IMG/VR virus record: IMGVR_UViG_3300029319_000211
Location: 1 to 34,511 of that record
Reading direction: 5' to 3' (one strand)
Source of the DNA: a virus
Length of the DNA stretch: 34,511 bases
A model generated the notes under the pieces. It did not search any database and had not been told where the DNA came from. It saw only the letters and a list, made by a program, of their open reading frames with translations. The position numbers were made by a program, and so were the translations under genes. Positions 1 through 34,511 of this stretch are shown here, one piece after another (position 1 is the stretch's first letter; each line of letters opens with the position of its first letter).

Positions 1-270
1 ATCAAGCATTCTGACGGCAGCGTCACCAAGTACTTCCACGCAAGCTCTATTGATAAGAGTTTGAAGCCGGGAGATCAGGTCAAGGCTGGCCAGGAAATCA
101 TGAAGGCTGGAAAATCCGGTAATGTCAGTGCTCCCCATCTTCACTTCGAGCTTATGAAGCCGAATGAGCAAGGTGAACTGGTGTCCGTCAATCCACTTGA
201 GCACATGAGAGAAACGTTCTCCGATTTCGTTGTCAAAGACACAGGTCGCATCTTGCAGGCCTCACCATAA
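1..270 (+). CDS. M23-family peptidase, C-terminal fragment (5' end outside window)
   Basis: The frame is open from the first base of the window, so the gene begins upstream; it ends at TAA 268-270. The visible 89 residues are the last part of a LytM/M23 zinc endopeptidase. A KYFHAS stretch holds the catalytic His, a GDQVKAGQ turn follows, and GNVSAPHLHFE supplies the HxH zinc motif. The HxxxD ligand would lie upstream of the window. M23 enzymes cut peptidoglycan cross-bridges. A copy placed among virion genes usually acts locally on the cell wall during DNA entry, although a role in lysis cannot be excluded. A second M23 gene starts 3 nt after the stop. A methionine-initiated reading could begin at TTG 61, but that would remove the catalytic His, so the 5'-partial reading is preferred. 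Confidence 0.85.
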   Translation: MKHSDGSVTKYFHASSIDKSLKPGDQVKAGQEIMKAGKSGNVSAPHLHFELMKPNEQGELVSVNPLEHMRETFSDFVVKDTGRILQASP

Positions 271-272
271 AC

Positions 273-779
273 ATGATGAAAGTCCATCCACCAACGGAGT
301 ACATGGTCGTCACATCGCGCATGGGTATGCGTGACGGCCAGAGCCATGACGGGATTGACTTGCGTGCTCGACACGGCACCGCGATCAAAGCGTTCCGGCC
401 AGGAGTAATCTTCGAGGTAAAGCGATCCGACCATCCTGATGACCCATCGGGAAAGTACGTCACGATCCTCGCTCAAGACCCTGAGGAGATTCACAAGTAC
501 TTCCACATGTCTGAGATTGATCCCGATTTACAGGTAGGTCAAGAGGTCCGTGCAGGACAGCAATTTGCTCTGGCTGGCAGCACCGGCAACTCTGATGGAC
601 CTCATCTGCACTTCGAGATTCATCGCAAGAACGGTGAAGGCAAGTTTGAGCCTATGGATCCTATTGCGTTGTACCCTGACCATTTCCATAAATACATGGA
701 CAAGGAAACAGGACAACCAGTTAATATTGACCAAATACTGAAGTCCAACACGCGAGTCGATAAGCCTAGATTCGCTTGA
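273..779 (+). CDS. M23/LytM-type zinc metallopeptidase
   Basis: This 168-aa protein is little more than a catalytic M23 domain. The zinc and catalytic signatures are all present: HDGID (His25, Asp29), KYFHM with catalytic His78, and GPHLHFE with His111 and His113. There is no signal peptide or membrane segment, so the enzyme probably reaches the cell wall inside the virion rather than by secretion. The start ATG lies 3 nt after the stop of another M23 gene, and the two C-terminal halves are similar (KYFH..., GxSGN/GSTGN, PHLHFE), which points to tandem duplication. The giant virion-type gene follows within 15 nt. The predicted role is peptidoglycan hydrolysis at infection. Family assignment is secure; the virion location is inferred from gene order. 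Confidence 0.9.
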   Translation: MMKVHPPTEYMVVTSRMGMRDGQSHDGIDLRARHGTAIKAFRPGVIFEVKRSDHPDDPSGKYVTILAQDPEEIHKYFHMSEIDPDLQVGQEVRAGQQFALAGSTGNSDGPHLHFEIHRKNGEGKFEPMDPIALYPDHFHKYMDKETGQPVNIDQILKSNTRVDKPRFA

Positions 780-792
780 TTATGGAGTGGGC

Positions 793-3700
793 GTGGCCGA
801 GAACGACACACAGCAAGACGACTCAGAACTTATCGATGCTTTTCTTCAGGAAGAGCCTGATGTTGTAGACGACGATTCGTTCATCACAGAAGCCCAAGAA
901 GACGACAGGCGCAATCTCCTTGGTGACAACTATGGTGGTCAGACCGATAAGGTTGCTGTGGCTCAGACCGCAGACGTTCTCGCATCGGAAATCGATGACC
1001 CAGAGGTCGACACCGACCTAGCCAAGCAGCAGATATTTGAAGAAATTGCGGAGGATGAGGTCGCCTCTCGGAATGTCTTTCCGCTGCCCGAGGTCGATCC
1101 TGGCTCACTGAAGCCGACCATCGAAGAGTACGTGAAGCTGATGGCTGACGCCAAGGCCAAGCAAGAGAAGCAGTATCGGGACGCTGGGTATCCAGAAGAC
1201 ATCGTCAAAAAGTTCACGAATCAGTACATGCTGGCGCTCACGACTGGTTCAGCGCTTGAGCCTGGATTCAGCCCTATCGAGTCGCTGGGCAATGAAAGCA
1301 ATGTCATCATCGCATCAGACAACCCATACACGATGATTCGGCAGCAGGCTTATGATGCCAAGGTTCTAGAGATCGAGAGAGCCAAGCAGCAAAAGGGATT
1401 CTTTGATCGCAACATTGCTCTTGCTATGGCCTATTTGCCTACCGTGTCTGCCGAGAATGCGATGGATGTGGCGGATGCTATTGATGCTGGCATCGTCAAG
1501 CCCGATGCTGAGTTCCTTATGCAGGTCGACAAGGAACTCGAAAAAGACAGCAAGATCACCAAGTATGATGCCTATCTCAAAGTAGCTGAAGACTTCAAAA
1601 AGGCGGGTAAACGAGACTATTTGTCTGAGGCACCCATTTCTGATGTTGAAAAGCAACAAAGAGAGGAGCTTGGATTTCTTGGATCGCGAACCACACAGGA
1701 TGTTTTTGCTACTGGCGTCGGAGTTGGAGTAGCTGTTCCAGTTATCAAGAAAGGGTTCCAGAGGGGCTTTGAGCTTAGTCGGGGTGGTGGAGTAAAGGGC
1801 AAGCTTCTGGGTGGTGTCGCCGGGGCTGGTGTAGCCGCTACAGGGCTATTTGGTGGTGCTGGTATTGGTAGCCTTGGATACATGGCCACCGACGCAGCAT
1901 TTAACGTCCGGTTTGGTCTTGAAGATGAAGAATACGACCTACCTCTCATTCCCCTGAGGAAGACGACAAACGGGGTGTTGGATGTTCTCAGTGGAATGTC
2001 AGATGCCGTTCCCGGCTTTGCCAGCATGCAAACTCGTCTCGAAATTTTGCCAGCAGCCACCAGAGCACAACTGACGACCGAGATTGTGAATCTTGCGGTT
2101 GACCTTGGGTTGTCTGACAAAATCAATGAGATGCCGAGCGTGAAAGAATGGCTCGATTCAGCATCAAAAAACCCAGCACTGACTCAACAAGCTATCGAAA
2201 ATTCGACACAAGATACGATGGCGATGTTTTATGGCCCATTGAACTGGGCACTACAGACAGCGTTTCACCCGCTTATCGAAGAGGAGATCAAAGAAACTCT
2301 CGATGACTTGGGTCTTGTGAAGAAAGACTCAGAGTACTGGAAGGCTCGTGAAGAGCTTAAAGGCAATGTCTTGTCTGAGTTCGGTATCAAAACAGAAGTT
2401 GAGGACAAGCCTCGGGCAGAAGTGCTACGAGCGTCAATGCTTCAGGATGTGGCAGCCGAGATCATTGGTAGTCCTGAGTACAGAGAAAAGAAAAACTTCG
2501 ACCGGATTATGGCGATTGGTCGTATGCGCGCCGAGGCCAAGGAGGAGACCTCACTCCGAGCCCTTGAGTTCAACGAGGACACTTTCTACAAAGAGTACGA
2601 GAAGTTTGAGCGGGAACCTGAAAAGTACACGAAGTACGACAAGCAGATAGCCATCGATACGCTCATCAACAGTTCTACTTGGGACAGTGCGAATAAGAAA
2701 TGGCGCGGCAAGGAGCCGAATGTAGAAAACGCCATTGAAGTCGTTAAAGATTACTATGAGCGTGGCTTCGATGACCTGAGTTCAGAAACGTACCCAGAAC
2801 TCTATCGTTTAATGACATCGATTAAAAACGATGCACCGAAAGATGAAGTTCAGCTCATGCTCAACTCGATGCCGTTGTACTACGTAGAAAAGTTGAATGC
2901 TTCAAACAGAGATCCCATATGGGCTCGTCCATCATTCGATGACATGATGGATTTCGCTAAAGAAATCTACGAGTTCAAGCACAAAGAAAGAGGCGCTACG
3001 GCCACACGAATCGCAACCAAGGGATTCGAGCGCTCGATGTTTAAGCTTATTAGTGATCAAGGTGGCGATTACTTGATCAAACCTACACTTCTCAAGCGCG
3101 CACAACAGTTCCTTCAATACGGCTCTGCGGTTGGTGGTGAGATCCCGTGGACAACGCCAGACATCACAGTGCCATTCCTCGAAAAGATGGGCGTACCTAA
3201 AGGCTATATCGGCTCCGGTGCGGGCCTGGATCGCGAGTTTGGCACAGGTGTCCGTGCTCACATGCCAAACTTGTGGGCTCGGGCGTCGTCATCAGCAAGC
3301 CAGCTTATTGGGGGCTCCGGGACGGGTGTAGAAGAGGTCTACGCAAAGATTGGGATCACAAGGGATGACCCTCGATTCGCATGGGCGCTATTCGGTCACG
3401 CGACTGATTTCCTTCCGTATGAATCGTTCGCCATCAACTCTGTGGTGAAGCCCACTAAGTTCGCGATGAATATCAACCGACTGTCTAAGAACAAGATGTT
3501 TAAAGACGCTACTGGCCCAGGAGCCACGAGGTTGGCGTTTCTCGAAGCGTTCGATGGCATCCGTACATCTAAGTCTACCGATGCTGTGAAGGCGTATCAC
3601 GAAGCCCTCGTCACCATCATGCGTACAGAGATCGCCGAAGGCAGGAATCCGCTGAGGTTCCTCACTGCGGCAGAGCAAGATCTCTTCAACGATATGTTCA

Positions 3701-6700
3701 CCGCTACTGGCCGGAATCCCGATGATGCCAAGGCCGCAATGGAGAAGGCGACCACTGTAGCCAACAACATCAGAGGCCTATCTAAGAAGGTGAAGAGTCA
3801 GGTCGGAGACAATGACTACGTGCTGCTCCGAGCATCACCATCATATCAACGACTTCGTGCAGATATCGATCGTCTAGTGCAAGCAGGCGTCATCGATGGT
3901 GAGTATGCAGACAGCGTGATGAGCATGATTGAGTATCAAGCCATCACAGCCGCTAAGTCCAGTGGTGGTAGATCTGTAAGTCCAGAGCAGATTCTTCAAG
4001 ACACGGTCGTCACGTACAACAAGCCTCCGGGTGCTGGAATCAACCCGACCATTCGCATTGTCGATGTCGATGAGAACCCACTGTCTGGTCAATCAGGTGT
4101 GCCCAGAGGCTACTTCGAGTACGACGATCGCACCGGCAGAGCAGTCATCAATCTGTTCAAGAATGGAGACATCAACACCGTATGGAAGATGGAGGGTCAC
4201 CTCATCTCTCACATTATGGGTGTCGACTTCAGGAATCGTGTATTCACTTTCTTTGACCACGAATACAACAACGCCGGTCAAATCAGACTGACTGACTCAG
4301 GTAAGCGTCAGTTCGCTGAGGCTTGGTCCGCATACAGGCGTACAGCAGACAACCCGAATGGGTTCATTCGTCGCATGTTCGATGACCTGTGGCTCGGTGT
4401 GCAGAACTACTGGTCGAAGCTTCGTCGCAAGCCCAGGGTCCTTCCGACTGAGTTGAGGGACTACTGGGACCTTGAGTTCGGTGAGCTACCGACAGACATC
4501 AGAAAGGCGAACTCCCTGTCATCTGGAGCGATCTTCCACCGGCTTCGTCGTCAACACGAATCATCCACTCGACCTGTCGGTGAGCAGGCAGCCATGAGAT
4601 CACGGGAATCCATGGTTAAAAATCTTGGCTATGACGAGTCCGTAGTCAGAAGTCTGTTCGGAGACCGTAGAACAAAAACTGTACGTAATGTTCGGGATCT
4701 TGAGAGCGGTGAGATCAAGAGGGTTGTTGAATCTCAATACCTGCCTCGTAAATACGACACCATCGACGCTACGATTCAAGCTATTGCGATGATCAAGACC
4801 GCTGACTTCCGAAAGAGGACGGGTAATCGCAAGTATGTAAACGTTGGAACAGATCGGTACCACGTCTCTGAGAGTTCGTTGAATCACATCGTCAACCGCG
4901 TCAGAAGTCGACTGAGCGGCGCTATGGGTGAAAACTGGCAGACGACTAAAAAGAAGATTTTTCAAGTGAATCGTGATCGAGTCAACGTGCTGAGAGATCA
5001 ATCACTGTGGCCGTCCAACGTTGCAAGCCGTGATGTAAACGCCTTTGCTGACCGGATGTCTGCGGCTAGCGGTAAGCGTGATGGAATGGAGGTCGCTACA
5101 CAGCAAGAGTTCTTCGTGCTCGATGCGAGACAAGAAGCAGGACTGAAGACTCTGTTGCAAGAAATTGGAAATCAACCAGAGGCCGATGCGCTGCCGCTTC
5201 AGTTGCTCGACCCATACGCAAATCTCAAGATCCTGTCGAATGCTGAGTATGAGAAGATTCAACAGGTGTTGATGGACATCGAGGCAACACCACTGAACAG
5301 ACGCAGCCGAAATGTGATGGAAAGGCCTCTGTACGAGAGCATCAGCCAAGCGCTGACACAGCGAGGGTTTGAGACGATTGCTGATTTGATGAAGGTCTCA
5401 ATCAAGTATCTGAGCAAGGATACATACCTTCCTGCCGGATCACATGATCCCGCCATCGCAGATGCAATACGCGGCGGTGTTCGCAAGATGAAGGCCGCCT
5501 ACAAACAGTTGATTGAGATTGCTAAAAGCAAAGACTTCAAGAACATTGATACGGTTGCAGTGTTCTTTAAGTCTCAACTTGATCGAGCGGTATCAAGGAT
5601 ACCCCTGTCCTATCTCGACGACTTAGAAAAGCTGATGATGTACTTCGGCAACGCCGAGACGGACATGGTTGCCAAGGCAACAGAAGATGCTCTTGCTGCC
5701 AAAGCATCCGGCGTGACTCCTATTCCTGTCACTAGGTTCTCGGCTGCTGAGATTGAAACACCGACCATCGAGGGCATTTTCCGCAAGCTGGCGTCAATTC
5801 AACAGATTCTCGACGGCCCATTCGGCATGACCGCTAGAGAGCGGGAGTCTCTGAATGTTCTGAGATCGCTGAAGATCAAGATGGACAATGGCAAGAAGAT
5901 GTCTGATTTGAATGGCGACGAGAGTGCCATTGTTGCAGATGCCATCAATGTCCTACACCAAGGGCTTATAGAAAAGGACGCATACGTTCAGGACATCGGA
6001 GAGCGCCTGATTATGCGTGCTCTTGCTCTACAGACCATGAAGCCGACGTTTTATGGTGCGAAGGGTAGCAGGAGAACAACTACATATAAAACATATAAAG
6101 CTTGGTTCAGCGGGACTAAGGCAGACATTGATTATTTATTTGAGCAGCCAGACTTTAGTAGAGATGTTTTTAGAGAATTTCGTGTACCAGGGCCTAAAGT
6201 AACACTTCAATATGGCGGCAGGGGTAAGAAGATTACCTCAAATGAAATCGGTATTATCGACGAGTTCAAAGATGTAGTAGCTAGAAAGGTTGGTCGTGAG
6301 CTTCCTGAAGTGAACCTGCGCATGATCTCTATGTTGATGCTCATGAAGATGGACGATGTGCAGCATGAGATCGCCCAGGAGCTTTTGAGTCTTGGGTACA
6401 ACGCCACTAGAAGAGATGTGGTGGGGTCTCAACCTTTGTCGTCACAGATAAGTGTGGACCGATATCGATACCCAGAAAGGGTGATTTTCTACCTTAATCG
6501 TGAGCTTGATCAGTCTGACATCATCAAGTTCGGCGGCAGTAAGAGTAAGGCTCCATTGAAGCCAGGAGATGATCTGTATGGTCCGACAGAAGTTGGCGAT
6601 GTCGACTTCAAGACAAAACCTCAGCCACTGAATGAGCTTGATTTTGCTGCTCAACATGAGGCTCACAGCATTCTGAACCGTGGCGGATTCCGAATAGAAA

Positions 6701-8808
6701 ACGGAGACACTCAGTTCATCCGCATTGGTGACAAGTACTTCGCTATGCCTAAGAACATCCTCGATGTATTCGAGGACACGATGCAGGCTCAGTATCCATA
6801 CCTGAGATTCAAGTATGACTGGGGCAAGAATGGCTCAGGTGAGTACTTCCTTGATGGCATTCCAGACAACAAGGTTCGTCGCCGCCTTCAGCAAACCGCT
6901 GCTGCTATCGGCAAAGTGGCGTCTATTATGTTGTCTCCGACATCGTTCTACACCGGCTTGTTGATCGGTACAGGTGGCTTGCCAATGGTCGGTTACGGGA
7001 TGGGCGTCTTCATCGGCGGACTGAGTCAACTCCACCTTGGGTCTGGTGCTCGGGCAGTAGTTCGGGACGCTGTTGCAGGCCCTCTTGTATTGACTGAGAC
7101 TGCAAGGCTGGCTGTCACAAGTCTCTCTGACAGCACCAAGACTACGACCAGCTTTACTGCTGGTGTGCTCGCTAGGCTTCACGGCAGGAACTCGGCAGTG
7201 CCAGAGACTCCACCGTTGCTGCTTCCAGATGGCCGCGTCATCACGGCTGATCAGGTGGCGAACAGTGTCGATCGTTACGGCTGGCGTGGATCGATGGTTG
7301 ATCGAGTAGTTGATCAGAGTGCGTTCAATGAGTTCTATGAGCAGTTCGCTAAGTCGAACCCAGTGCTAGTTGGCACGACATTGGGTGCGCTACTGGGTAT
7401 TACCGTCCCTGGTGCTTCGGTCGTGGCCTCTACGGTATTCGGAGCCACGCTAGGCAAGATACTCAACCCTGCAAATGGATTCTTCACTAAGACGCATAAG
7501 TTCTATAGAGAGTCATTCTCAGCAATCGATTCATTCTTGAGAATCAAGGTGTTGACCGACGAACTGAAGCGTGGTGCGTCAATGGAGCAAGCCGCTGCCA
7601 GGACGAGGACAGTGGCTCTTGATTACTCAAACTTGAGCGAAGCCGAGAGAAGCTTCATCGGAAGGTACTTCGCCTTCTACACCTACTACAGAGAGTCTAT
7701 GGGCTTGTTCCTCAAGGCTCTCGCTGACAACCCTCAGCGGGTCATCAACCAGTTGAAGTTCATTCAAAAAACTCAGGAAGAGCGCACCGACAAGCGTTTG
7801 GCACAGGGTGAGTTGTCTTCATACGATGACTACCGGGCTTTTCTGCCATTCAAGATCGGTGATGAGTTCTATCGGATGCCGTTCTTCATCGCTGGTGATG
7901 ACTTTGCAATCCTTCTTGAGGCCATATCTGCGCTTCCGTTCATTAATGACACCGGAAAGGCTGACGCACTAAGAAAGTTGCTTGCCAGAGCGTCACCACA
8001 AATTCTGCTCGGTCTCGAAGCCTTGCTTGAGATTGATCCAGTGAGAGGCACGAAGAGGTCTGAGTCTGCATTCACAGTGCCGTACCATATCGTAAAGCTC
8101 GATCGAGTAACGACTGGTGGATATTTGTGGAACCTGCTCGACATTAAGCACTACAAGGCGAGTGAGATTCGTTGGGATGAAGACGAGGGCAAGGGCAGAA
8201 AGCGTGTGTCGATGAACGCCATCGAGCACCCTGGCAGAGGCGTCTACATCGCTCAAAACAAATCCGCATACATCTACTTGATGAACTACCTTCAGACTCC
8301 ACTTACTGGACGGATGGGCGACAACTTTGTGGCTCTGCAACGGGCAAATATTGATCCGATTGACAGCATTCTGGATGCTCTCGAATATGTTTCACAAGAG
8401 TACAACGATGGTGATCCGATTCTAAGCACAGTCGGACCACTGCTCCTGGGCGGAGTCGTGACAAACAAGGATGCTGGATTCAGTGAACTTGATCTGATTG
8501 ACTATACCGACCCAGCAGATCCACGTATCGCGCCTCTTGGAGACATGGTCAGCTTCGAGAACGACAGTCAACTTGACACGGCAAGGATCGACCTGCTCAA
8601 GAGTCAAGGCAAGGCGTTTGAGAGGGATGGCAGGACATATGTGTATACCGATCAGTTCTACCCAGGAGAGGCTGCAAAGGCAGTTGGGTTCTCTCGATCA
8701 CCGAAGATCGATAGGCAGAAAGATCTGGGTATGAAACTAAGGGCACGTATTGCTAGACTTAAAGAAATGCTAGATGTTGAGGAAACACCTCGGACAACCT
8801 TAGATTGA
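793..8808 (+). CDS. Giant virion/ejection-type protein (2671 aa), polyvalent-protein-like
   Basis: This very large late protein has an acidic, low-complexity N-terminus. GTG 793 is preferred as the start because GGAG (784-787) lies 5 nt upstream; GTG 787 would overlap that signal. Gly/Ala-rich hydrophobic stretches occur near residues 307-367, 2040-2084 and 2189-2226 and could insert in a membrane. Around residue 1136 the run MEGHLISHIMG, followed by FAEAWSAYRR and a basic Trp-rich segment, resembles the zincin domain of large phage polyvalent proteins, but the HExxH glutamate is Leu here. Near residue 2277 a DYSNLS...GRYFAFYTYYRES block resembles the conserved C-terminal segment (I recall it as LPD38-like) of giant phage proteins. 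No RNA polymerase motifs were recognised, so it is not obviously an N4-type vRNAP. The likely role is an internal virion protein ejected with the DNA. Size and position are certain; the function is inferred. Confidence 0.85.
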   Translation: MAENDTQQDDSELIDAFLQEEPDVVDDDSFITEAQEDDRRNLLGDNYGGQTDKVAVAQTADVLASEIDDPEVDTDLAKQQIFEEIAEDEVASRNVFPLPEVDPGSLKPTIEEYVKLMADAKAKQEKQYRDAGYPEDIVKKFTNQYMLALTTGSALEPGFSPIESLGNESNVIIASDNPYTMIRQQAYDAKVLEIERAKQQKGFFDRNIALAMAYLPTVSAENAMDVADAIDAGIVKPDAEFLMQVDKELEKDSKITKYDAYLKVAEDFKKAGKRDYLSEAPISDVEKQQREELGFLGSRTTQDVFATGVGVGVAVPVIKKGFQRGFELSRGGGVKGKLLGGVAGAGVAATGLFGGAGIGSLGYMATDAAFNVRFGLEDEEYDLPLIPLRKTTNGVLDVLSGMSDAVPGFASMQTRLEILPAATRAQLTTEIVNLAVDLGLSDKINEMPSVKEWLDSASKNPALTQQAIENSTQDTMAMFYGPLNWALQTAFHPLIEEEIKETLDDLGLVKKDSEYWKAREELKGNVLSEFGIKTEVEDKPRAEVLRASMLQDVAAEIIGSPEYREKKNFDRIMAIGRMRAEAKEETSLRALEFNEDTFYKEYEKFEREPEKYTKYDKQIAIDTLINSSTWDSANKKWRGKEPNVENAIEVVKDYYERGFDDLSSETYPELYRLMTSIKNDAPKDEVQLMLNSMPLYYVEKLNASNRDPIWARPSFDDMMDFAKEIYEFKHKERGATATRIATKGFERSMFKLISDQGGDYLIKPTLLKRAQQFLQYGSAVGGEIPWTTPDITVPFLEKMGVPKGYIGSGAGLDREFGTGVRAHMPNLWARASSSASQLIGGSGTGVEEVYAKIGITRDDPRFAWALFGHATDFLPYESFAINSVVKPTKFAMNINRLSKNKMFKDATGPGATRLAFLEAFDGIRTSKSTDAVKAYHEALVTIMRTEIAEGRNPLRFLTAAEQDLFNDMFTATGRNPDDAKAAMEKATTVANNIRGLSKKVKSQVGDNDYVLLRASPSYQRLRADIDRLVQAGVIDGEYADSVMSMIEYQAITAAKSSGGRSVSPEQILQDTVVTYNKPPGAGINPTIRIVDVDENPLSGQSGVPRGYFEYDDRTGRAVINLFKNGDINTVWKMEGHLISHIMGVDFRNRVFTFFDHEYNNAGQIRLTDSGKRQFAEAWSAYRRTADNPNGFIRRMFDDLWLGVQNYWSKLRRKPRVLPTELRDYWDLEFGELPTDIRKANSLSSGAIFHRLRRQHESSTRPVGEQAAMRSRESMVKNLGYDESVVRSLFGDRRTKTVRNVRDLESGEIKRVVESQYLPRKYDTIDATIQAIAMIKTADFRKRTGNRKYVNVGTDRYHVSESSLNHIVNRVRSRLSGAMGENWQTTKKKIFQVNRDRVNVLRDQSLWPSNVASRDVNAFADRMSAASGKRDGMEVATQQEFFVLDARQEAGLKTLLQEIGNQPEADALPLQLLDPYANLKILSNAEYEKIQQVLMDIEATPLNRRSRNVMERPLYESISQALTQRGFETIADLMKVSIKYLSKDTYLPAGSHDPAIADAIRGGVRKMKAAYKQLIEIAKSKDFKNIDTVAVFFKSQLDRAVSRIPLSYLDDLEKLMMYFGNAETDMVAKATEDALAAKASGVTPIPVTRFSAAEIETPTIEGIFRKLASIQQILDGPFGMTARERESLNVLRSLKIKMDNGKKMSDLNGDESAIVADAINVLHQGLIEKDAYVQDIGERLIMRALALQTMKPTFYGAKGSRRTTTYKTYKAWFSGTKADIDYLFEQPDFSRDVFREFRVPGPKVTLQYGGRGKKITSNEIGIIDEFKDVVARKVGRELPEVNLRMISMLMLMKMDDVQHEIAQELLSLGYNATRRDVVGSQPLSSQISVDRYRYPERVIFYLNRELDQSDIIKFGGSKSKAPLKPGDDLYGPTEVGDVDFKTKPQPLNELDFAAQHEAHSILNRGGFRIENGDTQFIRIGDKYFAMPKNILDVFEDTMQAQYPYLRFKYDWGKNGSGEYFLDGIPDNKVRRRLQQTAAAIGKVASIMLSPTSFYTGLLIGTGGLPMVGYGMGVFIGGLSQLHLGSGARAVVRDAVAGPLVLTETARLAVTSLSDSTKTTTSFTAGVLARLHGRNSAVPETPPLLLPDGRVITADQVANSVDRYGWRGSMVDRVVDQSAFNEFYEQFAKSNPVLVGTTLGALLGITVPGASVVASTVFGATLGKILNPANGFFTKTHKFYRESFSAIDSFLRIKVLTDELKRGASMEQAAARTRTVALDYSNLSEAERSFIGRYFAFYTYYRESMGLFLKALADNPQRVINQLKFIQKTQEERTDKRLAQGELSSYDDYRAFLPFKIGDEFYRMPFFIAGDDFAILLEAISALPFINDTGKADALRKLLARASPQILLGLEALLEIDPVRGTKRSESAFTVPYHIVKLDRVTTGGYLWNLLDIKHYKASEIRWDEDEGKGRKRVSMNAIEHPGRGVYIAQNKSAYIYLMNYLQTPLTGRMGDNFVALQRANIDPIDSILDALEYVSQEYNDGDPILSTVGPLLLGGVVTNKDAGFSELDLIDYTDPADPRIAPLGDMVSFENDSQLDTARIDLLKSQGKAFERDGRTYVYTDQFYPGEAAKAVGFSRSPKIDRQKDLGMKLRARIARLKEMLDVEETPRTTLD

Positions 8809-8901
8809 TATGGTTACTCGGCTTATATTGAGCTAATCATCAGCAAACCTTTTATGTTATCATTCAACCGATCCTCTTCCCCTTCCCCTATGGAGTATTA
8901 A

Positions 8902-9369
8902 ATGTCTCGAATTCCTGAACTGTCTGGCGGTCGTCGCCTTGAGCACGACATCCCCACCGAGGGTGACCTTCAACTTGAGCCCGGAAAGGGAATCAAGGCT
9001 CGTGGTCAAACCGCTTTGATGACGCTTCTGTCTGGCGCTACAAGCCTGCTCGCTCTCAAGAGTGAAGCAATCACTTGCGCGGCACACCACGCTCTGCTTG
9101 TTAGTGGAACGGCTGCTGCGAACCAGACCGTCATCACATCAAACGTGCTGCTTATCGATCCTGCTGGAGCGGGTCGGAACATTACGCTTCCTGCTGAGGC
9201 CAGCAGCACAGGTCTTTTCCTGTTGATCTTCAACACTGCCGACGCCGCAGAGGCTCTCACCATCAAGGACGATGGTGGAACAGACATCATTGTGCTCGAC
9301 CAGAACCAGCATGGAATCGTGTTCTGTGACGGCACGAGCTTCATCGGATTCATGGGCGGCGAGACCTGA
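8902..9369 (+). CDS. Small beta-rich virion/appendage protein
   Basis: This 155-aa protein starts at ATG 8902, with GGAG 6 nt upstream, after a 93-nt gap that ends in a pyrimidine-rich tract. The C-terminal half (LLIDPAGAGRNITLPAE ... GLFLLIFNTADAAEALTIKDDGG ... VFCDGTSFIGF) has the alternating hydrophobic pattern of a beta-sandwich or beta-helix and matches a style of small protein common beside tail fibres in marine phages. It has no signal peptide or membrane segment. A strong GC hairpin follows directly after its stop. It is predicted to be a decoration or fibre-associated structural protein. The family feel is recognisable, but I know no characterised member. Confidence 0.75.
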   Translation: MSRIPELSGGRRLEHDIPTEGDLQLEPGKGIKARGQTALMTLLSGATSLLALKSEAITCAAHHALLVSGTAAANQTVITSNVLLIDPAGAGRNITLPAEASSTGLFLLIFNTADAAEALTIKDDGGTDIIVLDQNQHGIVFCDGTSFIGFMGGET

Positions 9370-9386
9370 TCCTGAACCTTTGATCT

Positions 9387-9423
9387 GAGGGGGGTTTCGG
9401 CCCCCCTCTCTCAACCATTTTTT
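9387..9423 (+). terminator. Probable rightward transcription terminator
   Basis: An 8-bp GC stem, GAGGGGGG (9387-9394) with CCCCCCTC (9401-9408), encloses a 6-nt loop. A run of six T (9418-9423) follows after a 9-nt gap. The T-run being offset makes this an imperfect intrinsic terminator, so partial read-through to the next virion gene is likely. It could set the high expression of the gene just upstream. Confidence 0.6.
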
Positions 9424-9433
9424 GGAGGCTCTA

Positions 9434-9883
9434 ATGCAGGGGTTTATTGTCAATGATGCAGAAGTAACAGGCATCAACGGCTCGTTCGATCTAACGAAAA
9501 AAATATTGCTTCATGAAGACAACGATCCTTCCACAGGGATGGATGTTTTTTCAAAAGCGATGCCCAACTCGTGCTACCTGTCTCATCTCGATATTCAGGC
9601 AGACGTTACAAGTGGAACACCAACTAAGTTCACTGCTTTTTTAACTTGGGATGAGAACGGTGATGACCCTTGCACCGGCCTCGCCGAGGGAATCAAAGCC
9701 CAGGTCGGATTAACTGATACGAGCCTTCTTTCTACGTCGATTTTTCTTGGCACATATGTGACTCGACCTGCTGGGCAAACTACATCTGGAAAGTTGTACC
9801 TTCATTTGAAGCAAAATGCTGCGGGCGGAGTAATCACCTTGAAGAAAGCTCGGCTGCACTGGGTTGTTCGCGAAACTGTTTAA
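9434..9883 (+). CDS. Hypothetical virion protein (149 aa)
   Basis: The start is ATG 9434, chosen because GGAGG (9424-9428) lies 5 nt upstream; the in-frame TTG at 9422 lies before this signal. The protein is predicted to be mostly beta (YLSHLDIQADVTSGTP, TKFTAFLTWDENGDD, SGKLYLHLKQNAAGGVITLKKARLHW), like a jelly-roll decoration or appendage protein. Cysteine content is low and no signal peptide is visible. It lies between a terminator-like hairpin and the long fibre gene and is presumably a structural partner. I do not recognise a named family. Confidence 0.75.
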   Translation: MQGFIVNDAEVTGINGSFDLTKKILLHEDNDPSTGMDVFSKAMPNSCYLSHLDIQADVTSGTPTKFTAFLTWDENGDDPCTGLAEGIKAQVGLTDTSLLSTSIFLGTYVTRPAGQTTSGKLYLHLKQNAAGGVITLKKARLHWVVRETV

Positions 9884-9895
9884 TCGGAGCATACA

Positions 9896-11068
9896 ATGGC
9901 TGACTTTTACAACCGTGGGGGTGGATCTCAAGTCCTCACAGACCTTGAAGTAGACGGAACTACGGTTGTGGTCGATGAGACCAATGACCGCGTTGGCATC
10001 GGCACGGATACCCCAAGAACTAAACTCACTGTCGAAGGTCCAGTCACACTTAAAGAGCAGGCAAGCGCTGATGGTGACACCGCAGCGTATGGGCAGTTGT
10101 GGGTCAAGACTGCTACACCCAACGAGCTTCATTTCACCACAGATGCTGGTGACGACATCCAGATTACGTCTGGCACATCGATTGTGGGATCGGCCAGTGC
10201 CGTCTCAATGACCAACGGTTCGGACAACCGCATCGCGACAGCGACGGGTGCTTCGGCTCTTAACGGTGAAGCGAACCTGACGTTCGATGGCAACACGCTG
10301 ACCCTGACCGACGCTGTCTCCGATACCAGCGCCGGGACGTTTATTGCGGTCGATGTCAACTTCGACAAGACCGGGAACAGCACCAGTGACAACACCATGA
10401 TCGGGATCAACCTCGACATGGACAACACGTCAGCTACCGGCGGAAACAATGAGATGGTGGGCATCAAGGTTACGCCCACTCTGACTCATGCCAGCGGTAC
10501 GGGAACTGCGACCTGTAAGGGTCTTGAAATTGTCGCTACAGGGGCTACGGCAACGCCCCAGCAAGAGACTGTAAGAGCCATCGACATCATTGCTACTGGT
10601 GCGGAGACAAACCAGGGCATCTTTATGAAGGTAGACAACGGCACTGGTCCTGACATCAAGATGGTCAGTTCCGCCAACAACGCCGATAGTTGCACCCTGA
10701 CTACTAGCGCCAATGGCGAGTTCACTATTGCGACGACGGATGCTGATGCTGCACTGGCGCACATCAACATTCAAGCTGATGGGAACGTGAACCTCAAGAG
10801 CGGGGCCAACACGGGTATCTCGATCAACAGTTCTGGCGAAGTCACCACCTTCAACATCCCAGCAGCAGCCGTTGCTCAGGCCTCTGACCACATTATCTTC
10901 CTTGATGGTGGCGCTACAGGCGCACCCAAGGCCGAGTCAATCGACGACTTCCTGACGGCAATCGCAGGCTCTGGTATTAGCGTATCAAGCAGCCAGTTGA
11001 CTGCGTCTGGTGGTGGCACCGCAGCCGACGACTCGAATCTCATTCTTCACATGCAAGTGTTCGCATAG
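9896..11068 (+). CDS. Tail-fibre-like beta-rich protein (390 aa)
   Basis: This is the largest fibre candidate. The N-terminus carries DRVGIGTDTPRTKLTVEG, a repeat typical of fibre shafts and head-fibre-like proteins. Next comes a GQLWVKTATPNELHFTTDAGDD segment and a long Thr/Ser/Asn/Gly-rich middle with repeated ATGA...I motifs, compatible with a trimeric beta-helix. The end has SDHIIFLDGGATGAPKAESIDDFL and AIAGSGISV, which I know as a common C-terminal style in marine phage fibres. ATG 9896 has GGAG 7 nt upstream. The predicted role is host recognition or a virion surface appendage. The fibre-like nature is well supported; receptor and exact virion location are unknown. Confidence 0.82.
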   Translation: MADFYNRGGGSQVLTDLEVDGTTVVVDETNDRVGIGTDTPRTKLTVEGPVTLKEQASADGDTAAYGQLWVKTATPNELHFTTDAGDDIQITSGTSIVGSASAVSMTNGSDNRIATATGASALNGEANLTFDGNTLTLTDAVSDTSAGTFIAVDVNFDKTGNSTSDNTMIGINLDMDNTSATGGNNEMVGIKVTPTLTHASGTGTATCKGLEIVATGATATPQQETVRAIDIIATGAETNQGIFMKVDNGTGPDIKMVSSANNADSCTLTTSANGEFTIATTDADAALAHINIQADGNVNLKSGANTGISINSSGEVTTFNIPAAAVAQASDHIIFLDGGATGAPKAESIDDFLTAIAGSGISVSSSQLTASGGGTAADDSNLILHMQVFA

Positions 11069-11077
11069 GAGCTAAAC

Positions 11078-11437
11078 ATGGCTACGATCTCACGAAATCA
11101 TCTCAGTGGATGTGCTGACGGTATTCCGATTGCTCTGGCTATCGACAGTGGGACATTCACCACCATTCATAGTATTACGACGACCACTGCGGACTTTGAA
11201 GAAGTCTATATCTGGTTGTCGAATATTAATACGACTCAAGAAATCGTGACGCTGACGTTCGGCGGTAGTAGTGACGTCAACAAAGTCATCGTCAAGGTTC
11301 CAGCAGAGTCAACTGTTCTCGCTGTTCCCGGTTGGACATTTCAAGGCGCTTCTGGTCCCAACACGATTACTGGTGCGTCTACGACAGCCAACAAGGTCAA
11401 TGTCCATGGATACATCAACCTAATTGATGCTGCGTAG
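11078..11437 (+). CDS. Small beta-rich virion protein (119 aa)
   Basis: AGGAG lies 6 nt before ATG 11078 and the gene follows the fibre gene by 9 nt. The protein is Thr/Ser-rich with repeated beta-strand-like segments (TIHSITTTTADFEEVYIWLSN, EIVTLTFGGSSD, KVIVKVPAESTVLAVPGWTFQGA, KVNVHGYINLIDAA). This resembles small decoration or fibre-tip proteins that cluster downstream of tail fibres. No membrane segment, signal peptide or catalytic motif is visible. The structural role is inferred from position and composition only. Confidence 0.75.
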   Translation: MATISRNHLSGCADGIPIALAIDSGTFTTIHSITTTTADFEEVYIWLSNINTTQEIVTLTFGGSSDVNKVIVKVPAESTVLAVPGWTFQGASGPNTITGASTTANKVNVHGYINLIDAA

Positions 11438-11443
11438 GTAGTC

Positions 11444-12298
11444 ATGGATAAGCGTGGTCGCATTCCTGGTCCAATTCAGAAGAACCTATCGATTGGAAAC
11501 CTCGATGACTTGGTCAATAGCGGAGTCAGTCGATGGCAAACTATCGACGTGCATGATGGTAGTTGGACGCTGAATAATGTTAGCAGCAACTTGGTTGCTA
11601 GTAGTTCATCTTCTGCGGGGATGAGAATCGAGCTTGATCAAAGTTCTAACGGTTTGCGTTGGAATGAAACTAAAGCCGAAACACCTAGATGGTACAAGAA
11701 GCTCCAATTCGATAACGGTCAGCTTTGCACATGGGCGGATAAGTTTCAGATCGAGTTCATGGTTCAACTGTCCGCGAGACACACCAACACTACCATCGTT
11801 GACAAGAATGGGATCGTTGTGGGAATCGCAGATACTACCTGCATAAGTGCTACTAGTGACGTGGAATGGATGGGTGTTTCAGCAGGCATCAATCTCAATC
11901 AAACGGTCGATGGGGTGGCAAACACGGCAGGTCTGAACATTAAAGTCGGCGGTGATGGCGCTCTTTCAGGAAACAACGGCACGAATGTTCAGAGAGCATA
12001 TGCGATCATTGCACCAAACTTCGACGGAACCGACGATGATGGTAATACATCGACGTTGCATGGTATGTCTTTCGGGTTCAACCCAAGCCTTCAATATGTG
12101 AGTCACCAAGCATCCGGCGCGAACACTCACGAGTATGTTGGTACAGACGATGTTTACTTGTTCCTCGCACCGAACTGGATCGGTACATCGTCCCTTAGCG
12201 CGAATGCCGATAATACATGGAAGGTTTGGTATCGGATTAACTTTTTAGAGAATTTTCTGACGCCCGAATGGCAACTAAACGGCGGCCAGTCGCGCTAA
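11444..12298 (+). CDS. Hypothetical virion protein, lectin-like beta composition (284 aa)
   Basis: It starts 6 nt after the preceding stop; only a weak AGG precedes ATG 11444, so translation is probably coupled. The protein is rich in Trp, Asn, Ser and aromatic residues (SRWQTIDVHDGSWTL, TPRWYKKLQFDNG, DVEWMGVSAGINLN, VWYRINFLENFLTPEWQLNGG). That composition is common in carbohydrate-binding beta-sandwiches, but no specific lectin or glycosidase motif can be named. Its place among fibre-type genes suggests a receptor-binding or appendage protein. Function remains unassigned. Confidence 0.75.
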   Translation: MDKRGRIPGPIQKNLSIGNLDDLVNSGVSRWQTIDVHDGSWTLNNVSSNLVASSSSSAGMRIELDQSSNGLRWNETKAETPRWYKKLQFDNGQLCTWADKFQIEFMVQLSARHTNTTIVDKNGIVVGIADTTCISATSDVEWMGVSAGINLNQTVDGVANTAGLNIKVGGDGALSGNNGTNVQRAYAIIAPNFDGTDDDGNTSTLHGMSFGFNPSLQYVSHQASGANTHEYVGTDDVYLFLAPNWIGTSSLSANADNTWKVWYRINFLENFLTPEWQLNGGQSR

Positions 12299-12316
12299 TC
12301 ACTTCAAGGAGAAATC

Positions 12317-12508
12317 ATGAAAGATTTCATCGACCAACTTTTTTGCTCACAGAAGCGCATCTCTTGGCGACGACTGGCTGTGCTCGCTCTCGGAACCGTA
12401 CTGCTGGCAAGCGGCTTGCTTGATTCTGAGCAGTGGCTGTACCTTAGCCTTGCTTATATTGCTGGCGATTCAGCCGAGAAGGCAATGAGCGCAATCTCGA
12501 AGAAGTAG
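12317..12508 (+). CDS. Small membrane protein, possible holin
   Basis: This 63-aa protein has a good Shine-Dalgarno (AAGGAG, 5 nt before ATG 12317). The N-terminus is polar/basic (KRISWRR). Two hydrophobic segments follow, LAVLALGTVLLASGLL and WLYLSLAYIAGDSAEKAM, separated by a short acidic turn, and the C-terminus is Lys-rich. The two-segment layout and small size fit a class II-like holin, but small membrane proteins of other function occur in phages and the lysis enzyme lies 1.8 kb downstream. The holin role is an inference. Confidence 0.72.
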   Translation: MKDFIDQLFCSQKRISWRRLAVLALGTVLLASGLLDSEQWLYLSLAYIAGDSAEKAMSAISKK

Positions 12509-12511
12509 TAA

Positions 12512-12883
12512 ATGGCCTTTGTAACCACCAAGTTTGATGACGCATCAGAGTATAAAATTGCGTACAATTCTCAGATTACAAATGATGTCACGTCTAATCT
12601 TACGGGAGGGCCAGGCGTTCTGTATTCAGTTAAAATTGAAAACACGAACAATGCTGCGGTGTACTTGAAGATGGCGAATGCCTATACGGCAACGTCTGGA
12701 ACAACAGCACCAGACTGGATCTTTGAGTGCGCTGCATCCAGTACCTACTTTTTTGAGATTCCTGGTGGCGTCGAGTTCAACGCACTGTCTTGCTGGGCAA
12801 CAGAGGCGGCGGCGATTAACAACGATGTTACTCCAAGCGTAAGCGGTAACGAATATGTTCGCGTTACTATTGTGACGGGTTGA
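12512..12883 (+). CDS. Small beta-rich protein, paralogue of the next gene
   Basis: This 123-aa protein starts 3 nt after the previous stop with a weak ribosome site, so it is probably coupled. It aligns by eye with the following 126-aa protein: VLYSVKIENTNNAAVYLKM versus SVYMVQIDATAG...CYVKM, then APDWIFECAASSTYFFEIPGG versus SADIILYAPIGKITSYVINGG, then LSCWAT...VTPSVSG versus LSIWAVT...VSPTSS. The pair looks like a tandem duplication of a beta-sandwich virion protein. Base composition is more AT-rich than the giant gene upstream. Confidence 0.75.
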   Translation: MAFVTTKFDDASEYKIAYNSQITNDVTSNLTGGPGVLYSVKIENTNNAAVYLKMANAYTATSGTTAPDWIFECAASSTYFFEIPGGVEFNALSCWATEAAAINNDVTPSVSGNEYVRVTIVTG

Positions 12884-12884
12884 T

Positions 12885-13265
12885 ATGGCTGCGATACAAA
12901 CTGGCGTAAAGAATGACCTCGCACCCAAACTCATCGTTGATGAGAGCTTAGGGGCGACATCTCAAGATGATGTTACCTCAGCCGCTGGCTCTGTATACAT
13001 GGTTCAGATTGACGCTACCGCTGGGTCTCCAACTACATCTGAGCCTGCATGTTACGTCAAAATGGTTGATGCATCTAGCGCCACTGTTGGAAACACCAGC
13101 GCAGACATAATCTTATATGCTCCAATCGGAAAAATAACTTCATATGTTATCAATGGTGGTTGGGCATTTTCTACTGGTTTAAGTATTTGGGCTGTTACAT
13201 CTGCTGCCGTTAGCGGCAATGTTTCTCCAACCTCTAGTGTCAAAGTAACTATATTTTCCTCATAG
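12885..13265 (+). CDS. Small beta-rich protein, paralogue of the preceding gene
   Basis: This 126-aa protein starts 1 nt after the preceding stop, consistent with translational coupling. It shares the overall pattern of its neighbour (a VYMVQI strand, CYVKM, an ING-turn strand, LSIWAV, and a closing VKVTIFSS strand) at modest identity, suggesting an old tandem duplication. It has no signal peptide, membrane span or catalytic signature. It is probably a decoration or appendage protein made with the other fibre-region genes. Confidence 0.75.
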   Translation: MAAIQTGVKNDLAPKLIVDESLGATSQDDVTSAAGSVYMVQIDATAGSPTTSEPACYVKMVDASSATVGNTSADIILYAPIGKITSYVINGGWAFSTGLSIWAVTSAAVSGNVSPTSSVKVTIFSS

Positions 13266-13273
13266 GTGGAACA

Positions 13274-13489
13274 ATGTATCAAAGTAAAATTGCATGGGCT
13301 CGAACTCAACTCAACTCTAAGTTCGGCGATAAGTCTGGGGGCATTCGCGCTCTTCTTGTTGTGATTAGTGAGCTTGAAACTAAAATTTCTAAACTAGAGG
13401 CAGATGCGAAGGCTAAAAAATCTAAGCCTGCCGCTAAGAAGCCTGCCGCTAAGAAGCCTGCCGCTAAGAAGTCCACAGCTAAAAAGTAG
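13274..13489 (+). CDS. Small protein with histone-H1-like Ala/Lys/Pro tail
   Basis: This 71-aa protein has AGGTGGA upstream of ATG 13274. Residues 1-45 look helical with a short coiled-coil stretch (LLVVISELETKISKLEADAKAK). The last 25 residues are an Ala/Lys/Pro tail built from three KPAAK units and a degenerate KSTAK unit, as in H1-like and other nucleoid tails. The tail is strongly basic and could bind DNA or lipopolysaccharide. It sits between the fibre-type genes and the lysis-like block. A DNA-packaging or virion DNA-binding role is possible but not shown. Confidence 0.75.
   Translation: MYQSKIAWARTQLNSKFGDKSGGIRALLVVISELETKISKLEADAKAKKSKPAAKKPAAKKPAAKKSTAKK
13424..13468 (+). repeat. 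Three tandem 15-bp repeats encoding KPAAK
   Basis: The unit AAGCCTGCCGCTAAG occurs three times without change at 13424-13438, 13439-13453 and 13454-13468. Perfect identity at the DNA level suggests recent slippage, so copy number may vary between related phages. Confidence 0.9.
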
Positions 13490-13502
13490 TTACTATCATC
13501 AT

Positions 13503-13571
13503 GTCGATCACTGCTTGTTGAGCGGCATGGTTTTAGTTGATTTGTGTAGTGTAGTGATCGACTTCAACAAG
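13503..13571 (+). promoter_or_regulatory. Interleaved inverted repeats, candidate H-type RNA pseudoknot
   Basis: Two perfect complementary pairs are interleaved. GTCGATCACT (13503-13512) pairs with AGTGATCGAC (13553-13562). CTTGTTGA (13514-13521) pairs with TCAACAAG (13564-13571). The order A-B-A'-B', with one-nucleotide gaps A-B and A'-B', is the layout of an H-type pseudoknot with stems of 10 and 8 bp and a 31-nt loop. The last arm ends at the G of a GAG ribosome-binding core (13571-13573) upstream of ATG 13580, so folding could limit initiation. No T-run follows, so it does not look like a terminator. A DNA-level role such as a protein-binding site is also possible. Confidence 0.55.
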
Positions 13572-13579
13572 AGTTTGGA

Positions 13580-13978
13580 ATGTTCAAGATGGAACCAGTA
13601 ACGCTGACGACAATCACTGTTCTCGCAGCCCTGGGCGTCGGTTTCGGCGCTGGGTGGGGTCTGAAGCCTGATGCGGGCGTAAAGGCGCTTGAGGCGCAAA
13701 CAGAGGCGATTGAGGCCTTGAATGAGGGCAATCAATCACTCGTAGAAAAGGTACAAGAGGTTTCCGTCGAGGAGGCCAAGCGAGAAAGTGCCATCGCCAA
13801 CAAGCTCACGGACCTGCCGCCTCCATGCATCAAGGAGGTTGGGGGGGATCCCATGTCTCTTCAGTGCATGTGGGCCCTGTGTATTCGTACTGGTGAAACA
13901 GATAAGCAACGATGTGAACCGTCCAAGTTGACCGACAAGCTTCTTGGGTCTTATAGTTGTCCTGAAACCGCTCAATAG
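13580..13978 (+). CDS. Membrane-anchored coiled-coil protein, spanin-like candidate
   Basis: This 132-aa protein has an N-terminal hydrophobic segment (TTITVLAALGVGFGAGWGL). A Glu/Ala/Gln-rich helical stretch follows, then a Cys-containing C-terminal region (LPPPCIKEV, LQCMWALC, DKQRCEP, YSCPE). The N-in/C-out anchor plus coiled coil is the layout of an inner-membrane spanin (Rz-like), and the lysis enzyme lies two genes downstream. Five cysteines in the C-terminal half would be unusual for Rz, so the call is tentative. ATG 13580 has GAG 6 nt upstream; ATG 13589 is a possible alternative start. The interleaved inverted repeats end just before its ribosome site. Confidence 0.7.
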   Translation: MFKMEPVTLTTITVLAALGVGFGAGWGLKPDAGVKALEAQTEAIEALNEGNQSLVEKVQEVSVEEAKRESAIANKLTDLPPPCIKEVGGDPMSLQCMWALCIRTGETDKQRCEPSKLTDKLLGSYSCPETAQ

Positions 13979-13992
13979 GACCGAGGTGTGCT

Positions 13993-14301
13993 GTGGAAAT
14001 CAAAGATATTGCAGTCCCTGCCCTGACCGTCATCTTTGCGGCGGGCGTATCGTTTGCGTCACTTGAGTCTGCGGCCCAAGATGTAGAGGAACTCGACAAG
14101 CGAGTGACGGTTCTTGAGAGCAAGAAGGCGACGAGCATGACTCACCAAGAGGTGGTCGATGTCAAGATTGAGGGTGTTGAGAAGCGTCTGGATAAGATGG
14201 AAGACATTGTTTCTAAGATGCTTGAGAACCAGCAACACCAGGCTGTCAACATCGCCCAGATCTGCCAGGCCACAAACGCCAACTGTAGCAGCGGTAACTA
14301 A
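13993..14301 (+). CDS. Small single-pass membrane/coiled-coil protein
   Basis: It starts with GTG 13993, supported by GAGG 6 nt upstream. The N-terminus has one hydrophobic segment (IAVPALTVIFAAGVSFASL). Two heptad-like helices follow (VEELDKRVTVLESKKA; VEKRLDKMEDIVSKMLENQ), then a short tail with two cysteines. At 102 aa it looks like one of several similar small membrane/coil proteins packed around the YkuD-like enzyme. It could be a spanin or holin-associated protein, or a minor virion protein; sequence alone does not decide. The next gene's ATG lies 1 nt after its stop. Confidence 0.72.
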   Translation: MEIKDIAVPALTVIFAAGVSFASLESAAQDVEELDKRVTVLESKKATSMTHQEVVDVKIEGVEKRLDKMEDIVSKMLENQQHQAVNIAQICQATNANCSSGN

Positions 14302-14302
14302 T

Positions 14303-14890
14303 ATGCGCCCTGAGATCCTCGATTACGCTGAGTCGCTCGGCTACAAGGTCTTCGAGTCGGGGGCCTACAACGTCAACATTATCGGCGTCCGCTCAGTTGA
14401 TCATAAGGCCAACAGCTTCGACGATGTCATTCATTGCGTCTACAAGGACGACGATGGAGCCTGGGTACACAAGTCATGGGCCTGCACGACTGAGCCCGGT
14501 AACTACTGGCTCGAAAACCCTACGAATGTCAACGGCACCGCCATTCTTGTGCCAGGCCAATATCGAGGCGTTTGGAAGATCGACAAGCATCAAGGAAAGT
14601 ACGATGCGCTCTGTCAGAGGAACGGTAAGGTCAAGACTTATCGTGACAGCAATAAAGACGACATCGTTGATTGTGATGTGGAGTCTATTACTGAAGGCTT
14701 CTATGGCATCAACATTCACAAGGCCGGGGCACACTCGACGCAAGTAGATCGATGGTCTGCCGGATGCCAAGTGTTTGCGAACGCTGATGACTTCGCTGAG
14801 TTCATGGACATCTGCTACAAGGCCAGAGACAAGTGGGGCAACTCATTCAGCTACACGTTGGTGCCTGAAGAAGCAAAACGAGTAGTCTGA
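14303..14890 (+). CDS. YkuD-like (L,D-transpeptidase fold) lysis enzyme candidate
   Basis: This 195-aa protein starts at ATG 14303, one nucleotide after the previous stop, so translation is probably coupled. The key block is GINIHKAGAHSTQVDRWSAGCQVF. His139 and the Ser152-x-Gly-Cys155 trio match the H...SxGC active site of YkuD/L,D-transpeptidase proteins, whose cysteine attacks peptidoglycan peptide bonds. The body is rich in Trp, Tyr and Asp and has no signal peptide, so export would need a holin. Its place among small membrane/coiled-coil genes fits an endolysin, but a virion-borne enzyme is possible. If correct, hydrolysis rather than cross-linking would be the expected activity. The motif is clear; fold and role are inferred. 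Confidence 0.75.
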   Translation: MRPEILDYAESLGYKVFESGAYNVNIIGVRSVDHKANSFDDVIHCVYKDDDGAWVHKSWACTTEPGNYWLENPTNVNGTAILVPGQYRGVWKIDKHQGKYDALCQRNGKVKTYRDSNKDDIVDCDVESITEGFYGINIHKAGAHSTQVDRWSAGCQVFANADDFAEFMDICYKARDKWGNSFSYTLVPEEAKRVV

Positions 14891-15198
14891 TGGAAGCCCT
14901 CGTTGATTCCTTGTTGGCTGATGGTCACCTCGGCATCTTCGCAGCGTTCCTGGTCTTTCAGTTTGTCACGATGCAGAAGCGCTTGGACAAGCTCGTTGAG
15001 GGGTTCCAAGAGCAAATTGAAGAGATCCGTAAGGACTATGACGAGCGCATCGAGAAGATACGTGAACGATACGACCGAGTCATTCAAGAGTATCGGAACA
15101 ACGCTGACAGTCAGTCCAAAGATTTTTTGATAGCACGGACTAAGGTACACAACGACATCGTTTCTCGACTCGACCGCATTTTAGACCGCGACAAGTAA
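14890..15198 (+). CDS. Membrane-anchored coiled-coil protein, BhlA/UviB-like holin candidate
   Basis: It overlaps the lysis-enzyme stop by one base (TGATG), so the two are translationally coupled. The 102-aa product has an N-terminal hydrophobic segment (HLGIFAAFLVFQFVTM) followed at once by a long charged coiled coil (KRLDKLVEGFQEQIEEIRKD ... RIEKIRERYDRVIQEYR). That layout, short N-terminus then one span then coil, is like BhlA/UviB-type holin proteins. Coupling to the YkuD-like enzyme supports a lysis role. Holin function is not proven by sequence. Confidence 0.72.
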   Translation: MEALVDSLLADGHLGIFAAFLVFQFVTMQKRLDKLVEGFQEQIEEIRKDYDERIEKIRERYDRVIQEYRNNADSQSKDFLIARTKVHNDIVSRLDRILDRDK

Positions 15199-15209
15199 GG
15201 AATACAGCC

Positions 15210-15698
15210 ATGTCATCACCAGCAGAAACGCCCACACCTGTCGACATCGCCAATCTGGACATCGGACCAGAGCCCCCAGAGCTTTCAGAAACGCTTGGTG
15301 TCGCCTCAGACATCACGGCTGCTGCTGATGCGGCGAAGTCGCTGGGCGGTGACCACGCGCCCGTGGTGGCTGTGGCGCTGGCTGGAATGGCCGTGGCTGG
15401 TGGATCGAAGGCCTTCAAGCTGTACCGTGACTGGGCTGAGCAAAAGCATGAACGGGAGATGAAGAAGCTTGAGATCGAGTCTCAGAATCAAGGGACAGAG
15501 GGAGAGCCCCCGCCTGCATGCCAAGAAGTGAACCGTCAAATACTCGCTGAGTTGAGCGAACTCAAGTCGAAGGTTGCGAGCATCGAGAAGAAGACATCCA
15601 GTATCTCTGCCGACTTCGACGGTGACGATGTCGAGCGTAAGGTCAAGCGTATGAAGAAGCGTGTCGACGAGTTGTTTGAGATTGTAGAGAAGAGCTAA
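15210..15698 (+). CDS. Membrane/coiled-coil protein, last rightward gene
   Basis: This 162-aa protein begins at ATG 15210 with AAGGA upstream. It has a Pro/Glu-rich N-terminus, one Ala/Val/Gly-rich hydrophobic segment (APVVAVALAGMAVAGG), a charged helix (WAEQKHEREMKKLEIES), and a C-terminal coiled coil (LAELSELKSKVASIEKK; VKRMKKRVDELFEIVEK). It resembles its upstream neighbours in plan, so it probably belongs to the same membrane-acting block. Its last bases overlap the end of a leftward gene by 4 nt, marking the convergence of the two arms. Confidence 0.72.
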   Translation: MSSPAETPTPVDIANLDIGPEPPELSETLGVASDITAAADAAKSLGGDHAPVVAVALAGMAVAGGSKAFKLYRDWAEQKHEREMKKLEIESQNQGTEGEPPPACQEVNRQILAELSELKSKVASIEKKTSSISADFDGDDVERKVKRMKKRVDELFEIVEKS

Positions 15699-15988
15699 AT
15701 CAGCTTACTGATTAACGTCAGGATGGAAAGGACTAATGCCGCAGAAGAAAAGATCATCGCTCGTCTATTGGCACGCCAACTGCGCTCAACACCATGTCTC
15801 TTTACTTCAAACTCGAAGTGCTGCTCAGGCGTCCAGTCAGGAATCTTCTGAGTGTACTCAGGACACTTCCGGTGCTCCCACACAGCGTCCTCAGGAACGT
15901 CAAGGCCTCGATACATCAAGCAGACGCCTGCCTGTTTGCTAGCACCGTTGTAGGCCTTGTAGAAGCCACATCGTCCGCATCGAGCCAT
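15695..15988 (-). CDS. Cys-rich small protein with C-terminal membrane anchor
   Basis: This 97-aa protein reads from ATG 15988: MARCGRCGFYKAYNG..., with CxxC near the N-terminus and further Cys residues at GVCLMY and RKCPEY that could bind one zinc. A charged helix follows and then a C-terminal hydrophobic anchor (IFSSAALVLSILTLISKLI). The ribosome site at this start is weak. An in-frame upstream ATG at 16057 would add 23 residues and would be translated straight through the hairpin at 16039-16009. The gene lies downstream of that terminator, so it may be expressed only by read-through. No family recognised. Confidence 0.65.
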   Translation of the reverse strand: MARCGRCGFYKAYNGASKQAGVCLMYRGLDVPEDAVWEHRKCPEYTQKIPDWTPEQHFEFEVKRHGVERSWRANRRAMIFSSAALVLSILTLISKLI

Positions 15989-16001
15989 ACAGTACTCTAC
16001 C

Positions 16002-16039
16002 AAAAAAAACTGACAGAGAGCCCCACGCCCTCTGCCAGT
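16002..16039 (-). terminator. Intrinsic terminator for the leftward arm
   Basis: On the minus strand a 10-bp stem, ACTGGCAGAG with CTCTGTCAGT (one G-T wobble; plus-strand arms 16030-16039 and 16009-16018), has an 11-nt loop. A run of eight T follows directly (plus-strand A at 16002-16009). This is a textbook intrinsic terminator reading leftward. It would stop early transcripts before they reach the convergent late genes. Confidence 0.85.
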
Positions 16040-16076
16040 ATTCTCTTCATTACCCACTCACCATGTTGGTGAGACA

Positions 16077-16265
16077 TCAATCTACTGCGTTCATGATTTT
16101 TCGGCAAGACTTACAAGTAATAGCCATCCGATCTGGGCTGTGAAAGACCTCTTCAACTGACCTACCGCAAAGCGTTTTTGTAGGCTCCGGCGTCTTCTTC
16201 CAGAAAAGAAGGAAGCATGGCTTCCTGCGCTCTTTGGTTTTGTGCATCTTCTTACTTGTCGCCAT
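16077..16265 (-). CDS. Small basic Cys-containing protein (62 aa)
   Basis: ATG 16265 is preferred over the upstream TTG at 16301, which lies inside a terminator stem. The product is strongly basic at the N-terminus (ATSKKMHKTKERRK). A CFLLFWKK patch follows, then spaced cysteines (TLCGRSVEE..., ITCKSCRK) that could form a zinc-binding knuckle. It lies between two leftward terminator hairpins, so it depends on read-through or an unseen promoter. No family recognised; coding status is moderately supported by its cysteine pattern. Confidence 0.55.
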   Translation of the reverse strand: MATSKKMHKTKERRKPCFLLFWKKTPEPTKTLCGRSVEEVFHSPDRMAITCKSCRKIMNAVD

Positions 16266-16284
16266 ATCAATGTACTTCTCGCAT

Positions 16285-16322
16285 AAAGAAACCCCGCTCA
16301 AGTCGTGACTCTCAAGCGGGGT
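16285..16322 (-). terminator. Leftward terminator-like hairpin
   Basis: ACCCCGCT (plus 16291-16298) pairs with AGCGGGGT (16315-16322); the loop contains a further AGTC/GACT pairing. On the minus strand it is followed by TTTCTTTA. It is a plausible intrinsic terminator for the DUF2589-like genes, weaker than the one at 16039-16002. Confidence 0.6.
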
Positions 16323-16382
16323 CAGGTTTAATCCACGGGATTAGTTGGCAGCCCCAGCCTATCTGAGGTTACCAAAAGTAAA

Positions 16383-16461
16383 CCCTGCACCCCCACCCGG
16401 TAGGAATCGCCCATGCTCAACCCCAGGCATGGGATTAGACGATGTGGGTGGGGGTGCAGGG
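16383..16461. repeat. 16-bp perfect inverted repeat with nested inner stem
   Basis: CCCTGCACCCCCACCC (16383-16398) is perfectly complementary to GGGTGGGGGTGCAGGG (16446-16461). The 47-nt interior holds a second stem, CCCATGC (16410-16416) with GCATGGG (16427-16433). The element begins 7 nt past the stop of the leftward DUF2589-like gene. On the minus strand it is followed by TTTACTTTT, so it may end or stabilise that mRNA. With a 79-nt span and nested stems it is larger than a usual terminator; a structured RNA or a replication/packaging site are other options. The rest of the 16266-16468 gap shows no gene. Confidence 0.7.
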
Positions 16462-16468
16462 GGGTCGC

Positions 16469-17074
16469 TTAGCTCTTTTTAGCCGGTGTCGCGCCAGCAG
16501 GGGTAGGCGCGATGGCGTCGTTGAGCATATCCAGAACCTTCATCAGGCCCTCTGGCGGGCCGTCATCACGCGCGACCACCTTGACATCGTACTTGGCGCT
16601 GTTGTCGCTCTTGCGACTGTTCTCGCTGTGGTTGGCTACGGAGCCGTGAACGGTCACGTCACAGCTAAACAGGCCCGCGTTGTACTTGGCGTGAGCCGTA
16701 AGCTCAGCCTTTGTGTCGGATGTCGTCTTGCTGGATGTCGATGACTTCACTTCCATGGTGAAGCGGACCTCAGCTTCCTTCACAGAGAGCGAGGGTGTGT
16801 TGATGATCGCCAGAAGTGGAACCTGTAGATCAACCTTCTCCAGTGATGTGGAACCATCAGGAGCCGTGGTGGGGCGGTTGAAGCTGAAGTCGACCGTGCG
16901 GGCGCTCATGTTGCCACCACCGGCATCGTTCAGTCCGACATCCTTGATGAAGTCGCTGGAAGCCTTGGCAAGGAGCGTCTGAGCGCTACAGGCGGCCTTG
17001 AGTGGGCCACCGATAAGCTGGTCCATGGGGAGACCACCAAACTGGTCTGACATCTTTACAAGTTGATCTGGCAT
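16469..17074 (-). CDS. DUF2589-like protein (201 aa)
   Basis: The opening matches the DUF2589 pattern as I recall it: FGGLPMDQLIGGPLKAACSAQTLLAKASSDFIKDVGL, then MSARTVDFSFNRP, VDLQVPLLAIINTPSLSVKEAEVRFTMEV. The predicted layout is an amphipathic N-terminal helix pair followed by a beta-sandwich. A low-complexity Pro/Ala/Lys tail ends the protein. Two ATGs are adjacent (17077 and 17074). AGGAG overlapping the previous stop lies 3 and 6 nt away respectively, so 17074 is preferred. The biological role of DUF2589 is unknown to me. It follows a second, related gene, suggesting that the two products form a hetero-oligomer. Confidence 0.8.
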   Translation of the reverse strand: MPDQLVKMSDQFGGLPMDQLIGGPLKAACSAQTLLAKASSDFIKDVGLNDAGGGNMSARTVDFSFNRPTTAPDGSTSLEKVDLQVPLLAIINTPSLSVKEAEVRFTMEVKSSTSSKTTSDTKAELTAHAKYNAGLFSCDVTVHGSVANHSENSRKSDNSAKYDVKVVARDDGPPEGLMKVLDMLNDAIAPTPAGATPAKKS

Positions 17075-17083
17075 CATTTACTC

Positions 17084-17578
17084 CTATGGAATCAGCTTGA
17101 TTAGCTGGTCATCGATTCTTGCATAACCTTCAGGGGGTTCACTGCCCCTGAAAATCAGCTTTACCTTAGCAGCATTGTTCTGCTTTTTGAACCATGACGG
17201 AGTGTTGGCACAAGGCCGGACCATCAACTTGCCTTTCTTCTTGTCCGCCGTAAGCCCAGAGATCTCAACAGACATCTCCACTTCAAGCGTATCCACACGC
17301 AGGCTTTGACCCGTCGTGAGCGACTGGAGGGGGACCGGAACTCTCTTGTGTACCAGTACTCCATCTTCCCATGTTGGGATTTCCATGACGACCATGCGAG
17401 GTACATAAATGGGCCTTCCATGTTCATCATTAAGTGGCTCCCCGGAATCATCAGTCTTTTGCTCCCAGAACTCCTCGTTTGTAATCGAGTCAAGCTCATG
17501 GCGCTCGGCAATATCTGTGGCCGCGATGACGGCAGACTGAATGGAATGAACGATGTCGTCTAATGAATGATCAGCCAT
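17084..17578 (-). CDS. DUF2589-related partner protein (164 aa)
   Basis: The plan parallels the downstream protein. An amphipathic N-terminal helix (SLDDIVHSIQSAVIAATDIAE) comes first, then strand motifs VPRMVVMEIPTWEDGV, VPVPLQSLTTGQSLRVDTLEVEMSVEISGL and KVKLIFRGSEPPEGYARIDDQL. The VPLQSL...LRVDTLEVEMSVE run corresponds to the VPLLAI...LSVKEAEVRFTMEV run of its neighbour. It lacks the LIGGPL-type block, so it is probably the second subunit type that accompanies DUF2589 proteins. Its stop overlaps the ribosome site of the next gene (TAGGAG), which couples the two. Function unknown. Confidence 0.75.
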   Translation of the reverse strand: MADHSLDDIVHSIQSAVIAATDIAERHELDSITNEEFWEQKTDDSGEPLNDEHGRPIYVPRMVVMEIPTWEDGVLVHKRVPVPLQSLTTGQSLRVDTLEVEMSVEISGLTADKKKGKLMVRPCANTPSWFKKQNNAAKVKLIFRGSEPPEGYARIDDQLIKLIP

Positions 17579-17590
17579 TTTTACTCACTA

Positions 17591-17776
17591 TTACTTTTTC
17601 TTCAGGCCGTAGTTGTCCCTCGCCCAGCCTTCACCCTTGAGACTGAAGTTTGTGGAAGCGATCTTCCGAGTCATCTCAGAAGAGCACTGCAAGCAGACTG
17701 GGCTTGGATCCCCGAATGCTTGCAGCACTTCTTTTTTTGCGCCGCAGTCTTCACATACGAACTGATATAACGGCAT
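17591..17776 (-). CDS. FmdB-family zinc-ribbon protein
   Basis: This 61-aa protein begins at ATG 17776 (MPLYQFVCEDCG), the conserved N-terminus of FmdB-type zinc ribbons. Two CxxC pairs (Cys8/Cys11 and Cys28/Cys31) bind one zinc. The end NFSLKGEGWARDNYG matches the family's F-LKG-GW-DY signature. These proteins are small putative regulators of unclear target. It is spaced 4 nt from the preceding gene and belongs to the exonuclease-RecT-DUF2589 unit. An upstream in-frame TTG would add 14 residues inside the neighbouring gene and is not supported. Confidence 0.88.
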   Translation of the reverse strand: MPLYQFVCEDCGAKKEVLQAFGDPSPVCLQCSSEMTRKIASTNFSLKGEGWARDNYGLKKK

Positions 17777-17780
17777 CGTA

Positions 17781-18440
17781 TCAGTCGTTGAAGACCACAG
17801 GCTCTGGCTCTGGTTCACCAGATGCTGCCGCTGGCTCAGCCGTGACCGTAGCAGACGTTGTCGTCTTCGACGCGATTGCCTCTACAAGCTTCTCGATCAT
17901 TCCCGCAAGCTGTGAGTCATCGGTCTGACGGTTGGTCAGAGCATCGACAACCTCTTGAGGAATAGGATTTGTTTGCACGTTCACGGTAGTGGCCACGGGG
18001 GCTCCGTTCCGGTACTGGAGATCCTCATTGTTGTCTACATCCACAAACTTCACCACAATGAACAGACGCTCGACCTTGTCTGAATCATGATCAATCTTGC
18101 TCTCAAACTCAAGCAGCTTCCAGTCGCCGTTGGGCTGGCTGTTCCGAATGGTCTTCGTCATGCCTGCGATGGTTGCATTTAGCATGTTTGCCCATGTCGG
18201 CTCAGTCACGTTGCCCTGGAGGTTGTGGAGGGGCCATGACGAATCAGCCAGACGAGTCCGGTATCCCTCACAGTTTGATCCCTGTGCATCAGTGAGTTGC
18301 TGCTCACCGAACACATCATTCACCACTCGCAGAAGCAGGGACGTTTGGTTGATTGTAGGGATCTCAGATTCATTCGACTTAGGCTTAGTACGCTCGCCGA
18401 ATGGATTCTTCGCCTTCTTAGCTTCATCAAACAAACTCAT
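17781..18440 (-). CDS. Hypothetical protein with acidic tail (219 aa)
   Basis: AGGAG lies 6 nt before ATG 18440. The N-terminus is Lys-rich and polar, the centre looks like a globular mixed domain (PLHNLQGNVTEPTWANMLNATIAGM; KVERLFIVVKFVDVDNNEDLQYRNG), and the last 35 residues are Ser/Ala/Thr/Glu/Pro-rich, ending in PEPEPVVFND. An acidic C-terminal tail next to RecT and an exonuclease could suggest an SSB-like partner. However, the usual DDDIPF-type tip is absent and no OB-fold motif is evident. It is left as unknown, probably part of the recombination unit. Confidence 0.78.
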   Translation of the reverse strand: MSLFDEAKKAKNPFGERTKPKSNESEIPTINQTSLLLRVVNDVFGEQQLTDAQGSNCEGYRTRLADSSWPLHNLQGNVTEPTWANMLNATIAGMTKTIRNSQPNGDWKLLEFESKIDHDSDKVERLFIVVKFVDVDNNEDLQYRNGAPVATTVNVQTNPIPQEVVDALTNRQTDDSQLAGMIEKLVEAIASKTTTSATVTAEPAAASGEPEPEPVVFND

Positions 18441-18451
18441 AATGTTCTCCT

Positions 18452-18673
18452 TTACTTTCTTGAACGATTTGTTTTTTTACTTTCAACTCTAAGGTTTTTC
18501 TTCGAGTTGTTTGTTGGGTTTCCATCTTTATGATGGACATCTTTTCCATCGCCTTTCTTAACTCGTTTCAACATGGTCATGATACGGCGAGCACGATTGC
18601 GCCCAGCGCGCCTCTTCTTTTGCTCTGGCTTGCTGTGGTACTGCTCGTACTCGCGTTTGTAATCACGGGCCAT
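18452..18673 (-). CDS. Small basic HNH-like nuclease candidate
   Basis: This 73-aa protein is very basic. Its C-terminal half has KDVHHKDGNPTNNSKKNLRV, a pattern typical of compact phage HNH proteins (His47-His48, Asp50, Asn56, Asn60). The N-terminal Arg/Lys-rich helix would bind nucleic acid. It is shorter than a full HNH endonuclease and lacks visible zinc-binding cysteines, so nicking activity is plausible but unproved. It starts 8 nt after the RecT stop; the ribosome site is weak, which suggests coupling. Confidence 0.72.
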   Translation of the reverse strand: MARDYKREYEQYHSKPEQKKRRAGRNRARRIMTMLKRVKKGDGKDVHHKDGNPTNNSKKNLRVESKKTNRSRK

Positions 18674-18681
18674 GCTGTCGA

Positions 18682-19500
18682 TTAATCCTCAAGCAATGAT
18701 TCTTCTGCGTCCGTTTGCTGCACAAGCTCATCAAGCTGCTCAGACAAAACGTTCATGGTGTTGACCTCTGGAACCTCGTTCATGTCTACCACGTTGAGAT
18801 CCTCAGCCGGTGCATCTTGAATCCCGTCGTGCTCGTAAGCGCTTGTAGTGGTGTCGTCCATGGTGACGATGCCGCGAGCAAACGCATACCGGAGGCCGGT
18901 CTTGAGCGCCATCTCGATGGGCCACTGACCCCACGGAGACTGGTTCTTGTTGCGCTTGTAGGAGTCCGAGTTTGCCCGACGCTTCTCGATGTCGGCCTTG
19001 CGGATAACGACGAAGTCCTTGCTGCCGTCCTTGTAGTGGGCGACCACATAGACCGCTACCAGGGTGTCCCAGGACTGCTCTGCCGAGAGATCAGGAACGT
19101 GCTCCAGCTTCGGCTCCGTTCCCTCGATGACGTGGAACGTGTCACTCTCGAACACCGCCTTGGTGCGGAGGCGCACACCGCTCCGAGCGGCGAGCTTCGA
19201 GAACCCTCGGTGAGATACCTGCCACTGTAGGCTCTTGCCTCGTGGAAGCAGGTAGACATCTGGAAGTGGCCCACCGGGCATCAAGCCTGTCATCGCCGAG
19301 AGGGCGACGGCCTGGGCTACTGATGCGGGGTCACACCCGTATAGACGGTCATTGGTCTGTGCAGCCTGACGGAATGCGAGAGCTACACGGCCTGCTGCCT
19401 TTGCCCCTTCTTCCGTACCTGCCATTGCCTGGAGGAAGTCAGAGGCCTTGGACTCTACGACATTCCTGAAGTGATGTGCTGGGTGGATTGCTGTGCTCAT
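18682..19500 (-). CDS. recT: RecT-family single-strand annealing protein
   Basis: This 272-aa protein shows the RecT core. A helical N-terminus leads to DPASVAQAVALSAMTGLMPGGPLPDVYLLPRGKSLQWQVSHRGFSKLAARSGV, then VYVVAHYKDGSKDFVVIRKADIEKRR and NQSPWGQWPIEMALKTGLRYAFARGI. RecT proteins bind single strands left by the partner exonuclease and anneal them to homologous DNA, serving phage recombination and end repair. Length is normal for the family. ATG 19500 has AGGAG 7 nt upstream, inside the end of the exonuclease gene, and the ATGA overlap couples the pair. The tail is acidic. Confidence 0.95.
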   Translation of the reverse strand: MSTAIHPAHHFRNVVESKASDFLQAMAGTEEGAKAAGRVALAFRQAAQTNDRLYGCDPASVAQAVALSAMTGLMPGGPLPDVYLLPRGKSLQWQVSHRGFSKLAARSGVRLRTKAVFESDTFHVIEGTEPKLEHVPDLSAEQSWDTLVAVYVVAHYKDGSKDFVVIRKADIEKRRANSDSYKRNKNQSPWGQWPIEMALKTGLRYAFARGIVTMDDTTTSAYEHDGIQDAPAEDLNVVDMNEVPEVNTMNVLSEQLDELVQQTDAEESLLED

Positions 19501-20411
19501 TTTTTCTCTCCTGTGAATGAGAACCTGAATGTTCGCGTTGGCTCGCCAATCTTAACGTAGTTCTTGGCGAGGTCTGGGTGATCAGCCTCGAATGAGGCCC
19601 GGTCGAATCGACTACGTGGCTTGCTCTGAGACCACGTAGCTACACCACTGATACCATATGCGGTGCCGATTTCCTCTTTTATTTTGTTCTCAAGCATCCG
19701 CTTCTTTTCGTCTAACTCGGCGCTCATGCGGCGGACCTCCTTGAGTTCCATGGCCAAGTCAAGGTGAGCCTCAGACGGCTCGATGAACTCCTTCGACTCT
19801 TGCTCGAATAGCTTAGCCAGGGATCTGGAGCATGCGGTGGAGCCGTCCACCTCTGGGGGCTTACCCTCTCGAATATGCCTGTCATACCAGTCCCTGACAT
19901 AGTCAATCATCTTAGATTCGACTGATGAATCCCTGTGAATCTTGAAGCATCGGTACTCATCGTTCATGGTTGCGAAGGCAGCAAGGTCACATCGTTCATC
20001 ATCCGTCACCGCCATCTGCCAGATACACTGGGCCGCGTAGTATGGCGGCACACCGTTGGAGCCTGACATGCCCCACTTGTGGTCGAACTTGCGCGTCGAC
20101 TTGATCTCAAGCAGCCAGCGAGCGTCCTCCGACTTTACAAAAAAGTCTGGGCGCGCATGCATCCACTCCTCTGGCCCGATGATTGGAGCGGCCTCGTATT
20201 CTGGTCCCTTCTCGATCTGGACGTTGTTCAGGTGGGCATAGTGGGCACCAATGGCTGGCTCAAGGATGTGACCTCGTTGCGTAGCTGCGGACGAGGAGCT
20301 TTCAGTCAGACCGTGGGCTCGCGCCCATACATCCCATGGGCTGCTCCAGGGTGACAGACCGAGGATGGCCCCGATGCTGCTGCTCCCGATTGTGGGTAGG
20401 TTGTCGTTCAT
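19497..20411 (-). CDS. YqaJ-type (lambda Exo-like) alkaline exonuclease
   Basis: This 304-aa protein carries the YqaJ nuclease signature. It has SSSIGAILGLSPWSSPWDVWARAHG at the N-terminus, RGHILEP with Glu51, then RPDFF (Asp89) and LLEIKST (Glu102, Lys104) forming the PD-(D/E)xK active site. The enzyme is expected to resect 5' strands of double-strand ends for RecT. ATG 20411 is chosen because AGGAAA lies a few bases upstream; the longer reading from 20480 would run across the control region and its palindrome. The gene heads the leftward recombination unit and is divergent from a Cro-like regulator. Confidence 0.93.
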   Translation of the reverse strand: MNDNLPTIGSSSIGAILGLSPWSSPWDVWARAHGLTESSSSAATQRGHILEPAIGAHYAHLNNVQIEKGPEYEAAPIIGPEEWMHARPDFFVKSEDARWLLEIKSTRKFDHKWGMSGSNGVPPYYAAQCIWQMAVTDDERCDLAAFATMNDEYRCFKIHRDSSVESKMIDYVRDWYDRHIREGKPPEVDGSTACSRSLAKLFEQESKEFIEPSEAHLDLAMELKEVRRMSAELDEKKRMLENKIKEEIGTAYGISGVATWSQSKPRSRFDRASFEADHPDLAKNYVKIGEPTRTFRFSFTGEKK

Positions 20412-20498
20412 GTTTGTTTTTCCTGTGGTTTGATTTATGGTATCACGATGTGATGTTCTGAACATCACTGAACCGGACATTTTCTGACTGGACTTTTT
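20412..20498. promoter_or_regulatory. Divergent control region with 19-bp perfect palindrome operator
   Basis: GTGATGTTC (20450-20458), one central T, and GAACATCAC (20460-20468) form a perfect palindrome. An extra ATCAC half-site (20442-20446) lies 3 bp to the left. The element sits between the leftward exonuclease gene and the rightward Cro-like gene at 20499. A weak leftward promoter can be drawn as TTCAGA, 17 bp, CATAAA, overlapping the palindrome, so binding would block it. The operator is strongly suggested by its symmetry; the promoter is tentative. Confidence 0.7.
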
Positions 20499-20729
20499 AT
20501 GGACATCCGATCATTTCGTGAAAGCCAACCTTCATTCAACAGCCGATTTGGCTTCTGCAAGTGGATGAACGAGACACTCAACCCTCAAGGGCTCAGTGTC
20601 TCCGTTGCTTACCTTCGAGACCTTGAGTCAGGCAGGTCAATACCGTCGCTGCGTCTTGCGATTGCCATCGAGGACTTCACAAAAAAGAAGGTGACGGTGA
20701 GAGACTGGCTCGGACTTCAACTGCGATGA
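20499..20729 (+). CDS. Cro/CI-type helix-turn-helix regulator
   Basis: This 76-aa protein is the only rightward gene in the leftward arm. Its second half, VSVAYLRDLESGRSIPSLRLAIAIEDFTKKKVTVRDW, fits a Cro-like helix-turn-helix: a recognition helix, then the ESGR-P-S--LA-AIE--T---V---DW pattern. The size fits a dimerising repressor with no extra domain. The 19-bp palindrome 31 bp upstream is a likely binding site, so it may control itself and the exonuclease-RecT unit. GGA lies 5 nt before ATG 20499. It converges on a small leftward gene whose stop lies 1 nt beyond its own. Confidence 0.82.
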   Translation: MDIRSFRESQPSFNSRFGFCKWMNETLNPQGLSVSVAYLRDLESGRSIPSLRLAIAIEDFTKKKVTVRDWLGLQLR

Positions 20730-20730
20730 C

Positions 20731-20940
20731 TTAGGCTTCGGCTACGTTGGTGCTCTTGAGGATGAACATCATGCTGGCGTAAAGCTGTGCAAGTTCAAAC
20801 TCGTTGCTGAGAATCTCATTGAGCCTTTCTGCACTCTCCGCTTCGCAAACAAACTCGTCGTCTGCATCTCTGATGACGAAGCCGTTTCCGGTCTCGACCA
20901 TGTACCAACCTTCCGGTAGTCTTTTCAATACATCAATCAT
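20731..20940 (-). CDS. Hypothetical small protein (69 aa)
   Basis: ATG 20940 lies 1 nt after the helicase stop (TAAAATG), so translation is probably coupled; longer in-frame readings would overlap the helicase gene in another frame. The sequence RLPEGWYMVETGNGFVIRDADDEFVCEAESAERLNEIL looks like a compact beta-hairpin plus helix domain with an acidic surface, followed by a helical C-terminus. No family recognised. It is the last gene of the replication unit. Confidence 0.65.
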   Translation of the reverse strand: MIDVLKRLPEGWYMVETGNGFVIRDADDEFVCEAESAERLNEILSNEFELAQLYASMMFILKSTNVAEA

Positions 20941-20941
20941 T

Positions 20942-22309
20942 TTAAGAGCACCCGAGCTTAGTGTAGAGTCTTTGACGCTTCCGAGCGAGTCCATGCATTG
21001 CTCCGCTATCGTCAATGCAATCAATAACAATCGGATCTTGCTTCTGTGGGTGGGGTCGCATGACGCGACCGATCCTTTGCTGTATTCGGCCCATAGCTTT
21101 CGTCGGAGTTGTGAGTACAACAGTGTCGAGTGATGGAAGATCAAGGCCCTCATCTGCGACGGTTGTGGCACAAACGACTTGAATCTCTCTGTTATCTGCA
21201 CGTTCTAAAACCTCTGCTCTTTGTTTCTTTGTCATTCGACCGACGAGGGGTTCTGCGACGATCGAGTGTGATCGAAGCACCTCGGCAATCTTCATGCAGT
21301 GATCAACACGATCAGAGAGCACGAGGATCTGTCGGCCATTTTCACATGCCTTCACGACACGGTTGATGATCTTCGCGTTGCGTTGATCGTCGGTTGTCAT
21401 CTTAGTAATCAGCTTCGACCAGTCGACTCGATTCGGCGGACCACTGTAGTCAGTGAATAGCCACTCGATTGTTGGCGCTACAACGTGCCCAGACGCAGTC
21501 AACTGAGCGTTGGTGATCTCGTAGACCGGCTGACCGAAGTGCCACCACAGAATCGAAGTGAGGCCATCGGGCCGCTCTGGCGTAGCGGTCAATCCGAGTC
21601 GGTGTCTTGCTGGCATGCAGAACATGACAGAACAAAACGTGTGCGCTGGAACGTGGTGTGCTTCATCAACGATACACAATCCGAACTGACGCCCGAACTG
21701 GTAGCGCTCTGTAAATGACATTCGTTCAAGAGTCTGGAAAGTTGCGACGACAATCCGTCCAGAGTCATCTTTCTTACCCGCGCCATACTGAGTTGCCTCC
21801 TCGTTGAGCATCGACTGAATCCGATTCATCCACTGCACTGCCAGGTCATTCGTATGGACGAGCACCAATGCCTTGGTACCGAACTTCGTCATGGCAGATA
21901 CACCGATGGCTGTTTTACCGGCACCGCAAGGGGCTACAATCACTCCCTCACCCTGATTGTTGAGCCACGCATCGAGCGCACTCTGCTGGTAGTCCCGTAG
22001 CGAGAACCCCTTCGATAGGGTCAACAGACGGGCGTCTGGTGCGGTCCTCTTGTCGATAATGTGGCCCAAGTCCATCTGTGACGCCGCCTTGCGGGGCACA
22101 GCGAGGCCTCCACCCCATGGGTGGTCCAGAGGGATTCGGTGACATGCATTGATGTGCTTGTCAGGAATCGGAACGTACTTGCCGTTCTTCCTCATGCCCA
22201 TCGCCATGTCGTACTCAGGATTCCGAATCTGGAATCGGCTCAGCACCGTCTTTTCATTTTCATATCCAGGCGCGAGGAATACCCCGCCACCCAAAGCTGC
22301 CTTACTCAT
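20942..22309 (-). CDS. SF2 DEAD/DEAH-box helicase (type III restriction/SSL2-like)
   Basis: This 455-aa protein has a full SF2 set. FSLRDYQQSALDAW is the Q-like motif, APCGAGKT (126-133) is Walker A, DEAH (215-218) is Walker B, and LTATPERPD is motif III. VCATTVADEGLDLP belongs to the second RecA domain, and QRIGRVMRPH is motif VI. An N-terminal 90-residue extension is less familiar. Such helicases in phages are placed in replication or recombination and can unwind branched DNA. ATG 22309 overlaps the VapE stop by one base (TAATG). The enzyme class is certain; its step in replication is inferred. Confidence 0.93.
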   Translation of the reverse strand: MSKAALGGGVFLAPGYENEKTVLSRFQIRNPEYDMAMGMRKNGKYVPIPDKHINACHRIPLDHPWGGGLAVPRKAASQMDLGHIIDKRTAPDARLLTLSKGFSLRDYQQSALDAWLNNQGEGVIVAPCGAGKTAIGVSAMTKFGTKALVLVHTNDLAVQWMNRIQSMLNEEATQYGAGKKDDSGRIVVATFQTLERMSFTERYQFGRQFGLCIVDEAHHVPAHTFCSVMFCMPARHRLGLTATPERPDGLTSILWWHFGQPVYEITNAQLTASGHVVAPTIEWLFTDYSGPPNRVDWSKLITKMTTDDQRNAKIINRVVKACENGRQILVLSDRVDHCMKIAEVLRSHSIVAEPLVGRMTKKQRAEVLERADNREIQVVCATTVADEGLDLPSLDTVVLTTPTKAMGRIQQRIGRVMRPHPQKQDPIVIDCIDDSGAMHGLARKRQRLYTKLGCS

Positions 22310-23643
22310 TATGCTTCCTTATTACTTAACTTTAGTACTTCATTCTTAGCCCAGACGTATTTTCTTTTACCCCCGAAACTCATTCTCTTCTTTTCGTATC
22401 CCAACTCTCTAAGTATCTCCGCTATTCGCAACTCATCTCGACGACTCATGCGTCCACGATCAATCTTCAAGCCCTCCTCCATGATGAGGTTCATTGTTAC
22501 TGGGCCTCGTTGAATCATGAGGTAGTCGGATATTGGCTCGACCCATGGGTCATCTTGACGATAGATCAGGCTGGAGTTGTGCCGCTCTTCGTCCGCCTCC
22601 TTGTCCAGATACCATGTCTCACCATTCTTAAATGCGACGATGGCCTCGGCCCACAGTTGGTCCCGGTTCTCACGCACCCAGTGAAGGTTGATGGCACTGA
22701 CCTTGATGGGCCAGTACCGTCGAGATCCCGTCATGTCGTTGATGAACTGAGACTCATTCGTCGTACCTGCAAAGACAACGTGACGCTTCAGGGTGATCGC
22801 ATGGCGTCCATACGCTGGTCGGAAGTTATCTTCCTGAGCGCTGAGGAACGCCTTGGTCGCACTGTTAGCGGAGCGCCGCACTGAGTCCAACTCAGCCACC
22901 TCGTAGATCCATGCACGAGCAATCTGGCTGTACGAGTTTGCAGAGCCGATGTCCAACGGCGTATCTGCGAAGTACTCGTCAGTGGCCAGTGTGCGGAACA
23001 GAGTGCTCTTACCAGCGCCCTGCTCACCCGCGAGGATGAGTACACAGTCAGCCTTGCAGCCTGGGCTGTAGGCTCGCGCAATGGCTTGAATGAGCCACTT
23101 CTCCGCCATCTTCTTGTTCAGCTTGGTGTCCAGGCAGTCCGTAGCCTCGACAATCCAAGAGCCCAGACGCGGCGTGCCATCCCACTGAATACTGTCCAAC
23201 CACTCGGTCAGAGGGTTGCGCTTGTTCTCCTCGCCGATCAGTTGCACCGTAGCACTGATGGCCTCATTGCCGTACTCCAGTCCGTATGCACGAGAGACCC
23301 ACAGAGCGATGCGCGTGTCATCGGTGTCCCTGTAGTCACGGTCGTCGATCTTCAGGACATTGGTGAACTCGTTCAACCACACACGGCCACGCCATCTACG
23401 GTCCCGTCGAAGGATGATGTACAGGTTGTTCTTGTTCTTACGTGGTCTACCAGTCGGGTTACCGTCACGGTCCAAGTACTGATCCATGAGGCTAATGACA
23501 CGAGCGTCACCAACGTTTTCAGGGATGACTTCTTCTTCTTGAGGTTGATTGGGCTGATTGATGCAGTTCTCGGATTCAGCGATGTTCAGCAGGTCAGCGA
23601 GTCTTCTTTGTCCAGCGGCGAGGACTTCATCGAGATCAGCCAT
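22309..23643 (-). CDS. VapE/VirE-family replicative helicase (AAA+ ATPase)
   Basis: This 444-aa protein matches the VirE-like phage helicases. The N-terminal helical region includes WLNEFTNVLKI and RIALWVSRAYGLEYGNEAI. Walker A is GEQGAGKST (206-214), Walker B is WIYEVAELD (245-253), a sensor follows at GTTNE (293-297), then the GSRRYWPI block (306-313). The C-terminal winged-helix-like segment spans 370-431 and ends RELGYEKKRMSFGGKRKYVW. It should unwind the fork with the adjacent primase. ATG 23643 is preferred (GGAG 7 nt upstream); ATG 23646 is adjacent. It overlaps the primase end by 8 nt. A smaller protein at 25954-26457 resembles its two ends without the ATPase. Confidence 0.93.
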   Translation of the reverse strand: MADLDEVLAAGQRRLADLLNIAESENCINQPNQPQEEEVIPENVGDARVISLMDQYLDRDGNPTGRPRKNKNNLYIILRRDRRWRGRVWLNEFTNVLKIDDRDYRDTDDTRIALWVSRAYGLEYGNEAISATVQLIGEENKRNPLTEWLDSIQWDGTPRLGSWIVEATDCLDTKLNKKMAEKWLIQAIARAYSPGCKADCVLILAGEQGAGKSTLFRTLATDEYFADTPLDIGSANSYSQIARAWIYEVAELDSVRRSANSATKAFLSAQEDNFRPAYGRHAITLKRHVVFAGTTNESQFINDMTGSRRYWPIKVSAINLHWVRENRDQLWAEAIVAFKNGETWYLDKEADEERHNSSLIYRQDDPWVEPISDYLMIQRGPVTMNLIMEEGLKIDRGRMSRRDELRIAEILRELGYEKKRMSFGGKRKYVWAKNEVLKLSNKEA

Positions 23644-24703
23644 CATTAGACTCCAGCGGTACGCGGTAAAGGGTGTTTTGGGGAAGGAAGTCACAGATTT
23701 CCGACGCATAGTTGTCGCCGGAGTCATCTGAGTCAGTTGCTATGTAGATTTTCATGTCAGTGGAGATGTCCATCTTAGCAAGCGCCTTGAAGCTACCGGA
23801 GGTTCCAGCGACGATTGCAAGATTCAATGACTCTCTGTAGGCCTGCTCGCAAGCACGCATAAAGTCTGTGATGCCCTCACAGATGAGTAGACCAGCAAGG
23901 TGACTGGTGTCCTCGCCACGCATCAATGATTGTGCTGCGGGGTTGGCCATCAGTAGTCCTCCGGCCTCGTATCCTGTAGGCCACCGTGTCTTGGTGACAC
24001 CGTTCTGCCGTCCATTTACAAACGCCACGCTGCGGCAGTGAATACTGGCAAACGTGCCGTCTGGCTCGAAGCACGGTGCAGCGACACGATAGATACCGCC
24101 CCACTGATGTGGGAACCACTCAGGGTACTTGAAGCTATTCGGCAGCGGCATGATGCGGATGCACTGTGTGCTGTCCAGAATCTTCGGAGTAAAGCGCCGT
24201 TGAATCAGCCATCGGCTTAGCTGGTCTGCGAACTGGACGGGCTGACCGAGGGCTACCTCCGTGGTGCTCGTGTTTGCCCACAGGTCCAGAAGCTCTTCCT
24301 GTGGAGGCCTGACATAGCCGGGTGTAGGCTCCGGCCTCATGGTCGGAATCTTCTTCAGGTCGGGCTGTATGTGAGACGGGACGCCTGATGGTGTGCAGTA
24401 CCCCTTCTCAGCGAACCAGTCTCGTACTGCGGATGTCTGCTCCTTTTCGAGATTCCGCACTGGCTGCTGAAAGAAGTGCTGGGCGACGAAGTCTACAACG
24501 TCACCCTTGGCTCCACATCGGTGGCACTTCCATGCCATCTCGCTTCGGGTGAACCCGACGGGTCCGCGCTTCTTGTCTCTGGTTCCACGCTCCAGCAGTC
24601 CGCAGGATGGGCACGGATGAATGGATGAACCATTCCCTCTGCCGTACTGAAGCTCTGCTGCTACTGTCGTAATGCGTGCGTTCTTGCAATCTTGTATCCA
24701 CAT
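23636..24703 (-). CDS. DNA primase with zinc ribbon and Toprim domain
   Basis: This 355-aa protein has an N-terminal zinc ribbon, CPSC (Cys31, Cys34) and CHRC (Cys60, Cys63), that would read single-stranded template. A central region includes WGGIYRVAAPCF...IHCRSV. A Toprim domain follows, with LLICEGITDF (Glu277) and YIATDSDDSGDNY (Asp324, Asp326) binding the metal. It is shorter than DnaG and lacks a helicase domain, which the neighbouring VapE protein provides. ATG 24703 is preceded by AGGAG, which lies in one arm of an RNA stem (see the leader entry). It is expected to lay RNA primers at phage forks. Confidence 0.93.
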   Translation of the reverse strand: MWIQDCKNARITTVAAELQYGRGNGSSIHPCPSCGLLERGTRDKKRGPVGFTRSEMAWKCHRCGAKGDVVDFVAQHFFQQPVRNLEKEQTSAVRDWFAEKGYCTPSGVPSHIQPDLKKIPTMRPEPTPGYVRPPQEELLDLWANTSTTEVALGQPVQFADQLSRWLIQRRFTPKILDSTQCIRIMPLPNSFKYPEWFPHQWGGIYRVAAPCFEPDGTFASIHCRSVAFVNGRQNGVTKTRWPTGYEAGGLLMANPAAQSLMRGEDTSHLAGLLICEGITDFMRACEQAYRESLNLAIVAGTSGSFKALAKMDISTDMKIYIATDSDDSGDNYASEICDFLPQNTLYRVPLESNDG

Positions 24704-24794
24704 TTGAACTCCTGACGGGGTCCTGAGAGAGCACCACCGGAAACCCGGTGGGCTCAGTCAGGAGCCCAACTTTCGGGGGGATCAATCCCCAAAG
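24704..24794 (-). promoter_or_regulatory. Structured mRNA leader of the primase gene, alternative hairpins
   Basis: On the leftward mRNA, CTCCTGAC (plus 24757-24764) can pair with GTCAGGAG (24709-24716), enclosing an inner CCACCGG/CCGGTGG stem (24745-24751 with 24734-24740). The outer 3' arm contains the AGGAG used by the primase start. A competing 6-bp hairpin, GGGCTC/GAGCCC (24750-24755 with 24762-24767), uses the same bases. A further stem, GGGGAT/ATCCCC, lies at 24777-24790. Mutually exclusive folds that hide or free a ribosome site suggest translational control. No ligand or protein can be named. Confidence 0.5.
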
Positions 24795-24825
24795 GGCTTG
24801 TTTCTGTAGTCGGTGTAAGAGCCTC

Positions 24826-25164
24826 CTACAAACTGTTTTTTTGTGACACGATCGTGCCGTCTACACGAGCGGTATGTTGACCCACGATGCTGTAGTGCAT
24901 GCGAAGGTCGGGTGTGAGGGTGATGACAACCTTGAGACCTGTCTTCCGATAGACCCTGTTCACCCAGCACATGACTGTGTCGAGTGTTGGAGCTTTGGCC
25001 TCTCGCTTGAGGATGCTGGTGAGCCTCGCTCGACTGGTTCCGTAGACTGCTGCAACTTTCGAGTGTTGTCCTTTACGGAGTCCACCGAGACACTCAGTCA
25101 TCTGGTACACCAGTTGATACGTATCAATACGCTCATAGTCTTCGACTTCGCCTGCTACGGCCAT
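24826..25164 (-). CDS. Helix-turn-helix regulator candidate (112 aa)
   Basis: ATG 25164 is chosen because GGAGA precedes it by 8 nt; the upstream reading to 25254 crosses a GC-rich leader. The centre, KVAAVYGTSRARLTSILKREAKAPTLDTVMCWVNRVYRKTGLKVVITLTP, reads as an XRE-like helix-turn-helix: AVYGTS as turn, RARLTSILKRE as recognition helix, then a small beta-hairpin. An acidic N-terminal helix (DYERIDTYQLVYQM) may dimerise. It heads the primase-helicase unit and could be its regulator. No close named relative is recognised. Confidence 0.75.
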   Translation of the reverse strand: MAVAGEVEDYERIDTYQLVYQMTECLGGLRKGQHSKVAAVYGTSRARLTSILKREAKAPTLDTVMCWVNRVYRKTGLKVVITLTPDLRMHYSIVGQHTARVDGTIVSQKNSL

Positions 25165-25387
25165 GCTCTGCTCTCCGTGTCTGCTGAAAATGCCCCGTTG
25201 TCGCAATACTTTCTCACACGGGGCGGGTGAGGCCTGTTGGGGCAGGAGCGTCACAGAACGTCTATAAATCCTGTGAGATCTCTCCCGTGGTCAGTTGCGA
25301 CTGCCTTTGCACGCGAGAGAGTATTGATAAGACCATTGCTCTAAACTGTTCTCCGTATGACCCTGTTCAAAGTCAACGGTCTGATTG
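25165..25387. other. Intergenic leader region ahead of the replication unit
   Basis: No gene was found in this stretch. On the minus strand it contains TTGACT (25372-25377) and, separately, a TTATAG-like hexamer (25262-25267), but no pair at proper spacing, so the promoter of the replication unit is not placed with confidence. An 8-bp palindrome GAGATCTC lies at 25275-25282. A GC-rich run before the regulator start (25204-25257) could fold but has no convincing stem. Confidence 0.4.
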
Positions 25388-25431
25388 AAAAAAAGTAAGG
25401 TGGGGCCGCCGCCCCGCTTAACGGCGGCCCC
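25388..25431 (-). terminator. Strong intrinsic terminator
   Basis: A perfect 10-bp stem, GGGGCCGCCG with CGGCGGCCCC (plus-strand arms 25402-25411 and 25422-25431), has a 10-nt loop. Seven T follow on the minus strand (plus A at 25388-25394) after a short ACCTTAC spacer. The stem starts a few bases after the stop of the 164-aa gene. It closes the three-gene unit that begins at the 26917-26889 promoter. Confidence 0.85.
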
Positions 25432-25437
25432 GGTGAC

Positions 25438-25932
25438 TCACTTCGCTGCCTCTTCCCCTTCCCCAAGGGTAGGAGCATCTTCGTCAGCCACCAATGTGAG
25501 TTCACGAATCGCTTCGATCGTGTCCGCCTGGAAGGTGATGTTGCCATCACGAGCCTTCTTAGGCAGCTTGTCGAAGACCTCTCGGTCAAGCATCGCCAGA
25601 GCATCTCCGACACCCATCTCTTCAAGGAGTTGCTTCTCCTTGTCCTTCTCGGCGTCGAGGGCGAAGGTGACTGCGTCGAGCAGCACCTTGGCTGTTTGCT
25701 CCCTGGTGAACCCAGAGCGCTTTGCAAAGAGGGCCAGAGCCACCTTCCACGGAATCGAGGAGGTTGCCTTGACTGGCTTGGACTTTGCTCCACGCTTGAG
25801 CTTGCCAGCGATCTTGACGGTGAGGTTCACGTCAATCTCAGAGTTATTGTCGATGTCCCGCTTAGCAAGCGAGACGGCCTTCGGGTTGATCGCCTTTGTG
25901 ATGGCGATGATTTCTTGTGATGTAAGTTCCAC
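25438..25932 (-). CDS. Hypothetical phage protein (164 aa), last gene of a closed unit
   Basis: It starts with GTG 25932 (AGGAG 8 nt upstream). The N-terminus SQEIIAITKAINPKAVSLAKRD is helical, then comes a strand and basic loop (VNLTVKIAGKLKRGAKSKPVK). Next is a helical domain, IPWKVALALFAKRSGFTREQTAKVLLDAV, and a long charged helix ending in an acidic tail (GEGEEAAK). The VAGKLKRG...IPW..ALALF..RSGF arrangement looks familiar from phage early regions but has no function known to me. Basic loop plus acidic tail might suit a DNA-binding or replication accessory protein; this is speculative. Confidence 0.8.
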   Translation of the reverse strand: MELTSQEIIAITKAINPKAVSLAKRDIDNNSEIDVNLTVKIAGKLKRGAKSKPVKATSSIPWKVALALFAKRSGFTREQTAKVLLDAVTFALDAEKDKEKQLLEEMGVGDALAMLDREVFDKLPKKARDGNITFQADTIEAIRELTLVADEDAPTLGEGEEAAK

Positions 25933-25953
25933 AAGACTCTCCTGTGTTGTTGT

Positions 25954-26457
25954 TTAGGCCCCGTCAATCGGGAACCAGCGCATCTTTCTCTCTCCTTTGT
26001 ACGTCACACGTACCTTCTGAAGCCCTTGCTCTTTTAGGGCCTTTGCTATCTTCATCTCAGTGAGCCTCTGCTGTTCTTCCCAGCCTCCTGGGTCTACAAA
26101 CTCAGCGACTGCATCCGTGGTGATGTCATACCGTCTGTATGACGGTGGGTTCATCTCCAGGTACTGTCTCACCTTGTCCCTGAAGTCATCCGGCAAGTTT
26201 GTCCCGTAGATAAGCTGAGGCTCTATCTTCTTTGACGCTGCCATGATGCCAGACTTCAGTTCCTCCTTCGAGCAGACGATTCGGTAGTTTCGGGCCAAGT
26301 AGACTGAGACCTCGGAGAAGTCCGGCTCCGTCATCTTCTTGCCCTTGTAGTACTGCACACCGTCTCGTGTACAACTGAACTTATCGTTGAGTTTGTCGTC
26401 GCTTTTGATTGCCAAGTAGACCTTGTAGGATCCCTCTGCTTCTTCGATGTTTGTCAT
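25954..26457 (-). CDS. VapE-helicase-like protein lacking the ATPase core (167 aa)
   Basis: ATG 26457 has GGAGG 6 nt upstream. The C-terminal 70 residues align by eye with the winged-helix end of the VapE helicase at 22309-23643: VRQYLEMNPP versus ISDYLMIQRG, then KIAKALKEQGLQKVRVTYKG versus RIAEILRELGYEKKRMSFGG, then ERKMRW versus KRKYVW (about 11 of 26 identical). The N-terminal part (EVSVYLARNYRIVCSKEELKSGI) resembles the pre-ATPase helical stretch of the same helicase (RIALWVSRAYGLEYGNEAISA). No Walker A or B motif is present. It could load, regulate or compete with the helicase. The C-terminal similarity is clear; the N-terminal match is weaker. Confidence 0.78.
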   Translation of the reverse strand: MTNIEEAEGSYKVYLAIKSDDKLNDKFSCTRDGVQYYKGKKMTEPDFSEVSVYLARNYRIVCSKEELKSGIMAASKKIEPQLIYGTNLPDDFRDKVRQYLEMNPPSYRRYDITTDAVAEFVDPGGWEEQQRLTEMKIAKALKEQGLQKVRVTYKGERKMRWFPIDGA

Positions 26458-26576
26458 TGACTGCCTCCAGTCTTCTTGGGTACCACTGCTTGGCAAGTTT
26501 GTCAGCTTCTTTGTTGACGCTGTACATAATCATCAAGAAGTAGACCCTGGATATGGTTTGTAAGAGGGTGTATTCC

Positions 26577-26864
26577 TCAGTCACTGTTCTTAGACTTTGC
26601 GAGGTCGGCGAGGCCTTCCCAGTCAATCGTCGAGTTGCGAGACTTACGTTGCAGCTTCTTGAGTGGCACGCCCTTCTTGCGTGCGTAAGAAGCCTTGACT
26701 CCAATGAAGCTACGCTCTTGAGGAGTGTTCTCGAAGTTCAGCTTCTCCAGTACCTCATCGTATGAGTTGGATGTTTGCCAAGCCTCGATGAAAGAGGGCC
26801 ACTCCCACTCTCGCTTCTTGTTTGTCTTCCGTGCCTTTCGTAGTGTTGTTACGTTGTCAGCCAT
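26577..26864 (-). CDS. Small basic helix-turn-helix-like protein (95 aa)
   Basis: First gene after a strong promoter; AGGAG lies 6 nt before ATG 26864. The sequence WPSFIEAWQTSNSYDEVLEKLNFENTPQERSFIGVKASYARKKGVPLKKLQRK follows a recurring phage pattern (W-F--AW--S-S--EV---L ... --A---RKKGV-LKK). I read it as a small helix-turn-helix, like a sigma region 4 fold. The basic N-terminus (RKARKTNKKREW) supports nucleic-acid binding. It leads the unit that includes the ATPase-less VapE-like protein and may regulate it. Positions 26458-26576, between it and the next gene, show no convincing ORF. Confidence 0.75.
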   Translation of the reverse strand: MADNVTTLRKARKTNKKREWEWPSFIEAWQTSNSYDEVLEKLNFENTPQERSFIGVKASYARKKGVPLKKLQRKSRNSTIDWEGLADLAKSKNSD

Positions 26865-26888
26865 TACATTCTCCTGTATGGTCAGGAC

Positions 26889-26917
26889 AGATTAAGGGGT
26901 AATCCCATGTCTGTCAA
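26889..26917 (-). promoter_or_regulatory. Leftward sigma70-like promoter
   Basis: On the minus strand TTGACA (plus 26912-26917) and TAATCT (26889-26894) are 17 bp apart: a perfect -35, optimal spacing and a four-of-six -10. It lies 25 nt before the ATG at 26864 and drives the three-gene unit ending at the 25431-25388 terminator. The -10 hexamer is identical to that of the promoter at 29919-29891. Confidence 0.82.
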
Positions 26918-26931
26918 GTGTGTTTTGTTGA

Positions 26932-27108
26932 TTAAGACCGAGCCTCTTTAAGCTTCTGATTCACCCATCGGTGCTCGGCTTTGCGGGCCAGAACCCACAT
27001 TCTCTGCTTCTGTGCTTCCTTCATCACCTTGCGTGCCTCTACCCCCTCGGCCTCCAGCTTCGCCCAGGGGATGACCTTGCGGTGGAAGCGTGCGTCACTC
27101 AGGTCCAT
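26932..27108 (-). CDS. Small basic helical protein (58 aa)
   Basis: This gene is not long but has the strongest kind of start here: AAAGGAGG upstream of ATG 27108, which overlaps the previous stop (TGATG). The product MDLSDARFHRKVIPWAKLE... is Lys/Arg-rich and predicted all-helical, with VEARKVMKEAQKQRMWVLAR and AEHRWVNQKLKEAR. It is the last gene of its unit. The downstream gene's promoter -35 begins 15 bp beyond its stop. No family recognised. Confidence 0.72.
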   Translation of the reverse strand: MDLSDARFHRKVIPWAKLEAEGVEARKVMKEAQKQRMWVLARKAEHRWVNQKLKEARS

Positions 27109-27119
27109 CACTCACCTCC
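27106..27119 (-). promoter_or_regulatory. Repeated 14-bp ribosome-site/stop/start module
   Basis: The minus-strand sequence GGAGGTGAGTGATG joins two genes, carrying the Shine-Dalgarno, the stop TGA and the next ATG in one block. Exact copies also lie at 27435-27448, 28586-28599 and 31053-31066, and a one-base variant (GGAGGTGAGTAATG) at 31311-31324. In four of the five the upstream gene reads it as Gly-Gly-Glu-stop. A related GGAGGCGTGATG joins the genes at 31600. The module ensures tight translational coupling. Confidence 0.85.
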
Positions 27120-27437
27120 TTTGCTTATTGAAAGCACTACGACCTTGTCTGCGCGTAGCTTCTGAGACTCTTCCATATGGAAGGCTTCGACGGTATCCAA
27201 TCCGTAGTGCCGTCTGACTTGCTTATCAAAATGCTTCAGAGTTGCTGCTATTGAATCCAGCAATGCCAGCTTTGTCTCTGTACGCTGCGAATATATTTCG
27301 CGAATATCTTCGCCCCACTTGTCCTTGCTGCGCTCGTAATCTTTACGGGTCCTGGTCCTCATCCTCCGTATAGCAGTGTTCAGGACGCACAACTCGTACC
27401 ACGACAACCCTGCCGTATCTGAATCTATAAGGTCCAT
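27108..27437 (-). CDS. Hypothetical helical protein (109 aa)
   Basis: It starts at ATG 27437 within the coupling module (the GTG one codon earlier has worse spacing) and ends in KGGE because the next module is read in frame. The body is helical and rich in Arg/Lys/Glu (LSWYELCVLNTAIRRMRTRTRKDYERSKDKWGEDIREIY; LALLDSIAATLKHFDKQVRRHYGL). It has no zinc or catalytic motif. It may be a small DNA- or protein-binding accessory factor; function unknown. Confidence 0.75.
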   Translation of the reverse strand: MDLIDSDTAGLSWYELCVLNTAIRRMRTRTRKDYERSKDKWGEDIREIYSQRTETKLALLDSIAATLKHFDKQVRRHYGLDTVEAFHMEESQKLRADKVVVLSISKGGE

Positions 27438-28588
27438 CACTCACCTCCAAAATCGTCAATACCTGTGACCAAGTCAGACTTCTTTACTTTGAGTGGGCCT
27501 GAGCCTCTGACATACCCACTCTTGGGTCCACGCAATCGACGTACACGGAACTGCGTATAAGTCTCACCATCACTGTTTGTCTTTGTGCGTGTCGCCAAGA
27601 TATGCTCATGTGCCTTCGGTGTGTTGACCCATACACGCCAGTGGTGCTGACCTACATGGTGTAGACCGACTGTCCTCGTAGAACTCTGACGTGTATGCTT
27701 CTCCTCATGTATGCGGCGAGTCATTGAGATTCGAGTACCCTTTTCGTTTAGGGTCAGTCGCTTCACCCCGCGAAGTCCTCCTACTGTTGACTTGCGTTTT
27801 CCTTTCTTGGCAGGATTCATCAACACGCGAACGTCCGGCAGGGCATGAAGGCTTGCGAGTGCATTAATCGCAACACGCCTTTGGTTTCCGATTTGGATGC
27901 GAGTTTCCAACGGCGTATACCCTAACTCTACAGCTTTTAGGTCAGAGAGTGTGTCGATGATATCGTAGCCTCTGATTACTCTCTGCCCCTCAGCGTCACG
28001 TCCCACACTGAAACCGATTGGAACCCAACCAGACACTCTGTTCTTGTGGCGCTTGAGGTCTTCCGGCATTGGCGGCTCTTCATTCCATATCCAACCACAT
28101 ATTTGAACGCCTCTTCCAACTGAAGATGGTGAAGGCTCAATGTAAAACAGGAACGGCACATCTCTCGGTGTATCGGTGAGGTCTCGCCTGTTCATTTGAA
28201 ACATGTACCCAAGACGCCATGGTTTATCGTCGCGGCACAACGGTATCTCATCGAGTCTGCACTCTTGTTCACTGAGCAGATCGAAACTTGCGGATGTAAT
28301 GTTTACAAGTCTGCGACCACCCTGAAGCCAGCGAGTCAATCCGCCAGCCGAATCGTTGACCAACCACCGTTCTCTTACTCTGTAGAGGTCGCCACTTTCA
28401 TCTTGTATGTTTTTGTAGCTCCACTCAAACCTTGGCCCGTTTGGGTCTACCTGCATCAAGTCTCTGATGACCCCTGGCTTCATGTTTGTCCACGGGTACT
28501 TGCCTGAGAACATTCTTGGCGCTGAGTGCATTTGACCAAGATACTTATTGATCAGATCTGGATTCTTTACCACATCGAACGCATCCAT
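27437..28588 (-). CDS. Hypothetical protein (383 aa) with HW-R basic C-terminal region
   Basis: ATG 28588 is coupled to the previous stop by the 14-bp module. The N-terminal half contains LPR-type mixed segments (WRLGYMFQMNRRDLTDTPRDVPFLFYIEPSPS; VQICGWIWNEEPPMPEDL). The C-terminal part is basic: GKRKSTVGGLRGVKRL, then HHVGQHHWRVWVNTPKAHEHI and YTQFRVRRLRGPKSGYVRGSG. The HxWRxW...RxRGP pattern recalls a C-terminal segment common in uncharacterised phage replication-region proteins. It ends in GGE from the in-frame module. No catalytic site can be named. Confidence 0.78.
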   Translation of the reverse strand: MDAFDVVKNPDLINKYLGQMHSAPRMFSGKYPWTNMKPGVIRDLMQVDPNGPRFEWSYKNIQDESGDLYRVRERWLVNDSAGGLTRWLQGGRRLVNITSASFDLLSEQECRLDEIPLCRDDKPWRLGYMFQMNRRDLTDTPRDVPFLFYIEPSPSSVGRGVQICGWIWNEEPPMPEDLKRHKNRVSGWVPIGFSVGRDAEGQRVIRGYDIIDTLSDLKAVELGYTPLETRIQIGNQRRVAINALASLHALPDVRVLMNPAKKGKRKSTVGGLRGVKRLTLNEKGTRISMTRRIHEEKHTRQSSTRTVGLHHVGQHHWRVWVNTPKAHEHILATRTKTNSDGETYTQFRVRRLRGPKSGYVRGSGPLKVKKSDLVTGIDDFGGE

Positions 28589-29160
28589 CACTCACCTCCT
28601 TTCAGTTGCTTGCGAATCTTGCGTCCGCTGTAGATGTGCTCACGGGCTTGGGTTGCCTCAGAGCGAGTCAGGTACACATGGCTCTTGATGTTCGAGGACT
28701 CGTAGGTTCCAATCGGACGACGCATGCAGTAGTTCACGTAGTCGTGGCTGGTGTATTTGAACTCTGGGCAGCCCGTGGACTGGCGGAATCGCCACTGCTT
28801 CGATGTTTGAAACAACTCTCCAGTGCTGGAGTCAAAGAACTCCGTGACGCCGTTCGGCTTCGGCTGTGCCCATGAGCGGTTGGTTGAGATGATCTTTTCA
28901 CCGTTCTTAGAGAACTCTTGAATGGCAAGAGGCTCGCTCGGAACATTCGACGGGATGTGGATGGTCTGAGGCTCGCTGACGATTGATCTGCGAGGCGCAG
29001 GCTCAGAGACCTTTGCATCACCGCACACCATCGGCACGATGGTAGCGGTCATCGTATCGGTGTTGTCGATGAGCATGTCCAGTACTTGCTCAGGGGTTGA
29101 TGACTCGATGATAGAGTCGGCGATGACAAGGGCTTCGATTCTGATTGTGTAGGCTTTCAT
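28588..29160 (-). CDS. Hypothetical protein (190 aa)
   Basis: ATG 29160 follows the previous stop by 1 nt. The N-terminal 45 residues (AYTIRIEALVIADSIIESSTPEQVLDMLI) look like a small alpha/beta domain. A Ser/Pro/Glu-rich linker follows, then a C-terminal region with many aromatic and basic residues (EFFDSSTGELFQTSKQWRFRQSTG; DYVNYCMRRPIGTY; LTRSEATQAREHIYSGRKIRKQL). It ends in KGGE through the coupling module. The basic C-terminus may bind nucleic acid. No family recognised. Confidence 0.75.
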   Translation of the reverse strand: MKAYTIRIEALVIADSIIESSTPEQVLDMLIDNTDTMTATIVPMVCGDAKVSEPAPRRSIVSEPQTIHIPSNVPSEPLAIQEFSKNGEKIISTNRSWAQPKPNGVTEFFDSSTGELFQTSKQWRFRQSTGCPEFKYTSHDYVNYCMRRPIGTYESSNIKSHVYLTRSEATQAREHIYSGRKIRKQLKGGE

Positions 29161-29161
29161 T

Positions 29162-29512
29162 TTACTGCTCGTTTGTGTTGATGTTCTTCAGCGCTTCCCG
29201 CGCTGCGATACCGGCTTGGACAAAGTCGTCCTCACCCATGGCTTGGTCTTCGAGAACCTTTGCCGCAAGCTCTTGCCTGCCGGCACAGTGCGCCTCCCAG
29301 TCCTCACTGAAGCTCTCATCCAGTCTGCGTACAATCCATCTCAGTGCCGAGATTGCGGTGCGCGCTTTCCACTCATCTTTGGGCTCGGCTTCTGCCCTTT
29401 CGATGGCGTCCTTGGCAAAGCCGAGGGTGATGACGGCCTCCAGCATGGCTTGGTGTGGGTCCGTCAGCGGGCACCATGCATTTGGATAGTTTGTGTATCT
29501 TGATTCACTCAT
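29162..29512 (-). CDS. Hypothetical helical protein (116 aa)
   Basis: ATG 29512 is preceded by CAGGAG at 7 nt; the longer frame to 29581 would run into the neighbouring gene. The protein is nearly all helical and acidic (AMLEAVITLGFAKDAIERAEAEPKDEWKARTAISALRWIVRRLDESF; ELAAKVLEDQAMGEDDFVQAGIAAREAL). No motif recognised. It lies in the second promoter unit, just downstream of a terminator-like hairpin. Confidence 0.75.
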   Translation of the reverse strand: MSESRYTNYPNAWCPLTDPHQAMLEAVITLGFAKDAIERAEAEPKDEWKARTAISALRWIVRRLDESFSEDWEAHCAGRQELAAKVLEDQAMGEDDFVQAGIAAREALKNINTNEQ

Positions 29513-29550
29513 TTCAGTTCTCCTGTGTTTGTAAAGTATGTCGATTAGGG

Positions 29551-29578
29551 AAAAAGGGGGAGGACATATTATGCCCCC
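29551..29578 (-). terminator. Weak leftward terminator or attenuator
   Basis: On the minus strand GGGGG pairs with CCCCC (plus-strand arms 29574-29578 and 29556-29560) with a 13-nt loop; five T follow (plus A at 29551-29555). The stem is short and the loop large, so partial termination is more likely than complete. It overlaps the end of the 92-aa gene and may lower expression of the genes that follow. Confidence 0.45.
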
Positions 29579-29847
29579 CACTGCTCTTGCAAAAGGTCAA
29601 CGAGTGAGTCAACCTCGTCGTCTGTAAGCTCCACCTCGGTCTTCGGGCCGGGAAAGGTGCGTACAGCCTCGACAACCTCGATGTGGTCGCCAAGGTCCGC
29701 CTCTGCGGGGAAGAAGTGACCAGTCACCTCGATGATGTGCTCTTCGAGAAGCTCGTCGGTCTCCTCGTCTACAATCTCTCGAAGTAGTTGGACTCCGACC
29801 AGCATGGTGTCTCGGGGAAGTGATGAGCGTCGTGTGTTCCAAAGCAT
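29569..29847 (-). CDS. Hypothetical acidic protein (92 aa)
   Basis: ATG 29847 has CAGGAG 6 nt upstream, so the longer frame to 29919, which crosses the promoter, is rejected. The product is acidic with two predicted beta stretches (LVGVQLLREIVDEETDELLEEHIIEVTGHFFP; IEVVEAVRTFPGPKTEVEL) and a C-terminal helix (DDEVDSLVDLLQEQW). Small acidic early proteins of phages sometimes act as host inhibitors or DNA mimics; nothing here proves that. First gene after the second promoter. Confidence 0.72.
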   Translation of the reverse strand: MLWNTRRSSLPRDTMLVGVQLLREIVDEETDELLEEHIIEVTGHFFPAEADLGDHIEVVEAVRTFPGPKTEVELTDDEVDSLVDLLQEQWGA

Positions 29848-29890
29848 GTTGTGCTCCTGTTTGTTTGCGGGGTGAGGGAGGTCTGACAGC

Positions 29891-29919
29891 AGATTACTGC
29901 GGTTAAGTTTTATCGTCAA
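29891..29919 (-). promoter_or_regulatory. Leftward sigma70-like promoter
   Basis: TTGACG (plus 29914-29919) and TAATCT (29891-29896) are 17 bp apart on the minus strand. The -35 overlaps the stop codon of the DUF1810 gene, so this promoter adds transcription part-way along the arm. The -10 and the following GTC/ACC bases resemble the promoter at 26917-26889. Confidence 0.8.
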
Positions 29920-30323
29920 GGGTTTTCATTGAAAAAAATATCCAAGGCTTGCTGAAAGCACCCATGCTCTTCTGAGCCTAAAGACTCGGATGCATCAGAA
30001 AATAGAGTCATGCAGCTAAGAAACTTCTTGGAGTCTACATGTCCGAATATATCGAGCGCCGTCTTATCGGAGTGAGTCAACACCAGCCGAGTACACTCGA
30101 CCAGGCGAGGTCCAAGCAGGTCGTGCTTCAGGAACTCTCTGGCATGGTCGAGGTCACGGATGGCGAAATGTTGCGACACTGGGCTCGAATGAGGTCGCAT
30201 GCCTTGCGGGAAGATGAACCACATCCAGTGGCCCACCTTCTTGCCTGAAGACAACTCTCTCTTGATGGATGACATCATGTCATCATCCACAGCATCACGG
30301 AATCGAGCCAGGTCAAACGGCAT
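29916..30323 (-). CDS. DUF1810-family protein (135 aa)
   Basis: From ATG 30323 the sequence MPFDLARFRDAVDDDMMSSIKRELSSGKKVGHWMWFIFPQ is the DUF1810 hallmark (K--HWMWFIFPQ). Later family features follow: SQHFAIRDLDHAREFLKHDLLGPRLVECTRLVL, then ALDIFGHVDSKKFLSCMTLF. Length is near the family's usual 140-150 aa. Family members are often mislabelled calpastatin, and their activity is not known to me. The gene overlaps the previous one by 11 nt, with AAGG upstream. It is an accessory gene in a phage early region, so a host-interaction role is possible. Confidence 0.88.
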   Translation of the reverse strand: MPFDLARFRDAVDDDMMSSIKRELSSGKKVGHWMWFIFPQGMRPHSSPVSQHFAIRDLDHAREFLKHDLLGPRLVECTRLVLTHSDKTALDIFGHVDSKKFLSCMTLFSDASESLGSEEHGCFQQALDIFFNENP

Positions 30324-30573
30324 GCTTGAACCTTGCAAAGTTCCGAACAAAGGACACCGGAGTGAACTTTTCCTCGAACTCTGGCTGATACCCATGCTTC
30401 AACTTGAAAGCCCTGATGAACTGGAAAGCATCGCAGTCTTCCTCAAGGTAGACCGTCTGTCCGTTGATGTATGAGAAGGAAGAGATCTCCGTCTGGAGAC
30501 CCAGGTCCTCGACCATGGACAGTGGAACCTCCATCCATCCATGGCCCTCGTCTGTGTGAAAGGTGAACTTCAT
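30313..30573 (-). CDS. Conserved small phage protein (86 aa)
   Basis: ATG 30573 has AAGGAG 7 nt upstream and overlaps the previous stop (ATGA). The sequence FHTDEGHGWMEVPLSMVEDLGLQTEISSFSYINGQTVYLEEDCDAFQFIRAF matches a pattern I know from many phages (HGW--VP---L--LG----IS--SY-----VYLEEDCD---F). These proteins are compact alpha/beta and have no assigned function. The highly conserved HGW and LEEDCD blocks suggest a binding site. Confidence 0.82.
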   Translation of the reverse strand: MKFTFHTDEGHGWMEVPLSMVEDLGLQTEISSFSYINGQTVYLEEDCDAFQFIRAFKLKHGYQPEFEEKFTPVSFVRNFARFKHAV

Positions 30574-31055
30574 TGCGAATCTCCTTCTGGCCACCAGGGC
30601 GGCGGCTCGGTTGTCTTGTTCCACCGGGCGAAGCTGGCCTTCTCTCCGATGTAGAACCGCCGATAGGATTCGACGGCATCGTCACTCTTGTACTCGTCTG
30701 GCATGCACAGCGGGTGAGGCGTGCGCTTGAGGTTGTACAGGGACAGGTCTCGGCACTGGTCCATGCACTCTTGGATGACAGCCTCGGACTTGTGTACCTT
30801 GCCGTAGCGGCGCGTGTACTCCTTCGCGAGGGCCATGCCGTGGTCATAGAGCCAGATGAAGTTGCCGAGGGTCTCACGGGCCCACACAGAACATGGATGG
30901 TTGAGGTGGGCAGACTTGTAAGGGATCTGCCCACCCAACTCGTTGACAGCCGTGGCAAGCATCTGTGCGCTCTCCAGGGTCATCTTGACGACGTGACGGT
31001 CACACTGCATGCGTGCTGCGATGCCGGGTGAACGGTCAAGGACGAAGATGTTCAT
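30570..31055 (-). CDS. Conserved phage protein of the KHVVKM/ESAQML family (161 aa)
   Basis: ATG 31055 lies in the coupling module. The sequence MNIFVLDRSPGIAARMQCDRHVVKMTLESAQMLATAV ... HLNHPCSVWARETLGNFIWLYDHGMALAKEYTRRYGKVH ... MPDEYKSDDAVESYRRFYIGEKASFARW is a family I recognise from T4-like, cyano- and other marine phages. The Cys/His/Lys and His/Pro/Cys/Trp motifs are strictly patterned, as in an enzyme. I do not know a demonstrated activity; a DNA-glycosylase-like fold is sometimes suggested. It is full length. Confidence 0.85.
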   Translation of the reverse strand: MNIFVLDRSPGIAARMQCDRHVVKMTLESAQMLATAVNELGGQIPYKSAHLNHPCSVWARETLGNFIWLYDHGMALAKEYTRRYGKVHKSEAVIQECMDQCRDLSLYNLKRTPHPLCMPDEYKSDDAVESYRRFYIGEKASFARWNKTTEPPPWWPEGDSQ

Positions 31056-31058
31056 CAC

Positions 31059-31313
31059 TCACCTCCTCTCAATAACAAAGCCAGGAGTCTTCAGTATCGA
31101 CAAAAGAGTTGCTACGTCTTCGTATGTTGGGCGTCCTTGACCATCATCGTGCCAAGGTTCGCCTTCGTTCAGGCATGTGCCATGACTGTCGAATATGTCA
31201 TAGAAATGGTCAGGGTCATCGGCTAAGGTTTTGCCCAGCCAGTTCACGGTTACAAAGTAATACTGACCGTCGATGAGATATCGTGCGATTGTTTCAGTAT
31301 GAGAGTTACTCAT
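31059..31313 (-). CDS. Hypothetical small protein (84 aa)
   Basis: ATG 31313 overlaps the previous stop in the variant module (TAATG). The protein has a beta-rich start (IARYLIDGQYYFVTVNWLGKTL), an acidic aromatic centre (DDPDHFYDIFDSHGTCLNEGEPWHDDG), and a C-terminal helix (YEDVATLLSILKTPG). It ends ERR because the next coupling module is read in a different frame. No family recognised. Confidence 0.72.
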   Translation of the reverse strand: MSNSHTETIARYLIDGQYYFVTVNWLGKTLADDPDHFYDIFDSHGTCLNEGEPWHDDGQGRPTYEDVATLLSILKTPGFVIERR

Positions 31314-31600
31314 TACTCACCTCCTTCGGTGATTAGTTGGTTGTTGTTGATGCGGACCAGCCCACGGTCCAGGGCGTCCTGAAGCAGGACATCGAAGCTC
31401 GTACCCTGAGGGTGCTTGCTCCAGTTGGGCAGTTCTCGGATGTCGAACTCGTTGTCCGGTTCCTCGGCCTCGTCGAACGTGTACCAGTAGGTCGTCGGTG
31501 CATCGAAGTTCTGGCCTGAGTAGACGTGGTACACGGAGACCTCGCTGTCGCCTACGCTGACGGTGAACGCCACCTGCGGTGGAATCATTACGAGTGGCAT
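31313..31600 (-). CDS. Hypothetical acidic protein (95 aa)
   Basis: ATG 31600 overlaps the previous stop (GGAGGCGTGATG). The protein has alternating strands (VAFTVSVGDSEVSVYHVYSGQNF; TTYWYTFDEAEEPDNEFDIREL) and a C-terminal helix-strand (FDVLLQDALDRGLVRINNNQLIT), ending EGGE from the module. The composition is acidic and aromatic. No family recognised. Confidence 0.72.
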   Translation of the reverse strand: MPLVMIPPQVAFTVSVGDSEVSVYHVYSGQNFDAPTTYWYTFDEAEEPDNEFDIRELPNWSKHPQGTSFDVLLQDALDRGLVRINNNQLITEGGE

Positions 31601-31821
31601 CACGCCTCCTCGACTTCGATGACTCGCTCGATGCCAAAGGCGGCTACGTGGTCGATGAGTCCATCAGACGTGGAGACTGTGACGCCATCGCCGTAGCCGT
31701 GCTCGTCTACCTCAATGTCAAAGGCAAGGCGCTTGGCCTCGTCTGGGCTTTCCGCCTCGATGGTGGCGTGAATCTCGATGGTCGCGAGGACCGTCACTGT
31801 GTAATCTTGGAAGTCGGACAT
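31600..31821 (-). CDS. Small protein, DpnD/PcfM-like pattern (73 aa)
   Basis: ATG 31821 follows AAGGAG at 6 nt; the upstream ATG at 31842 is less well placed. The sequence YTVTVLATIEIHATIEAESPDEAKRLAFDIEV resembles the pattern (Y-V-V-AT-E---TVEAES-EEA---A) seen in DpnD/PcfM-like small proteins of phages and plasmids. The remainder is acidic. The assignment is by pattern only and the function is unknown. Confidence 0.7.
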   Translation of the reverse strand: MSDFQDYTVTVLATIEIHATIEAESPDEAKRLAFDIEVDEHGYGDGVTVSTSDGLIDHVAAFGIERVIEVEEA

Positions 31822-31831
31822 GGTGTGCTCC

Positions 31832-31906
31832 TTAGTAGGCAAGTAGTGAAATGGTTTGAAGTGCCAAGAGGCACAGGGCTGCGATGTTGCAGGCGGTCAG
31901 GTACAT
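31832..31906 (-). CDS. Tiny hydrophobic peptide (24 aa)
   Basis: GAGGAG precedes ATG 31906 by 5 nt. The 24-residue product MYLTACNIAALCLLALQTISLLAY is a single membrane-like helix. It overlaps the end of the upstream gene by 10 nt, and its TAA falls just before the next gene's AAGGAG, so it fits neatly between them. Such peptides are easily missed. It may be a membrane effector or only a coupling leader for the next gene. Confidence 0.5.
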   Translation of the reverse strand: MYLTACNIAALCLLALQTISLLAY

Positions 31907-32172
31907 GGTTGCTCCTCGGCTGCTCGCATCCGAGGCATGACGCAATGGTTGGCGCGGTCAATGGCGCGCAGTACATCGTCAAGACGAGCTATCGCTGCGC
32001 CCACGGCCTCGACGTGAGCCTGCTTCTCCGGGCTCCATGGTCCGGTTTCGTGGTCAGGCGACTGTGCCGCGCTGGCATACTCACCCTCCAGCAGAGAGCG
32101 GATGCTCTCCAGCTTGTTGGGTATCTGGTTGTGGATGAAGTCAACCTTGGGTTGTGTGTACGTGTCGCTCAT
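31897..32172 (-). CDS. Hypothetical helical protein (91 aa)
   Basis: ATG 32172 has AGGAG 6 nt upstream within a 19-bp leader that is repeated exactly before the ArdC gene. The product is helical (VDFIHNQIPNKLESIRSLLEGEYASAAQ; EKQAHVEAVGAAIARLDDVLRAIDRANH) and mildly acidic. No family recognised. Positions 32173-32242, between it and the ArdC stop, hold only the leader. Confidence 0.72.
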   Translation of the reverse strand: MSDTYTQPKVDFIHNQIPNKLESIRSLLEGEYASAAQSPDHETGPWSPEKQAHVEAVGAAIARLDDVLRAIDRANHCVMPRMRAAEEQPCT

Positions 32173-32191
32173 GATGGGCTCCTGTTGTTTG
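32173..32191. repeat. 19-bp direct repeat, copy 1 (gene leader)
   Basis: GATGGGCTCCTGTTGTTTG on the plus strand, identical to 33188-33206. On the minus strand it is the leader with AACAACAGGAGCCCATC just before a start codon. The two copies bracket the ArdC-like gene. Confidence 0.9.
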
Positions 32192-32242
32192 AAGGGGGCG
32201 CGGTTTTGGTAGAGCAGACCGCGAACTGCTTCCCTCTCCCGG

Positions 32243-33184
32243 TTACTTGGCAGCTTGTTGCTGCTTGAACTCTGTGGCCTTGGCGAGCACCAGCTTCGCC
32301 GCCTTGTCTGCCCTTGAGGCTGCTCTGACGATGGCCTTGGGGTCATCCTTGAGGACCTTGAGCCAGTGGCTCAGGTACGCAGCGTGGTCAGGCCGTGGCT
32401 GCTCTGGCTGGCTGATACCGGCATCGCAGCAGAGGAACGCTGCACCAAGCTCAGCGACCAACTCCTCGAAGGCGTAGTCCTCCGTATAGTTGCCGTTGTG
32501 CTCCTTCTTGAAGCGGTTGAGCCTGGACTTGTGGCCCGTGCTGTGGATGGCCTCGTGGAACGCCGTCTCGAAGTAGGCGGCCTCATCCTCGAACTGCACG
32601 GAGTGCGGCAGTTGGATGAAGTCATCCGATGGGCGGTAGAAGGCGCTGCCGCCTCCGTGTCGAACCTCGACCTCAGTGGCCCAGGCGTTCATGATACGCA
32701 TGGCCTCACCAAAGGTTTCGCCAGCCTGAGGGCCGTCGTGCTCATCGTGTGACACTGGAGGAGCAGGAGCGTACTCGCTGCCCTCAGCCCACTCAATCTG
32801 GCAGGCATTGAAGACCGTGTACAGCTTGAGGAAGCCGTAGGTCTCAGGCTCGCCATCGGACCCGATGACAGGCTGGCCCTTGTCCTTCTTCTGAGCGGTG
32901 ACCCAGCGCACGATGCGAGTGCCCTTCTCACCCTTGCGGACTTGGCCGCTCTTGGCCTGGGCACCCTTGTAAGTGTGCCATACGTCAGAGTGGTAGCCGT
33001 TGTCGATAGCCGCGCCCCAGAGGAGCAGGACGTTGACGCCGCTGTAGCAGTCGCCGGTAGCGCCAGAGACTGGGCGATTGAAGCCGCCCCCTCCGGTCCA
33101 GCGCTTGCGCCACTTCGGGGTGCCAGCCTCGATGGACTCGATGATGATGTCAGTAACTACTTTGTATGGATTGAACTTGGCCAT
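32243..33184 (-). CDS. ArdC-like antirestriction protein with zincin metallopeptidase domain
   Basis: This 313-aa protein has the ArdC plan. The N-terminal DNA-binding domain includes FNRPVSGATGDCYSGVNVLLLW and KGEKGTRIVRW, followed by YGFLKLYTVFNACQI. The C-terminal zincin has FHEAIHSTGH (His210, Glu211, His214) and a downstream FEELVAELGAAFLC that can supply the third ligand. ArdC proteins bind single-stranded DNA and protect incoming DNA from restriction. ATG 33184 has AGGAG 9 nt upstream. It is the first gene after a strong early promoter, as expected for a protein needed at once on entry. All zinc residues are present, so it should be active. Confidence 0.93.
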   Translation of the reverse strand: MAKFNPYKVVTDIIIESIEAGTPKWRKRWTGGGGFNRPVSGATGDCYSGVNVLLLWGAAIDNGYHSDVWHTYKGAQAKSGQVRKGEKGTRIVRWVTAQKKDKGQPVIGSDGEPETYGFLKLYTVFNACQIEWAEGSEYAPAPPVSHDEHDGPQAGETFGEAMRIMNAWATEVEVRHGGGSAFYRPSDDFIQLPHSVQFEDEAAYFETAFHEAIHSTGHKSRLNRFKKEHNGNYTEDYAFEELVAELGAAFLCCDAGISQPEQPRPDHAAYLSHWLKVLKDDPKAIVRAASRADKAAKLVLAKATEFKQQQAAK

Positions 33185-33187
33185 TGT

Positions 33188-33206
33188 GATGGGCTCCTGT
33201 TGTTTG
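33188..33206. repeat. 19-bp direct repeat, copy 2 (ArdC gene leader)
   Basis: Identical to 32173-32191. This copy contains the AGGAG used by the ArdC-like gene and lies between its start and the promoter -10. Confidence 0.9.
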
Positions 33207-33215
33207 TTCAATATG

Positions 33216-33245
33216 GGTATACACCCGTTTGGTTTCGACTGTCAA
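33216..33245 (-). promoter_or_regulatory. Leftward early promoter
   Basis: TTGACA (plus 33240-33245) and TATACC (33216-33221) are 18 bp apart on the minus strand. The -10 lies in the symmetric sequence GGGTGTATACCC, a possible operator. It should start the transcript for the ArdC-like gene and the string of small genes to about 29.9 kb. Confidence 0.78.
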
Positions 33246-33260
33246 GTCTGTCAGTGGGGT

Positions 33261-33278
33261 GCCCCCCCGAAGGGGGGC
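33261..33278 (-). terminator. GC hairpin with TTCG loop, possible terminator
   Basis: GCCCCCC and GGGGGGC (7 bp) close a TTCG loop on the minus strand, the very stable C(UUCG)G RNA form. It lies just after the stop of the 122-aa gene and before the early promoter. No T-run follows, so it may protect mRNA ends or act with Rho rather than as an intrinsic terminator. Confidence 0.5.
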
Positions 33279-33286
33279 GGGTTGGC

Positions 33287-33655
33287 TTAGATGCCGAAGG
33301 GGATGAAGGAACCCGTCTCTTCGTCGAGCGGTAGGTCATGGGTCAGGATGTCAACCTTGAGGTCTTCGTCAGCCCAGGCAGCATCGACTTCCTCGATGAT
33401 GTCAGAGACTGATGGTGTGCTCCACTGGAGCAGGCCCTGGTCGAATCGCTGCCACACTTGGCCCTCAGGGCCGATGACGGGAACGATGATGATGTCGCCA
33501 AGCACTCGGCGGATAGCGATACCCGTGAGTTGAATGGTCTTCCAGTTGGATTGATTAGGTTTGATGATACACTTCCTGTGTGTCGGGGTTTGTGAAGTTT
33601 GCCTCTCACCCTTGGCTCTTGTGATGAGGCCAACCGTTATTGTGCAGGAAGCCAT
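33287..33655 (-). CDS. Hypothetical protein (122 aa)
   Basis: ATG 33655 has GGAGG 9 nt upstream, inside the end of the previous gene, which it overlaps by 50 nt. No other usual start codon occurs before the conserved-looking part. The N-terminal 40 residues are basic and polar. The rest (IQLTGIAIRRVLGDIIIVPVIGPEGQVWQRFDQGLLQWS; ISDIIEEVDAAWADEDLKVDIL-type segments) looks globular alpha/beta with an acidic end. No family recognised. The start is the least certain part. Confidence 0.68.
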   Translation of the reverse strand: MASCTITVGLITRAKGERQTSQTPTHRKCIIKPNQSNWKTIQLTGIAIRRVLGDIIIVPVIGPEGQVWQRFDQGLLQWSTPSVSDIIEEVDAAWADEDLKVDILTHDLPLDEETGSFIPFGI

Positions 33656-34073
33656 GCCAGTGGGCCTCCAGTCGTTTAGGGTCGGTGCTGTCGAAGTCGA
33701 GGGTGTGAACCCCTGACGGGCCGGTCATGCAATACCTCCGGTCGCCGGTTGTCCCGCATCGAGTGATGGTGAGGCGACAGGGCCCGACTTGCACCAAGCC
33801 TTGAGATTGGAGGTGGCGGGCGTATCGCGACAGGTCCATGATAGCCTGCCGTGCTCCAAGGTTACGCAAGGGGCACACTGAGTCCAGCACCATCAAGTCC
33901 AAGTCGTCAATGTCCAGACCCTTGCGGTCTATCCAGTACGCGGTGGTGTCCGTTCCAGTGCGGCGGAAGTAGAACGTCACAAGGTTCTCCTCCAGGCCGA
34001 ACCGGATTTCATCCATGGGTCGGCCCGAGCGGGCCGGGAAGGTGAAGCGTAGGGTGTCGATGTCGCGCCTCAT
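33606..34073 (-). CDS. Hypothetical protein (155 aa)
   Basis: ATG 34073 overlaps the previous stop (ATGA), so the longer frame to 34169 is rejected. The sequence has strands (IDTLRFTFPARSG; EIRFGLEENLVTFYFRRTGTDTTAYWIDRKGLDIDDLDLMVLDS), a helix (ARQAIMDLSRYARHLQSQG) and a His/Trp-rich end (RLEAHWHGFLHNNGWPHH). The GC content is higher than in the late arm. No family recognised. Confidence 0.72.
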   Translation of the reverse strand: MRRDIDTLRFTFPARSGRPMDEIRFGLEENLVTFYFRRTGTDTTAYWIDRKGLDIDDLDLMVLDSVCPLRNLGARQAIMDLSRYARHLQSQGLVQVGPCRLTITRCGTTGDRRYCMTGPSGVHTLDFDSTDPKRLEAHWHGFLHNNGWPHHKSQG

Positions 34074-34511
34074 GCCGCACCCCCAGTGCTTCCGGTCGCG
34101 AGGGCGTGCTCGCTCCAGAACTGGGCGGCCTCGATGGCCTCGCTGGGCTTCATGCCTGCGTCCCACCACTCGCGTGGCGATGGGGTGGCGGACTGAGTGC
34201 CGTAGGCGGTGAACAGCATCAGGGTGCCATCCTCGACACGCATGCCGATGACCACCATGTTTCGGGCAGGCCGCATCGGCGCAGCGATGAGGCGCGAGGG
34301 GCCTGGGCGACCGTTGCGCTTCTCGTAGGTCACGCGGTCCTCAGTCACGGGCGCGTCTCCTGCGGTGGGCCCGTAGAGGGCAGAGGGCAGGCTCGGGCAG
34401 CCCTCGGGCAGGGTCAGCACCCTGAGCATGAAAGAGCCGTCCCAGTCGGCCATGGCCTCGTCGATGAACGCGAGGTGTTCGGGTTGAAGGTCGTGGTCAT
34501 CGTGGGCGATG
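34070..34511 (-). CDS. Hypothetical phage/plasmid protein, 5' end beyond window
   Basis: The frame stays open to the last base of the window (HDLQPEHLAFIDEAMADWDGSF...), so the gene probably begins outside; the internal ATG at 34453 has poor spacing to any ribosome site. The pattern TLPEGCPSLPSALYGPTAGDAPVTEDRVTYEKRNGRP...SRLIAAPMRP...LFTAYGT and AAQFWSEHAL matches an uncharacterised family I know from phages and conjugative elements (GLYGP--GD-PV---V-Y--R-GR; FW-EHAL). Its function is unknown. It is coupled to the next gene by ATGA. Confidence 0.72.
   Translation of the reverse strand, partial: IAHDDHDLQPEHLAFIDEAMADWDGSFMLRVLTLPEGCPSLPSALYGPTAGDAPVTEDRVTYEKRNGRPGPSRLIAAPMRPARNMVVIGMRVEDGTLMLFTAYGTQSATPSPREWWDAGMKPSEAIEAAQFWSEHALATGSTGGAA

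Follow-up and report, generated by a model that had tools for sequence, protein, structure and literature searches.

P0001, a VapE helicase paralogue without the AAA+ motor, is inherited with VapE in a group of uncultured marine phages

VapE/D5-type helicases power replication in phages, satellites, pathogenicity islands, and poxviruses, and it is still an open question how such a helicase is loaded or brought to a halt. A study of SCCmec raises the question of further loading or activation factors (PMC7581432), and the authors of the D5 structure expected no D5_N domains without a following ATPase domain (PMC9611036). What, then, does a VapE-like protein without an ATPase do when it is encoded near an intact VapE? 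The locus is found on an IMG/VR virus record of 34,511 bases, itself a fragment, which was analysed whole and is called the window below. An initial annotation had described a VapE-like protein without an ATPase in a promoter-to-terminator unit of its own, a description with which profiles, predicted folds, and conserved signals agree. The features discussed are the following.

26889..26917, minus strand: promoter TTGACA-17-TAATCT, with the ACTTGACA core kept in most relatives
26577..26864, minus strand: P0004, a 95-aa basic HTH-like conserved protein without a family match, first gene of the unit
25954..26457, minus strand: P0001, a 167-aa ATPase-less VapE paralogue, starting with ATG
26218..26457, minus strand: N domain of P0001 (aa 1-80), matching the VapE collar-like domain (~aa 91-170) and 7pds 18-116
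25969..26145, minus strand: winged-helix domain of P0001 (aa 105-163), matching VapE aa 403-461
25438..25932, minus strand: P0003, a 164-aa conserved protein with an acidic tail, last gene of the unit
25402..25431, minus strand: intrinsic terminator 3' of the third gene, recurring in relatives
24826..25254, minus strand: conserved HTH-like gene (start uncertain), first of the downstream replication operon
23636..24703, minus strand: Zn-finger/Toprim primase, upstream of VapE
22309..23727, minus strand: VapE helicase, 472 aa, complete with collar-like domain, AAA+ core, and winged helix
22579..23199, minus strand: AAA+ core of VapE (PF05272, aa 177-383), without a counterpart in P0001
20942..22309, minus strand: SF2 helicase, syntenic with the three-gene unit
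19497..20480, minus strand: RecE/YqaJ exonuclease, syntenic with the three-gene unit

The unit reads P0004, then P0001, then P0003 on the minus strand, and is followed in order by the HTH-like gene, the Zn-finger/Toprim primase, VapE, the SF2 helicase, and the RecE-type exonuclease. The 167-aa reading frame proposed initially is real, as it begins with ATG and is open in every relative looked at.

The resemblance that first drew attention to P0001 lies at its C-terminus, where 11 of 26 residues are identical between P0001 136-161 (KIAKALKEQG...RKMRW) and VapE 434-459 (RIAEILRELG...RKYVW). This count is exact and the likeness exceeds chance. Among all ungapped offsets, +298, which lays P0001 105-163 on VapE, ranks top (z 6.9; 0/5000 shuffles), and +90, which lays P0001 9-80 on VapE, is likewise the highest-scoring offset for that stretch (z 3.3; 6/5000 shuffles). 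The two differ by 208 residues, the size of the AAA+ core of VapE, and the aligned segments skip VapE residues ~173-380. When alignments of 34 and 41 relatives were compared family against family with hhalign, the C domains gave P 1.1e-13 (98%) and the N domains P 1.7e-4; these are P values of single comparisons, best judged against the controls, in which mismatched domains gave P 0.08-0.19 and column shuffling of the N domain reached 0.018 at best in 60 trials. When a profile was made from the P0001 family alone, VapE winged helices matched it with E values between 2e-11 and 4e-9, and the winged helix of a distant phage, Synechococcus phage S-LBS1, did so at 6e-11. The two winged helices share the conserved residues R131/R429, E134/E432, G145/G443, R150/R448, G155/G453, R157/R455, and W161/W459 (P0001/VapE), and both are basic (+7 and +6, respectively). 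VapE itself matches PF05272 at E 2e-74 over residues 177-383, the region that holds its Walker A and B motifs; P0001 has no PF05272 match, and both motifs are absent from it. The missing core and the weaker likeness to the helical stretch before the ATPase, both part of the original description, are thus borne out.

Predicted structures agree with this comparison element by element at both ends. In AlphaFold models (mean pLDDT 89 for P0001 and 71 for VapE), P0001 consists of a small helical/hairpin N domain and a winged helix, with no P-loop. Its N-terminal elements H9-19, E27-29, E35-37, H44-58, and H64-74 have counterparts in identical order in VapE (H99-108, E116-119, E124-127, H134-148, and H154-167), and its C-terminal elements H114-121, H130-143, E146-153, and E156-163 correspond to VapE H412-419, H429-441, E444-451, and E454-461. 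In the PDB, P0001 is matched best by PriRep1 (7pds), a VapE-type helicase on whose residues 18-116 P0001 1-78 aligns with a Z of 9.1 and an rmsd of 2.3 over 78 residues, well above other matches. The C-terminus matches winged helices generally (Z 5-6.5), and the best viral fold matches, from BFVD, prominently include VapE or COG5545 proteins. VapE aligns to 7pds along its full length (Z 21.2), and its residues 96-390 align to the D5 helicase from residue 323 onward. As the collar of D5 comprises residues 323-403 (PMC9611036), the N domain is called collar-like here.

P0001 is therefore a VapE helicase minus ~208 internal residues, with both end domains retained: an ancient VapE paralogue without the entire AAA+ motor. 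A split VapE gene, with complementary halves, is ruled out. VapE is complete, matching 7pds 16-474 over its residues 76-467, and since it retains its own three domains, P0001 is an extra protein rather than half of a divided one. Neither Pfam, PHROG, NCBIfam, nor PADLOC contains a family that covers the P0001 family. Whether started from the single protein or from the alignment, searches of Pfam, PHROGs, NCBIfam, PADLOC, and PDB sequences returned weak matches only, of which the most consistent was phrog_1313, a DNA helicase family also matched by VapE, at a colinear position; profile searches placed P0001 in no unrelated family. No match was obtained with tblastn when P0001 and four distant homologues were compared with 50,697 phage records, nor in PADLOC at E 0.1.

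P0001 is inherited together with VapE. Its close relatives occupy 27-29 IMG/VR contigs. A survey that started from VapE relatives, extending down to ~46-50% VapE identity, found a P0001 homologue upstream of VapE in every contig reaching that place; the whole-record search added two contigs (L105 and L106) whose homologue had been missed in their stored stretch. Conversely, an independent scan with long distant P0001 variants found VapE on every new contig of sufficient length. Both genes occur together on at least 67 contigs, some of them near-identical and most of them fragments; none of the VapE contigs that reach the expected place was found without P0001. In a winged-helix tree, all 33 non-redundant P0001 sequences fall on one side of one branch (95/94) and VapE on the other, and for this reason the P0001/VapE split is read from the tree as having happened once, long ago, with both genes inherited in parallel since then. 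Branches to outside VapEs are very long, which puts the date and the donor of the split beyond the reach of this tree.

Selection on P0001 is purifying, with dN/dS of 0.04-0.09 where dS is measurable. The idea that its winged helix is more constrained than that of VapE was dropped, as two same-contig pairs point in opposite ways. Distant variants of 370-480 aa keep the N domain (hhalign 99.2%), never contain an ATPase, and add one or two winged-helix stretches and an extra tail. Long variants such as those of L120, L123, L114, and their relatives carry acidic linkers and an extra C-terminal domain, and that of L120 has two winged-helix motifs. A lone homologue, 62-64% identical, is located at 4059-4604 of a 6.4-kb contig (L126) from a Deltaproteobacteria UBA2957 metagenome-assembled genome (MAG), a contig that has no other genes in common with the phages. 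No VapE was detected in this 4.2-Mb MAG, and other genomes of its order gave no comparable P0001 match, one weak match only. The copy may be a captured gene or mis-binned phage DNA.

The signals flanking the unit were largely as first described. The promoter, 25 nt before P0004, has the perfect spacing claimed for it (17 nt) and a perfect -35 (TTGACA), but its -10 (TAATCT) is weak (3/6), which is why it is missed by a simple promoter scan. Most relatives keep the ACTTGACA core and the leader ahead of the first gene, even though their upstream DNA and genes are different. The terminator (25431-25402, minus strand) has the perfect 10-bp arms reported earlier, 12 pairs in all, and a T run; 25 of 38 relatives have a terminator-like hairpin at this position, as do a few percent of shuffled sequences. 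Judged by these predicted signals, P0001 lies in its own promoter-to-terminator unit, with the terminator separating it from the VapE operon. The grouping of three genes is less constant among relatives than the presence of P0001. In L099-L104 the P0004 homologue is placed after P0003, and P0003 was not detected in the most distant group, which leaves P0001 as the constant member of the unit. The P0003 family has an invariant IPWK core and an acidic tail, and matches PHROGs only marginally, to families without known function.

The explanation that we tentatively favour, without calling it probable, is that P0001 is an accessory initiator that binds the origin and contacts VapE. The origin is recognised by the C-terminal domain in SaPI Rep, and the isolated C-terminal domain of SCCmec Cch2 alone binds the putative origin (PMC7581432); by this analogy, an origin-binding, VapE-contacting accessory factor would be the likeliest role for P0001. 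Its winged helix would bind the phage origin or VapE's own sites, its collar-like domain would contact the VapE ring, and the protein would in this way mark the origin and help to recruit, load, or position VapE. As the unit has its own promoter and a terminator that shuts it off from the VapE operon, the dose of P0001 could be set apart from that of VapE. An accessory initiator or a regulator is consistent with the universal co-inheritance with VapE and with the homology of the winged helix to domains that bind origins. Against an initiator speaks that VapE-type helicases are described as self-loading, so that a loader is not obviously needed, and that the window yielded no origin or iterons. 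A bolder form, conceivable though we would sooner doubt than assert it, makes P0001 an obligatory motorless subunit: the replisome of this lineage would start with two paralogues that have the collar and the origin-binding winged helix in common, of which only one has the AAA+ motor.

The main rival, which we consider rather unlikely, is that P0001 acts as a brake, occupying the origin through its winged helix or entering the VapE ring through its collar-like domain and, lacking a motor, blocking or timing initiation. The architecture and conservation of P0001 fit this role equally, separate promoter and terminator would permit the separate dosing it calls for, and a truncated initiator has precedent as a negative regulator in RepR' against RepR of pIGRK (PMC6854812). 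However, the gene is never lost in the phage group, though a pure brake might be dispensable, and distant forms gain winged helices and long C-terminal parts rather than shrink. It is less likely still that P0001 has become a transcription factor that no longer acts with VapE and regulates phage promoters such as that of its own unit. Winged helices are common among regulators, many unrelated ones appear among the PDB matches, other HTH-like genes adjoin P0001, and a conserved promoter lies upstream; such a role would leave unexplained why the collar-like domain is also kept, under purifying selection, and why P0001 is so strictly co-inherited with VapE.

That P0001 works as a decoy, or excludes satellites or rival phages with VapE-type helicases, is improbable. 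Unlike accessory defence genes, it belongs to the syntenic core and has been passed down vertically alongside VapE, and it has no PADLOC match. A captured decoy would be consistent with the lone copy in the Deltaproteobacteria MAG, where VapE was not detected, but the contig of that copy may be mis-binned. Hardly credible at all is a chance resemblance, in which the winged helix would be of unrelated origin. Single-sequence searches of Pfam, NCBIfam, and PHROGs did lack a significant match, yet the P0001-only profile matches VapE winged helices, including that of the unrelated S-LBS1, the two ends match VapE in the expected order, and no PDB entry scores above 7pds.

Several known systems share part of this picture. 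The VapE/D5-type self-loading helicases (PF05272; 7pds is PriRep1 of a SaPI) have the same order of collar-like N domain and C-terminal winged helix, whereas P0001 lacks the AAA+ core and has its own gene near a VapE that is intact. Among the best BFVD fold matches are VapE proteins annotated as COG5545, the group named ‘predicted P-loop ATPase and inactivated derivatives’; compared by name, it admits inactive forms but keeps the P-loop domain that is gone in P0001. Helicase loaders of the DnaC/DnaI type resemble P0001 in possible role only, since they are AAA+ ATPases and P0001 has neither an ATPase nor the loader fold. In satellite P4, Cnr acts through the alpha protein and is not known to be a paralogue of alpha. 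By description, Cnr is, like P0001, a small protein linked with a primase-helicase initiator, acting on the copy number of a satellite that has one (PMC8628076). RepR' of pIGRK is a shortened initiator that coexists with the full one (PMC6854812), as P0001 does with VapE, which it could likewise regulate; RepR' arises from an internal start in the same gene and lacks the N-terminus, whereas P0001 has an old gene of its own and is missing the middle part. The initial statement that no equivalent is described stands for the family libraries searched, and RepR' qualifies it as a functional precedent.

That P0001 has been inherited with VapE throughout these uncultured marine phages suggests a type of replication-start partner or regulator not described before, a possible loading or timing factor that nobody has assigned. 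If P0001 were indeed an obligatory motorless subunit, a ‘self-loading’ helicase would have a purpose-built partner. As a conserved natural protein with both flanking domains and no motor, it also offers a tool for asking what the collar and winged helix do alone.

The 34.5-kb window, a fragment, was searched for an origin or a cluster of iterons, and none was found. The spacer between the SF2 helicase and the exonuclease, ~480-890 bp at this place in 29 non-redundant relatives, contains conserved words in many of them. These iteron-like words were discarded as an origin candidate because their positions surround the start of the exonuclease and a plus-strand HTH gene, a small Cro/XRE-like reading frame at 20499-20729. 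The only repeat returned by the iteron search is a 15-bp tandem repeat, AAGCCTGCCGCTAAG, at 13424-13486, which probably codes for a KPAAK-type lysine-rich protein tail. A 12-nt inverted repeat (25204-25215 and 25315-25326, 99 nt apart) brackets the leader of the first gene of the primase-VapE operon, the HTH-like one, and is a possible operator.
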